Shown in pieces: positions 1 through 47,396 of a stretch of DNA of 47,396 nucleotides. The translations under genes were made by a program, and so were the position numbers. The notes beneath the pieces were generated by a model. The model was given only the letters and a program-made list of their open reading frames with translations. It was not told where the DNA came from and made no database searches. This DNA comes from Rhodospirillaceae bacterium (lineage in GTDB: Bacteria > Pseudomonadota > Alphaproteobacteria > GCA-2731375): NCBI GenBank assembly GCA_018660265.1, contig JABJKS010000083.1:1-47396 (forward strand), given 5' to 3'. Position 1 is the first letter of the stretch, and the number at the start of each line of letters is the position of its first letter.

Positions 1-123
1 CTGAGTTTGCAATTTGTCATGATGTGGCAAAAAAAGATAGTGTGCAAGTGTGCAAAAAGTGTGAATCGCTTTATTAGCGGCTAACCTATTGATATTATTA
101 AATAAAATAGTGTGTAATACGCA
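1..123. other. AT-rich end of a probable integrated element (att arm region)
   Basis: This 123-bp stretch is much richer in A+T than the rest of the window and holds no credible gene. It contains four copies of an 8-mer AGTGTGNA at 39-46, 47-54, 58-65 and 109-116, all in the same orientation. Repeated short sites next to a tRNA gene fragment are what arm-type binding sites of a tyrosine recombinase look like. The abrupt change in composition at about 123/124 coincides with the break in the adjacent tRNA. No integrase gene is in view, so the element, if real, lies to the left of the window. Confidence 0.5.
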
Positions 124-162
124 TTAGGAATCAAGTGCTCTATCCAGCTGAGCTACGGGCGC
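124..162 (-). pseudogene. 5' half of tRNA-Arg(CCT), cut at the anticodon loop
   Basis: Read on the minus strand from 162, the sequence forms the first 39 nt of a tRNA: acceptor 5' strand GCGCCCG, TA, D arm GCTC...GAGC, anticodon 5' strand CTTGA and the seven-base loop TTCCTAA with anticodon CCT (plus-strand 126-128). The 3' anticodon strand should read TCAAG but the sequence reads TGCGT, and no T arm or 3' acceptor strand follows. The molecule cannot fold as a tRNA. A clean break at the anticodon loop is typical of a site-specific integration border. The intact gene, or its 3' half, would be expected at the other end of the element. Confidence 0.75.
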
Positions 163-226
163 CCAAAGGCGGTGAACCTGTGGGTTGCTGGGTGATAGCA
201 TATCTTGGGGCGATAGCGAAAGTGGT

Positions 227-298
227 GGCTTGAAAGTGCTGGCTTGAAAGTGCTGGGGCGGCTTGTACCATAGGCTTGTACCATAGGCTTGTACCAAT
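227..298. repeat. Two adjacent short tandem repeats (14 bp x2, 13 bp x3)
   Basis: GGCTTGAAAGTGCT occurs twice in tandem at 227-240 and 241-254. After 5 bp, a 13-mer GGCTTGTACCATA is present at 260-272 and 273-285, with a third diverged copy at 286-298. The two unit types share GGCTTG. The repeats lie in the 205-bp spacer upstream of the acyl-CoA synthetase gene, which holds nothing else I can support; a minus-strand reading frame there is repeat-derived and has no protein character. Confidence 0.85.
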
Positions 299-367
299 GG
301 GGGGCAGGGGATAAATTGGCGCTAATCTAAGCCAACGGAACAAACGTCTAAATTCGGGGACACGGAC

Positions 368-1996
368 ATGAGCGCCAATCCATACGAGACTGACCTGCCG
401 ATTACGGAAGCCAATTATCAGGCGCTGTCGCCGTTAAGCTTTCTGGCCAAGGCGGCCTGGACCTACCCCGACTATCCCTCTGTCATAGACGGCGATGCGC
501 GCTATACCTGGGCCGATACCCATCAACGCTGCCTACGTCTGGCATCCGCCCTGACAAAGCGCGGCATTGGCACGGGCGATACGGTTTCGGTCATGGCCCC
601 CAACGTAACGGCGGCCTTCGAGGCGACCTTTGGTATTCCCATGACCGGTGGGGTGATCAACGCCCTGAACTATCGTCTGAACGCCACCGAGATCGCCTTC
701 ATTCTGGATCACGGTGAATGCAAAATCCTGATCACCGACACGGAATTCAGCCCCGTTATCGAAGAAGCCCTGACATTGGTGAAACACCGGCCCATCGTCA
801 TCGATATTGAGGATCCGGCCGGACCTGGCGGCAAACCCCTGGGTGAGATGAATTACGAGGCATTTCTGGACACCGGCGACCCCGCGCATCAATGGTGCCC
901 GCCGGCGGATGAATGGAACGCCATCGCGTTGAACTATACCTCCGGCACCACGGGAAATCCCAAGGGCGTGGTCTATAGCCACCGGGGCACCTATTTGAAC
1001 ACCATGGGCAATATCGTGGCCTGGAACATGCCGGCCCATCCGGTCTATTTGTGGACCCTGCCGATGTTCCATTGCAACGGCTGGTGTTTCGCCTGGTCCA
1101 TCACCGCCATCGCCGGCACCCACGTTTGTCTGCGCGCCGTCGCACCGGGGCCGATCTATGACGCCATCGCCAATCACAAGGTAACTCATATGTGCGGTGC
1201 GCCCATTGTCATGCAGGTCATCGCCGGTGCCGCGGATGATGAAAAACGTCCCCTGCCCCATACCGTGAACATGTTCACGGCTGCCGCCCCGCCACCTGCT
1301 GCCGTGTTGGCGGATATGGCGCGTCAGGGTTTCAACGTCACCCATGTTTATGGCCTGACGGAAGTGTACGGCCCCTGCGTGGTCAGCGCCTGGAAAGCGG
1401 AATGGGATGTTTTACCACCCGCTGAACAGGCCCGCAAAAAGGCCCGGCAGGGCGTCACCTATCAGGTTCAGGAAGGCATGATGGTGGCTGATCCCGAGAC
1501 CATGGAACCGGTGCCCATGGACGGGGAAAGCATGGGCGAAGTCTTCATGCGCGGCAATGTCACCATGAAGGGTTATTTGAAAAACCCGAAAGCCACCCAG
1601 GAAGCTTTCGCAGGCGGCTGGTTCCACACTGGGGATCTGGGTGTCTGGCACCCGGACGGCTATGTGGAATTGAAAGACCGCTCGAAAGACATCATCATCT
1701 CGGGCGGGGAGAATATTTCATCCATCGAGGTGGAGGATATTCTCTATTCCAACCCCAAAATCGCCGCCGTCGCCGTTGTCGCCAAGCCGGATGAAAAATG
1801 GGGCGAGACGCCGACCGCCTTTATCGAATTGAAACCAGGGCAGGACGCCACGGCGCAGGAGATTATCGATTTTTGCCGGGACAACATGGCGCACTATAAA
1901 TGCCCGCGCGAAGTGATCTTCGATGATCTGCCGAAAACCTCCACCGGTAAGATCCAGAAATTCGTCCTGCGCGACCGGGTCCGGGAAGCCGGTTAG
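368..1996 (+). CDS. Acyl-CoA synthetase (AMP-forming), DmdB-like class
   Basis: The 542-residue protein belongs to the ANL adenylating superfamily, which activates a carboxylic acid with ATP and then forms a CoA thioester. The P-loop-like motif YTSGTTGNPKG is at about residues 190-200, GWFHTGDLG at about 417-425, KDIIISGGENISS at about 440-452, and the C-terminal catalytic lysine lies in PKTSTGKIQK near 525. Length is full for the family. The segment PMFHCNGWCFAW resembles medium-chain and 3-methylmercaptopropionate-CoA ligases (DmdB), but the substrate cannot be read from sequence. The ATG follows GGGGACACGGAC, a modest ribosome site. The dehydrogenase gene follows about 110 nt later in the same direction, so the two may be co-transcribed. 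Confidence 0.93.
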   Translation: MSANPYETDLPITEANYQALSPLSFLAKAAWTYPDYPSVIDGDARYTWADTHQRCLRLASALTKRGIGTGDTVSVMAPNVTAAFEATFGIPMTGGVINALNYRLNATEIAFILDHGECKILITDTEFSPVIEEALTLVKHRPIVIDIEDPAGPGGKPLGEMNYEAFLDTGDPAHQWCPPADEWNAIALNYTSGTTGNPKGVVYSHRGTYLNTMGNIVAWNMPAHPVYLWTLPMFHCNGWCFAWSITAIAGTHVCLRAVAPGPIYDAIANHKVTHMCGAPIVMQVIAGAADDEKRPLPHTVNMFTAAAPPPAAVLADMARQGFNVTHVYGLTEVYGPCVVSAWKAEWDVLPPAEQARKKARQGVTYQVQEGMMVADPETMEPVPMDGESMGEVFMRGNVTMKGYLKNPKATQEAFAGGWFHTGDLGVWHPDGYVELKDRSKDIIISGGENISSIEVEDILYSNPKIAAVAVVAKPDEKWGETPTAFIELKPGQDATAQEIIDFCRDNMAHYKCPREVIFDDLPKTSTGKIQKFVLRDRVREAG

Positions 1997-2103
1997 AGGC
2001 TGGTTGAGGGAGCCCGAGCATCAACGCCCCCTACACAGGCACCGGCCGCATTGGCGATAGTGCCCTTGCCGCCCGCCTTGGCCGCGAATTACAGGGCGAG
2101 ATT

Positions 2104-4986
2104 TTGTTCGACCCCGCCAGCCGGGGCCGCTATTCCACGGACGCCTCGATCTATCAGATCGAACCCATCGGCGTGGTGGTCCCGCATGACGAGGCGGATG
2201 TGGTGCGCGCCATTCAAATTGCCAGCGATGAAGGCATACCCATTCTGCCCCGTGGCGGCGGCACCTCCCAATGCGGACAGACCGTGGGTGAGGCGTTGGT
2301 GCTGGATGTCTCGAAAAATCTGGCGGGTGTTATTTCGCTCGATGTGGAAAACCGCCGCGTAAAGGTACAGCCCGGCATGGTGCTGGACCAACTAAACGCC
2401 TACCTGAAACCGCATGGCCTTTTCTTCCCCGTCGACGTCTCCACCTCGTCACGGGCCACCATTGGCGGCATGACCGGCAACAATTCCTGCGGTGCACGCT
2501 CTATCCGTTATGGCCGTATGGTGGAAAACGTGCGCGCCATCGACGCTTTGTTGGCGGACGGCAGCAACATGCATTTCGGCCAACTACCCGGCGATTTCCA
2601 GGCCGCAGATATTCCTGCACGTTTTCGGGATATTGCCACGCCTCTGTTGGATTTGGGCCGTCGGGAAGCGGGCGAGATCGCGGCCCGGTTCCCGGATCTG
2701 CATACCGAAGGCGTACAACGCCGGGTCGGTGGTTACAACATTGATGCCCTGGTCCCTGGTGTGGGTTCGGAAAATCTGGCGCATTTGCTGGTCGGTTCGG
2801 AAGGCACCCTGGCCTTTTCGACCGCGATCGAATTGGATCTGTCGCCAATCCCCTCCAACAAAACCCTGGGCATTTGCCATTTCCCCAACTTTTATGCGGC
2901 CATGGATGCGACCCAGCATATTGTTAAGCTGGGCCCAGCAGCGGTGGAATTGCTGGATCGCACCATGTTGGATCTGGCCCGACAGATCGAATTATTCCGC
3001 CACACCATAGAACGCTTTGTCCAGGGGGAACCCGCCGCCCTGCTGTTGGTGGAATTTGCCGGTGAGGACGGCGATGAACAGCTGCGCAAACTGAAACAGC
3101 TGGTTGAGCTGATGGCCGATCTGGGCTTTCCCGACGCGGTGGTGGAGGCGACGGAGCCGAGCTTTCAAGCAGCGGTGTGGGAGGTGCGCAAATCCGGCCT
3201 GAACATCATGATGTCCATGAAGGGCGACGGCAAACCGATCTCGTTCATAGAAGATTGCGCCGTGCGCCTGGAGGATCTGGCCGAATATACCGACCGCCTA
3301 ACGCAAGTCTTCACCAAGCACGGCACCACGGGCACCTGGTATGCCCATGCCTCGGTTGGTTGTCTGCACGTCCGCCCCGTGGTCAACCTGAAAGAAGAAG
3401 CCGGTGCCAAACAAATGCGCGCCATGGCCGAGGAAGCCTTCGCCATGGTGCGGGAATACAAGGGCAGCCATTCCGGCGAGCATGGCGACGGCCTGGTGCG
3501 ATCGGAATTTCACCTGCCCATGTTCGGCCAGCGCATGGTGGACAATTTCGCCGAGGTAAAAAACATCCTCGACCCCACATGCCTGTTCAATCCGGGCAAG
3601 ATCGTGGCACCGCCCAAGATGGACGACCGCCGGCTGTTCCGTTTCAAGCCGGACCATCAGACACCGGTGATGGAGACCGGGCTGGATTGGTCTGCCTGGG
3701 GCGGCTTTGCCCGCGCGGCGGAGATGTGCAACAACAACGGGGCCTGCCGCAAATTGGATCTGGCCGGTGTTATGTGCCCATCCTTCAAAGTCACACGGGA
3801 CGAGGCCCATGTCACACGGGGCCGCGCCAATCTGTTGCGCCTGGGCGTATCGGGACAGTTGGGCGCGGCGGCCCTGCATTCCGATGCGATGGCCGAGGCG
3901 ATGTCGTTATGCGTTGGTTGCAAGGGCTGCAAACGGGAATGCCCCGTGGGCGTGGACATGGCCGCCATGAAGATAGAGGTGCAGTATCAGCGCGCTAAAA
4001 AATCCGGCATATCCTTGCATGACCGCCTGGTTGCCTACTTGCCCCGTTATGCGCCCATCGCTGCGCGCCTGGCACCGTTGTTGAATTTGCGGGACCGGCT
4101 GCCTGGCCTGGCCTGGTTAAGCGAAAAACTATTCGGCTTCACCGCCAAGCGCACCTTGCCGAAATGGCGTCGGGATACTTTTCAGCCGGAACAGAACGCC
4201 TACGGTCCCATGCAAGGGGCGGAGGTGGTGTTGTTCGCCGATACCTTCAACAGCACCTTTGAGCGGGAAAACCTGGATGCCGCCATCGACGTTCTGGTCG
4301 CAGCGGGCCGGCGCGTCCATATCGCCCAGGCCCAAAGCGAAATCGATAACGACAGGCCCGTGTACAGGCCCGTGTACAGGCCTTTGTGTTGCGGGCGCAC
4401 CTTCCTCTCTGCCGGGCTGGTCGATCAGGCCCGCGCCGAAATGACCCGCACGGTCACGGCATTGGCACCATTCGTCGCACGCGGCCTGCCTGTGCTGGGG
4501 CTGGAACCATCCTGCCTGTTGGCCCTGCGGGATGAATTCCTTTCCGTACTGCCCGGCGAACAGACGCAGGCATTGGCGGGACAGGCCATGTTGTTGGAAG
4601 AATATCTGGCCACAGAGCATGAGGCCGGACGCCTGGACCTCAATTTGGCGGCAACCGGCAAGGTTCTCCTCCATGGCCACTGCCACCAGAAAGCGCACCA
4701 GACGATGCCCGCCATGAATACCGCCCTGGGCCTGCTACCCGATATTGATGCCACAACGGTGCCATCAAGTTGTTGCGGTATGGCGGGGGCATTCGGTTAC
4801 GGCGCGGACACCTACGAGGTTTCCCAGGCCATGGCTGAAGCCTCCCTGTTACCCGCCGTTCGTGATGCCAACCCGGCAACCACCCTGATCGCCAACGGCA
4901 CGTCCTGCCGGCAACAAATCAAACACGGTAGCGGGCGGGATGCGGTGCATATGGTCCAGGTTCTGCGGCGGGCTTTGACAAATTAG
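2104..4986 (+). CDS. FAD-binding and Fe-S 2-hydroxyacid dehydrogenase (D-lactate/D-2-hydroxyglutarate type)
   Basis: This large fused flavoprotein resembles the YdiJ/GlcD-GlpC type, which oxidises a D-2-hydroxyacid and passes electrons to the respiratory chain. From the TTG at 2104, the FAD-binding PCMH domain (PRGGGTSQCGQTVG) covers about residues 24-170 and the FAD-oxidase C-terminal domain about 250-505. Iron-sulfur motifs CNNNGACR (541-548) and CVGCKGCKRECP (603-614) follow, then a CCG region (LCCGRT near 761, HCHQ near 860, SSCCG near 889). Family-like sequence (LAARLGRELQGEILFDP) continues in frame upstream to about 2020 without ATG, GTG or TTG. A ribosome site GAGGGA at 2006-2011 sits 8 nt before an ATC codon, so the true start is uncertain. 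A 12-bp duplication lies just before the first CCG motif. Confidence 0.9.
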   Translation: MFDPASRGRYSTDASIYQIEPIGVVVPHDEADVVRAIQIASDEGIPILPRGGGTSQCGQTVGEALVLDVSKNLAGVISLDVENRRVKVQPGMVLDQLNAYLKPHGLFFPVDVSTSSRATIGGMTGNNSCGARSIRYGRMVENVRAIDALLADGSNMHFGQLPGDFQAADIPARFRDIATPLLDLGRREAGEIAARFPDLHTEGVQRRVGGYNIDALVPGVGSENLAHLLVGSEGTLAFSTAIELDLSPIPSNKTLGICHFPNFYAAMDATQHIVKLGPAAVELLDRTMLDLARQIELFRHTIERFVQGEPAALLLVEFAGEDGDEQLRKLKQLVELMADLGFPDAVVEATEPSFQAAVWEVRKSGLNIMMSMKGDGKPISFIEDCAVRLEDLAEYTDRLTQVFTKHGTTGTWYAHASVGCLHVRPVVNLKEEAGAKQMRAMAEEAFAMVREYKGSHSGEHGDGLVRSEFHLPMFGQRMVDNFAEVKNILDPTCLFNPGKIVAPPKMDDRRLFRFKPDHQTPVMETGLDWSAWGGFARAAEMCNNNGACRKLDLAGVMCPSFKVTRDEAHVTRGRANLLRLGVSGQLGAAALHSDAMAEAMSLCVGCKGCKRECPVGVDMAAMKIEVQYQRAKKSGISLHDRLVAYLPRYAPIAARLAPLLNLRDRLPGLAWLSEKLFGFTAKRTLPKWRRDTFQPEQNAYGPMQGAEVVLFADTFNSTFERENLDAAIDVLVAAGRRVHIAQAQSEIDNDRPVYRPVYRPLCCGRTFLSAGLVDQARAEMTRTVTALAPFVARGLPVLGLEPSCLLALRDEFLSVLPGEQTQALAGQAMLLEEYLATEHEAGRLDLNLAATGKVLLHGHCHQKAHQTMPAMNTALGLLPDIDATTVPSSCCGMAGAFGYGADTYEVSQAMAEASLLPAVRDANPATTLIANGTSCRQQIKHGSGRDAVHMVQVLRRALTN
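4353..4382 (+). repeat. 12-bp in-frame tandem duplication inside the dehydrogenase gene
   Basis: CAGGCCCGTGTA is repeated at 4353-4364 and 4365-4376 and begins a third time at 4377-4382. The protein therefore reads RPVYRPVYRPLCCGR, an iteration of VYRP directly before the CCG motif. Being 12 bp, it leaves the frame intact. Confidence 0.85.
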
Positions 4987-5000
4987 AATCTATTAAGGGG

Positions 5001-6562
5001 CACAGGGTGTGTTGCAAAAGTCGCCAATTCTGGCCCTTTAAGTTTTCAGGCCGGATATTGGCAGAGTGTGTTGGTGATCCAAAGGATTGGCTTTGTGAGG
5101 TAGTAGATGGCTCTTTTTAGGCTTTGAAGGGCGATTTGGTGGCGCAAAAGCCGTAAATAGGCCTTGGCCAGCCGTTTCAGATTGATCGCCGCCGCCGTCA
5201 ACCAGGCCTGGATCTGGAGGTTCCACAAACCACGGCGGTGGGCCCTGCTCAGGCCATGGCGGGCCTTGGCTTCGCCATGGATGCCTTCGACCAGGCCACG
5301 GTGGCGGTTCGCGACCGCTCTGTCGATGGCCAGACGTTTGCCGTGCCGCCGCCGAGCCCGCAGCAGCGCGCCATGGCCATCCTTGATGATCAAAGTGCGC
5401 GCCTTTGCCGTTGCAGGGAGGCAGAGCCGCCGCCAATCGCAGGCCGCGCAGTCTTGCCGCCGGGCCCGGTAAAAACGGCCATCACGCCCGGCTCTTGTCC
5501 GGGGCCGTAATGTTGCCCCGCCTGGACAGCGCACCAGATCATGGTGGGCGTCATACTTGAACCGGCTCAACGGCACCTTCGCCTTGCGGGTTCGTTGCGG
5601 CGGAATAACCGCGACCGTGCCACGTTGTTCCCCAGATATTGAGGGCCTGGTAATTGGAGCTATAGGCATAGCCTTTATCCGCCGTGACCAATCCCACATG
5701 CCGCCCGCTTAGGTCTTCAATGCGTTCCAATTGTGCCACCAGGGTGCCACCCTCGTGCACATCGGCGCTCACCACCGTGGCATCAACGACGATGCCGTGG
5801 GCACTGTCCACGGCCGTCAGCTGTCGATAACTGGGCTCCAAAACATGATCCCGACGAGAAGTCGACATCCGCGCATCAGGGTCCGTCGAGGACAGTTTCT
5901 TCAGCTTAGGAGGCTTTGCCTTTGCCGGGATGCCGCCCGCATCATTGTCCGAGCCGTCATCCTCAACCCCAGACCCATTGCCAGGCTCATTCGCAGACTC
6001 AACAGCCGCGACATGGCCCAGCGCCAGGCTGTCCCAACTGACATCGGCCCGGATCAAGGTGGCATCCACATGGACCACATCGCCCACCACCAGACCGGCC
6101 TCAAGGCAGCATTGAACACTGCGCTGAAACACCGCCCGAAAGCGATCCGCCCCCCAACGTTGGCGGATCCGGCTCAAGCTCGAATGATCGGGCAGCGCTT
6201 CATGCAGGCGATAGCCGATGAACCAGCGGACCGCCAGATTGACCTGCGCCTCCCGCAGCAAGGCTCGGCCATGCACGATGCCGCACAGCAGACCGGCAAG
6301 CATCAGCCGAACCGCGACCTCCGGGTCGATCCCAGGCCGGCCCTGGTCAAGATCATAACAATCCGAGACTTCTTCTCTCAGCCAGGACAGATCCAAAATC
6401 AGATCAACGCGCGCCAGAATATGATCGTTCGGGATCAAATCACGCAATGAGCCAGCAACAAACAACTCATCCTGTCGGCGATCACGATGGGACAACATAT
6501 TCAAACCCTCCGATTCAATGCACAAGTGAATCATTCGAAGGACTTTTTCAACACACCCTGTG
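5001..6562 (-). mobile_element. IS1182-like insertion sequence, about 1.56 kb
   Basis: Terminal inverted repeats bound the element: 5001-5022 (CACAGGGTGTGTTGCAAAAG and two more bases) matches the reverse complement of 6541-6562 with one mismatch. Outside them the left flank reads GGGG and the right flank TCCCCG, so the inverted symmetry may extend a few bases. The hexamer TATTAA occurs at 4991-4996 and 6569-6574, which could be a target duplication if the ends are at 4997 and 6568. The element carries one transposase gene, split by a frameshift. It begins 14 nt after the stop of the FAD/Fe-S dehydrogenase gene and ends downstream of the solute-binding protein gene, so it interrupts no visible gene. 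Confidence 0.88.
5046..6534 (-). pseudogene. IS1182-family DDE transposase, frameshifted
   Basis: The N-terminal part, 6534 (or the better start at 6498, MLSHRDRRQDELFVAGSLRD) down to 5551, has the family's DUF772-type start (ALPDHSSLSRIRQRWG) and the DDE half (VVHVDATLIRADVSWDS, VTADKGYAY). Family-like sequence then continues in another frame down to 5046: GTVAVIPPQRTRKAKVPLSR, FKYDAHHDLVRCPGG and a C-terminal IHGEAKARHGLSRA segment. The two frames must join around 5620-5645, needing a +1 shift near a GGGG run. Homologues are normally one reading frame of about 450-480 residues, so this copy is probably inactive; sequencing error or recoding at the G run cannot be excluded. Confidence 0.85.
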
Positions 6563-6574
6563 TCCCCGTATTAA

Positions 6575-6610
6575 CAAAAGGCGGCGGTGCTTTTGAAGGC
6601 ACCACCGCCT
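6575..6610 (-). terminator. Rho-independent terminator of the solute-binding protein gene
   Basis: On the minus strand the stem AGGCGGTGGTGC / GCACCGCCGCCT closes over an 8-nt loop with one internal mismatch and is followed by TTTTGTTAAT. It lies 24 nt after the stop codon of the minus-strand gene at 6634. It also separates that gene from the insertion sequence. Confidence 0.8.
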
Positions 6611-6633
6611 GATTGGTTAAATATCGACGTGGA

Positions 6634-8121
6634 TTACTTCCAATAGGCGGAAGCCATGTCGTTGACGAACATGGGCGATGATGTCCACACGCCCATCAGG
6701 TTCTTGTTACGGACCGTGGTCTTGGCCAGCTGGAACAAGAATCCATTGACCGCATCGTTGGCCAATTTTTTCTGCGCCATCTTCAGATACTTCGAACGCA
6801 TGGCAGGATCACGGGCACCATCTGCCTTCATGATCATGTCGTTGAATTCTGCGTTCTCATACTGGAAGTAATAGCCGGGACGGGCATAGATACCGATGTC
6901 CATGGGTTCCACATGCGAAACGATTGAAAGGTCGTAGGTCTTTTGCTTGTAGACCTGTTTCAACCAGACGGCCCACTCCACATTCTCGATGGTGATCTTG
7001 AAGCCGGCTTTGTTCAACTGTTGCGCCAGGATTTGTCCACCATCCCGCGCATAGGGTACGGGGGGCAGTTTCAAGGACAGTGCCAGGCCGTCGCCATAAC
7101 CCGCCTCGGCCAACAGAGCCTTGGATTTGGCCCGATCCAGGGGATAGGTCCCGGTCAGGTCCAGATAGTCCGGATTGTGTGGCGCGAAATGCGTGCCAAT
7201 GGGCACACCGGCACCAAACATCGCACCTTCGATGATTTCCTTGCGATCAATGGCATGGGCAATAGCCTGACGCACCTTCAGCTTTGACAACGCCGGGTGT
7301 TTGTTATTGGTGGACAGAATGGTCTCACCTTCGGTGGTGCCAAAGGAAACCTTAACGTCCGGATTGGCCTGCAAGGCACCCAGGCCGGCAGATGCGCGAG
7401 CGAAGGGGATCAAGTCCAGATCACCGGACATCATGGCAGCGATTTGGGCCGCCGGGTCATTGATGAAGCGATATTTCACTTTCGACAGCTTCACGGAACC
7501 GGCGTTACGATGGCCCGCATTCTTTTCCATGACGACGCTGTCGCCTTTGGTCCAGCTGACAAACTTGAAGGGGCCGGTTCCGACAGGTTTCGTTGCGTTG
7601 GTCGCAGCGGATTCTTCACCGACGATGACGGCGGTGCTTTCACCCATCCAGAAAACGAACATTGGCCGGGCCTTTTTCAAGGTGATGCGCACCGTGTGAG
7701 CATCCGGCGTTTCGATCTTGGCCATATTCTCAAAACGCTTCTTACGTTTGATCTTACTGCCTTCTGCTGCATTGGCCTCGAACGTGTATTTCACATCGGC
7801 AGAGGTGAAATCCGTGCCGTCATGAAATTTGACGCCTTTTTCCAACATAAAGGTATAGACCAGCCCATCATCGGAGACGGTCCAGCTTTTCGCCAGCATG
7901 GGGCTGACCGTGGCGTCTTCATTAATATGGGTCAGGTTCTCATAAATGTTGTACAGGGCAATCTGACCAATCGCCGCTGCGGGGTTGGAGCGGGGATCCA
8001 GCCCAGGTGGCTCCAACGTCATGGCGATGTTGACGGAATTCTTCGCAGCCTGGGCCCCTAACGGCAGCGCCGCAATGGCTGCTACCGCAGCGGCATAGAC
8101 GAGTTTTTTCGCTATTGTCAT
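6634..8121 (-). CDS. ABC transporter substrate-binding protein, family 5 (peptide/opine type)
   Basis: This is a periplasmic binding protein of the SBP_bac_5 (DppA/OppA) family, 495 residues from the ATG at 8121. That start has a strong ribosome site (GGAGGAAG) 5 nt upstream and opens a clean Sec signal peptide, MTIAKKLVYAAAVAAIAALP followed by LGAQAA. The mature start KNSVNIAMTLEPPGLDPRSN and the GVKFHDGTDFTSADVKYTFE segment are family hallmarks. The typical length is complete. No permease or ATPase genes adjoin it; the insertion sequence sits downstream, so it is an orphan here. Ligand cannot be inferred; peptides, nickel or glutathione are known for relatives. Confidence 0.92.
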   Translation of the reverse strand: MTIAKKLVYAAAVAAIAALPLGAQAAKNSVNIAMTLEPPGLDPRSNPAAAIGQIALYNIYENLTHINEDATVSPMLAKSWTVSDDGLVYTFMLEKGVKFHDGTDFTSADVKYTFEANAAEGSKIKRKKRFENMAKIETPDAHTVRITLKKARPMFVFWMGESTAVIVGEESAATNATKPVGTGPFKFVSWTKGDSVVMEKNAGHRNAGSVKLSKVKYRFINDPAAQIAAMMSGDLDLIPFARASAGLGALQANPDVKVSFGTTEGETILSTNNKHPALSKLKVRQAIAHAIDRKEIIEGAMFGAGVPIGTHFAPHNPDYLDLTGTYPLDRAKSKALLAEAGYGDGLALSLKLPPVPYARDGGQILAQQLNKAGFKITIENVEWAVWLKQVYKQKTYDLSIVSHVEPMDIGIYARPGYYFQYENAEFNDMIMKADGARDPAMRSKYLKMAQKKLANDAVNGFLFQLAKTTVRNKNLMGVWTSSPMFVNDMASAYWK

Positions 8122-8191
8122 GTGTCTTCCTCCCTGTGGAGACATTTGGTTTCAAAACGCTAGGTCGTAGATACAAAACTTAAGGCCCTAT

Positions 8192-9217
8192 TTAACCCGT
8201 TTTCGAGCCATCGGCAAAGGCATCTGAATGGCTTTCCCGATAGCTTGCAAAATCGCCCAGGGCATCAGCCTCGTAAACTGATCGGCCAATGGCCCGGGTT
8301 AAACAGTCTGCGGCCAGGGCACCAATATGCGACACAGAACGGATACCCGGCGCGGGCAATGGGATTTTCGTCGTCGAAAGGGCAAACACCACATCACCGT
8401 CGAACGGCGTGTGAATAGGGCGGATGGCCCGTGCCATACCGTCATGCGCCATCATCGCGACGCGCTTTGCCTGGGCCTTGTCCAGGGTCGCATTGGTGGC
8501 GACCACGGCCAGGGTGGTATTGCCGCCCAAATGACCGTCCGCGACCACATCATCCTCCCCATGGCTGACAGCGCCGGGGGCGTGTTGCTGCCCCATTTCG
8601 CCGTCCCGTTCCAGGACCCATGCGTTCAGGCTGCCGGTACCTGGTATCACGGTCGCGCCGAACGGGTTGGTGATTACCAGGGCTGCGACCTGCAAGCCAT
8701 GCTCATCAACCGCCGAGGCACTGCCCAGGCCGGCTTTCAGGGGCCCGGCAGAGGCACCCAGACCGGCACCGATGTTGCCAAGGGAAAAATCCTCTCCCAG
8801 GTCGTCACAGGCCGCCCGTGCCAGAACATCGTAGGCCGGGCAAGTCCCCCAATTTTTTTCGCCACCCATGCCGAGATCATTGATAATGGCACCGGGCACA
8901 ATGGGCACGCGCCAGCTGCCGTAGGTAAAGCCCCGTTCGTGGTCATACAACCAACGGACCACCGCATCACCGGCGGCCAGGCCATATACGGAGCCCCCCG
9001 ATAGACAAACGGCATCAATGCGTTCGATCATACAGGTGGGGTCCAGCAAATCCGTCTCGCGGGTGCCGGGGGCGGCACCGCGCACATCGCCGGAGGCCAC
9101 CGCGCCGTCTTCGGCCATCACAACCGTGACGCCTGATCGGGCCGCACTATCGGCGGCATTGCCAACCATCAGGCCATCAACGTCAGTCAATAAATTACGC
9201 GGGCCAGGTTTGATCAT
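8192..9217 (-). CDS. P1 family peptidase (DmpA/BapA-type aminopeptidase)
   Basis: This 341-residue protein matches the P1 (S58) family of N-terminal nucleophile hydrolases, which cleave themselves into two chains and act as D-/L- or beta-aminopeptidases. N-terminal residues 1-20 (LTDVDGLMVGNAAD) and SGGSVYGLAAGDAVVRWL (about 73-90) are characteristic. The expected self-cleavage point is within GGNTTLAVVATNA, making Thr234 the probable nucleophile. No signal peptide is visible, so it is probably cytoplasmic. It lies 70 nt upstream of the solute-binding protein gene on the same strand, which suggests peptide uptake and cleavage as a unit. A twin dyad repeat precedes it. Confidence 0.9.
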   Translation of the reverse strand: MIKPGPRNLLTDVDGLMVGNAADSAARSGVTVVMAEDGAVASGDVRGAAPGTRETDLLDPTCMIERIDAVCLSGGSVYGLAAGDAVVRWLYDHERGFTYGSWRVPIVPGAIINDLGMGGEKNWGTCPAYDVLARAACDDLGEDFSLGNIGAGLGASAGPLKAGLGSASAVDEHGLQVAALVITNPFGATVIPGTGSLNAWVLERDGEMGQQHAPGAVSHGEDDVVADGHLGGNTTLAVVATNATLDKAQAKRVAMMAHDGMARAIRPIHTPFDGDVVFALSTTKIPLPAPGIRSVSHIGALAADCLTRAIGRSVYEADALGDFASYRESHSDAFADGSKTG

Positions 9218-9283
9218 TTTTTCTTATCGCAAATCCAACAAATCAGGATGGCGACGGTACCCCCCGGCACGTTATTGGTCAAT

Positions 9284-9326
9284 GGACTGCCGACCTGTCG
9301 GTCAGGGGACTGCCGACCTGTCGGTC
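9284..9326. promoter_or_regulatory. Twin dyad sites (20 bp, two direct copies), putative operators
   Basis: GGACTGCCGACCTGTCGGTC occurs at 9284-9303 and again, identically, at 9307-9326, a 23-bp repeat period. Each copy contains the inverted repeat CCGAC-CT-GTCGG. The pair sits in the 170-bp spacer between the divergent P1 peptidase and flavoprotein genes. Two identical dyads near two helical turns apart suggest cooperative binding of a dimeric repressor such as a TetR-type regulator, but no regulator gene adjoins and a simple tandem duplication is possible. Confidence 0.5.
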
Positions 9327-9387
9327 TGTGGATTGCCCGGCTAGATGATATATGAAATGCTCTGACAAAGACGTTGTGGGAGGTGTC

Positions 9388-10584
9388 ATGCCGGATTTAG
9401 TGATAGTGGGCGGCGGCTATGCGGGTCTATGGGCCGCCATGGCGGCGGCGCGGCGGGCAACCGATGCAGGTCAGGCGTTGAACATTCGTCTGTTGTCAAA
9501 AGACCCTTACCTGACCCATCGGCCACGTCTTTATGAACGAAACCCCGGGGACATGCGCTCTGCCCTGGCCCCTGTGTTGGAGCCCATCGGAGTGGATCTC
9601 GTGGTAGGGGAGGCAACCGCCATTGATCCGATCCGCCAGCTGGTTCAAATGGGACCAAAGGACGGCAACGCTGTCGACGACCACTATGACGCCTTGATCC
9701 TGGCAGCGGGCAGCGTGCTGCGAGCACCCCCCATAGATGTGAGCAAGGGACGGCTTTGGAGCGTTGACGATATGTCTGCCGCAATCGCCCTGGATCAACA
9801 CCTTGAACAAATCATGGCCATGCCCAGCGATCAGACAGTCGTCATCGTCGGTGCGGGGTTCACCGGGATTGAGCTGGCAACGGAAATGCGTGACCGATTG
9901 GCAGAACATGGCGGCGATGAACGCGCCAAATTGGCACGGATTGTCCTGGTGGATACGGCGGCAACGGTCAGCGCGGATCTGGGCCCTGGTCCACGGCCCC
10001 ATATTCTGGCCGCGCTGGAGACGGCAGGGGTAGAGGTTCGCCTGAACACAACAGTGGCACGGGTTGAAGGTGACGACGTAACCTTGAGCGACGGCGAACT
10101 GCTTAGGGCTGCAACGGTCATTGGCACCACCGGGGCCCAGGCCAATGGCCTGGCAGGTCAGTTGGCAACCGCTTTAGACATAAAGACCGACCCAGCGGGC
10201 CGTCTGGAGGTTGATACAAGCCTGGCCGTAATCGGGGGTCGGAATATCTTTGCCGCCGGTGATATCGCCCATGCCATGACCGACCCCACAAGCGGCAACC
10301 ATCCCGCACTGATGTCCTGTCAGCACGCCATGCCCATGGGCAAGTACGCCGGGCATAATGCTGCCGCACTTCTTTTGGGGCAAATGACATTGCCTTATGA
10401 ACAGGCCCGCTATGTCACCTGCCTGGACCTTGGCCCCTGGGGTGCGGTCTTCACCACCGGGTGGGAACGGCAGGTTGAATTGACCGGCGCGGAGGCCAAG
10501 GCCCGCAAGCAGTTCATTATGAATGAGGTTATCTATCCGCCCAGCAATGATCGAGATGCGATCCTGGAAGCGGGCGGCATCTAA
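9388..10584 (+). CDS. FAD-dependent pyridine nucleotide oxidoreductase, NDH-2-like
   Basis: The 398-residue flavoprotein has two Rossmann motifs: LVIVGGGYAGLWAA at the N-terminus for FAD and VVIVGAGFTGIELATEM near residue 150 for NAD(P)H, plus the late FAD motif NIFAAGDIAHA near 293. This fits type II NADH dehydrogenases and related FAD oxidoreductases; there is no redox-active CxxxxC, which argues against disulfide reductases. The start at 9388 is chosen because GGGAGGT precedes it and the FAD motif begins at once; the longer frame from 9352 adds 12 unlike residues. A clear C-terminal membrane anchor is not obvious. It is divergent from the P1 peptidase and its stop overlaps the SAM hydrolase gene's stop by 4 nt. 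Confidence 0.88.
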   Translation: MPDLVIVGGGYAGLWAAMAAARRATDAGQALNIRLLSKDPYLTHRPRLYERNPGDMRSALAPVLEPIGVDLVVGEATAIDPIRQLVQMGPKDGNAVDDHYDALILAAGSVLRAPPIDVSKGRLWSVDDMSAAIALDQHLEQIMAMPSDQTVVIVGAGFTGIELATEMRDRLAEHGGDERAKLARIVLVDTAATVSADLGPGPRPHILAALETAGVEVRLNTTVARVEGDDVTLSDGELLRAATVIGTTGAQANGLAGQLATALDIKTDPAGRLEVDTSLAVIGGRNIFAAGDIAHAMTDPTSGNHPALMSCQHAMPMGKYAGHNAAALLLGQMTLPYEQARYVTCLDLGPWGAVFTTGWERQVELTGAEAKARKQFIMNEVIYPPSNDRDAILEAGGI

Positions 10585-11327
10585 ATAAGCGCCACCGCGC
10601 TGCCCAGGCGCAAACCTAGTTGTTGCGCCGCGCTGCCTTGATTGACGGCGATTTCGACCAAACCGTTGGCATTTTCGTACCAGAACGCCTGGCCTGTGGG
10701 GACATCGCCAAAGGTGTTGGCGCGCGATAATTCCTGGCCACCTATTCCAAGTTTTTGCGTCGCTTTCAAGCCGGCGGCGCGCAGGCCGGTCATGGCATTG
10801 CCGAAATGGTCCAGATAGATCACCTGGGCCAGATCATCGGGCCAGGCGGGGCAGCGCCAGTCAGTATCGGAGATGTCGGCAACCGCGACGCTGTCGCCGC
10901 AGGCATAGGCAGCTGCCACAGGGGCAAACAGATCGCGGCCATGAAACGAAGGCGCCAGGTGGTCCGGCTGCCAGGATATGCGCTGGGCGGCCATATTCGT
11001 CGCGCGGCGGGCGACAATTTCAAACAGGCCATTGCCCGGCCCGACAAAGATATGACCATCGGCGCGGAGAACCATGCCGGGGCGGTTGCCACCAACACCG
11101 GGATCAACCACACCGAGGAAGATCGTGCCCGGGGAAAATTCCCCCACATGGGCCGCCAGCAGATAGCTTGCGGCCCGGATATCATAGTTTGGTACATCGG
11201 CGAACAAATCAACGACGGTAGATTTTGGCGCACCCATATGCAGCACCGCCCGCATCTGCCCCATATAGGAACTGCCGATGCCGAAGTCTGTAAACAACAC
11301 AATCATCGGCGCATTCGCGGCGATCAT
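10581..11327 (-). CDS. SAM hydroxide adenosyltransferase (DUF62, SAM hydrolase)
   Basis: This 248-residue protein belongs to the chlorinase/fluorinase-like DUF62 family. The hydroxide adenosyltransferases of this family split S-adenosylmethionine into adenosine and methionine. Motifs include IVLFTDFGIGSSYMGQMRAV near the N-terminus, FLGVVDPGVGG (about 91-101), FVGPGNGLF (about 114-122) and FHGRDLFAPVAA (about 148-159). The ATG at 11327 overlaps the TGA of the histidine kinase gene (ATGA), so translation is probably coupled. A second start at 11306 (MIVLFTDFG) is possible. Its 3' end overlaps the convergent flavoprotein gene. The adenosine product could be salvaged by the adenosine kinase encoded at 24553. 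Confidence 0.92.
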   Translation of the reverse strand: MIAANAPMIVLFTDFGIGSSYMGQMRAVLHMGAPKSTVVDLFADVPNYDIRAASYLLAAHVGEFSPGTIFLGVVDPGVGGNRPGMVLRADGHIFVGPGNGLFEIVARRATNMAAQRISWQPDHLAPSFHGRDLFAPVAAAYACGDSVAVADISDTDWRCPAWPDDLAQVIYLDHFGNAMTGLRAAGLKATQKLGIGGQELSRANTFGDVPTGQAFWYENANGLVEIAVNQGSAAQQLGLRLGSAVALI

Positions 11328-12781
11328 ACTGGCCCGCCCGGCAAATCGATACGAAAGACCGTGCCGCGATCATCGCTGGAAACGAGTGTCAGATTACCGC
11401 CATGAGCCTGGGTCAGCTCCTTGGCGATGGTCAGGCCCAGGCCGGTGCCCCCGGCCCTGGCCGAACCTGTAAAGGCCTCAAATAAATGCTCCCGGGCCCG
11501 CGCCGGCAACCCGGGACCACTGTCACTGAATTCAATGATCGCGCCTGCGGCACCCCAATTTGCGGTCACGGAAATTTCACCCGGCTTTGTACCTGGGTCC
11601 AGCGCCTGAATGGAATTCCGGGCCAAGTTCATCAAAACGCGGAAAATCTGCTCCCGGTCCGCATCCAGGATAATCTCGTCCCCGACCCTGTTGTGCAGCT
11701 GAATGCTGCCATCATCAGGCAGGCCGGCAGCACTCGCCATATCATCCACCAATGTTCGCAATGGAAAGGTCGTGGGCTTTGGTGCGGCCTCGTCCGCGCG
11801 CCCAAAGCTCAAGGATTGACTACACAAATCTATGGCCCGGTCGATGGATTGCATCAGGCGCGGGGCGATCTGGCGCACGGTCGGGTCCTCCACATCGCCC
11901 AGACGGTCGGATACCAATTGTGCCGTAGCCAGAATGTTGCGCAGATCGTGGTTGATCTTGCTAACCGCGACGCCCAGAGCGGTCAGATGCCCCTTTTGGG
12001 TCAGGGCGGTGCGCAAACCATCCTGCATATGGCGCAATTCCCGCTGCGCGGTGCCAATCTCGTCGCCACGGGTGCTATCGGAAATGACCGCATTGGCATT
12101 TTCCGGTGCCTTGCGAAACGCCACCATGGACGCCGTGATGCGCCGCATGGGCAACACCATCAACAGCCGCAGGGACAGGAAAACCAGGCCTGCGGTCAAC
12201 AGTGAAATGACCAGGGACAGCTTCACAATGTTGGTGGAATAATCGATCATCGCCTTATGCAGCAATGCCTCGTCCACGATCACATCCAGGCTGCCTTCCG
12301 ACTGATCGGGAAAACTTCCCACCACCCGCAGCGTACGTCCACCCTCGGCCAAGGTCGTGAAAGCATCAGCAATCAATTGCATCGCATCGGCACCGCGTAG
12401 ATCATAGGTGAAATCCACCGTCGGGGGCACCTCCTCCATCAACATCATTGTGCGCGCCTCCCGCCGCTTCAGGACGATGCCCCGGACCATGGCGTTGGAG
12501 AGGAGTTCAAGCATCAATGATTTGCTGACCACATTGTCCGGTGTCGCCTTAAGGGCCAGGGAAGCCAGATGGGCATCGGCAATCCGGTTTTCCAAGAATG
12601 TCAGGCGAAAGCGCGCGATAGACGGGACATAAATCAACACTTCGCTCAACATGACGAACACAGCCGTGAGAACCAGCAAACGGGCGGATAGGCCGCGCAG
12701 CCAGCGTGGCAGCGTGCGCCGGGATTTTCCTACGTTCCGAACTTTCTCCATCATAGGGAAAGGTAGCTCATTTCGCAGCAT
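11324..12781 (-). CDS. Membrane sensor histidine kinase (orphan)
   Basis: The 485-residue protein has a transmembrane segment at about 31-52, a variable periplasmic domain to about 180, a second membrane segment at about 187-210, a HAMP-like linker, then the kinase core. The phosphoacceptor is His278 in KINHDLRNIL, the N box is NLARNSIQAL (385-394), the G1 box DSGPGLP (420-426) and G2 GTGLGLTIAK (445-454). The core resembles PAS-less HWE-unlike, NtrB/PhoR-type kinases. No response regulator is adjacent; the nearest receiver, at 38837, is CpdR-like and has its own known partners in other species. It forms a two-gene unit with the SAM hydrolase gene, with a 4-nt overlap. Confidence 0.9.
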   Translation of the reverse strand: MLRNELPFPMMEKVRNVGKSRRTLPRWLRGLSARLLVLTAVFVMLSEVLIYVPSIARFRLTFLENRIADAHLASLALKATPDNVVSKSLMLELLSNAMVRGIVLKRREARTMMLMEEVPPTVDFTYDLRGADAMQLIADAFTTLAEGGRTLRVVGSFPDQSEGSLDVIVDEALLHKAMIDYSTNIVKLSLVISLLTAGLVFLSLRLLMVLPMRRITASMVAFRKAPENANAVISDSTRGDEIGTAQRELRHMQDGLRTALTQKGHLTALGVAVSKINHDLRNILATAQLVSDRLGDVEDPTVRQIAPRLMQSIDRAIDLCSQSLSFGRADEAAPKPTTFPLRTLVDDMASAAGLPDDGSIQLHNRVGDEIILDADREQIFRVLMNLARNSIQALDPGTKPGEISVTANWGAAGAIIEFSDSGPGLPARAREHLFEAFTGSARAGGTGLGLTIAKELTQAHGGNLTLVSSDDRGTVFRIDLPGGPV

Positions 12782-12805
12782 TCGCCCATATCACGGTTGT
12801 TAGCG

Positions 12806-14095
12806 TTAACGTTTTCGTGGCCAGACAAGCCAGACAAAGGATAGGACCTGGGCCAATGCCACCGCCATGAAAGCCCAAAGATAGGCGATCTTGGGGTAGC
12901 TGCCCCCTGCCGCCATTGGCCACAACTCAATGATCCAGCCCATGCCCCATTGAAAAGCAAAGGCCGTGCCAAAGACTAAGACATTGGCTGCCGTATTGGC
13001 ACGGGCTGATTGCTCCAGCGGAAAATACTGGGACAAAGCGGCGAAGACCAACGCGGTGAGGATGACCACGGCACCCACATACGCCCACAGCAGGTAGCTT
13101 GAGGGCAAAATATCGGTGATCAGCAACAGCATACCGATGACGGAAAACAGGCCGGCAAAGCCACAGACCCCAACCATGTCACAGCCCAGGCGCTGCAGAC
13201 CAGAGGCAAACAGCCCGCTGCCAACAACACCGACGATCATGCCTATGGCCATAACGGTCAGGTGGGCGGCGGCATCAACCTGGTTCAGACCATCCACTTC
13301 CGATAACCAGGGTCCCGCCCACAGGCCCTGAATGGCCATGTAAGATCCGGTGCAGATGGCCATCAGAGGTACAATGCGCCAAAAGTATGCATCCTTGTAA
13401 ATCTGGCCGATTTCCCTGATCTGGCTGGCCAGGCTGCCCGTAGCGGTACTGTTGGGCCGTTCGGGCACGACCAATAGAATCAGGGCGGCGACAACCAGGG
13501 TAACGCCGGCCAATGCCATGAACATTTGCCGCCAATCCATGGAGTGCATGGCAATTTCCACCGGTGTCGTAGCCGCCAGCACGCCCATGCCGCCACAGGC
13601 GAAATACCAGCCGTTGACCAGGGCGACCCGGTTCAGGGGAAACCACAAGACGATGCCCTTCAATCCGGCCATCAGACCGCCCGAGACGCCAAAGCCGATC
13701 AGGGCCCGGGCCACGATCAGGGTAGAGACACTTTCCCCCTTGGCGAACAACAAGGCACCCAAAGCCGCGACACAATACAACGTACCCTGTACCCGGCGCG
13801 GACCATAGCGATCCAGCAGCAGGCCCAGAGGGATTTGAAAGGCGGCAAAGGCCAGAAAATAGGCCGACGACATCAAACCAAGATCCGCCGGCCCCAGGCC
13901 GATGTCCTGGCGCAGGTAAGGTGCCACAACCGCATTGACGGAGCGGTAGAAATAGGAGAAGAAATAGCCGCAGGCGAACGGCATGAAGACAAGCAGCAGG
14001 GCGCGCGCCATGCTGGCGGGACGGCTGGGGGTTTCTGTATCTGTATCGACGGCTGCCACGGAACTATGACTAGAACATGATGGCATGAAGCGCAA
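12806..14095 (-). CDS. MFS transporter
   Basis: This 429-residue protein has about 12 hydrophobic segments and the major facilitator signature between helices 2 and 3 (GLLLDRYGPRRVQ). The N-terminus FSYFYRSVNAVVAPYLRQD resembles the family that includes hexose-phosphate and small organic-acid permeases. The first 25 residues are polar, so the start could be 14095 or 14086 (MPSCSSHSS). The gene is divergent from psuG with only about 30 nt between starts, so shared control and a role in nucleoside or pseudouridine movement are possible, but this is inference from position alone. Confidence 0.9.
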   Translation of the reverse strand: MRFMPSCSSHSSVAAVDTDTETPSRPASMARALLLVFMPFACGYFFSYFYRSVNAVVAPYLRQDIGLGPADLGLMSSAYFLAFAAFQIPLGLLLDRYGPRRVQGTLYCVAALGALLFAKGESVSTLIVARALIGFGVSGGLMAGLKGIVLWFPLNRVALVNGWYFACGGMGVLAATTPVEIAMHSMDWRQMFMALAGVTLVVAALILLVVPERPNSTATGSLASQIREIGQIYKDAYFWRIVPLMAICTGSYMAIQGLWAGPWLSEVDGLNQVDAAAHLTVMAIGMIVGVVGSGLFASGLQRLGCDMVGVCGFAGLFSVIGMLLLITDILPSSYLLWAYVGAVVILTALVFAALSQYFPLEQSARANTAANVLVFGTAFAFQWGMGWIIELWPMAAGGSYPKIAYLWAFMAVALAQVLSFVWLVWPRKR

Positions 14096-14126
14096 ATGTC
14101 ACTCGGGGCGAACGGGAAAATATCTG

Positions 14127-15071
14127 ATGGATGAGCCGCTACTTTTAGCCGCGGAAGTTGCCGACGCCTTGGCGGAAAATCGACCCATCGTCGCCCTGGA
14201 AAGCAGCATCGTCGCCCAAGGATTACCCGAACCCGATAATCTGCGTGTCGGCCAGGGCATGCAGGATGCGGTTCGTCAGCATGGGGCTGTGCCTGCGATG
14301 ACGGCGGTGCTGGATGGCCGGGTGCGCGTTGGCTTGAGCGTTGATGATATGACCCGCCTGGCAGCCCACCCTGATGGCCGCAAATGCGGGGCCCGGGATC
14401 TCGGGCCCGCGTTGGCCCTCGGTCTGGCCGGTGCCACCACGGTTTCAGCAACAGTCACAATCGCCGCCGCCGCCGGTATTGCGGTTTTCGGTACCGGGGG
14501 CATTGGCGGCGTACATCGGATGGCCCCAGGGTCTGGCACGTCTCCAAAAGCGGATATATCAGCCGACCTTTTGGCCATGTCACGGGTCCGGGTCGCCGTG
14601 GTCAGCAGCGGGGCCAAATCCTTGCTGGATCTGCCCACCACCCTGGAAACATTGGAGGCCCTGGGCGTGCCGGTCCTGGGCTTTGGCTGCGACCGCTTCC
14701 CGGCTTTTTATACGGCGGAAAGTGACCTGAACGTGACCTACCGCTTTGACGATATGGCGATGTTGGCGGCGGCCCTGCGGGGCCATTGGGCCCTGCCCCA
14801 TACGGGCGGTGCCCTGGTTTGCAACCCGCCCCCCGAAGAAGTTGCCATGGCCGCGGATGAGGTTGAGGCGTTGGTCCTGGATGCGACGGCTGCCGCACAC
14901 GCTGCCGGTATTTCGGGGGGCGAATTGACCCCGTTCGTGCTGTCCCATATGCGACGGGCATCCGGCGATCAAACTCTGCGCGTCAATGCCGCCCTGGCCA
15001 TCGCCAACGCAGGCCTGGCGGGTAAGTTGGCGGCCAGCTTGGCGATCAGCTTGAAGGATCCGGCATTATGA
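14127..15071 (+). CDS. psuG: Pseudouridine-5'-phosphate glycosidase
   Basis: PsuG reversibly cleaves the C-C glycosidic bond of pseudouridine 5'-phosphate to ribose 5-phosphate and uracil. The 314-residue product carries the family blocks VALESSIVAQGLP near residue 20, SATVTIAAAAGIAVFGTGGIGGVHR (given here in part: GTGGIGGVHR near 135), VVSSGAKSLLDLPTTLE near 165 and FPAFYT near 195. The start at 14127 (MDEPLLLAAEV) fits homologues better than the 14-residue longer frame from 14085, which overlaps the MFS start. The usual partner, pseudouridine kinase PsuK, is not adjacent; the only PfkB-family gene here, at 24553, looks like adenosine kinase. The stop overlaps the start of the GST gene (ATGA). 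Confidence 0.93.
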   Translation: MDEPLLLAAEVADALAENRPIVALESSIVAQGLPEPDNLRVGQGMQDAVRQHGAVPAMTAVLDGRVRVGLSVDDMTRLAAHPDGRKCGARDLGPALALGLAGATTVSATVTIAAAAGIAVFGTGGIGGVHRMAPGSGTSPKADISADLLAMSRVRVAVVSSGAKSLLDLPTTLETLEALGVPVLGFGCDRFPAFYTAESDLNVTYRFDDMAMLAAALRGHWALPHTGGALVCNPPPEEVAMAADEVEALVLDATAAAHAAGISGGELTPFVLSHMRRASGDQTLRVNAALAIANAGLAGKLAASLAISLKDPAL

Positions 15072-15697
15072 AACCAGTACTCCACGGCTATGAATTCAGC
15101 GTCTATTGCAGAATTGTTCTGGCCGTCTGTCATGAAAAGGGCGTCGAGATTGACTGGGTGGAGGTTAATCCATTTGCCGATCCGGAAGCCAAAGACTATC
15201 GCCAACACCACCCTTTTAACCGGGTGCCTGCCCTGCGGCATGGGGATTTTGCGTTGTACGAGACCACCGCCATTTGCCGCTATATTGATGAGGTCTTTCC
15301 CGGCCCATCCCTGCAGCCCACCGATCCCCGGCAACGGGCCCGCATGGCCCAGATCATCGCCGTGACCGACGCCTACGTCTATTGGCCCCTGGTGCGCCAG
15401 GTCTTCTCCCACCGGGTATTTGAGCCCCGCGCGGGAAGCCTGGGTGATGAGAACGAAATTCTGGCGGGCCTTAGCCGCGCCAAAGAGGCCCTGGCGGCCC
15501 TGGAAGACTTGGCGTCGGATGAAACCCATCTTGCCGGTCGTGAAATTTCCCTGGCCGATTTTCATCTGGGCGCAATGATCGACTATTTTGTCCGCGCGGA
15601 AGAAGGCGCGGCATTGTTGGCGCAATATCCAAAAATTAGCCGTTGGTGGTCGAGCCTGAAAGATCGCGACAGCTTGGTCGCGACAGATCCGCTTTAA
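15068..15697 (+). CDS. Glutathione S-transferase family protein
   Basis: The 209-residue protein has the thioredoxin-like N domain (residues 1-80; FSVYCRIVLAVCHEKG, NRVPALRHGDFALYETTAICRYID with the conserved cis-proline and glutathione-contacting E/T) and an all-alpha C domain (about 90-205; LADFHLGAMIDYF). The likely catalytic residue is Ser or Cys at FSVYC near residues 11-14. It starts inside the psuG stop (ATGA overlap), which implies translational coupling with that gene, an unusual pairing. Its stop shares TTAA with the stop of convergent speE. The substrate is unknown. Confidence 0.92.
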   Translation: MKPVLHGYEFSVYCRIVLAVCHEKGVEIDWVEVNPFADPEAKDYRQHHPFNRVPALRHGDFALYETTAICRYIDEVFPGPSLQPTDPRQRARMAQIIAVTDAYVYWPLVRQVFSHRVFEPRAGSLGDENEILAGLSRAKEALAALEDLASDETHLAGREISLADFHLGAMIDYFVRAEEGAALLAQYPKISRWWSSLKDRDSLVATDPL

Positions 15698-16542
15698 TCG
15701 ATCAAGCTCTGCAAATACGGCGGCACGGCGAAGGCGCCCAGGTGCACCTGCGGGCTGTAGTACTGCAAGGCCAGGCCCCGGGCGGTCTGCCGCGCCGCCA
15801 GGTCCACCATGGGCAACGCGCCGGCATCTGTGTGGGCTGAGGCGCAGCCGAACGCCATCGTCCCGCCCATATAGGTGGGCACCGCAGCGAAATAAAAGCG
15901 TGGATATGAAAACAACCCCTTGAAGGCCCGGGCAGATGCCGCCAGTTCGTCACCTTGGATGAACGGCACGCCGTTCTGGGTGACCAGAATGCCGGATGGC
16001 GTCAAACAACGGCGACAGTTGCCGTAGAATTCCGGGCTGAAGAGGGCGGCACCGGGGCCAATGGGATCGGTGGAATCTATAATAATCACATCAAAGCGTC
16101 TGTCTGTCCCGGTCAGAAATCTGGCACCGTCTTCAATGCGCAATTCCGTGCGCGGATCGTCAAACGCCTGACCACAGATCATGCCCAAATGTTCCTGGGC
16201 CAGCGCCACCACCTGTGCATCCAGCTCAATCATGGTGACGCGGTCCACCGGGTGTTTAAGAACTTCTTCCAGGCAGCCGCCATCACCACCGCCAATGATC
16301 AGAACCTCGGCTGGATTTTCCAGGGCCAGCAAGGGCACGTGGGCCAGCATTTCATGATAAATGAATTCATCCCGTGTCGTGGTCTGGATCACGTCGTCAA
16401 GCACCAGCACCCGCCCCAACAGCGCATTGTCAAATATCAGGACCGATTGAAAATCCGTTTGCCCGCGATGAACCAATTGATCCATCCGAATGCCCGCCTG
16501 CAATTCAGGATGCAGGGTTTCGTGAAACCACGTCTCTGTCAT
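15694..16542 (-). CDS. speE: Spermidine synthase (polyamine aminopropyltransferase)
   Basis: SpeE transfers an aminopropyl group from decarboxylated SAM to putrescine. The protein has the N-terminal beta domain (TETWFHETLHPELQAGIRMD), the SAM-binding loop VLIIGGGDGGCLEEVLKH near residue 85, the acidic ribose-binding residue in VTMIELDAQVV, and the active-site motif IIIDSTDPIGPGAALFSPEFY near 160-180. The length of about 282 is normal for bacterial SpeE. The start at 16542 (MTETWFHE) matches homologues; 16548 adds two residues. No speD or decarboxylase gene lies nearby. The 3' end overlaps the GST gene tail-to-tail by 4 nt. Confidence 0.95.
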   Translation of the reverse strand: MTETWFHETLHPELQAGIRMDQLVHRGQTDFQSVLIFDNALLGRVLVLDDVIQTTTRDEFIYHEMLAHVPLLALENPAEVLIIGGGDGGCLEEVLKHPVDRVTMIELDAQVVALAQEHLGMICGQAFDDPRTELRIEDGARFLTGTDRRFDVIIIDSTDPIGPGAALFSPEFYGNCRRCLTPSGILVTQNGVPFIQGDELAASARAFKGLFSYPRFYFAAVPTYMGGTMAFGCASAHTDAGALPMVDLAARQTARGLALQYYSPQVHLGAFAVPPYLQSLID

Positions 16543-16629
16543 GCCCAATTGGCCCCCAATGTAAAATTGTGTCAGATGGGGTGATATCGTATTCCACGAG
16601 GGGGGAGCAAGGTCGTTCGTGCCGCGCAG

Positions 16630-17760
16630 TTACCCAGCGGCGTCATCCAGAGATTTTTGCCGAATGGACCAGAACCGCATGGCCCGCTTGGCGGATTCGA
16701 TGGGGATTTCCTTGTACAATTCCAACAGGCCGGCGACCTCATCGGGGCTGCGTAATTGTTTCTGCACTTCAGTCCCCGCACCGTTGTCCACGGCACCATC
16801 GAGCAAAAGCACGATGGTGGAAAACGTGGAGAGATCGAAACCCTTGGCCCGGCAGGCCACGGCGACGGCCTCATGTCCCGGGGCGAAGACAATTCGCCGC
16901 GCGGTCTTTTGATCGATATCCGTCAGGTAGCCCAGGCTGGCGACAAATTCGGGCACCTGGCCCCGGCGCAGATACTGCACCAAAGCATCCTGGTTCAGTT
17001 GACCCAGGCGCATGCGCCGGCGGACAGCCTTTTCCACCCGGCCCAGATTTTCCTCTTCTTCCTCGGCCTCGCGGATCATGCCGCTTTCGGCTTCCGCCAA
17101 GATCTTATCAACGGCGGCCTCGTCCACATCCGCCCGTGTTAGAATATGCTTCTTCAGCTCGGCGCTCACCCACCAAAACATATTGTGCATAAGATCGGGG
17201 GGCAGATCATTACGGCCCAACAACGGTTCCTGTAAGACCTCGCTATTTTCCGAACGATCAACAATCGATTCCATTGCCGCGCGGGAAATTTCTGCGCTAT
17301 CGTTGTTGACCAGTGACAGCACCACGTCATCATCGCCCTTGGCCACCAAAGCGTCCGAGACGCCGGCGGTGACGTTCTCACGCAGGGAAATTGATAACAG
17401 ATGTTCCTTACCCTGTTTGTTGACAATATCGACAAGGTCCTGCTCGCTCAACGCACCACTGCTTTCCAGCAAGGGGCGGGCAACCTGGATTTCGTCGCTG
17501 GCCAATTGCCGGATTAGATCGGCCGGGGCATTTTCCAGATCGGCCAGGCGATAGCTCAAGCGGGCGCGAACCTCGCCCTCCACTTCCGTGACGACCCGAC
17601 CCAGAATCTCCGCGGCAATGGTCTGTTCCTGGTCATTCATCCCAGGCCCATTATCCATGAATAGGTCCGTCACACCCTCCAACAGCTCGCGCCGTTTTTC
17701 CGAGGACGCCTCTTGGGCGACCTCGATCAGGTTTTCAAGTTTGCTTGTATGTGCCGACAT
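16630..17760 (-). CDS. DUF2336 domain-containing protein
   Basis: This 376-residue protein matches the alphaproteobacterial DUF2336 family (COG5330), whose function is not established. It is nearly all helical and acidic, with repeated pair-of-helix segments such as LSYRLADLENAPADLIRQLA, DEIQVARPLLESSGALSEQD and ALVAKGDDDVVLSLVNNDSAEIS that resemble HEAT-like repeats. A run of Glu (EAEEEEENLG, about 234-243) precedes a basic stretch (VRRRMRLG). No membrane segment or signal peptide is present. The start has a good ribosome site (AAGAGGG). It stands alone, 205 nt downstream of tRNA-Gly and 85 nt from speE on the same strand. Confidence 0.85.
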   Translation of the reverse strand: MSAHTSKLENLIEVAQEASSEKRRELLEGVTDLFMDNGPGMNDQEQTIAAEILGRVVTEVEGEVRARLSYRLADLENAPADLIRQLASDEIQVARPLLESSGALSEQDLVDIVNKQGKEHLLSISLRENVTAGVSDALVAKGDDDVVLSLVNNDSAEISRAAMESIVDRSENSEVLQEPLLGRNDLPPDLMHNMFWWVSAELKKHILTRADVDEAAVDKILAEAESGMIREAEEEEENLGRVEKAVRRRMRLGQLNQDALVQYLRRGQVPEFVASLGYLTDIDQKTARRIVFAPGHEAVAVACRAKGFDLSTFSTIVLLLDGAVDNGAGTEVQKQLRSPDEVAGLLELYKEIPIESAKRAMRFWSIRQKSLDDAAG

Positions 17761-17965
17761 GCCCTCTTAACGCCCGAAAAATAATACAGTTCCAGACTTT
17801 CAGATTGGGCTGAAATAGTTAAAAAACAATGATATTGAGGATGCATTTAATCCCAGCGTATGAGATTTTCCGACCATGTTACATTATATGCATCAATGGC
17901 CCCTGGTCCGCTAAACTACGGTCCAAGGCGTTTGCACACCTGGCCGACCAAATATGACGGGAAAA

Positions 17966-18040
17966 TGGAGCGGGCGATGAGATTCGAACTCACGACTTCA
18001 ACCTTGGCAAGGTTGCGCTCTACCCCTGAGCTACGCCCGC
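17966..18040 (-). tRNA. tRNA-Gly(GCC)
   Basis: The minus strand folds as a complete cloverleaf of 75 nt: acceptor GCGGGCG/CGCCCGC, D arm GCTC/GAGC, anticodon stem CAACC/GGTTG around loop TTGCCAA with anticodon GCC, variable AAGTC, T arm GTGAG-TTCGAAT-CTCAT, discriminator T and an encoded CCA (plus-strand 17966-17968). The 205 nt downstream, before the DUF2336 gene, show no clear terminator. Confidence 0.98.
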
Positions 18041-18074
18041 GCCGAGATAGGCCCGGACTTGCCGGGCCGGCAGA

Positions 18075-18102
18075 TATATACGCCATTTATTCGATCTTGC
18101 AA
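18075..18102 (-). promoter_or_regulatory. Predicted promoter of tRNA-Gly
   Basis: On the minus strand TTGCAA (18097-18102) is followed after 16 nt by TATATA (18075-18080), a reasonable sigma-70-type pair. The expected start of transcription is near 18068, about 28 nt before the tRNA. A GC-rich stretch in between could act as a stringent-control discriminator. It lies in the short spacer shared with the divergent ProX-type gene. Confidence 0.45.
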
Positions 18103-18133
18103 GCACCGAGTGACCGCAAAAAAGGATTCCTGC

Positions 18134-18622
18134 ATGCCCGCCAGCCCTGAAGAGCTATTTCAACGCCTCAATGACCTGGATATTGCCCATGAGACGGCCC
18201 ATCACCGGGCCGTACATACCGTGGCGGAGGCCCAGGATGTGCGCGACAAAATTACCGGTGGCCACAGTAAAAATCTGTTTTTGCGCAACAAGAAAAAGCA
18301 AACCTGGCTGGTCTGCACCCTGGAAGACAAGCCCATTGATTTGAAGATAATGGCGGATCAGATCGGCGCGGGACGGCTCAGTTTCGGCTCGGCCGATCGC
18401 CTGGACGAGTATTTGGGCGTTCTACCGGGTTCCGTCACGCCCTTTGCCCTGATCAATGACCCGGATCTCAGAATTAGGGTTGTTTTGGACGCGGCCATGC
18501 TGGAACATGAACAATTGAACTTCCATCCCCTGGTCAACACCATGACCACAACCATTTCGTCCGTCGATTTGCTGAAATTCGTCCGTGCATGCGGACACGA
18601 GGCGTTGACGCCCCGGCTTTAG
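18134..18622 (+). CDS. YbaK/ProX-type prolyl-tRNA deacylase (PrdX-like)
   Basis: The 162-residue protein belongs to the free-standing editing-domain family that hydrolyses mischarged aminoacyl-tRNA, especially Ala-tRNA(Pro). Recognisable blocks are HETAHHRAVHTVAEAQDV near residues 18-35, GGHSKNLFLRNKKKQ near 42-56 with the conserved K-N-L-F-L, and LGVLPGSVTPFALIND near 95-110. The ATG at 18134 follows AAAAAAGGATTCCTGC and matches the family's N-terminus. It is a single plus-strand gene, 101 nt before the thioredoxin gene. Confidence 0.92.
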   Translation: MPASPEELFQRLNDLDIAHETAHHRAVHTVAEAQDVRDKITGGHSKNLFLRNKKKQTWLVCTLEDKPIDLKIMADQIGAGRLSFGSADRLDEYLGVLPGSVTPFALINDPDLRIRVVLDAAMLEHEQLNFHPLVNTMTTTISSVDLLKFVRACGHEALTPRL

Positions 18623-18723
18623 CATCGCATATCTGAGGGGAGAGACCATTTGTTTGCCGAAGCGCTTGACGCCGGGGCATGGGTGATCTTCTATGCGCGG
18701 AAATAGATGAGGTAGGAACGATT

Positions 18724-19632
18724 ATGGAACCGATTATTGGAGAGATGTCCGCCCCCGCCGATGCGGTCAAGGATGGCGATACCGCCAGCTTCGCTGTGGA
18801 TGTGATCGAGGCCAGCAGCACGGTTCCCGTTATCGTGGATTTTTGGGCCCCGTGGTGCGGGCCGTGCAAGACATTGGGGCCAACCATTGAAAAGGCGGTA
18901 AAGTCGTCGGGCGGCCAGGTTAAGCTGGTTAAGATCAATGTCGATGAGAACCAGCAATTGGCCCAGCAATTGCGTGTGCAATCGATCCCGGCGGTGTTTG
19001 CCTTCAAGGATGGCCAGCCGGTTGACGGCTTTGTCGGTGCCCAGCCGGAGAGCCAGATAAAGGCCTTTATTCAGCGCCTCACGGGCGATGCCGGTCCGTC
19101 ACCGATCGAACAGGCGTTGGAGCAGGCGGAAGCCGCCCTGGCCGCGGGTGAGATTGATACGGCCGCCGGTGTCTTTGGCCAGGTATTACAAGCGGATGCG
19201 GAGAACGCCCGTGCCGTGGCCGGCCTTTGCCAATGCCTGATTGAAAGTGGACAGCGCGATGATGCGCGCCAGATGCTGGACGGCCTGGAAGGCAAACTGG
19301 CCACAGACCCCGCCGTTATGTCCGCCCGCGCGGCCCTGGATCTGGCAGAGCAGTCGGCGGATGTGGGCGACGGTGATACCGCCGCCCTGCGGGCCCGCCT
19401 GGATACCGACGGCAACGACCACGAAGCGCGCATGGAGCTGTCCAAAGTTCTGTTAGCCGCGGGACAGCGTGAGGAAGCGGTGGATGAATTGCTGGAAGCG
19501 ATCCGCCGGGACCGGAATTGGAACGAAGAGGCCGCCCGCAAGCAATTGTTGACCTTGTTTGAAGCATTTGGCGCAATGGATGAGTTAACGGTGTCGGCCC
19601 GGCGGCGGTTGAGTTCGATCTTGTTTTCTTGA
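18724..19632 (+). CDS. Thioredoxin-like co-chaperone, CnoX/YbbN family
   Basis: An N-terminal thioredoxin domain (about residues 20-120; VIVDFWAPWCGPCKTLGPTI, CxxC = WCGPC, cis-Pro in QSIPAVFAF) is followed by TPR-like helices to residue 302, the architecture of CnoX, a chaperedoxin that protects and hands clients to GroEL in E. coli. Many CnoX proteins have SXXC; here the full CGPC motif suggests redox activity. The start at 18724 is favoured by AGGTAGGAA upstream; the frame from 18679 adds 15 unlike residues. It begins a three-gene plus-strand unit with the LON-domain and Trm112 genes. Confidence 0.92.
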   Translation: MEPIIGEMSAPADAVKDGDTASFAVDVIEASSTVPVIVDFWAPWCGPCKTLGPTIEKAVKSSGGQVKLVKINVDENQQLAQQLRVQSIPAVFAFKDGQPVDGFVGAQPESQIKAFIQRLTGDAGPSPIEQALEQAEAALAAGEIDTAAGVFGQVLQADAENARAVAGLCQCLIESGQRDDARQMLDGLEGKLATDPAVMSARAALDLAEQSADVGDGDTAALRARLDTDGNDHEARMELSKVLLAAGQREEAVDELLEAIRRDRNWNEEAARKQLLTLFEAFGAMDELTVSARRRLSSILFS

Positions 19633-19650
19633 GTTACCAGGTATCGTTCG

Positions 19651-20412
19651 ATGGATGATGACGACACAGACAACAGCATGGACAGTGGCGATGACGGCCA
19701 GGTCGAAAGCCTGCCGACACATATTCCGATCTTTCCCCTGAATGGTGTGTTGTTGTTGCCGGATGCCAAACTGCCCCTGAATATTTTTGAGCCGCGCTAC
19801 CTGGACATGATCCGCGACGCGATGTCGGGAAATCGTATTATCGGCATGATCCAACCGCTGCAGCGCACAAGTGGGCAGGCGGCGGGTAACGACAGCCGCG
19901 CCGGCCCTGGGGCAGTCTATGATATTGGCGGCGCCGGTCGCATCACAGCCTACGAAGAAACCCCCGACGGCCGTTTTGAAATAACCCTGACCGGGTTGTC
20001 CAGGTTTGCCATTAGTGAGGAATTGTCGGTCACCACCCGTTATCGACAGGTCGTGGCCGATTGGGACCGCTTCGCCGCCGATCGCTGGGGCGAGGACGAC
20101 GGCACCGGCGTGGACAGGAACCGGCTGTTGACCGCCTTGCGCGCCTATCTTGAACTGGCGCAAATTCCGGCCGAATGGGGCGCAATTGAAAAAGCGGAAA
20201 CCAGCGCCCTCATTACATCGTTGACCATGATCTGCCCCTTTGGCCCGGCAGAAAAACAGGCCTTGTTGGAGGCCCACGACCTTTATGAACGCAGCCGAAT
20301 TATGACCGCGCTGGTCGAGATGTCTTTATTGCAACGCACCGGTGGTGGCCGTGGCGGCGGCGGTAGCGGCGGCGGTGACGATCAGGATGACGACGACCAC
20401 AGGATACATTGA
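19651..20412 (+). CDS. LON substrate-binding domain protein
   Basis: The 253-residue protein is the stand-alone N-terminal domain of Lon protease (PUA-like, COG2802), lacking AAA+ and peptidase parts. [20 protein letters not shown] and [14 protein letters not shown] at about 27-60 are the family signature. The C-terminus ends in a Gly-rich then Asp/His-rich tail ([23 protein letters not shown]) that may be disordered or bind metal. It starts 18 nt after the CnoX-like gene and ends 2 nt before the Trm112 gene; this order is common in alphaproteobacteria. Its role is probably protein quality control but is not proven. Confidence 0.92.
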
Positions 20413-20414
20413 TT

Positions 20415-20639
20415 ATGAGCGATGATGGTTCACAAAACGGTCCCATGGAAGATCTTGATGCTGCCACGGGCATCGACCCGAAATTGTTGGAAATACTGGT
20501 CTGTCCCCTGACCAAAGGCCCCTTGCAATATGATCCCAAGGCCCAGGAATTAATCTCCCAACAGGCGCGCCTGGCCTACCCCATTCGTGAAGGCATCCCC
20601 ATCATGTTGGTCGATGAGGCCCGCAGCATAGACGACTAA
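20415..20639 (+). CDS. Trm112-family (UPF0434) small protein
   Basis: This 74-residue protein has the Trm112p-like core: [40 protein letters not shown]. Only one Cys remains in the position where zinc-binding homologues carry a CPxC-type pair, so it may not bind zinc. In other organisms Trm112 proteins support methyltransferases; the bacterial small form has no fixed role. The ATG at 20415 is preferred over the TTG at 20409. The gene closes the CnoX/LON unit and its stop overlaps the convergent lipoprotein gene by 4 nt. Confidence 0.9.
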
Positions 20640-21562
20640 AATACGGTTTTGCCAGTATCGTTCTGCGCCGTCGCCCGGTTCAGCAATTGGCCAAAACAAT
20701 CCTGTTGGAACAGACGATCTGATCCCGTGGTTGTACCTAGCGCGCTTCCGGGCAATTGCGACCCATTTGATGGCATCCACGAGCCATTCGGGTAGGCGCG
20801 TCGCGTAGCGCGATGTGGTTCATCGGGCAAGCGGCGTAACGCATCCGAATGGCTCGTGGGTGCCACCGGAGGCCGTCTCACCAAACCCTGTGGCGGCGTT
20901 ACGGTCCTTGGGAGATGCCCCACATCGCCCGTCGAACCGCGCCTACCCACAGGGATTGGTAAGACGGTCAAATGGGTCGCAATTGCCCGGAAACGCGCTA
21001 GCGCCATGACATCCTTCTGGCGGGGAACGGCGTCTACATGAGAAACCCGATAGGGGCTATTCGCATCGTCGGCATACAAAAACAAATGCAGCACGCATCG
21101 GCCGGCAACATATTGCCAGACTTCTGCCGGTGGCTCGTTGCGGCGAAGGGTCGGTTTCCCCAGCATCGCGCCCAATTCCCGACGGTCTATGCCGACGAGT
21201 TGACGTAGGTCCGGGGCCGGCGTCAAGACCTTGTTTGGCGGCGGTTCAGGAAGTGTCACGGGTCGTTTCACGGCAGGCAACGTAGATGCTGCGGGGGGTA
21301 CGGGCGGCTGATCGGGGATATTCTTATATGATCGCTGGCGCGGGCCATCCGCGACCCCTGTGTCGTCGGATTTGTGGCCAGTGTTATCAATGACAGGTGC
21401 CTGGACAGGTGCCTGGGTTCCCGGAACGCTGGCAACCGGCGTCGCCACCGTCTCGAAATTCGCGGGTTTCGACACTTCGCCACTGTTTTGACCACCGGCA
21501 CAGGCAGCCAGCCATAACGCCATGCCCAGGGGACAGAGAACCCTTAGCGTCGCAATCTTCAT
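20636..21562 (-). CDS. Lipoprotein interrupted in frame by an 87-codon palindromic element
   Basis: From the ATG at 21562 the protein starts with a lipoprotein signal peptide ([21 protein letters not shown], lipidated Cys21), then a proline-rich linker (about 25-110) and a compact domain ([38 protein letters not shown]). At residue 187 the reading frame enters a 261-bp palindromic element and leaves it at 275 into [20 protein letters not shown]. Removing 261 bp restores [12 protein letters not shown], a smooth junction and a 221-residue protein. The insertion keeps the frame and has no stop. It probably splits the C-terminal domain whose Cys in QQDCF may pair with that in AGRCV. The function is unknown; an outer-membrane location is likely. 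Its stop overlaps that of the Trm112 gene. Confidence 0.85.
20741..21001. repeat. 261-bp palindromic (MITE/RPE-like) element, copy A
   Basis: The ends are inverted repeats of 34 bp: 20737-20770 (CTAGCGCGCTTCCGGGCAAT and onwards) against 20968-21001, 33 of 34 matching. CTAG at 20737-20740 and 20998-21001 may be the target duplication. Inside is a perfect 15-bp hairpin, 20777-20791 with 20845-20859 (CCACGAGCCATTCGG / CCGAATGGCTCGTGG), and a third inverted pair around 20872-20892 and 20948-20968 (CCGTCTCACCAAACCCTGTG against CCGTCTTACCAATCCCTGTG). It codes for no transposase. It lies inside the lipoprotein gene, and 261 is a multiple of three. A relative is at 47288-47396. Confidence 0.9.
21392..21415 (-). 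repeat. 12-bp tandem duplication in the lipoprotein linker
   Basis: GACAGGTGCCTG is present twice, at 21392-21403 and 21404-21415, giving the repeated QAPV in the Pro-rich linker of the lipoprotein. The 12-bp unit preserves the frame. Confidence 0.8.
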
Positions 21563-21632
21563 TGCGTTCTGCACCGACTTAAACTTTGTTTCCAACATCG
21601 CCCCGGCATCGTCTGGATTAACCCACCTGCAA

Positions 21633-22112
21633 TTAACCGTTCCCGCCCGCACCGGTGCTGGATTTGGCCGCGCCAGGGTTGAGTACTTCTAATGTGCCGA
21701 CGATTTCGCCACCGGATTCGATGCATAATTTGCCATAGCGCACATCGCCCTCGATCCGGCCCTTGGCCTTTACAGTCAGTTCCCCGCGGACGGTCAAATT
21801 GCCTTCAAAGTTGCCGCTGATGGTGGCTTCTTCGATAACGGCGGAACCTTTGAAATATCCCGTTTCGGCAACTTCGATGGATTGGGAATTTTCCAATGCA
21901 GCCTCAACCCGGCCCTCTACCACAAGCTGGTCGCATGCGGTGATCTGGCCATTCAGCACAATATCCCGGCCCACCACCAGCTTCTTGCCGCTTTCAGACG
22001 AAGCCGAAGGCTGCCCCACCCGTAATGGCGCACCTGGCAGATCCGGCAGGCGGCGCGTAATTTCTGGCCGAAATGCCGATGTGGACTGCGAACTTTCCTC
22101 TTCGTTGGCCAT
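21633..22112 (-). CDS. Bactofilin family protein
   Basis: Bactofilins polymerise without nucleotide into filaments that position cell-wall or envelope enzymes. The 159-residue product has a disordered Ser-rich N-terminus (1-45), a beta-helical core (about 46-145) with the periodic pattern LVVGRDIVLNGQITACDQLV, VEGRVEAALENSQSIEVAE, GSAVIEEATISGNFEGNLTV, and a short disordered tail (AAKSSTGAGGNG). The start at 22112 (MANEEESSQ) follows GGAAGCAGGCG; the frame from 22139 adds nine basic residues. The lipoprotein gene lies 70 nt downstream on the same strand, so the two could share a transcript and an envelope role. Confidence 0.93.
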   Translation of the reverse strand: MANEEESSQSTSAFRPEITRRLPDLPGAPLRVGQPSASSESGKKLVVGRDIVLNGQITACDQLVVEGRVEAALENSQSIEVAETGYFKGSAVIEEATISGNFEGNLTVRGELTVKAKGRIEGDVRYGKLCIESGGEIVGTLEVLNPGAAKSSTGAGGNG

Positions 22113-22196
22113 CGCCTGCTTCCTATTCCTATGGTTCAATTCGTGTGCCCTAAACCGTGAAGGCCGCGCGCAATGCGCTGCCTCCGGTCGATCGAT

Positions 22197-22901
22197 TTAA
22201 GACACGATATCTTTTGTTTGGCGGCCTTGCAAAGCCTTGAAAATATGTAGCATGAACGCGGTCGCCAAAATCGGCACAACAAGGTTCACAATCGGGACCG
22301 TGATCAAAAACGCAATAACAACACCGGCCATGAAAACCTTGAGCCCATTCGCTTTGCGCAGCTGTCGAGCCGCTTTTGCGTCCTCATGTCTTAGACTTAC
22401 AAGCTCAAAATATTCCCGAGACAGAAGATAGCCATTTAAGCCATAGAAAATACAGGCAAAAAGTGGAGGAAACAATAACGCAATCAGATAAAACGGTATG
22501 GCCAGAACATTCAGCAACAAGGTAATACCGATGAAGCGGATGGAAACACCAATGGTCTTGGAAAAGTCCGCTGAAAGGCCCGGATTATCACCTGGGTAAT
22601 GGCGTTTTTCCACGGCCTCGGCGATATCATCGAGAAACAGGCCGCCAATTAATGTCGCCGTGGCAGAAAATGTCAGCACCAGAATGGCAAAAAACACCAA
22701 AGCACCGCCTGCTTCCAAAAGGCTGTTGGCCCATTGCAGCCAATCAGATTCGAAATATGTCACCTGCGGTACAAGCCAGTAAAACAACAAAGTCAGGCCC
22801 ACGAACAGGGCCAGGGTGAAAAGAACGCTTTTGATCACCACGCCCCGAAATATCGGGTCGGCGATTTGTCCAACAGTTAAAGATGCAGCCCTTAACAGCA
22901 T
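22197..22901 (-). CDS. EI24/CysZ-like membrane protein
   Basis: The 234-residue protein has about four to five hydrophobic segments (near 24-45, 65-88, 118-150, 192-218) and the EI24-domain features SLTVGQIADPIFRGVVIKSV at the N-terminus, FLDDIAEAVEKRHYPGD near 90-106 and GLNGYLLSREYFELVSLRHE near 156-175. CysZ relatives conduct sulfate in gammaproteobacteria; the alphaproteobacterial members are not assigned a substrate. A good ribosome site (GAGGAAAATTC) supports the ATG at 22901. It ends 84 nt before the bactofilin gene on the same strand. Confidence 0.88.
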   Translation of the reverse strand: MLLRAASLTVGQIADPIFRGVVIKSVLFTLALFVGLTLLFYWLVPQVTYFESDWLQWANSLLEAGGALVFFAILVLTFSATATLIGGLFLDDIAEAVEKRHYPGDNPGLSADFSKTIGVSIRFIGITLLLNVLAIPFYLIALLFPPLFACIFYGLNGYLLSREYFELVSLRHEDAKAARQLRKANGLKVFMAGVVIAFLITVPIVNLVVPILATAFMLHIFKALQGRQTKDIVS

Positions 22902-23020
22902 GAATTTTCCTCAGCTTCAGCAATTGTCACAGCAAATTATCGTGACCACCCCAATTTGGTATTATGTAGGCACTTTGGTTGAATTTGGAAGGTCCCGTCT
23001 TGCGCGGCCCAAACTGAACG

Positions 23021-24448
23021 TCATTTCGAACGCGGATCGATCGGTGTCTGCCATTGTAAATCCTGATTGGCCTCAAAGGCAGCGGCGGCGGACAGCAATG
23101 CCGCCTCTGCCCGCGGCGGTGCGACCAGTTGTAATCCGACAGGCAGGCCGGCCTTGGTGAAACCACAAGGTACGGACACCGCAGGACAGCCTGTGGGGGT
23201 GATAACAAAGGTGTGCATCAACCAATCCACATAATTGTCAAATTTAACCCCGGCCACTTCATCCAAATACCGAATTTCCACCGGGAATGGCGCGGCCATC
23301 ACTGTCGGCGTGACAAGAAGGTCATAGGTTTCAAAGAATGTGCACATATTGTTGTACAGTCGCCCCCGTACCGTTCGGGCATCGGCGACGTCCTCGGTCG
23401 ACAATGCCAGACCATGTTCATAGTTCCAGATCACTTCCGGCTTCAGCAGGTCCCGATGTTTGGTCATATGCATCTTTTTGGAGGCGACATAATCGGCCCC
23501 GCGCAGGGTCTGGAACATTTTTTGTGCGCCTGTGAAATCCGAACAGGCTTCTTCAACCTTTGTGCCCAGATCGGCAAATGATTGCGCCGCCCTGGCACAA
23601 ATTTCAGCAATTTCAGGCTCCACCGGCGCAACCCCCAAAGTCGCGCTCCAGCCAATCCGTTTAGGTGGCGTCGCCCGTTGGGCGGCGGCCAGGAAGGGCT
23701 CGTTCGGGATCGGCAATGAGATCGGATCGCGGGCGTATTGACCGACCATGGCATCCAGCATCAGGGCCACATCGCCGACGTTTCGTGCCATGGGACCGGT
23801 CACACTCAGATCGCCGAACAGGCCGGTCGAGGTGGAGGTGCCCCGGGGGCAGCGCCCGGGCGAGGGGCGAAAGCCGACGATAGAGCAAAAAGCACCAGGA
23901 ATGCGCAAGGAACCACCGAGATCACTGCCCGTGGCCAACCACGCTTGCCCCGTCGCCAGATTAACCGCCGCCCCACCGGAAGAGCCACCGCAGGTCATGC
24001 GGGTATCCCACGGGTTGCGCGTCGCGCCGAACACTTCGTTGAAGGTATTCGCACCGGCGCCAAATTCAGGGGTATTCGATTTGCCAATGACGATGGCGCC
24101 ATTGCTTTCAAGGTTCTGCACCATCAAATCCGATTCGGTGGAAATGTGATCGGCAAAGATGGGGGAGCCCTCCGTGCACCGCACACCTTCGACCTGATAC
24201 AAATCCTTAACTGAAACCGGCAGGCCGTACAGGTAGCCCGGCCCCGGCTGATCGGGATGCCCTTCTGCCTCTATACGGGTCGCATGCGCCATAGCGCGAT
24301 CCAAACACACCGTGACCATGGCGTTTACCGCGCCATCGGTCGCCTCTATACGCTGGGCCGAGGCCGCGACCGCCTCGGTGGGCCGAACCTCGCCCGAGGC
24401 TAGCAGGTTTACCATTTCACAAGCTGTTTTGCGCCATAACTCCGACAT
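23021..24448 (-). CDS. Amidase (amidase signature family)
   Basis: The 475-residue enzyme carries the Ser-cis-Ser-Lys triad: Lys in LPVSVKDLYQVEG near residue 80, cis-Ser in TCGGSSGGAAVNLATG near 150-165, and the nucleophile Ser in GSDLGGSLRIPGAF near 174-187. The length and the C-terminal GCPAVSVPCGFTKAGLPVGL are typical of the family, which includes GatA-like and aryl or indoleacetamide amidases; lack of gatB/gatC nearby argues for a catabolic amidase. GAGGATACGCAT precedes the ATG. It is divergent from the adenosine kinase gene with a spacer of about 100 nt. Confidence 0.93.
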   Translation of the reverse strand: MSELWRKTACEMVNLLASGEVRPTEAVAASAQRIEATDGAVNAMVTVCLDRAMAHATRIEAEGHPDQPGPGYLYGLPVSVKDLYQVEGVRCTEGSPIFADHISTESDLMVQNLESNGAIVIGKSNTPEFGAGANTFNEVFGATRNPWDTRMTCGGSSGGAAVNLATGQAWLATGSDLGGSLRIPGAFCSIVGFRPSPGRCPRGTSTSTGLFGDLSVTGPMARNVGDVALMLDAMVGQYARDPISLPIPNEPFLAAAQRATPPKRIGWSATLGVAPVEPEIAEICARAAQSFADLGTKVEEACSDFTGAQKMFQTLRGADYVASKKMHMTKHRDLLKPEVIWNYEHGLALSTEDVADARTVRGRLYNNMCTFFETYDLLVTPTVMAAPFPVEIRYLDEVAGVKFDNYVDWLMHTFVITPTGCPAVSVPCGFTKAGLPVGLQLVAPPRAEAALLSAAAAFEANQDLQWQTPIDPRSK

Positions 24449-24552
24449 ATGCGTATCCTCAAAAAATGCTCAACTGGACAAGCTTGGCTTGCGCCCCGCG
24501 AAGCGACTTCTATACTGCCACAGCCTACCACAGCAACAGTGAGAAGATAATA

Positions 24553-25545
24553 ATGGTGGAAATCCGTTATGACGTGCTGGGCATCGGCAATGCAATTGTT
24601 GATGTACTCGCCACCACAGAAGACAGCTTCCTTGTCGAGCAGGACATGGCCAAAGGGGCGATGACGCTAATCGACGCAGAGCGGGCCGAACAGCTTTATG
24701 CCGCCATGGCGGCAGGCACCGAAAGCTCCGGCGGATCGGCCGCCAATACTGTGGCTGGTGTAGCTGCCTTAGGTCGCCGGGCCTGTTTCGTTGGTAAGGT
24801 GGCTGACGATCAGTTGGGTCAGGTATTTGCCCACGATATCCGTGCTGTTGGCGTGGATTTCCTATCCGACCCGGCCACGGGCGGGGCACCGACGGCGCGC
24901 TGTCTGATCAACGTCACCCCGGATGCCATGCGCACCATGAACACCTTCCTTGGTGCCTGCGTGGAACTGGGGCCGGAAGACGTGGATGAGGATCAAATCG
25001 CCGCCTCGGCCATCACCTATCTGGAGGGATATTTGTGGGATCCACCCGGTGCCAAGGAAGCCTTCATGAAAGCCATGGGTGCCGCACGCGCTGCCGACCG
25101 CAAGGTCGCGTTGAGCCTGTCGGACGGCTTTTGCGTTGATCGCCATCGGGAAGAGTTTCTGGATCTGGTTGAACATCACGTCGATATCCTGTTTGCCAAC
25201 GAAGACGAGATCAAGTCGTTGTACGAGACTGATGAATTTGACACGGCCATGCAGGCAGCCCGGGAACATTGCGAAATTGCGGCATTGACCCGGTCTGAAA
25301 AAGGCGCGGTGATCGTCTCTGGCGATGAAGTGCATGTTATTGATGCTGAACCTGTCGCCCGGGTGGTCGATACCACAGGGGCCGGGGACATCTATGCCGC
25401 GGGCTTCCTGACCGGTTTGGCCGAAGGGCGCGGCCTGCGCGACTGCGGACACATGGCGGGGATCGGCGCGGCCGAAGTGATTTCGCACATGGGTGCACGG
25501 CCGGAGGCTGATCTGAAAGCCTTGATGAAGGAAAAACTAAGCTAG
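24553..25545 (+). CDS. Adenosine kinase (PfkB family)
   Basis: The 330-residue sugar kinase has the adenosine-kinase start YDVLGIGNAIVDVLATTED, the GGSAANTVAGVAALG motif near residue 57, the NEDEIKSLY substrate region near 215 and the C-terminal PfkB signature DTTGAGDIYAAGF near 275-287 with the catalytic Asp. It would phosphorylate adenosine to AMP. The start at 24553 (MVEIRYDVLG) is chosen over the longer frame from 24466, whose extra 29 residues are not kinase-like. A terminator follows at 25580. The adenosine formed by the SAM hydrolase encoded at 10581 is one possible substrate source. Confidence 0.92.
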   Translation: MVEIRYDVLGIGNAIVDVLATTEDSFLVEQDMAKGAMTLIDAERAEQLYAAMAAGTESSGGSAANTVAGVAALGRRACFVGKVADDQLGQVFAHDIRAVGVDFLSDPATGGAPTARCLINVTPDAMRTMNTFLGACVELGPEDVDEDQIAASAITYLEGYLWDPPGAKEAFMKAMGAARAADRKVALSLSDGFCVDRHREEFLDLVEHHVDILFANEDEIKSLYETDEFDTAMQAAREHCEIAALTRSEKGAVIVSGDEVHVIDAEPVARVVDTTGAGDIYAAGFLTGLAEGRGLRDCGHMAGIGAAEVISHMGARPEADLKALMKEKLS

Positions 25546-25579
25546 TTGCGCCGCAGATCTGACATTGGCTGGACATTTC

Positions 25580-25622
25580 GGGCCGGAATTGGCATCTAGT
25601 CATTTCCGGCCCTTTCTATTTG
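25580..25622 (+). terminator. Rho-independent terminator after adenosine kinase
   Basis: GGGCCGGAA (from 25580) pairs with TTCCGGCCC (ending 25612) over a 15-nt loop, followed by TTTCTATTT. It lies 34 nt after the kinase stop and 55 nt before the GGT-like gene. Confidence 0.82.
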
Positions 25623-25676
25623 GCCCTTACCTGAAGGGCCCTCGCGGCTCTGGCGCCGAAACATGAGGTTTACGTA

Positions 25677-27263
25677 ATGCGTGATTTGCAACTTCCCGGT
25701 CGTTCCACTGTCCATTCCTCCAACGGTATGGCGGCAACGTCGCATCCGTTGAGCACGCTGGCGGCATTGGATGTTTTGCGCCGGGGTGGCAATGCGGTTG
25801 ATGCCGCGGTCACTGCCTGTGCGGTACAATGCGTGGTGGAACCTATGTCGACGGGCATCGGCGGCGACTGTTTTGCCTTGCTTGCGCCGGGCGGTGGGCC
25901 TGAAGTCATTGGCCTGAACGGCTCCGGCTGGGCGCCGAGGGGACTGACGGCGGAGCATCTGTTGGAGCAGGGGATCAACAGCATCGGCGTGCAATCACCC
26001 CATGCGGTGTCCGTACCCGGTGCCATAGATTCCTGGGACACATTGTTGCGCGATCATGGCACCATTGATTTGGATCAGGCCTTGCAGCCGGCTATCGATT
26101 ACGCTGAAAACGGCTGGGCCGTGACCCCCAGGATCGCTGTGGATTGGGGGCGCAATGTCGCCAAGCTTGCCGCCGATGCATCCAGTGCGGCGAAATATCT
26201 AAATGACGGACGGGCACCGAAATCCGGAGAGGTCTGGCGCCTACCGGAATTGGCGGAAACCCTGCGCACCATTGCCAAAGAGGGCCGGGACGGCTTTTAC
26301 AAAGGCTGGGTGGCTGAGGACATTGTGACCTATTTGAGCGGCCTGGGCGGCTGTCATGCCCTGGATGACTTCGCGGAAATGCGCGCGGAATACGTCACGC
26401 CCATTTCGTCGGAATACCGTGGCTATACCATGCTGCAAATCCCCCCCAACGGCCAGGGCATCACGGCCCTGATGATGTTAAACATTTTGGAAGACTATGA
26501 TCTGGCCAGCCTGGACCCCAACAGCGTTGCCCGCTTACATTTGGAGACCGAAGCCTCGCGCATGGCCTATGCCGCGCGTGACCGTTATGTTGCCGATCAG
26601 CGGCAGGAAGATGTGCCGGTTGATCATATGCTGTCAGCGGAATTCGCCGCCGAATTACGGGCCCAGATCAGCCCCGACCGGGCGGTTGAAGCGCCGGAGG
26701 CAACGGGCCCAGCCTATCGTGATACCATTTATTTGTCCGTGGTGGACAAGGACCGCAACGCCTGCTCTTTCATCAACTCCCTTTATATGCCTTTTGGCAC
26801 CGGCCTGACCGCCCCTCGTTCGGGCGTCGTCCTGCAGAACCGGGCAGCCGGCTTCCGGGTTGAGCCGGGGCATCCCAATAACGTTGCCCCACGAAAACGT
26901 CCCCTGCATACAATCATTCCCGGTATGTGCATGAAGGACGGCAAGGTTGCCTATTCCTACGGTGTCATGGGCGGTGGCTATCAACCTGTCGGCCATACCC
27001 ATGTGCTAACCAACATGATCGATTATGGCATGGACCCCCAGGAAGCCCTCGACAGCCCCCGGGTCTTTCACATCACCGGTCGCCTGGATGTGGAACGCGG
27101 CCTGGGTGAAGATGTTATGGCGGGCCTGGCTGCGTTAGGCCATGAAGTGGGCCGCCCGGAGATGCCCTGGGGTGGCGGTCAGATTATCGCCGTCGATTGG
27201 GAAAACGGTACATTGGTGGGAGGATCCGACCCGCGCAAAGACGGTTGCGCCCTGGGGTATTAG
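25677..27263 (+). CDS. Gamma-glutamyltransferase family enzyme, no signal peptide
   Basis: The 528-residue protein is an N-terminal nucleophile hydrolase of the GGT family. SSNGMAATSHPLSTLAALDV and GGNAVDAAVTACAVQCVVEP mark the large subunit, and the self-cleavage Thr is Thr350 in YRDTIYLSVVDKDRNACSF, giving subunits of about 349 and 179 residues. PLHTIIPGM and GVMGGGYQPVGH are in the small subunit. Classical GGTs are periplasmic, but this one begins MRDLQLPGRSTVHSS without a signal peptide and so appears cytoplasmic. Cytoplasmic relatives include oxamate amidohydrolase and acylases, so glutathione need not be the substrate. It stands alone after the adenosine kinase terminator. Confidence 0.92.
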   Translation: MRDLQLPGRSTVHSSNGMAATSHPLSTLAALDVLRRGGNAVDAAVTACAVQCVVEPMSTGIGGDCFALLAPGGGPEVIGLNGSGWAPRGLTAEHLLEQGINSIGVQSPHAVSVPGAIDSWDTLLRDHGTIDLDQALQPAIDYAENGWAVTPRIAVDWGRNVAKLAADASSAAKYLNDGRAPKSGEVWRLPELAETLRTIAKEGRDGFYKGWVAEDIVTYLSGLGGCHALDDFAEMRAEYVTPISSEYRGYTMLQIPPNGQGITALMMLNILEDYDLASLDPNSVARLHLETEASRMAYAARDRYVADQRQEDVPVDHMLSAEFAAELRAQISPDRAVEAPEATGPAYRDTIYLSVVDKDRNACSFINSLYMPFGTGLTAPRSGVVLQNRAAGFRVEPGHPNNVAPRKRPLHTIIPGMCMKDGKVAYSYGVMGGGYQPVGHTHVLTNMIDYGMDPQEALDSPRVFHITGRLDVERGLGEDVMAGLAALGHEVGRPEMPWGGGQIIAVDWENGTLVGGSDPRKDGCALGY

Positions 27264-27296
27264 TGTCCTGGTTCAGAACTCCCCAGACAGTTTGGT

Positions 27297-28280
27297 CTAG
27301 AGGTTGTGATAGTCTTTGTACCAGGTCGTGAACTTGGGTATGCCCTGTTCGATGGCGGTCGTTGGGCGAAAACCCAATTCCCGTTCGATGGCAGTTAGAT
27401 CCGCATAGGTTTCCTTCACATCACCGGGCTGCATGGGCTCCAATATACGTTCGGCCTTGCGGCCTAGAGAATCTTCCAAAATTTCGATCAGGCGCAATAG
27501 TTGCTCGGGATTATTGTTGCCGATGTTAAAGATCCTATGGGGCGCAATTTTCTCATCCTTCGAACCGGCGCTGGGCGGCTTGTCGCGCGCGGCAAGGATG
27601 CCCGAGACGATATCGTCCACATAGGTAAAGTCCCGGCGCATATCGCCATGATTGAAAACTTTGATGGGGCGTCCGGCCAGAATGGCCTCTGTAAACAGCC
27701 ACAGCGCCATATCGGGCCGTCCCCAGGGTCCATAAACCGTAAAGAACCGCAGTCCGGTTTGGGGAATGCCGTATAGATGGGCGTAGGATTGGGACATCAA
27801 TTCGTCAGCTTTCTTCGTCGCGGCATAAAGCGATACCGGATTGTCCACGGCATCCGTTTCGCTGAACGGCAATTTGGTATTGCCGCCATAGACAGACGAA
27901 GATGAGGCGTAAACCATGTGTTTCAAATTGGCTTGCTGACGCGCCAGTTCCAAAACAGCCATATGGCCGACCAAATTGGCCTCAACATAGGCGAAGGGGT
28001 TCTCGATGGAATAGCGTACGCCGGCCTGGGCCGCCAAATGAATGATCGCGGTAAATTTCAGATCACCAAGGGCCTCCTGCATAGCGGCACGATCTGCGAT
28101 ATTGATTTGATGAAAGGTAAAATTCGGATGCTCCAACAATTGGCGCAGGCGATCTTCCTTCAGGGTTTTGGAATAATATTGGTTCAGGTTATCGACGCCG
28201 ACCACCCGTTCCCCTTGCGCCAGCAGGCGCTGGGCCACATGAAAGCCGATAAAACCAGCAGCGCCGGTTAACAGGTTCAT
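27297..28280 (-). CDS. NAD-dependent epimerase, UDP-glucuronate 4-epimerase type
   Basis: This extended short-chain dehydrogenase of 327 residues begins NLLTGAAGFIGFHVAQRLLA (NAD-binding GxxGxxG) and has the catalytic Ser/Tyr/Lys in ASSSSVYGG and VSLYAATKKADELMS. The motif VDNLNQYYSKTLKEDRL near residues 32-48 is characteristic of UDP-glucuronate 4-epimerases, which make UDP-galacturonate for surface polysaccharides. The ATG at 28280 follows GAGG by 5 nt; an ATG immediately upstream at 28283 is too close. The long frame from 28385 is not supported. It is divergent from the WecA-like gene, consistent with a shared envelope-sugar role. Confidence 0.9.
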   Translation of the reverse strand: MNLLTGAAGFIGFHVAQRLLAQGERVVGVDNLNQYYSKTLKEDRLRQLLEHPNFTFHQINIADRAAMQEALGDLKFTAIIHLAAQAGVRYSIENPFAYVEANLVGHMAVLELARQQANLKHMVYASSSSVYGGNTKLPFSETDAVDNPVSLYAATKKADELMSQSYAHLYGIPQTGLRFFTVYGPWGRPDMALWLFTEAILAGRPIKVFNHGDMRRDFTYVDDIVSGILAARDKPPSAGSKDEKIAPHRIFNIGNNNPEQLLRLIEILEDSLGRKAERILEPMQPGDVKETYADLTAIERELGFRPTTAIEQGIPKFTTWYKDYHNL

Positions 28281-28547
28281 CATGTCCTCAATTACTCCAA
28301 ATCCAACTTCAAAGGTGCCAGCAGTGGTCTCTTTAGGGCGCGCAGGCATTTTTCGCAACCACCGGGCTTGACCCAACGCCCCCAAATTGCGTATCCGATG
28401 AAACCGTAGGATCGGCTAGCTGTCTTGAATAACGAAGTCCTGGCCATTGGTGCGGTTTAAGCTTAGATTCATACAATTATTCGTCGCGCAGCATCAGAGA
28501 TAGGTCAGCATGGACATTACCTACGCTCTCTGATTGGGCGCGTCAAC
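28281..28547. other. Divergent spacer between epimerase and sugar-phosphate transferase genes
   Basis: This 267-bp spacer becomes A+T-rich towards the right and presumably holds two divergent promoters. I see a TACAAT hexamer near 28472 that could serve the plus-strand gene, but no convincing -35 partner. No small gene, hairpin or repeat stands out. Confidence 0.4.
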
Positions 28548-29603
28548 GTGAAGGAGCGAGCCATAAACGGCGAGTGGCAAGATGCAATTGGTGGTCTGGG
28601 CGTGGTCGCGGCAGCGGCCGCGTTTAGTGCGCTGATCTGCGTCCTCGCACAGCCGATTTGTACGCGACTGGGCGTGCTGGACGCCCCCGACGGTCGCCGC
28701 AAGCTGCATCCGGTTACCACCCCCTTGGCGGGCGGCTTGGCGATAGGCCTGCCAACCGTGGCAGCCCTTTTCATGACGGGGTCGATGTCTATATTTTTGC
28801 CCTTGTATTTTGTCGTGGCCTTTGCCGGTGTCGGCTGTCTGTTGCTGGGCTTACTTGATGATCGGGCACATATTCGTCCGACATATCGTTTGTTTCTGTC
28901 TTTGCTACTGGCCTTGGCGGTATTGGAAATTGTACCGGCGTTGAGGGTCACGTTCCTGCGTTTCAGTTTCCTGGATCAGGTGGCTTTTCTGGAACAGTTC
29001 GCCCTGGTGTTCACGGCGATCTGCATTGTCGGTCTGCAAAATGCCATCAATATGGCGGATGGAAAGAATGGCGTTGTGATGGGGTTATGTCTGTTCTGGT
29101 GCGTGGAGTTGTTGTTGTTCGCGCCAGACAGTATGCGTCCGGTGTTGCTGGCATTGGGTGGGGCCCTGGTGGTCACCTTGGCCTTCAATTTACGGGGACG
29201 GTTGTTTTTGGGCGATTCGGGTAGTTATTCGTTGAGTTTTATCATCGCGTTGTTGGTGATTTATGTCTACGACGTTACCTTTACCACCCTGCCGGCGGAC
29301 CTTGTCGCCCTTTGGTTTTTGATCCCCGTTGTTGATTGTTTGCGGGTCATGGCGCTGCGGGTGACACGGGGGCAGTCGCCCCTGGCATCAGACCGCAGCC
29401 ATTTACATCACATACTTTACAACCGTCTGCCCTGGCGCTGGGGTCTGACAGTGTATATGGGACTGGCGGGGTTGCCTGGGCTATTGGCGTCATTTGCACC
29501 TGGCACCACATTGGCCTGGGGCATTGCCGCGCTATGTTGTTATGGGGTTATCGTTGCCTGGCCGGACCGGGGCAGACAGACGACCGGCAATACTGCTAAA
29601 TAG
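28548..29603 (+). CDS. MraY/WecA-family polyprenyl-phosphate sugar-1-phosphate transferase
   Basis: The 351-residue polytopic protein has about ten hydrophobic segments and the family's cytoplasmic motifs: DAPDGRRKLHPVTTPLAGGL near residues 44-63, the Asp pair LLGLLDDRAHIRP near 102-112, NAINMADGKNGVVMG near 167-181, and FLGDSGSYSLSF near 222-233, with the His motif SDRSHLHHIL near 280. It would attach a sugar phosphate to undecaprenyl phosphate to start O-antigen or exopolysaccharide synthesis. GTG at 28548 is the only reasonable start. GT4/WecA fits better than MraY given the absence of cell-wall genes. Confidence 0.9.
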   Translation: MKERAINGEWQDAIGGLGVVAAAAAFSALICVLAQPICTRLGVLDAPDGRRKLHPVTTPLAGGLAIGLPTVAALFMTGSMSIFLPLYFVVAFAGVGCLLLGLLDDRAHIRPTYRLFLSLLLALAVLEIVPALRVTFLRFSFLDQVAFLEQFALVFTAICIVGLQNAINMADGKNGVVMGLCLFWCVELLLFAPDSMRPVLLALGGALVVTLAFNLRGRLFLGDSGSYSLSFIIALLVIYVYDVTFTTLPADLVALWFLIPVVDCLRVMALRVTRGQSPLASDRSHLHHILYNRLPWRWGLTVYMGLAGLPGLLASFAPGTTLAWGIAALCCYGVIVAWPDRGRQTTGNTAK

Positions 29604-29683
29604 GGCGAAATTGGCCAAAATTTACCTGCTATTAGCAAATTTTCCTTTATGAAGGAATTCCGCCTAAATTTCTTTATGGGGCG

Positions 29684-29712
29684 TTGTTTATCTGGCGTTC
29701 GGTGCCTATATT
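29684..29712 (+). promoter_or_regulatory. Predicted promoter of tRNA-Gln
   Basis: TTGTTT (29684-29689) and TATATT (29707-29712) are 17 nt apart and would start transcription near 29719, 40 nt before the tRNA. The 155-bp spacer after the WecA-like gene contains nothing else I can support. Confidence 0.45.
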
Positions 29713-29758
29713 GCCCCCGTCAGACAGATGTCGCGATGACGTCGAAATGGCCTCTAAA

Positions 29759-29833
29759 TGGGGCGTAGCCAAGTGGTAAGGCATCGGGTTTTGATCCCGT
29801 GATTCGCAGGTTCGATCCCTGCCGCCCCAACCA
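29759..29833 (+). tRNA. tRNA-Gln(TTG)
   Basis: A 75-nt cloverleaf: acceptor TGGGGCG/CGCCCCA, D arm GCCA/AGGC-type stem, anticodon stem TCGGG/CCCGT around loop TTTTGAT with anticodon TTG, T arm GCAGG-TTCGATC-CCTGC, discriminator A and an encoded CCA. The D-stem and one anticodon-stem end pair through non-Watson-Crick contacts, as is usual in tRNA-Gln. Confidence 0.97.
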
Positions 29834-29921
29834 TTTCGACTGACGAAATCGTGTGTCCGTTTTGGTCGCGACTTCGATATAATGAGGGCATCGTTCGTAA
29901 CGAGTGAAGCTGGGGTTATCT

Positions 29922-30179
29922 ATGCAGAATTCATTTTTGGACTCGATTCCTGACAAAGCCTTGGAAATGTTACTTGTCTTCTTTGGCTTCGTCGGCATGC
30001 TGACCCCTCTGGCCCTGTGGATAACCTGGTCACGATTCACTTTTTACCTGGTGTTGGGCGTCGGTGCCCTGGCCATTACGGTTTTCGTTTTGTTGTCCTG
30101 GTTTTTCAATGCCCGTTACAAGGCCCGCAATGGCGGCGAGTTGCCGAAATCCGACTATCGCAGCTACCCGGTCGATTAA
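29922..30179 (+). CDS. Small two-helix membrane protein, unknown function
   Basis: I do not recognise this 85-residue protein. It begins MQNSFLDSIPDKALEMLLVF and has two clear hydrophobic helices (about 16-35, LEMLLVFFGFVGMLTPLALW, and about 42-63) and a short polar tail (ARYKARNGGELPKSDYRSYP). Positive residues after the second helix suggest both ends are cytoplasmic. The start at 29922 gives a compact protein; the frame from 29904 adds six residues. It follows tRNA-Gln by 88 nt. Composition and codon use look like real coding sequence. Confidence 0.65.
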   Translation: MQNSFLDSIPDKALEMLLVFFGFVGMLTPLALWITWSRFTFYLVLGVGALAITVFVLLSWFFNARYKARNGGELPKSDYRSYPVD

Positions 30180-30319
30180 CCGCGATATGCTCTAGCCGTC
30201 CGGATTTGGGCCGGTTATTTCCGCAGCCCCATGCCTTGTACATTCCGCCCATCCGCCTATCTGTTTGTCATGTCAGTTAAAGCGCATTTATTCTAAATGC
30301 ACTCAGACTCTCATGTATC

Positions 30320-30392
30320 GAGCAATTGAGCCAATCGCCTATGTCACGCCAATTAGGCGACAGCGGCAACCCTGGTTAATTGAAAATTGCTC
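30320..30392 (-). repeat. 73-bp palindromic repeat, copy 1
   Basis: Read on the minus strand this begins GAGCAATTTTCAATTAA and ends GATTGGCTCAATTGCTC. It is the same length as copy 2 at 34785-34857 and shares both 17-bp ends almost exactly. The outer ends pair (GAGCAATT with AATTGCTC) and an inner perfect 7-bp stem TCGCCTA/TAGGCGA encloses ATTGGCGTGACA. It lies between the two small membrane-protein genes, 31 nt before the DUF4389 start. Confidence 0.85.
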
Positions 30393-30422
30393 TGGGCACA
30401 GACAGATATAGGAATGATCGGA

Positions 30423-30737
30423 ATGGAAGAGAAACTGAAGGCCAATCTTAAAGATCAATCGATCTGGCAGCGCCTGTGTTTCATGGTGCTGTTTGCAGTG
30501 ATTTTTAATATTGCGGAATTCGCCATTATGGCCATCGCCGTTGTGCAATTCTTCAGCCGGCTGGCAACAGGTTCCGTGAATGAAGAGCTGCGATCCCTGG
30601 GTCCGCGCCTGGGCCAATATCTACAGCAGATCGTCGCGTTTGAGACCTTTTATACCGACGTTCGCCCCTATCCCTTCGCCCCGTTCCCGGCGGCGGATGC
30701 TGTAACCTCAGCCGATGGACATACGCAGGCCGGCTAA
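30423..30737 (+). CDS. DUF4389 membrane protein
   Basis: The 104-residue product begins MEEKLKANLKDQSIWQRLCF and matches the DUF4389 family: one long hydrophobic stretch (LCFMVLFAVIFNIAEFAIMA, then IAVVQFF), the motif RLATGSVNEELRSLGPRLGQ and the C-terminal TDVRPYPFAPFP. Function is not known. ATG at 30423 follows ATAGGAATGATCGG; an alternative ATG is at 30414 and the frame opens at 30387 inside the 73-bp repeat. It converges on the SDR gene with 9 nt between stops. Confidence 0.85.
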   Translation: MEEKLKANLKDQSIWQRLCFMVLFAVIFNIAEFAIMAIAVVQFFSRLATGSVNEELRSLGPRLGQYLQQIVAFETFYTDVRPYPFAPFPAADAVTSADGHTQAG

Positions 30738-30746
30738 AGCGTTTCC

Positions 30747-31478
30747 CTACAGGGTGCAATAACCGCCATCCACGGGGATGGTCACGCCAGTGATGAAACC
30801 GGCCACATCGGATGACGCCAAAAACAGCGCTGTGCCAATCATCTCGTCAGGCTCCCCCCAGCGGCCCATGGGCGTGCGTTGCAGAATAGGATCGGCTATT
30901 TCCGCCATACCCTGGATCGGGGCCGTCAACTTGGTGGCGATCCAGCCCGGCGCAATCGCATTGACCCGAACGCCGTCCCTGGCCCATAGGGCACCGAGGC
31001 TCATGGTCATTTGCAGGATCGCCGATTTAGAAGCGCCATAGCCCGGCCCCCGGGGCGAACCGAAATAGGATGTCATGGAGGCGATATTGATGATCGAGCC
31101 GCCGGACGCTTTCAACAACGGTACCAGGCGGTGGGACAAACGATAGACGGAATTCAGATTGATATCGATTGTCGCCTCGAAATTCTCCGGATCATAGGCC
31201 GCCTCACCCCGGAACGTGGTGCCGGCGTTGTTGACCAAGACGTCCAGCTTCGAGATGCCATTGGCCAATGCCTCCACGCCAGGCACATCCTGCATGTCGA
31301 CCTGGTGGTAGGTGAAGGTCGTCAGATCATCGGGATAATCGGCAATGCTGGCTTGAGTACCGGTGATGGTGACGGCGGCACCTGCGTCCCGAAACCCCTG
31401 GGCAATGGCCAGCCCGATGCCGGAGGAACCGCCCGTAACCAATACTGTCTGGCCAGTAAAATCAAATTGCGCGCTCAT
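30747..31478 (-). CDS. Short-chain dehydrogenase/reductase
   Basis: The 243-residue classical SDR has the cofactor motif TGGSSGIGLAIA near residues 14-25, NNAG near 84-87, the catalytic Ser in NIASMTSYFG and Tyr/Lys in GYGASKSAI near 150-158, and the C-terminal PVDGGYCTL. Substrate is unknown; the pattern of conserved residues is close to FabG-like and sugar or steroid dehydrogenases. GGAGAACCGGGT precedes the ATG. No co-oriented neighbour adjoins closely, so it appears to be transcribed alone. Confidence 0.92.
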   Translation of the reverse strand: MSAQFDFTGQTVLVTGGSSGIGLAIAQGFRDAGAAVTITGTQASIADYPDDLTTFTYHQVDMQDVPGVEALANGISKLDVLVNNAGTTFRGEAAYDPENFEATIDINLNSVYRLSHRLVPLLKASGGSIINIASMTSYFGSPRGPGYGASKSAILQMTMSLGALWARDGVRVNAIAPGWIATKLTAPIQGMAEIADPILQRTPMGRWGEPDEMIGTALFLASSDVAGFITGVTIPVDGGYCTL

Positions 31479-31595
31479 ACCCGGTTCTCCATCAAGTGCT
31501 CTCCAGCAATACTATTCAATCCAGGCCCGTAAGGTTAGCGAATTTGGACCAATCACTTGGGTTTCGTGTGGGATTCCGATTGATTGACAGTCGGT

Positions 31596-33950
31596 CTAGC
31601 CACATTTTGAGTAGCCGCAGGAGACGCAGGTTTCGCAACCTTCCTGACGGATCAGGCCCGGTGTGCCGCATTTCGGGCAGCCGCGCAGGCGGGCGCTGCT
31701 GTCGTCTTGGCCCTCGCTTCCGGCTTGAGCATGATCTGCTCTGCCGGCGGGTACGGCAATGCGGGACTGTTCCGGCTCCACTTCCCCGTTGGGATTGGCG
31801 ATGAAGCCGATGATAATCATGTGCCGTTCAATGACCTCGCCAATTGCCGCCAGGAGTGAGGGGATATACCGCCCCTCGACCCAATAGCCGCCACGGGGGT
31901 CAAACACCGCCTTCAACTCGTCAACAACGAAGCTGACATCACCGCCACGGCGGAAGACGGCGGAGATCATCCGGGTCAACGCCACGGTCCAGGCGAAATG
32001 GTCCACGTTCTTGGAATTGATAAACACCTCGAACGGGCGGCGACGGCCATCCTGGATCACATCATTGATGGTGATGTAGATGGAATGATCGCTTTCGGGC
32101 CATTTGATTTTGTAGGTCTGGCCGGGCAGGGCACCGGGACGGTCCAGGGGCTGGGTCATATAGACCACGGCACCAGCGTCCAACTCATCCCTGGGCTTTA
32201 CCTCCGGTTGGACCAGGGGTAATTCAGGTTCGGCCACGGGCGCAGATTTCTTCGCCTCGCCTGCTTCCAGCACCGCACCGGTGACTTCGTTGGGCCGGTA
32301 TGTGGTGCAGCCTTTGCAGCCCTGATCATAGGCCTGCATGTAAACATCCTTGAAGGCGTCGAACGAGATATCTTCCGGCAGGTTGATGGTCTTTGAGATT
32401 GAGGCATCGATATATTTCTGCACCGCCGCCTGCATGGCCACATGATCGGATGGGGCCAGGGCCTCCGCCGTAACAAAGTAATCGGGCAATTGTGCCGCCT
32501 CGCCAAAGCGGGCCCGGTATTGCCGATAGGCGTAATCCGAGACGGTTTCTTCACGCCGGCCACCGTCGGGCATAATGACATGTCGGCGATATTTAAAGGC
32601 AAAAACCGGCTCCAACCCGGAGGAAATATTATCGGCAAAAATCGAAATCGTCCCCGTTGGCGCGATGGAGGTCAACAGCGCATTGCGGATACCATGTTCC
32701 CCGATTGCCGCGCGCACGTCCTCATCCAACTCGGCCACGCTGTCACCTGCCAGATAAGCCTCTGCCTCGAACAACGGGAACGGGCCTTTTTCCCTGGCCA
32801 ACTCAACACTGGCCAAATAGGCCGCCCGGCGCACTTCCGCCAGCCAGGTTTCCGTCATGGCCACGCCCTGGTCGGAGCCATAACGCAATTTGCAAAAGAT
32901 CAGCGCATCCGCCAAACCGGTAACGCCCAGGCCAATGCGCCGCTTCGCCTCGGCCTCGGCCCGCTGTTCGGGCAGAGGGAAATTGGAGACATCAATGGCG
33001 TTGTCCAGCATACGAACGGCGACCCGCACCAGATCACGCAAAGCAGCCAGATCCAGGGCCGCGTCCGGGCCAAACGGATCTTGCACCAAACGGGCCAGAT
33101 TGATCGATCCCAACAGACATGCGCCATAAGGGGGCAGGGGCTGCTCGCCACACGGATTTGTTGCAAAAATCTGTTCGCAATACGCGAGATTATTGCGCTT
33201 ATTGATGCGATCAATGAAGATCACGCCTGGTTCGGCGTAGGCGTAGGTAGCGCGCATGATGCGGTCCCACAGATCCCGAGCCCGGACACTGCGATAGGTG
33301 CGGCCAGCGAAATGCAGCTCCCACGGGGTATCATCCTTTACGGCGGCCATAAAATCGTCGGTAATCAGGACGGATAAATTGAACATGCGCAGACGGCCGG
33401 GGTCCTGCTTCGCCTCGATAAATGCTTCGATATCAGGATGGTCACAGCGCAGGGTCGCCATCATGGCACCGCGGCGGTGACCCGCCGACATAATAGTCCG
33501 GCACATGGCATCCCAGACATCCATGAACGTTAGGGGACCGGAAGCGTCCGCCCCAACCCCTTCAACAGGGGCGCCATTGGGGCGCAGGGTGGAAAAATCA
33601 TAGCCGATGCCACCGCCCTGCTGCATGGTCAGGGCGGCTTGGCGCAGGTTTTCAAAGATCCCGGACATATCGTCAGGGATCGTGCCCATGACGAAACAGT
33701 TGAACAGCGTAACTTTACGGTCCGTCCCCGCACCTGCAAGGATGCGGCCCGCCGGCAGAAAGCGGAAATCGTCCAAAGCTTCAAAAAACGACTGTTTCCA
33801 GACGTCAGGCTGCTTTTCCGCCGCCGCCAATGAGGCCGCAACCCGGCGCCAGCTATCTTCAATCGTGTCGTCCACGGCTTCGCCACCCGCGCCTTTCAGG
33901 CGGTATTTCATGTCCCAGATTTGCTGGGATATTGGGGCGACGGTTGGCAT
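31596..33950 (-). CDS. nrdJ: Vitamin B12-dependent (class II) ribonucleotide reductase
   Basis: NrdJ reduces ribonucleotides to deoxyribonucleotides using adenosylcobalamin. At 784 residues it is the short form. Features in order: FLPAGRILAGAG near 55, NCFVMGTIPDDM, QGGGIGYDFSTLRPNGAPVE near 113, NPCGEQPLPPYGACLLGSIN near 265 with active-site Cys and Glu, SIAPTGTISIFADNISSGLE near 437, the trailing domain near 600-720 and a C-terminal zinc ribbon (CPKCG...CETCVSCGYSKCG) with the Cys pair that re-reduces the active site. A ribosome site AAGAGG precedes the ATG. The leader is too short for a B12 riboswitch. A well-formed promoter with an internal dyad sits upstream. Confidence 0.95.
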   Translation of the reverse strand: MPTVAPISQQIWDMKYRLKGAGGEAVDDTIEDSWRRVAASLAAAEKQPDVWKQSFFEALDDFRFLPAGRILAGAGTDRKVTLFNCFVMGTIPDDMSGIFENLRQAALTMQQGGGIGYDFSTLRPNGAPVEGVGADASGPLTFMDVWDAMCRTIMSAGHRRGAMMATLRCDHPDIEAFIEAKQDPGRLRMFNLSVLITDDFMAAVKDDTPWELHFAGRTYRSVRARDLWDRIMRATYAYAEPGVIFIDRINKRNNLAYCEQIFATNPCGEQPLPPYGACLLGSINLARLVQDPFGPDAALDLAALRDLVRVAVRMLDNAIDVSNFPLPEQRAEAEAKRRIGLGVTGLADALIFCKLRYGSDQGVAMTETWLAEVRRAAYLASVELAREKGPFPLFEAEAYLAGDSVAELDEDVRAAIGEHGIRNALLTSIAPTGTISIFADNISSGLEPVFAFKYRRHVIMPDGGRREETVSDYAYRQYRARFGEAAQLPDYFVTAEALAPSDHVAMQAAVQKYIDASISKTINLPEDISFDAFKDVYMQAYDQGCKGCTTYRPNEVTGAVLEAGEAKKSAPVAEPELPLVQPEVKPRDELDAGAVVYMTQPLDRPGALPGQTYKIKWPESDHSIYITINDVIQDGRRRPFEVFINSKNVDHFAWTVALTRMISAVFRRGGDVSFVVDELKAVFDPRGGYWVEGRYIPSLLAAIGEVIERHMIIIGFIANPNGEVEPEQSRIAVPAGRADHAQAGSEGQDDSSARLRGCPKCGTPGLIRQEGCETCVSCGYSKCG

Positions 33951-33988
33951 CGGGACCTCTTACCGGTTTAGGGATGTTCTTGGTATGT

Positions 33989-34017
33989 ACTATAAAGGCG
34001 AACGCCTTTTCTCGCAA
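33989..34017 (-). promoter_or_regulatory. Predicted nrdJ promoter with a dyad in its spacer
   Basis: On the minus strand TTGCGA (34012-34017) and TATAGT (33989-33994) are exactly 17 nt apart. Between them lies the inverted repeat AAAGGCG-TT-CGCCTTT (33994-34009). The start point would be near 33982, with a leader of about 30 nt. The same hairpin followed by TTTATAG could instead terminate plsC transcription, since the plsC stop is at 34024; both roles are possible. Confidence 0.5.
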
Positions 34018-34023
34018 CGTAAG

Positions 34024-34755
34024 TCATATTTTACTTTGCCCCTCCAATTCAAGGGCTGTTGTGGCGCTGTCGATGCGGTCCCGCAACAGGGCGTCAAATT
34101 CCTTGCGGGGCAGGCCCGGAGGAATTGGTTCCAAAAACTGCAAAACAATCGTACCGGGATTGCGCAAAAACTGCCGCCGGGGCCAGAACAGACCGGAATT
34201 CAACGCCACCGGCACCACCGGAACATCCAATCCCCGATACAAGGCCGAGACACCGGGCTGATAGGGCACGTCGTCTGCGCCAGCGCCCGGCGCAGTACGG
34301 GTACCTTGGGGGAAAATCACGATAGCGCGGCCAAGGTCAGCCGCCGTCTTGGCATCCGCCAACATGGCGCGCAAGGCCTTGGTCCCGGCCTTGCGGTCCA
34401 CCGCAATCATCCGGGTTTTGCGGCACATCCAACCGTAAATGGGGATCGACAATAATTCTTTCTTCATAACCATGGCCGGGTCATCAAGGATCACGTGCCA
34501 GATCAAGGTATCCCAGGCGGATTGGTGTTTCGCCGCGACAATGGCGCCACCTTTGGGCCGATATTCCAAGCCACGATATTCGACCTTGATGCCCGCGCTC
34601 CACCGCATGAAAAAATTGACCCCCCGGGCCCATTGCCGCTGGCCCCAAACAATCACCGGGAAAGGCAGCAACAGGGCAGGTGAAAAGGCCACGACCATTG
34701 CGACGGACCAGGCATAAAACAGCAGATTGAATATGTTGGATCTAAAGGTGCGCAT
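34024..34755 (-). CDS. plsC: 1-acyl-sn-glycerol-3-phosphate acyltransferase
   Basis: PlsC acylates lysophosphatidate to phosphatidate at the inner membrane. The 243-residue protein has an N-terminal hydrophobic segment (about 8-35), acyltransferase motif I HQSAWDT (HX4D) near residue 77, the FPQGTR block near 150 and the VPVALNSG block near 180. GAGAGAGCC precedes the ATG. It is last in the ftsE-ftsX-ydcF-plsC run, separated from ydcF by 134 nt that contain a 73-bp palindromic repeat; the other junctions in the run are tight. Confidence 0.93.
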   Translation of the reverse strand: MRTFRSNIFNLLFYAWSVAMVVAFSPALLLPFPVIVWGQRQWARGVNFFMRWSAGIKVEYRGLEYRPKGGAIVAAKHQSAWDTLIWHVILDDPAMVMKKELLSIPIYGWMCRKTRMIAVDRKAGTKALRAMLADAKTAADLGRAIVIFPQGTRTAPGAGADDVPYQPGVSALYRGLDVPVVPVALNSGLFWPRRQFLRNPGTIVLQFLEPIPPGLPRKEFDALLRDRIDSATTALELEGQSKI

Positions 34756-34784
34756 GGCTCTCTCTTACTCTGCCGGTCCTGCTA

Positions 34785-34857
34785 GAGCAATTTTCAATTA
34801 ATTGGAATCGCCCCCGTCGCTCGATTGGCACGATCTAAGTGATTGGTTCAATTGCTC
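34785..34857 (+). repeat. 73-bp palindromic repeat, copy 2
   Basis: Starts GAGCAATTTTCAATTAATTG and ends GATTGGTTCAATTGCTC; the flanking TA/TA extends the inverted ends to TAGAGCAATT/AATTGCTCTA. It aligns with copy 1 (30320-30392, opposite strand) without gaps. The inner stem seen in copy 1 is retained mainly through G-U pairs and one mismatch. It fills most of the gap between ydcF and plsC. Confidence 0.85.
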
Positions 34858-34889
34858 TACTCTTAAAAGTCCCCGTGCCTTGGGCATGC

Positions 34890-35495
34890 TTAAAAAGAAA
34901 CATGCGCTAGGCGCACACCGATTAATGAAACCAGATACTTGCTGTATTCCACCGCCAGCAGCCGCAGGGTACCTGGATACATCCACCATTCCGCCAGCTT
35001 CACGTGCTCGGGCAAAACCGGATAGGCCTCCACCGTGATCCGTGGCATGGCGGCTTGAAACAACAACAGGCTGCGCGGCATGTGATAAGCGGCCGTGACC
35101 AGATGCAGGCTGTCATAGCCGCGCCGCTGCATCCACAGAGAGGTTTCAACAGCATTGCCCCTGGTATCGTGGGCCTGATAGCCAAGGTCAACGCAGCACT
35201 TAAACAAGCGGGCGGCCTCGGTGGTGCTGTTGCGCAGCTGCTTGGACGAAATAGCAGCATTGACGCCTGAAACCAGCAAACGCGCGCCCTTACCGGCAGA
35301 CAGCAATTGTAATCCGGCTTGCAAACGACCGCGGCCACCGGTCAAAACCACAATGGCATCGCTGTCCACGGGCCGGGCCAGGGTTCGGGTTGGCAGTTGG
35401 GTCGCAAACAGCAGAAAGCCGCCCAGCCAAAGCAGGGCAACTGCCACCACAACCGAGATTACCAACCGGATCGTCAGTCGTCCCAGCCTATTCAT
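34890..35495 (-). CDS. YdcF/DUF218 family protein
   Basis: The 201-residue protein has one N-terminal membrane helix (LTIRLVISVVVAVALLWLGG) and a DUF218 domain: DAIVVLTGGRGRLQAGLQLL near residues 46-65, LLVSGVN near 73, RGNAVETSLWM near 112-122 and LVTAAYHMPRS near 133-143. Related proteins (YdcF, SanA, ElyC) act at the envelope, and ElyC affects peptidoglycan precursors, but the reaction is not defined. Its ATG overlaps the ftsX stop (ATGA, 35492-35495), so translation is coupled to ftsX. Confidence 0.9.
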   Translation of the reverse strand: MNRLGRLTIRLVISVVVAVALLWLGGFLLFATQLPTRTLARPVDSDAIVVLTGGRGRLQAGLQLLSAGKGARLLVSGVNAAISSKQLRNSTTEAARLFKCCVDLGYQAHDTRGNAVETSLWMQRRGYDSLHLVTAAYHMPRSLLLFQAAMPRITVEAYPVLPEHVKLAEWWMYPGTLRLLAVEYSKYLVSLIGVRLAHVSF

Positions 35496-36409
35496 GGCAA
35501 TTGCGACAGTTCGCGCAGCACGGTGCGCCGGGCGGTAAACGCCGTCAGGGCCGCTGCGACCAAAGGCAAAAGGGCAAGTGACAACAGGGCAAAAGGCGAA
35601 AGAGTAAAATTGCCAAACAACGGCCCTTCCAAATCAGCTGCCAGGCGAGACAATATGAACAGCGCAATGGCGGTCACCGTCAATCCGATCAACCCGCCCT
35701 TCAATCCCATAGTTAAGGCGCGCCATTGGAACAGCCGTGCGATATAGCCATCCTGGGCACCCATGACATGGAGCAGCTGGACAACTTCTGCATGCGCCGT
35801 GAACGCCGCCCGGGTGCCGAATATCACCACCGCACAGGTGGCGAAACAGATCATCACCAGACAGGCCAGCATCATCCATTGCAACGACTGGCTTAACCGG
35901 ATCAATTTTCCCAGCCAGATCTGATGATCATCGATATGAATATCCGGGCCGATTTTTGCCAACCGCTTTGCCAGCAAAGACAGATCCGCCGGCTGGCCCG
36001 GTGACAGATGAACATCGATCAACTGGGGCAGGGGCAAATCACCGATCAGATTGCCCAGGCCATCCATACTGTTGTCGCCCAGCCAAGGTTCCAACAATTT
36101 GGCGATTTCCGCAGCGACCAAGGGCTCTGCCTTATTGATGCCCGCCGTCGCGACCAAGGCCTTCATCACCGCATTAAGCCGGGCTTGATCCAAGGTGTTC
36201 ACGTTGCCTTGGGGAACTTTACTGTTCTTCAAGGGCGGAATTTCCACCGTGATGGTGTTGGCCATATCATTGCGCCAGGTTCCCGTGGCTTGTTGCAGGG
36301 CCAGGGCGGCGGCACCCGCCAAGGCGGCAAAAAAGACCATTACCGCCACGACCCAGGGCAGAAAGCGGCCGGCACCTTCCGAATCGGGAATTAAATCCTC
36401 GGCTGCCAT
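35492..36409 (-). CDS. ftsX: Cell division protein FtsX (permease-like)
   Basis: FtsX is the membrane half of the FtsEX complex that controls peptidoglycan hydrolases at the septum. The 305 residues show an N-terminal helix (FLPWVVAVMVFFAALAGAAA), an extracytoplasmic domain (about 45-165) and three further helices (about 172-195, 222-245, 270-292) with the loop EVVQLLHVMGAQDGYIARLF typical of FtsX. Length is normal for alphaproteobacteria. It starts 6 nt after the ftsE stop and overlaps ydcF by 4 nt. Confidence 0.93.
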   Translation of the reverse strand: MAAEDLIPDSEGAGRFLPWVVAVMVFFAALAGAAALALQQATGTWRNDMANTITVEIPPLKNSKVPQGNVNTLDQARLNAVMKALVATAGINKAEPLVAAEIAKLLEPWLGDNSMDGLGNLIGDLPLPQLIDVHLSPGQPADLSLLAKRLAKIGPDIHIDDHQIWLGKLIRLSQSLQWMMLACLVMICFATCAVVIFGTRAAFTAHAEVVQLLHVMGAQDGYIARLFQWRALTMGLKGGLIGLTVTAIALFILSRLAADLEGPLFGNFTLSPFALLSLALLPLVAAALTAFTARRTVLRELSQLP

Positions 36410-36415
36410 GATCCC

Positions 36416-37153
36416 CTATCCATCCTCCGGCGTCGACATGGCGATGCGCGTGCCTTCACGAATAGCTTCACGGGTCGCACTTGGTGGCCGGTCGGTCGGG
36501 CCTGTCTGCAACACGCTACCGGTCAACACCAGGACGGGATGGGAAAACCGCCGCACCAAAGCATCATTGTGGGTTGCCACGACGACAGCCGTGCCGGATC
36601 GATGCAGTTCTTCGAACAAACGAACCAGGCGATAAGCAATGCGATCATCCACATTACCCGTCGGTTCATCCGCCAAAAGTAAACTGGGCTTTGAAATTAC
36701 GGCACGGGCAATGGCCACCCGCTGTTGTTCCCCGCCCGACAGGGTATCCGGGCTGTCAGCCAAACGGCTGCCAAGGCCAACCCAGTCCAGCAATTCTGAA
36801 ACATTATTGCGGGTACGTTTTTCATCCTCGCCCGCCAAACGCAGGGGCAGGGCAACGTTGTCAAACACGCTCAGATTACTTAGCAGGCGAAAATCCTGAA
36901 AGACCACGCCAATGCGCCGGCGCAAGGCCGGCAATTCACGGCGGCGGGCACGGCCGATATTCTTGCCAAAAACCTCCATGCTCCCCCGAGAGGGGAACAG
37001 GCCCAGATACATCAGCTTCAGCAATGACGATTTACCCGCACCCGATGCGCCGGTTAAAAAATGGAAGCTGCCCGGTTCAATATGCAAGTTGATGTCACGC
37101 AGAACTTCGGGCCCCACGCCATAACGTACACCAACATTTTCAAAGCGAACCAT
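36416..37153 (-). CDS. ftsE: Cell division ATP-binding protein FtsE
   Basis: ABC ATPase with Walker [10 protein letters not shown] near residue 36, Q-loop [20 protein letters not shown], signature [14 protein letters not shown] near 138 and Walker [15 protein letters not shown] near 158, the last being highly FtsE-like. Residues after about 215 ([20 protein letters not shown]) form an extra tail relative to short FtsE proteins. The start at 37153 ([12 protein letters not shown]) matches the family; the longer frame does not. A 14-bp tandem duplication covers this start and creates a second, out-of-frame ATG 14 nt upstream. The divergent DUF3426 gene begins 265 nt away. Confidence 0.94.
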
Positions 37154-37170
37154 TCGAAGCGAACCATCCG
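37143..37170. repeat. 14-bp tandem duplication over the ftsE start codon
   Basis: AAGCGAACCATTCG (37143-37156) is followed directly by AAGCGAACCATCCG (37157-37170), one base different. Each unit carries an ATG on the minus strand; the downstream one (37151-37153) is the ftsE start, the other is out of frame. Confidence 0.8.
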
Positions 37171-37418
37171 ATGCGGCCAAACAGGTACGAACGAGACGAC
37201 CGCGCCCTCTCGTCACAGGCTTATACCACATCGCAATGATAATCGATGGGACTGATGGGGTTTCGCAAAAAAACTATTCTGGAAAAAAGGCACCTCGAAT
37301 GGACCGGGTGGATTGCGCCATCCGACGATCACGGCTAATTTCGTCTGGCAGTCGATGTCGGCTGAACACATGGTATTCATATATCTGTACTTATTGGCTT
37401 CGTTCATCGGTAGATTGC

Positions 37419-38255
37419 ATGATCCTAACCTGCCCAGCCTGTGAAACGCGTTTTGCCGTTGATGCCGCCGTGCTTGGCAAAGCGGGCCGTAAGGTGCGTT
37501 GCGCCAAGTGCGGCGACAGTTGGCATCAGATGCCTGAGCAGGATCCCCCGGAAATTCCCATGACACCTGCTGCACCGAAACCTGAGACGCCGGTTCCAGT
37601 CGATGAAGGGGACGATGAAACCGACGCGGCAACAGAAATCGATTCGGAAGATGATGCAGCCGATGACGATGCGGCCGATGACGACGAAGATGCCGCAGAA
37701 CCGGAAAACAAGAAGGATCGCCGCGCCAAGGATCGGGCCAAGCGGGCAGCGGGCCGCAAAGCGAAAGACGGAAATGCCGATGGCCAGGACGGTGTCGGGG
37801 ACGGTGTCTGGGGCGGGCGCAAAGGCGGCCTGATCGGATGGCTGGTTCTATGTCTGGTTTTGGCCGGAATTGGCGGTGGTGGCTTTTTCTACCAAGATAA
37901 AATTGTTGAGATTTGGCCCCCTGCGGGACAACTCTATGACCTGATCGGCAACGCCACCGGGCCGGCAAAATTCGGCCTGGCAATCCAGAATGTGAAATGG
38001 GAGCACAAGCGCGAAAAGGGTAAGCCGGTGTTGGTGGTTCGGGGGGATGTAATCAATATTTCCGACGAACCCCAATCCGTGCCTCGGTTGCGCGTTATAA
38101 TCCGGGATGAAAATGGCCGCCGTCTGTTCCGTTGGACGGTCACCACAGCCCTGAATAATTTGGAAGCGGGCCAGGGCACAGCCTTCACCACCCGTCTTGC
38201 CAATCCACCGGATGGGGCCCGTAGCCTGGCCGTAACATTTCTGGTGCAGCCATGA
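37419..38255 (+). CDS. Zinc-ribbon (MJ0042-type) DUF3426 membrane protein
   Basis: The 278-residue protein starts with an MJ0042-type zinc ribbon (CPACETRFAVD ... VRCAKCGDSWHQ, residues 5-35, four Cys), continues with a Pro-rich and strongly acidic linker (about 45-95; runs of D/E), a basic stretch (KKDRRAKDRAKRAAGRKAKD), one transmembrane helix (GLIGWLVLCLVLAGIGGGGF near 137-156) and a DUF3426 domain to the end. The topology implies a cytoplasmic zinc ribbon and a periplasmic C-domain. Function is not established; the gene is often near ftsEX. Its stop overlaps the hpt start (ATGA), implying co-translation. Confidence 0.9.
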   Translation: MILTCPACETRFAVDAAVLGKAGRKVRCAKCGDSWHQMPEQDPPEIPMTPAAPKPETPVPVDEGDDETDAATEIDSEDDAADDDAADDDEDAAEPENKKDRRAKDRAKRAAGRKAKDGNADGQDGVGDGVWGGRKGGLIGWLVLCLVLAGIGGGGFFYQDKIVEIWPPAGQLYDLIGNATGPAKFGLAIQNVKWEHKREKGKPVLVVRGDVINISDEPQSVPRLRVIIRDENGRRLFRWTVTTALNNLEAGQGTAFTTRLANPPDGARSLAVTFLVQP

Positions 38256-38818
38256 AAGCAGATGAAGACAATGTTGGGCGACCGCCCGGCACCGTGGAAA
38301 TGCTGTATTCAGCGGCGGAAATCGGGGCTCGCGTTGGTGCCCTGGCGACCGAAATCGCTGATAACATGGGTCCCGATATCATGGTGGTGGCCGTCCTGAA
38401 GGGCAGCTTTGTCTTCACCGCCGATTTGTTGCGCGCGCTGCACCATCACGGGGTACATCCGCGGATAGATTTCATGACACTATCGAGCTATGGCACAGGC
38501 ACACAAAGCAGCGGCGATGTTATCATTACCCGGGATATCACCGATGACGTCCACGGTGCCAAGATCCTGTTGATCGATGATATTCTGGAATCCGGACGCA
38601 CCCTGGCCTTTGCCCGGGAATTGCTGGAGGCGCGCGGGGCGGAGGTTGTGCAACTGTGCGTCCTGTTGGACAAACCGGAGAAGCGAAAAATCGATGTGAA
38701 CGCCGATTACGTGGGATTTGCCATTGGCGATGCGTTTGTCGTTGGCTATGGCCTGGATTATGCGCATTATTATCGCGAACTGCCCTATATTGGCAGCTTG
38801 GATTTGAATTCCGGGTAA
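38252..38818 (+). CDS. hpt: Hypoxanthine phosphoribosyltransferase
   Basis: Purine salvage enzyme that converts hypoxanthine (and often guanine) with PRPP to the nucleotide. The 188-residue protein has VVAVLKGSFVFTADLLRAL near residue 46, the PRPP-binding motif LLIDDILESGRTLAF near 107-121 and the base-binding segment ADYVGFAIGDAFVVGYGLDY near 151-170. It lies between the DUF3426 gene (4-nt overlap) and cpdR (18-nt gap), a likely three-gene transcript. Confidence 0.95.
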   Translation: MKADEDNVGRPPGTVEMLYSAAEIGARVGALATEIADNMGPDIMVVAVLKGSFVFTADLLRALHHHGVHPRIDFMTLSSYGTGTQSSGDVIITRDITDDVHGAKILLIDDILESGRTLAFARELLEARGAEVVQLCVLLDKPEKRKIDVNADYVGFAIGDAFVVGYGLDYAHYYRELPYIGSLDLNSG

Positions 38819-38836
38819 CTTGATTGAGGGAATGGC

Positions 38837-39199
38837 GTGGCAAAGATATTGGTTGCTGAGGATGAGGAGGCCGTCCGCAGTCTTGTTGCCCGTGTTTTGA
38901 GTATCAATGATCATGACGTAAAGGCCGTGGCTGACGGCTCGGCCGCATTGGAAGCGTTGAGCCTGGATCAGTATGATCTGTTGTTGACTGATATTGTCAT
39001 GCCCAATGTAGACGGTATCGCCCTGGCCCTGAAGGCATCAGCGGAATATCCCGGCCTGCGCATCCTGATGATGACCGGTTATGCGGAGCAGAAACGGCGG
39101 GCCCATAACCTGGATGTCTTGATCCATGACGTCATCTCGAAACCTTTCACAATCGATGAACTGGCCGCTGCGGTCGAGCGGACATTGGCAGCGGAATAA
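38837..39199 (+). CDS. cpdR: CpdR-like single-domain response regulator
   Basis: A 120-residue receiver domain without output domain. It has the acidic pocket in LVAEDEEAVR, phospho-acceptor Asp in YDLLLTDIVMPNVDGIALAL near 52, the Thr in MMTGYAEQKRRAHN and Lys in ISKPFTIDEL. Sequence features (GYAEQKRRAHNLDVLIHDVI) match CpdR, the adaptor that primes ClpXP for PleD and other substrates in Caulobacter. It starts with GTG at 38837 after GAGGGA. Phosphorylation would come from a CckA-ChpT relay encoded elsewhere; no phosphotransferase is in the window. Confidence 0.9.
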   Translation: MAKILVAEDEEAVRSLVARVLSINDHDVKAVADGSAALEALSLDQYDLLLTDIVMPNVDGIALALKASAEYPGLRILMMTGYAEQKRRAHNLDVLIHDVISKPFTIDELAAAVERTLAAE

Positions 39200-39212
39200 G
39201 CATTGCTGCCAT

Positions 39213-39242
39213 TCGCGCATGTCTACTTGTAAACATGCGCGA
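39213..39242. terminator. Hairpin between cpdR and a convergent gene
   Basis: TCGCGCATGT (39213-39222) and ACATGCGCGA (39233-39242) form a perfect 10-bp stem with a 10-nt loop, placed 14 nt after the cpdR stop and 30 nt after the end of the convergent enolase-superfamily gene. There is no T-run on either strand, so it may be a weak bidirectional terminator or an RNA 3' end stabiliser. Confidence 0.45.
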
Positions 39243-39271
39243 TCAATACGGAATTTCCAGGGCCGGCGATC

Positions 39272-40363
39272 CTAAGGCGTAATCGCAAAATCCTTCAACA
39301 CTTCCTTTCGAAAGACCAGGCCATGGCCGGGACGGTTGGGCGGGCTTAGCATATTGCCCACGGGCAGCACCGGTTCGACCCAGACATCATCAAGAAAATC
39401 TACATATTCCAGGACGTCCGGATTGGGGATAGCCGCCATCACCTGCACCATCAATTCGTGGAACAAATGCGGAGCAATGCGAATGCCCTTGGCATGCGCC
39501 AAAGTGGCGATGCGGCGCATCTGAGTGAGACCGCCGCGCATCATGTCAGGTTGCAGGATGGGTATCTTCGGGTTGTCGAAAAATGGCGATAAATCGTAGT
39601 GGGTGAAATGGCTTTCGCCGCCCACCACGCGGGTTTTCAGGGCATCGGCAATGCGGAAGTAACCGGCGAAATCCTCGGCCACCACCGGTTCCTCCAACCA
39701 GTAGATGTCATAATCATCCAGGCGGCGACCGACTTCTATCGCCTCATCCGCTGTCCAAGCCATATTGACATCGACCATTATGGCGATGCCGTCCCCCACC
39801 GCATCCCGCATGGCAGCCACATTAGCCACGTCCGTGGCATGGTCATACATATGCCCGGTCTGCATCTTGATGGCGTCAAAACCCCTGGCGATATAGGCCT
39901 GGGCCTTTTCGATCATGCCCTCCCGGCCCAAGCCCCGCCAGCAACCGGAACCATAAGCTGGTATCGGGCCACTATTTTGCGCCCCGCCCCACAGTTGATA
40001 CAAAGGCAGCCCCGCCGCCTTTCCCAGGGCATCCCAAAGTGCGATGTCGATAGCTGACTGGGCAAATACCGTGACGCCCATGCGCCCAACCCAATAAGTA
40101 GCCTGCCAGATATCCTGCCAGATCGCCTCCACCTCGGCGATGGAACGGCCCAGCACGACGGGGGCAATCAATTCGTCTATACAGGCCTGAATGGTACGCA
40201 GGCCGCCCGACAACACCATCAAATAGCCCATGCCCGTAATGCCCGAGGCGGTTTCGATCTCGACCACCAGGATCTCCCTGGGCCGGTTATAGCCAACGCT
40301 CCACCGGGGGGGATCTGTAAACGGCATTGAAAGTGCAGTGGTGCGGATATCCTTGACGATCAT
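39272..40363 (-). CDS. Enolase-superfamily enzyme (mandelate racemase/muconate lactonizing type)
   Basis: The 363-residue protein has the N-terminal capping domain (residues 1-125) and the barrel with metal ligands Asp in IMVDVNMAW, Glu in YWLEEPVV and Glu in VVGGESHFTH. The usual KxK base motif reads IKMQTG, so the second Lys is Gln; the catalytic His is probably in IAPHLFHEL. These features point to an acid-sugar dehydratase or racemase in the MR subgroup with an altered base; the substrate cannot be named. GGGAAGTATTCTC precedes the ATG. It is divergent from the dCTP deaminase gene with a 220-bp spacer. Confidence 0.88.
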   Translation of the reverse strand: MIVKDIRTTALSMPFTDPPRWSVGYNRPREILVVEIETASGITGMGYLMVLSGGLRTIQACIDELIAPVVLGRSIAEVEAIWQDIWQATYWVGRMGVTVFAQSAIDIALWDALGKAAGLPLYQLWGGAQNSGPIPAYGSGCWRGLGREGMIEKAQAYIARGFDAIKMQTGHMYDHATDVANVAAMRDAVGDGIAIMVDVNMAWTADEAIEVGRRLDDYDIYWLEEPVVAEDFAGYFRIADALKTRVVGGESHFTHYDLSPFFDNPKIPILQPDMMRGGLTQMRRIATLAHAKGIRIAPHLFHELMVQVMAAIPNPDVLEYVDFLDDVWVEPVLPVGNMLSPPNRPGHGLVFRKEVLKDFAITP

Positions 40364-40396
40364 GAGAATACTTCCCTTTCCGGATCGATAATGGCC

Positions 40397-40489
40397 TGTG
40401 AATAACCTTAATAACGGGGACGAATGCCCTATGTTATTGCGCCTGCGGCCATTCGCAAAGCAAAGTTTATGATCATGTTCTGTGGATAA
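40397..40489. promoter_or_regulatory. Two DnaA-box-like 9-mers in the dcd upstream region
   Basis: TGTGAATAA (40397-40405; reverse TTATTCACA) and TGTGGATAA (40481-40489; reverse TTATCCACA) both fit TTATNCACA exactly and share an orientation, 84 bp apart, in the 220-bp divergent spacer. The region is relatively A+T-rich. No further boxes, iterons or replication genes are nearby, so DnaA-linked control of dcd is more likely than an origin. Confidence 0.4.
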
Positions 40490-40583
40490 GTTGACCGGGG
40501 GGAAATGCGCAAGCTGTTGGATTCACAGTCAATTTCGTGTAACCTACCGTTGCGGACAAAAGCCTGACCAGGCGCGCCATGGG

Positions 40584-41747
40584 ATGAGTAACGCAATGTC
40601 GAACGCCAATGATCAGGTAGAACAGGATGCCGGAAAGAGTACGGGCAGTGGTATGGGAATCTTACCCTGCCAGGCCATTGCAGCCCTGTGGCGGGATGGA
40701 GAAATCACCGCCAATCAACCCTTGTTGGAGGGGCAGATCCAACCATCCAGCCTTGATCTACGCCTAGGCGATGTGGCCTACCGGGTCCGCGCCTCCTTTC
40801 TGCCGGGGCGGGGTCACAATATGGCGGAAAAAATCGAACGCTTTACCATGCACACGGTGGACCTGACCAAAGGTGCCGTGCTGGAAAAAGGTTGTGTCTA
40901 TATTGTGCCGTTGATGGAACGGCTGGCCCTGTCAGACAGGCTGTCGGGGATTGCCAATCCGAAAAGCTCCACCGGGCGTCTGGACGTTTTTACCCGGTTG
41001 ATCACCGATGGTGCCAGAGAATTCGATCGCGTCGATGCCGGTTATCATGGCCCACTGTATGCGGAAATCGCGCCCTGCACCTTTTCGATCCTTGTCCGCA
41101 CCGGGGGTAGGCTGAACCAGCTGCGTCTGCGGCGCGGCGAACAACGGCTATCGGACGCCGAATTATCCAGGTTGCATCAACGCACCCCCCTGGTTCATGG
41201 GCCGGCAGGGCAGGAAAACATTTCCGGTGGTATTGGCCTGACCGTCGATCTGGACGGTATCGGCGACGGTGCCTTGATCGGCTACAAGGCGCGACCCCAT
41301 TCGCCGCTGATCGATATTGAAAAAATTGCCTACTACGATCCGGCTGATTTCTGGGAGCCTATATATGCCGATACAGGCAGCCATTCCGGCCTGGTCCTGA
41401 ACCCGGATGATTTCTATATCCTGGCCAGCCAGGAAGCGGTATCCGTGCCCCCGGATCATGCTGCCGAAATGGTCGCCTACGATACACTGGTGGGGGAGTT
41501 CCGGGTTCATTATGCGGGCTTTTTCGATCCCGGTTTTGGCTGGGCAGCGGCAGGCGGTGCCGGTACCCGGGCGGTGCTGGAAGTGCGCAGCCATGACGTG
41601 CCGTTCCTGTTGGAACACGGCCAAACCGTCGGTCGCCTGGTCTACGAGCGCCTGACCTCAACACCTGACCGGATCTATGGCCAGAACATCGGATCCAACT
41701 ACCAAAAGCAATCACTGGCCCTGGCCAAACAGTTCAAACGGGACTAG
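40584..41747 (+). CDS. dcd: 2'-deoxycytidine 5'-triphosphate deaminase (long, two-domain type)
   Basis: This enzyme deaminates dCTP to dUTP. At about 387 residues it is the long alphaproteobacterial form with two dUTPase-like domains: the first holds IQPSSLDLRLGDVAYRVRAS and IANPKSSTGRLDVFTRLITD with ITDGAREFDRVDAGYHGPLY, the second EAVSVPPDHAAEMVAYDTLV with FDPGFGW and LEVRSHDVPFLLEHGQTVGR. The N-terminus is polar and disordered; starts at 40584 and 40596 are both possible, and the frame open from 40482 is not supported. It lies next to DnaA-like boxes and converges on the pentapeptide gene. Confidence 0.9.
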   Translation: MSNAMSNANDQVEQDAGKSTGSGMGILPCQAIAALWRDGEITANQPLLEGQIQPSSLDLRLGDVAYRVRASFLPGRGHNMAEKIERFTMHTVDLTKGAVLEKGCVYIVPLMERLALSDRLSGIANPKSSTGRLDVFTRLITDGAREFDRVDAGYHGPLYAEIAPCTFSILVRTGGRLNQLRLRRGEQRLSDAELSRLHQRTPLVHGPAGQENISGGIGLTVDLDGIGDGALIGYKARPHSPLIDIEKIAYYDPADFWEPIYADTGSHSGLVLNPDDFYILASQEAVSVPPDHAAEMVAYDTLVGEFRVHYAGFFDPGFGWAAAGGAGTRAVLEVRSHDVPFLLEHGQTVGRLVYERLTSTPDRIYGQNIGSNYQKQSLALAKQFKRD

Positions 41748-41773
41748 CCGGGACCACTAGACTCTTAAGAATC

Positions 41774-41824
41774 GTGGTGCGCGAGACACGAAACAAAAGG
41801 ACTCTTCTGTTTCGCTCGCACCAC
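41774..41824. terminator. Long hairpin between dcd and the pentapeptide gene
   Basis: GTGGTGCG (41774-41781) pairs with CGCACCAC (41817-41824), and inside it CGAAACA pairs with TGTTTCG, giving an interrupted stem of about 15 bp with a loop around AAAGGACTCT. The distal arm touches the stop codon of the minus-strand pentapeptide gene (41824-41826). No T-run follows on either strand. Position between convergent genes suggests bidirectional termination or RNA 3'-end protection. Confidence 0.5.
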
Positions 41825-43104
41825 TAGTCTGTGTGGGCTGCGGACATGTTGGTGCCAGTCAGCATGGCGCCGCTCAGGTTAGCGCCTCGAAAAGAAGCGT
41901 CCGTGACATCCGCGCCGGTTAAATCAGTGCCGGTTAAATCGGCATCATCAAAACTGGCACCTTTCAGGTCGGCCGCCGCCAGGTTGGCACCCGATAAATT
42001 GGCCTTTCGAAATCGGGCGCGGGACAGAGCGCTGCGCCAGTTGCGCCGGACTGGACCAGCGCTTTCCAAGGGCCCAAGGTCGGCACCAGACAGATTGGCG
42101 CCGGTGAGGGTCGCCCGTTCCAAGCGGATGCCGCGCATGTCCGCCCGCTGCAAATTCGTGGCCCGCATATCAGCCCCGGACAACTCCGCCATACTAAGTA
42201 TGCTGCCGGACAAATTTGCCGCCTTCAAAATCGTTGCTCGTAAAACTGCTGCTGCCAAATTAACCTCGGACATATCGCGACCCGTCAAATCAGCATTCGA
42301 CAGATCCGCCCGGCTGCCGCCGTCGCTGTTGGCCCAAAGACGATGCGACTGGAGAATTTCCGCCAGGCGATTGACGATTGCCGTATTTGGTGGAGAAATA
42401 ATTGCGTTTTTCAGTTCCGGTGCCGCCAACGCCTTGGGATCGAGAATTGCCCCGGCAAGGTTGGCACCGCGAAAATCGGTCTTTGTCATGGTCACGCCGC
42501 TTAAATTGGCACCGGACAAATTCGCACCAACAAGATTGGATCCGGAAAGATCAGCGCCATCCAACTGTGCCCCGACGAACAGACAGTTGCGCATATCGGA
42601 ATCGATCAGACTGGCGTTATGCAGCACCGCATCCGTAAAATCCGTTTGTGCAATAAAGCTGTTGGATAATTTCGCCCCGCTGAAATTAGCCCGGGTAGCG
42701 ACCGCAGCGGAAACTTCGGTGTTTCGTTGTTCGTATTGTGACTCCTGACCTGTGTGCCACGACAAAGTGCCTTCCCGAAGATCGGCGTCGATCATAACCG
42801 CATCGCTTAAATCAGCACCGCGCAGACAGGCACCGCGCAAGTCGCAGTGGGTCATATTGGCCCGGCGCAGGTTGGCGACCCGCAAATCCGCACCCAGCAA
42901 CGTCGCCCGGGTGAAATTCGTCGCGCCCAGCAAGGCACGCTGCAATGAGGCACCGGAAAAATTCAAACTCGAGAGGTCTTCGTCCGACAAATCCCGGAAT
43001 GATAGATCCGCGCGGCGACCATTCTCATGCTGTTCCAGCATACCCATATGATCGCCAATAACGCCCATTAGTTCGGCGCGGGTGATTTTCTTCAGCTCAG
43101 TCAT
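41824..43104 (-). CDS. Pentapeptide-repeat protein
   Basis: The 426-residue protein has a short helical N-terminus (TELKKITRAELMGVIGDHMG) and three blocks of A(D/N)LXX repeats, about 40-110, 140-225 and 270-425, split by linkers (around 115-140 and 230-265, the latter KALAAPELKNAIISPPNTAI). Each block should form a right-handed quadrilateral beta helix. Function of such large chromosomal proteins is usually unknown; some shorter relatives mimic DNA and bind gyrase, but charge pattern alone does not show that here. A 15-bp duplication (41914-41940) makes TDLTG TDLTG near the C-terminus. The start at 43104 has GAGGCGGC upstream. Confidence 0.92.
   Translation of the reverse strand: MTELKKITRAELMGVIGDHMGMLEQHENGRRADLSFRDLSDEDLSSLNFSGASLQRALLGATNFTRATLLGADLRVANLRRANMTHCDLRGACLRGADLSDAVMIDADLREGTLSWHTGQESQYEQRNTEVSAAVATRANFSGAKLSNSFIAQTDFTDAVLHNASLIDSDMRNCLFVGAQLDGADLSGSNLVGANLSGANLSGVTMTKTDFRGANLAGAILDPKALAAPELKNAIISPPNTAIVNRLAEILQSHRLWANSDGGSRADLSNADLTGRDMSEVNLAAAVLRATILKAANLSGSILSMAELSGADMRATNLQRADMRGIRLERATLTGANLSGADLGPLESAGPVRRNWRSALSRARFRKANLSGANLAAADLKGASFDDADLTGTDLTGADVTDASFRGANLSGAMLTGTNMSAAHTD
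41914..41940 (-). repeat. 15-bp duplication of one pentapeptide unit
   Basis: GCCGGTTAAATCAGT (41914-41928) is followed by GCCGGTTAAATC (41929-41940), identical over 12 bp. It encodes two successive TDLTG pentapeptides, a very recent unit duplication within the repeat protein. Confidence 0.75.
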
Positions 43105-43356
43105 GCCGCCTCTTACCATATAAAGTAAATAATAGCTGTGGTACTACTATATATAGAAGACCATTCTTTCTATACGATCATCAAACGCGCAATACGTTAA
43201 ATTTTTGCTCTTAGTCCATGGAATTGTTTCTTTTGTAGCGTTGCAGGGGCGGCCCGGTTCGTTCATTCTGCCAGCAGCAATCGTTCCAGTGCGCCATCGG
43301 TTCGCTGGACTTTATTGAAATGTGCTACCTGATGCACCACTGGGGAGACATAGAGC
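43105..43356. other. Divergent A+T-rich spacer before the dienelactone hydrolase gene
   Basis: This 250-bp spacer is A+T-rich near the pentapeptide gene (TACTATATATAGAAG near 43144-43158) and should carry divergent promoters, including a possible minus-strand TATAGT at 43146-43151. I see no repeat, RNA gene or small reading frame with support. Confidence 0.4.
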
Positions 43357-44106
43357 ATGCGGGAATTCGAGACAGAGATTAAGACGGACGACGGTGTCAT
43401 GGACGTGTTCGTTTGCCATCCGGAACAGGATGGCCCCCACCGGGCGATTATCCTTTATATGGATGCGCCGGGAATACGGGAAGAACTGCGCGATATGAGC
43501 CGACGCATTGCCACGGTCGGCTACACGGTGTTGTTGCCGAATATGTATTATCGCACCGGTCGGGAAGGTCACTATGGCTATGACTTGGCGAAATTTCGCA
43601 CTGATGACAAGCATCGCGCCAAGATGTTCGAAGTGATGAATACCCTGACCAACGCCCTTGTGATCGACGACACCAAGGGCCTGTTGGACTTTATCGATAG
43701 CTGTGACGCGGCAGCACCCGGCGCGGTCGGTTGCGTCGGCTATTGCATGAGCGGGCAGTTCGTGGTGTCCGTTGGGGCCGCTTATCCCGACCGCTTTGAT
43801 GCTATCGCCTCCTACCACGGGGTTAAAATCATCACCGATCAGGCGGATTCACCCCATCTTGTGGCCCATAAGATCAAGGGGGAGGTTTACCTCGGTTTTG
43901 CCTCTGACGATCCCCACGTGCCGGAGGAGGAATTGGCGGCCATGCCCGGCGCGATGGAGACGGCGGGTATCAAGCACACCATCGAGATTTATCCCGACAC
44001 GGAGCACGGCTATGTCTTCCCCGAGCGCCCGGTCTATAAAAAGCACGCCTCTGAACGGCATTGGGAAACCATGCTGGCGCTGTTTGACCGACGCCTACGT
44101 CATTAG
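43357..44106 (+). CDS. Dienelactone hydrolase family protein
   Basis: The 249-residue alpha/beta hydrolase has the DLH-type Cys nucleophile in VGYCMSGQFVV near residue 130, the Asp of the triad in ASDDPHVPEEE near 188 and the His in DTEHGYVFPER near 218. The N-terminal EFETEIKTDDGVMDVFVCHP and IILYMDAPGIREELRDMSRR are common in cytosolic DLH relatives of unknown substrate. GGGGAGA is 9 nt upstream of the ATG. Its stop overlaps that of the convergent alpha/beta hydrolase gene by 4 nt. Confidence 0.92.
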   Translation: MREFETEIKTDDGVMDVFVCHPEQDGPHRAIILYMDAPGIREELRDMSRRIATVGYTVLLPNMYYRTGREGHYGYDLAKFRTDDKHRAKMFEVMNTLTNALVIDDTKGLLDFIDSCDAAAPGAVGCVGYCMSGQFVVSVGAAYPDRFDAIASYHGVKIITDQADSPHLVAHKIKGEVYLGFASDDPHVPEEELAAMPGAMETAGIKHTIEIYPDTEHGYVFPERPVYKKHASERHWETMLALFDRRLRH

Positions 44107-44993
44107 GATTGCGGCACGGAATTTAAGTGCCGTAACAAAGGTTCGGTAATGGCACCGGGCACTTCGTCGGTGATGAAGTGCCCGACGCCGTCCAGACGGT
44201 GGAACGTATATGGCGCTGTGACGTGGTCAGCCGTCCACTGGGCTGCCTCCGGTCCGACCGAACTATCCTCATCACCCCAAATATACAAAGTCGGTACGGT
44301 TATTGGCCCCAGACCGCCAGGGTTTGCCGCGGTCTGTGCCGTCAGGTTGCCGCCCGTGGCCCGATACCAATTCACCGCCGCGCCCATGGCAGCTTTATCG
44401 CCCAGGGTTTCCAAATAGACCGAAGCGGCATCTTTGGGGCAGTTATGGCTGGCCAGCATACGGTAAAAACGCCGGGCCTCGTTCTCCAACAATAGATCTT
44501 CCGTATCCGGGTTCAGGAAAGCCTTGTGGTGGCGGGAGCGATAGGCCTGATCCTTGGATGTCGCCAGGGCCCTGGCGAAAGCATCCGGGTGCGGTCGGGA
44601 CAACACCGTCAGGGATAACAGACGTTGCGGGGCCCGGCCCGCCGCCTGCCAGGCCAAATTCCCGCCCCAGTCGTGACCCACCAGATGAAAGCCCGCGTCT
44701 TTCCCGGCGCCGATATTCATGAGGGCATCGGCAATGGCGAAAACATCTTCCACCAAATGATCGGTTTCATAGTCCGCTAACAAGGCTGGACGGGCACCGG
44801 GGGAATAGCCTCGTTGATTGGGTGCCGCCGCGCGAAAGCCGGCCTTCGCCAAAGCTGGCAATTCATGACGCCAAGCGTACTTCGATTGCGGAAAGCCGTG
44901 CAGGAACAAAACGAGCGGCGCACCTTCAGGTCCGGCGATATCCACCTCGAATTCAAAAGGGCCTACGCTGAGGTCTTGGGTGTCAATATCCAT
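44103..44993 (-). CDS. Alpha/beta hydrolase, epoxide hydrolase or dehalogenase type
   Basis: The 296-residue protein has the oxyanion-hole motif LHGFPQSKYAWRHEL near residue 28, the nucleophile elbow LVGHDWGGNLAW near 100 where the nucleophile is Asp rather than Ser, an acid in IWGDEDSSVG near 245 and His in GVGHFITDEVPG near 276. Asp at the elbow is the mark of epoxide hydrolases and haloalkane/haloacetate dehalogenases. The start at 44993 (MDIDTQDLS) is chosen over 45011. It is divergent from the VOC gene by about 110 nt. Confidence 0.9.
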   Translation of the reverse strand: MDIDTQDLSVGPFEFEVDIAGPEGAPLVLFLHGFPQSKYAWRHELPALAKAGFRAAAPNQRGYSPGARPALLADYETDHLVEDVFAIADALMNIGAGKDAGFHLVGHDWGGNLAWQAAGRAPQRLLSLTVLSRPHPDAFARALATSKDQAYRSRHHKAFLNPDTEDLLLENEARRFYRMLASHNCPKDAASVYLETLGDKAAMGAAVNWYRATGGNLTAQTAANPGGLGPITVPTLYIWGDEDSSVGPEAAQWTADHVTAPYTFHRLDGVGHFITDEVPGAITEPLLRHLNSVPQS

Positions 44994-45101
44994 GAAGCCA
45001 GTGTAGTGCACATCACGGCAAAATGTCGCGTCGATGTTGGTCGCGCCTATGGCAGATTATTGCTACTCTGTTTCCCAACATATTTTGCTGAGGAGCCTGC
45101 C

Positions 45102-45644
45102 ATGTCTGTCACCACCGGCCTGCATCACGTTGCCTATCGCTGCAACAACTCTCAAGAAACCGTGGATTTCTACACTGAGGTCATGGACATGGACTACGTC
45201 ATGGCGATCTCGGAAGACCGGGTCCCCTCCACCAAAGAGCCGGACCCCTATATGCACATCTTTTTCGAGATTGGTCCCGGCAGCTATCTGGCATTTTTTG
45301 AACTGCCCAATTCACCCAAGCAGGGCAAAGACCCCAATACGCCTGAATGGGTGCAGCATATCGCCTTCAACGTACCGGATATGGAGACCCTTTTAGCCGC
45401 CAAGGCCCGCATGGAGGCCAACGGCGTCGACGTTATCGGGCCCATCGATCACAGCCTGTTCAAATCCATCTATTGTTTCGACCCAAATGGCCATCGCCTC
45501 GAACTGGCCACCAATACGGGCGGGCCGGAGATCTGGAAAAAGGCAGCGGATGCCGCCCCCGCCATGTTGGAAGCCTGGAACAAGAACGGCACTACCGGTG
45601 AGTTGGGAGCCTGGCTGCACGAGAAAGAACTAGGCGACGACTAG
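45102..45644 (+). CDS. VOC (glyoxalase/dioxygenase) family protein
   Basis: The 180-residue protein holds two beta-alpha-beta-beta-beta units: TGLHHVAYRCNNSQETVDFY near the N-terminus with a metal-ligand His in HHVAY, and WVQHIAFNVPDMETLLAAKA near 85 with a second His, then SIYCFDPNGHRLELATNT with the Glu ligand near 140. This suggests a metal-dependent lyase, dioxygenase or isomerase of the VOC fold. The start at 45102 follows TGAGGAGCCTGCC. Its 3' end overlaps the ChaC-like gene by 15 nt on the opposite strand. Confidence 0.9.
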   Translation: MSVTTGLHHVAYRCNNSQETVDFYTEVMDMDYVMAISEDRVPSTKEPDPYMHIFFEIGPGSYLAFFELPNSPKQGKDPNTPEWVQHIAFNVPDMETLLAAKARMEANGVDVIGPIDHSLFKSIYCFDPNGHRLELATNTGGPEIWKKAADAAPAMLEAWNKNGTTGELGAWLHEKELGDD

Positions 45645-46205
45645 GTCGGCGACTAAATTGTGGATCTTGTGCAGGTTCTTATCGGGGATGCCCATCTGTT
45701 GTAATTGCTGAACAGCGGCGGCGAGATATTCCGGATTGGCACCAGAGGCACCCTGACCGTCGCGAACCACATTGGCGGCATGGCCGTGATCCAGGCGGCC
45801 GGCATATTGCGGGTGACGCCTGTTGGCGCGAAACGTCAACGCGGTCACGGCACCATCTTCCAGATGTACGGGATGCAGCAGGGCCTGATAACCATCGGTG
45901 ACCAGCTCCCGGCGATAGAGATAATCCGCCACCTCTGCCTTTTCCAAAGCAGCGATGCGATAAGCAATGCCGTGGCAGGAGCCTCCCACATCCAAGCCCA
46001 GCACAAGGCCCGGATTATCTTGCGTACCCCGATGAAACCAGGACCAGACACAAAGTGCGCGGTGATAACCAAAGACACGGGCCGCCCGACGCTCCATATG
46101 ATCAAAGCCGGGCCGCCACATAACGGAGCCATAGCCAAAAACCCAAAGATCGCCGCTTGGTAAATCAATATCGGGTATTGTGTAGGTTAAGGGAGAGGTG
46201 TTCAC
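45630..46205 (-). CDS. Gamma-glutamylcyclotransferase, ChaC type
   Basis: ChaC enzymes cleave glutathione to 5-oxoproline and Cys-Gly. The product of 191 residues carries the substrate-binding DLWVFGYGSVMWRPGFDH near residues 19-36, ALCVWSWFHRGTQDNPGLVL near 51-70, and the catalytic Glu in YLYRRELVTDGY near 95-106. There is no ATG in frame; GTG at 46205 gives a start (MNTSPLTYT) that fits the family, while the open frame runs back to 46601 without resemblance. The neighbouring VOC gene converges on it and the DUF2125 gene diverges from it. Confidence 0.88.
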   Translation of the reverse strand: MNTSPLTYTIPDIDLPSGDLWVFGYGSVMWRPGFDHMERRAARVFGYHRALCVWSWFHRGTQDNPGLVLGLDVGGSCHGIAYRIAALEKAEVADYLYRRELVTDGYQALLHPVHLEDGAVTALTFRANRRHPQYAGRLDHGHAANVVRDGQGASGANPEYLAAAVQQLQQMGIPDKNLHKIHNLVADLVVA

Positions 46206-46274
46206 GTTGGATGCCTGACTAACATTTTGGCTGATACTAGTGCCCGTCACATATTTGGCAAGCAGCGAGGTGCC

Positions 46275-47291
46275 ATGCGTTATTTTGTTTTGGTTGGAGC
46301 GGTCATCGCGACCGTGGCGGCGTGGACGGGCTATTGGTTTTATGCCGCCGGGTTGGTCGAGGCGGACTTGGCGAGGCGGGCCGAACAGAAAGGCGGGCCA
46401 AACAGCACTGGGGTGCAACTGGTTTTTGAGAGTTATGAGATCAGCGGTTTTCCCTATCGTATTCAGCTCACCCTGAACAAACCCACAATTATCCTTCACA
46501 ACGAAACACAGGAGATACGTTGGCAGACCGATCAAATAAAGGCCGTCGGGCATCCCTGGCAACCACGGCATGTGCTTTTTGATCTGACCGGCGAACATCA
46601 TCTTGAGGCGGATATCGACGGCCAGTTGCGCAGCCTGGACCTATCCAGCGATGCAGCCCAGGCCAGTGTCGAGACTGAAGCAAATGGCCGCCTGCAACGA
46701 TTGTCCCTGGACATCAAAAATATCCTGGTGCGGAACCAGGGCCTGGAAGCCTTGCGTGGACAGCGCCTGCAAGTGCATGTCCGCCAGACCCCCGGCAGCG
46801 CGAATAGTTTGGACCTTGCCCTCAGTGGCCATACACTGGAATTGCTTGGGGAGGGCCTGTCGGAACTATCCTTTCGGCAGTTGCCCCGGAATATCAAGCT
46901 GCTGGACCTGCAATCAACCGTCACTGAATTGTCGGAAAGTTTGCCGCAATGGCGGCGACAAGGCGGCACGGTGGAGGTGCGTAAACTACAACTTCATTCG
47001 GGCGAGATGGAGATTGCCGCTACGGGCAGCCTGGCCCTGGATGATCAAATGCGCGCCATCGGGGCCCTGACCGCAAAAATCAAAGGCCATGATGAATTGC
47101 TGCATATGGCCGTGGCCAATGGCGGTATGGATGAAGATCAGGCGTCCGTGGCGCGGGCCGTGCTGGGGCTATTGGCGGCGGCGGGCGGCGGCATCCTGTC
47201 CGTGCCCGTACGCCTGCAGGATGGCTTGCTTTACCTTGGCCCCGCCGCTGTTGCGCGGTTGAGACCCCTGACAACACCTGGCCCAAATTAG
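46275..47291 (+). CDS. DUF2125 domain-containing protein
   Basis: The 338-residue protein has one N-terminal membrane anchor (YFVLVGAVIATVAAWTGYWF) and a long beta-rich extracytoplasmic DUF2125 region, with the characteristic FESYEISGFPYRIQLTLNKP near residues 55-74 and a final ILSVPVRLQDGLLYLGPAAV. Function is unknown; the family is alphaproteobacterial and thought to be periplasmic or membrane-bound. The start at 46275 follows GCGAGGTGCC; the frame from 46227 adds 16 residues. The TAG stop (47289-47291) coincides with the left boundary of a palindromic repeat element, so the natural C-terminus may have been changed. Confidence 0.88.
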   Translation: MRYFVLVGAVIATVAAWTGYWFYAAGLVEADLARRAEQKGGPNSTGVQLVFESYEISGFPYRIQLTLNKPTIILHNETQEIRWQTDQIKAVGHPWQPRHVLFDLTGEHHLEADIDGQLRSLDLSSDAAQASVETEANGRLQRLSLDIKNILVRNQGLEALRGQRLQVHVRQTPGSANSLDLALSGHTLELLGEGLSELSFRQLPRNIKLLDLQSTVTELSESLPQWRRQGGTVEVRKLQLHSGEMEIAATGSLALDDQMRAIGALTAKIKGHDELLHMAVANGGMDEDQASVARAVLGLLAAAGGGILSVPVRLQDGLLYLGPAAVARLRPLTTPGPN

Positions 47292-47396
47292 AGCGCTTCC
47301 GAGATATTCTGATCCATTTGATGGCGTCCATAAGTCATTCGGGCAAGCGGGGCAACGCATCCGAATGGCTTAGGGTCGCCACCGAAGGCCGCCCAC
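47288..47396. repeat. Palindromic element, copy B (cut by the window end)
   Basis: From TTAGAGCGCTTCC the sequence follows copy A (20737 onwards): GCGCTTCCG, 12 diverged bases, then CCATTTGATGGC at the same spacing. The 15-bp hairpin is kept with different bases: CCATAAGTCATTCGG (47328-47342) and CCGAATGGCTTAGGG (47361-47375). Compared with A, a 35-bp module between the arms is absent. Sequence after the hairpin (CCACCGAAGGCCG) still matches A. The right end lies beyond the window. Confidence 0.85.

Follow-up and report, generated by a model that had tools for sequence, protein, structure and literature searches.

A probable IS630-family MITE with an unusual Y-shaped fold that recurs across the Alphaproteobacteria

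The stretch of DNA analysed here, referred to as the window (47,396 bp), is one whole contig (C12) of a 5.5-Mb Rhodospirillaceae genome that is spread over 121 contigs. It carries two copies of a repeated element: copy A is complete, and copy B, which adjoins a DUF2125 gene, is truncated, with the contig end at 47396 falling inside the element. The features concerned are the following:

46275..47291, plus strand: DUF2125 gene (PF09898, E 7.7e-52, profile positions 1-318 of 319), with its stop on the element boundary
47289..47396, plus strand: copy B, made up of the left terminal inverted repeat, an arm 1 that lacks its tip, the junction and the first part of arm 2 (from blastn and from its alignment with other copies)
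47289..47291, plus strand: TAG in which the TA of the target is followed by the element's first base; it also serves the DUF2125 ORF as stop codon
47289..47321, plus strand: left terminal inverted repeat of copy B, a type-1 end of 33 nt
47322..47387, plus strand: arm 1 module of copy B, from which 35 nt of the tip are deleted (columns 51-85 of alignment A1 empty in copy B only; match to covariance model R1)
20738..21000, plus strand: copy A, a complete 263-bp element with a three-stem (Y) fold, preceded by C and followed by G (CTAG target)
20771..20871, plus strand: arm 1 module of copy A (R1, 113.9 bits; copy A is among the source copies of R1)
20867..20967, minus strand: arm 2 module of copy A, an inverted copy of the arm 1 module (R1, 73.1 bits on the minus strand)

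The ORF list also holds a longer version of the DUF2125 gene with a TTG start at 46227. Copy B starts at 47289, one base after the position given in the first-pass annotation (47288): its left repeat matches positions 231-263 of a full copy on the minus strand (94%), other copies share this end, and the TA within 47289-47291 would represent the target duplication. R1 matches 47322-47387 of copy B with 50.5 bits, and the 35 nt absent from its arm are present in the other ten copies of alignment A1. Copy B is a family member with damage to arm 1 that breaks off where the contig stops. Its right flank has to be sought on a different contig, beyond the end of another transposase-like gene: the tyrA neighbour is found on contig C116 of the same genome (locus L191), which starts with this gene end followed by TAACTAATC. 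There was probably a second insertion between copy B and tyrA.

Copies A and B are 79% identical over 61 nt and 85% identical over 53 nt. In the 15-bp stem, positions 4 and 5 are C-G and G-C in copy A and T-A and A-T in copy B, and position 8 is C-G in copy A and T.G in copy B. The first-pass annotation had described these paired differences correctly, but had overlooked both position 3, which is A-T in copy A and an A.G mismatch (no pair) in copy B, and the 35-nt deletion. It had also taken copy B to be the changed one; the paired difference at positions 4 and 5 is real, but across 50 full copies it is copy B that holds the common state and copy A the rarer one: position 4 (columns 44-138) is U-A in 31, C-G in 12 and G-C in 6, with one copy unpaired, position 5 (columns 45-137) is A-U in 44, and position 3 (columns 43-139) is unpaired in 11 of the 49 copies that have letters on both sides. 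Since the stem of copy B is moreover identical to those of three other copies in its own genome (C104b, C71 and C54), the difference between A and B at positions 4 and 5 is a single subfamily difference and not two independent events.

A blastn search of the own genome with a complete copy gave 32 matches, some of which are the second strand of one copy. Matches were found in 15 of the 61 genomes tested, 13 of these 15 belonging to the same family; with at most 12 candidates scored per genome in this survey, the copy numbers are lower bounds. Our main set comprises 50 full copies from ten genomes, the own genome and nine relatives (11 own, 12 from G010, 12 from G002 and 15 from seven others), and the corresponding 50-row alignment (A2) excludes copy B as well as partial copies, the duplicate locus L097 and additional copies from G010. 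The element is exactly 263 bp long in 37 of the 50 (range 261-274 bp), which is too short for a transposase gene of its own, and has TA at both termini in 44. Judged from the flanks, the target was CTAG for 29 copies, TTAG or CTAA for 12, TTAA for 7 and ATAT for 2. The terminal inverted repeats measure some 33 nt, and their sequence varies between subfamilies and largely agrees within a copy. Two loci from genome G014 (L037 and L210) show single-arm versions, in which the core lies in one long hairpin with TAG-type ends and which look as though they had lost an arm. A described Rfam RNA family was rejected as identity of the element: five loci searched at E up to 1 gave four matches, all under the gathering cut-offs (the highest being malK-III with 30.9 bits, where the cut-off is 50), and no match at the gathering cut-off was obtained for 11 distant loci. 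One exact pattern from the core, searched against viral_contigs with regard to a viral origin, had no matches, and no description of this element was recognised among the open-licence papers retrieved, as judged by titles and abstract beginnings.

The complete element is predicted to fold with a minimum free energy of -185.4 kcal/mol (z = -15.3; none of 200 shuffles as good), compared with z = -2.8 for the fragment of copy B alone (2 of 200 shuffles as good). This Y fold consists of a 33-bp terminal stem and two arms. RNAalifold on the 50 copies yields 91 pairs, in 59 of which both sides have changed; 96.9% of cells are paired against 84.8% in shuffles, double-change cells number 470 against 103, and the covariation score is 0.352 against 0.121. 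Kinship of the copies can beat such shuffles without any structure; a control that preserves kinship, sliding the partner by 1-3 columns, lowers the score to at most 0.063. The fold is therefore well supported by covariation, and the expectation of the first-pass annotation that stem changes would prove to be paired in a larger set of copies is borne out for most of them, with the pairing also holding in distant genomes. Its further claim, that the hairpin itself is under selection, fares less well: pairing is indeed kept, but the cause is less clear, as template-switch repair of a palindrome would give the same result, and it may well be a mixed one.

The boundary TAG of copy B does serve as the stop codon of the DUF2125 ORF, as had been noted at first, and from this it had been proposed that the element redefined the end of the protein, leaving it shorter or changed. 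Besides the shared TAG, this proposal can draw on the last residues, which differ from those of the nearest relative. Against it, the match to the Pfam profile extends as far as position 318 of 319 and nine relatives from the same genus end within three or four residues of the same point, three residues earlier in eight and one later in G006 (read by eye), and inspection by eye of the stretch at the DUF2125 stop in all nine showed no copy of the element. A marked shortening is thus refuted, and we regard a redefined protein end as very unlikely overall, although a shift of the last few residues could still have taken place. The stop codons of the nine relatives are of all three kinds; the nearest relative has TAA, and in G006 a TAA lies within ATTAACTAATC, which suggests that the insertion of copy B occurred at the TA of a TAA stop and turned it into TAG, probably leaving the protein end unchanged (compared by eye). 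More generally, since the element starts with G after the TA, landing on a TAA or TAG stop would leave a TAG and keep the protein length, an outcome that copy B exemplifies and that may hold as a rule.

In 24 of the 50 full copies, one or both ends coincide precisely with the stop codon of an ORF at least 80 residues long, a count that may include ORFs interrupted by an insertion within a gene and thereby ending at the boundary TAG; for DUF2125 the C-termini were compared with those of relatives. A special affinity for stop codons is not needed for this figure, which the TA/CTAG target can explain: CTAG is rare in the window, with 21 sites outside copy A against about 177 expected from base composition, and of these 21 sites five are stop codons, seven lie inside genes, where insertion would be harmful, and nine lie between genes (with a crude choice of ORFs as gene set). 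At two loci (L014 and L030) both ends are located on stop codons of converging ORFs, so that one element supplies two stops.

The ends of the element match those of IS630-type insertion sequences from the same genus. A candidate helper from the same genus (L138) spans 1052 bp between the ends TAGAGCATTTCCGAC and TAGAGCGTTTCCGAC, encodes a DDE_3 transposase and is preceded by C and followed by G; a second candidate IS630 helper from the genus (L145) has the ends TAGAGC and TAAAGC, which fit the second MITE subfamily, and two further loci (L201 and L198) show single matching ends adjoining transposase fragments. These six ends agree with the nearest MITE repeat at 22-26 of the first 29 nt, compared with a median of 13 for 1030 background 29-mers starting with TAG, a set to which copy B itself contributes and in which three 29-mers reach 20. 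The insertion target of IS630 elements is TA (PMC2170065). The ends of IS630 type and the match to a TA target, mostly CTAG, lead us to read the element as an IS630-type MITE. For CTAG in particular, a study by Tenzen and Ohtsubo from 1991 reportedly names a preference for the TA in this motif in its title. Searches of the own genome gave no IS630 element with matching ends: there were two DDE_3 matches, scanned for the type-1 end only, with none within the fetched stretches, and a search with the L138 transposase gave one match of 32 residues. R1 likewise detected no module beside the 24 loci fetched for matches to DDE_3 or to the L138 transposase.

On the strength of these sequence comparisons we consider it very probable that the element is a non-autonomous mobile element of the IS630 family (Tc1/mariner type), that is, a MITE, whose unusual Y fold is met again elsewhere in the class. 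Its layout would be that of some 263 bp in which 33-bp terminal inverted repeats surround two inverted hairpin modules of about 100 nt with a conserved junction, one strand folding into the Y. As the matching ends and target suggest, the transposase of a related IS630 insertion sequence would bind the terminal repeats, and the element would be pasted into TA, mostly within CTAG, with duplication of the TA.

Two hairpin modules in inverted orientation also invite comparison with REPINs, and the element could alternatively be a REPIN-like pair of palindromes moved on single-stranded DNA by a transposase of the RAYT type (Y1/HUH). Such a mode of transfer would be in keeping with the strand-specific wobble bias of arm 1 described below; matches to Y1_Tnp (PF01797) were obtained in 10 of the 11 genomes tested, three of them in the own genome, and long ends alone do not speak against it, as long terminal inverted repeats are described on either side of some tyrosine transposase genes (PMC3733652). 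However, the core motif was absent at up to five mismatches from all 25 Y1_Tnp loci, the covariance model gave only weak matches there (L237, 25.3 bits, E 0.003; L235, 15.3 bits, E 0.64), and the ends of the element match IS630 elements instead. An origin from a RAYT/REPIN system is thus not supported by either core motif or covariance model, and we judge it highly improbable. The short repeats that flank the three Y1_Tnp genes of the own genome (L219, L229 and L234), such as GGGGACACAATAC in L219 and GGTGACAGTGCACT in L234, belong to a different repeat family. A further transposase locus lies in the window itself: at 4997-6566, a pair of 26-nt inverted repeats (92%) encloses two minus-strand ORFs that overlap and encode transposase domains (DDE_Tnp_1_6; DUF772 and DDE_Tnp_1). 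This is an insertion sequence, probably with a frame break.

Returning to the fold of the putative MITE, paired changes are usually taken as proof that a fold is selected, and the presence of many copies per genome in several genomes makes it possible to separate selection from template switching in one data set. Template switching copies one arm of a palindrome onto the other, so that paired changes would arise as a mutational by-product with no need for selection on the fold; it has been proposed to create and maintain hairpins and is described for RNA hairpins (PMC8794818). Counting changes by parsimony on a FastTree tree of the copies, we found that double changes from one Watson-Crick pair to another are split almost evenly between transitions and transversions (33:31 in the terminal stem, 27:24 in arm 1 and 27:26 in arm 2), a ratio about the same as that of single changes in unpaired columns (113:129), which fits template switching. 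Branches shorter than 0.03 carry 31 double changes beside 56 one-sided ones, which again fits template switching, with the reservation that tree errors would inflate the double changes on short branches. Pointing in the same direction, the 12 similar copies of G010, of which the ten without indels are 92-99% identical, have four different Watson-Crick states and four A-C cells at a single terminal pair. Template switching could explain much of the covariation.

Strand symmetry can separate template switching from selection. With pairs picked by RNAalifold on the plus strand and the terminal stem and arm 2 serving as controls, departures from Watson-Crick pairing in the 50 copies amount to 39 G-U events against 8 A-C events in arm 1 (p 5.5e-6); the corresponding counts are 18 to 20 for the terminal stem and 23 to 25 for arm 2, neither of which is biased. 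Template switching gives no reason for such an asymmetry. The arm 1 count stays at 37-39 to 8 when arm 1, arm 2 or the ends are in turn left out of the tree, and a tree-free count finds only G-U in 14 arm 1 pairs and only A-C in 3. After exclusion of pairs with a G-U majority, the ratio in arm 1 is 22 to 8 at the base (p 0.016), 14 to 0 in the middle and 1 to 0 at the tip; in arm 2 it is 21 to 17 at the base and 2 to 8 inside, which is the opposite lean (p 0.11). In the unpaired columns of arm 1, C>T changes are no more frequent than G>A changes (8 to 12), so that a plain deamination bias is not likely to be the cause of the G-U excess. We take the preference of arm 1 for G-U over A-C as a hint, of modest evidential weight, of a functional form that is single-stranded, with selection on one strand. 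An explanation of the paired changes by template switching in place of selection on the fold remains a serious contender in our assessment, albeit one to which we give somewhat less than even chances. Both processes may act together: the stems are seen to stay complementary as their sequence turns over, and this could come about through template switching that corrects the arms combined with selection that keeps the single-stranded form of each module, be it RNA or single-stranded DNA.

The covariance model R1, which describes arm 1 with 26 segments and 35 pairs, was built from alignment A3, consisting of 23 of the 50 rows of A2 and three chosen segments from G012. At E up to 1e-5, values that are rough owing to a short calibration, R1 matches 20 of 289 genomes of the class Alphaproteobacteria, three from the same genus and 17 from 14 other families. 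Many matches are adjacent pairs on plus and minus strand, that is, two inverted module copies per element. R1 matched both modules in 18 of 20 loci examined (all except L260 and L269), and the outer stem scores at least 18 in 18 of the 20 (all except L259 and L251), the second module of L260 and L269 being assumed without a model match in this outer-stem analysis. Both modules and the outer stem are present in 16 of the 20 loci. These represent the own family (by G012) and 12 others, with lengths of 263-279 bp; their ends differ greatly, and the stems have been replaced but are paired. A locus from another family (L035) and the copies in G012 have the same layout as the element.

In 24 best-scoring modules from distant genomes, 96.6% of cells are paired, three or four Watson-Crick types are represented at 24 of the 35 pairs, and G-U exceeds A-C by 36 to 5 cells (16 pairs to 2), figures that come from an alignment fitted to the structure of the model with the better-scoring strand kept, which favours pairing and, slightly, G-U. 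This bias, too, speaks against template switching as the whole explanation, as do some unpaired letters that are nearly invariant in the distant modules, although the model that found these modules also uses sequence. For the second modules, the G-U to A-C ratio is 24 to 11 across the distant loci (12 to 5 by pairs) and 37 to 16 within the own family (13 to 9 by pairs), neither being significant by pairs. The inner modules are conserved much further than passive filler of a MITE would need, and the MITE explanation alone does not account for this. As a tentative reading, which we hold to be possible but short of probable, the inner module would be a functional single-stranded nucleic acid (RNA or single-stranded DNA) that is kept across the Alphaproteobacteria inside IS630 MITEs, the ends of which have been replaced to suit different transposases. 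If so, a mobile element would carry a conserved structured part that serves the element or the host, for example as a hairpin at the 3' ends of mRNAs. As R1 reaches 14 families beyond the own one, 12 of them with at least one locus in which both modules and the outer stem are kept with ends and stems replaced, a possible function of MITE interiors becomes testable.

Amongst known systems, REP/REPIN elements with their RAYT transposases resemble the element in that they form hairpins in inverted pairs, which is the REPIN layout, and are present in many copies, but no association of the element with Y1_Tnp genes was seen here. REPs are also much smaller, at 20-40 bp, and are tagged GTAG or CGTC (PMC3733652). 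CIR from Caulobacter and Brucella is an alphaproteobacterial intergenic repeat with TA termini, two long inverted-repeat arms and a linker, and a proposed fold that is conserved between species (PMC2229807). It is described as having about 110 bp and GANTC, and is listed without terminal inverted repeats (PMC2229807); the element shares the two arms, the linker and the TA termini, yet has 263 bp and a 33-bp terminal stem. RUP from Streptococcus pneumoniae, a MITE of IS630-Spn1, is likewise a small non-coding repeat with IS630-like ends and a TA target, and is credited in a review with no other signature of structure or function (PMC2229807). Unlike RUP with its 107 bp, the element has 263 bp, a Y shape and two conserved inner modules. 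In common with MITEs of the IS630 family, the element has no transposase gene of its own, is shorter than about 500 bp and carries IS630-like terminal inverted repeats, for which candidate partners are present in relatives from the same genus.
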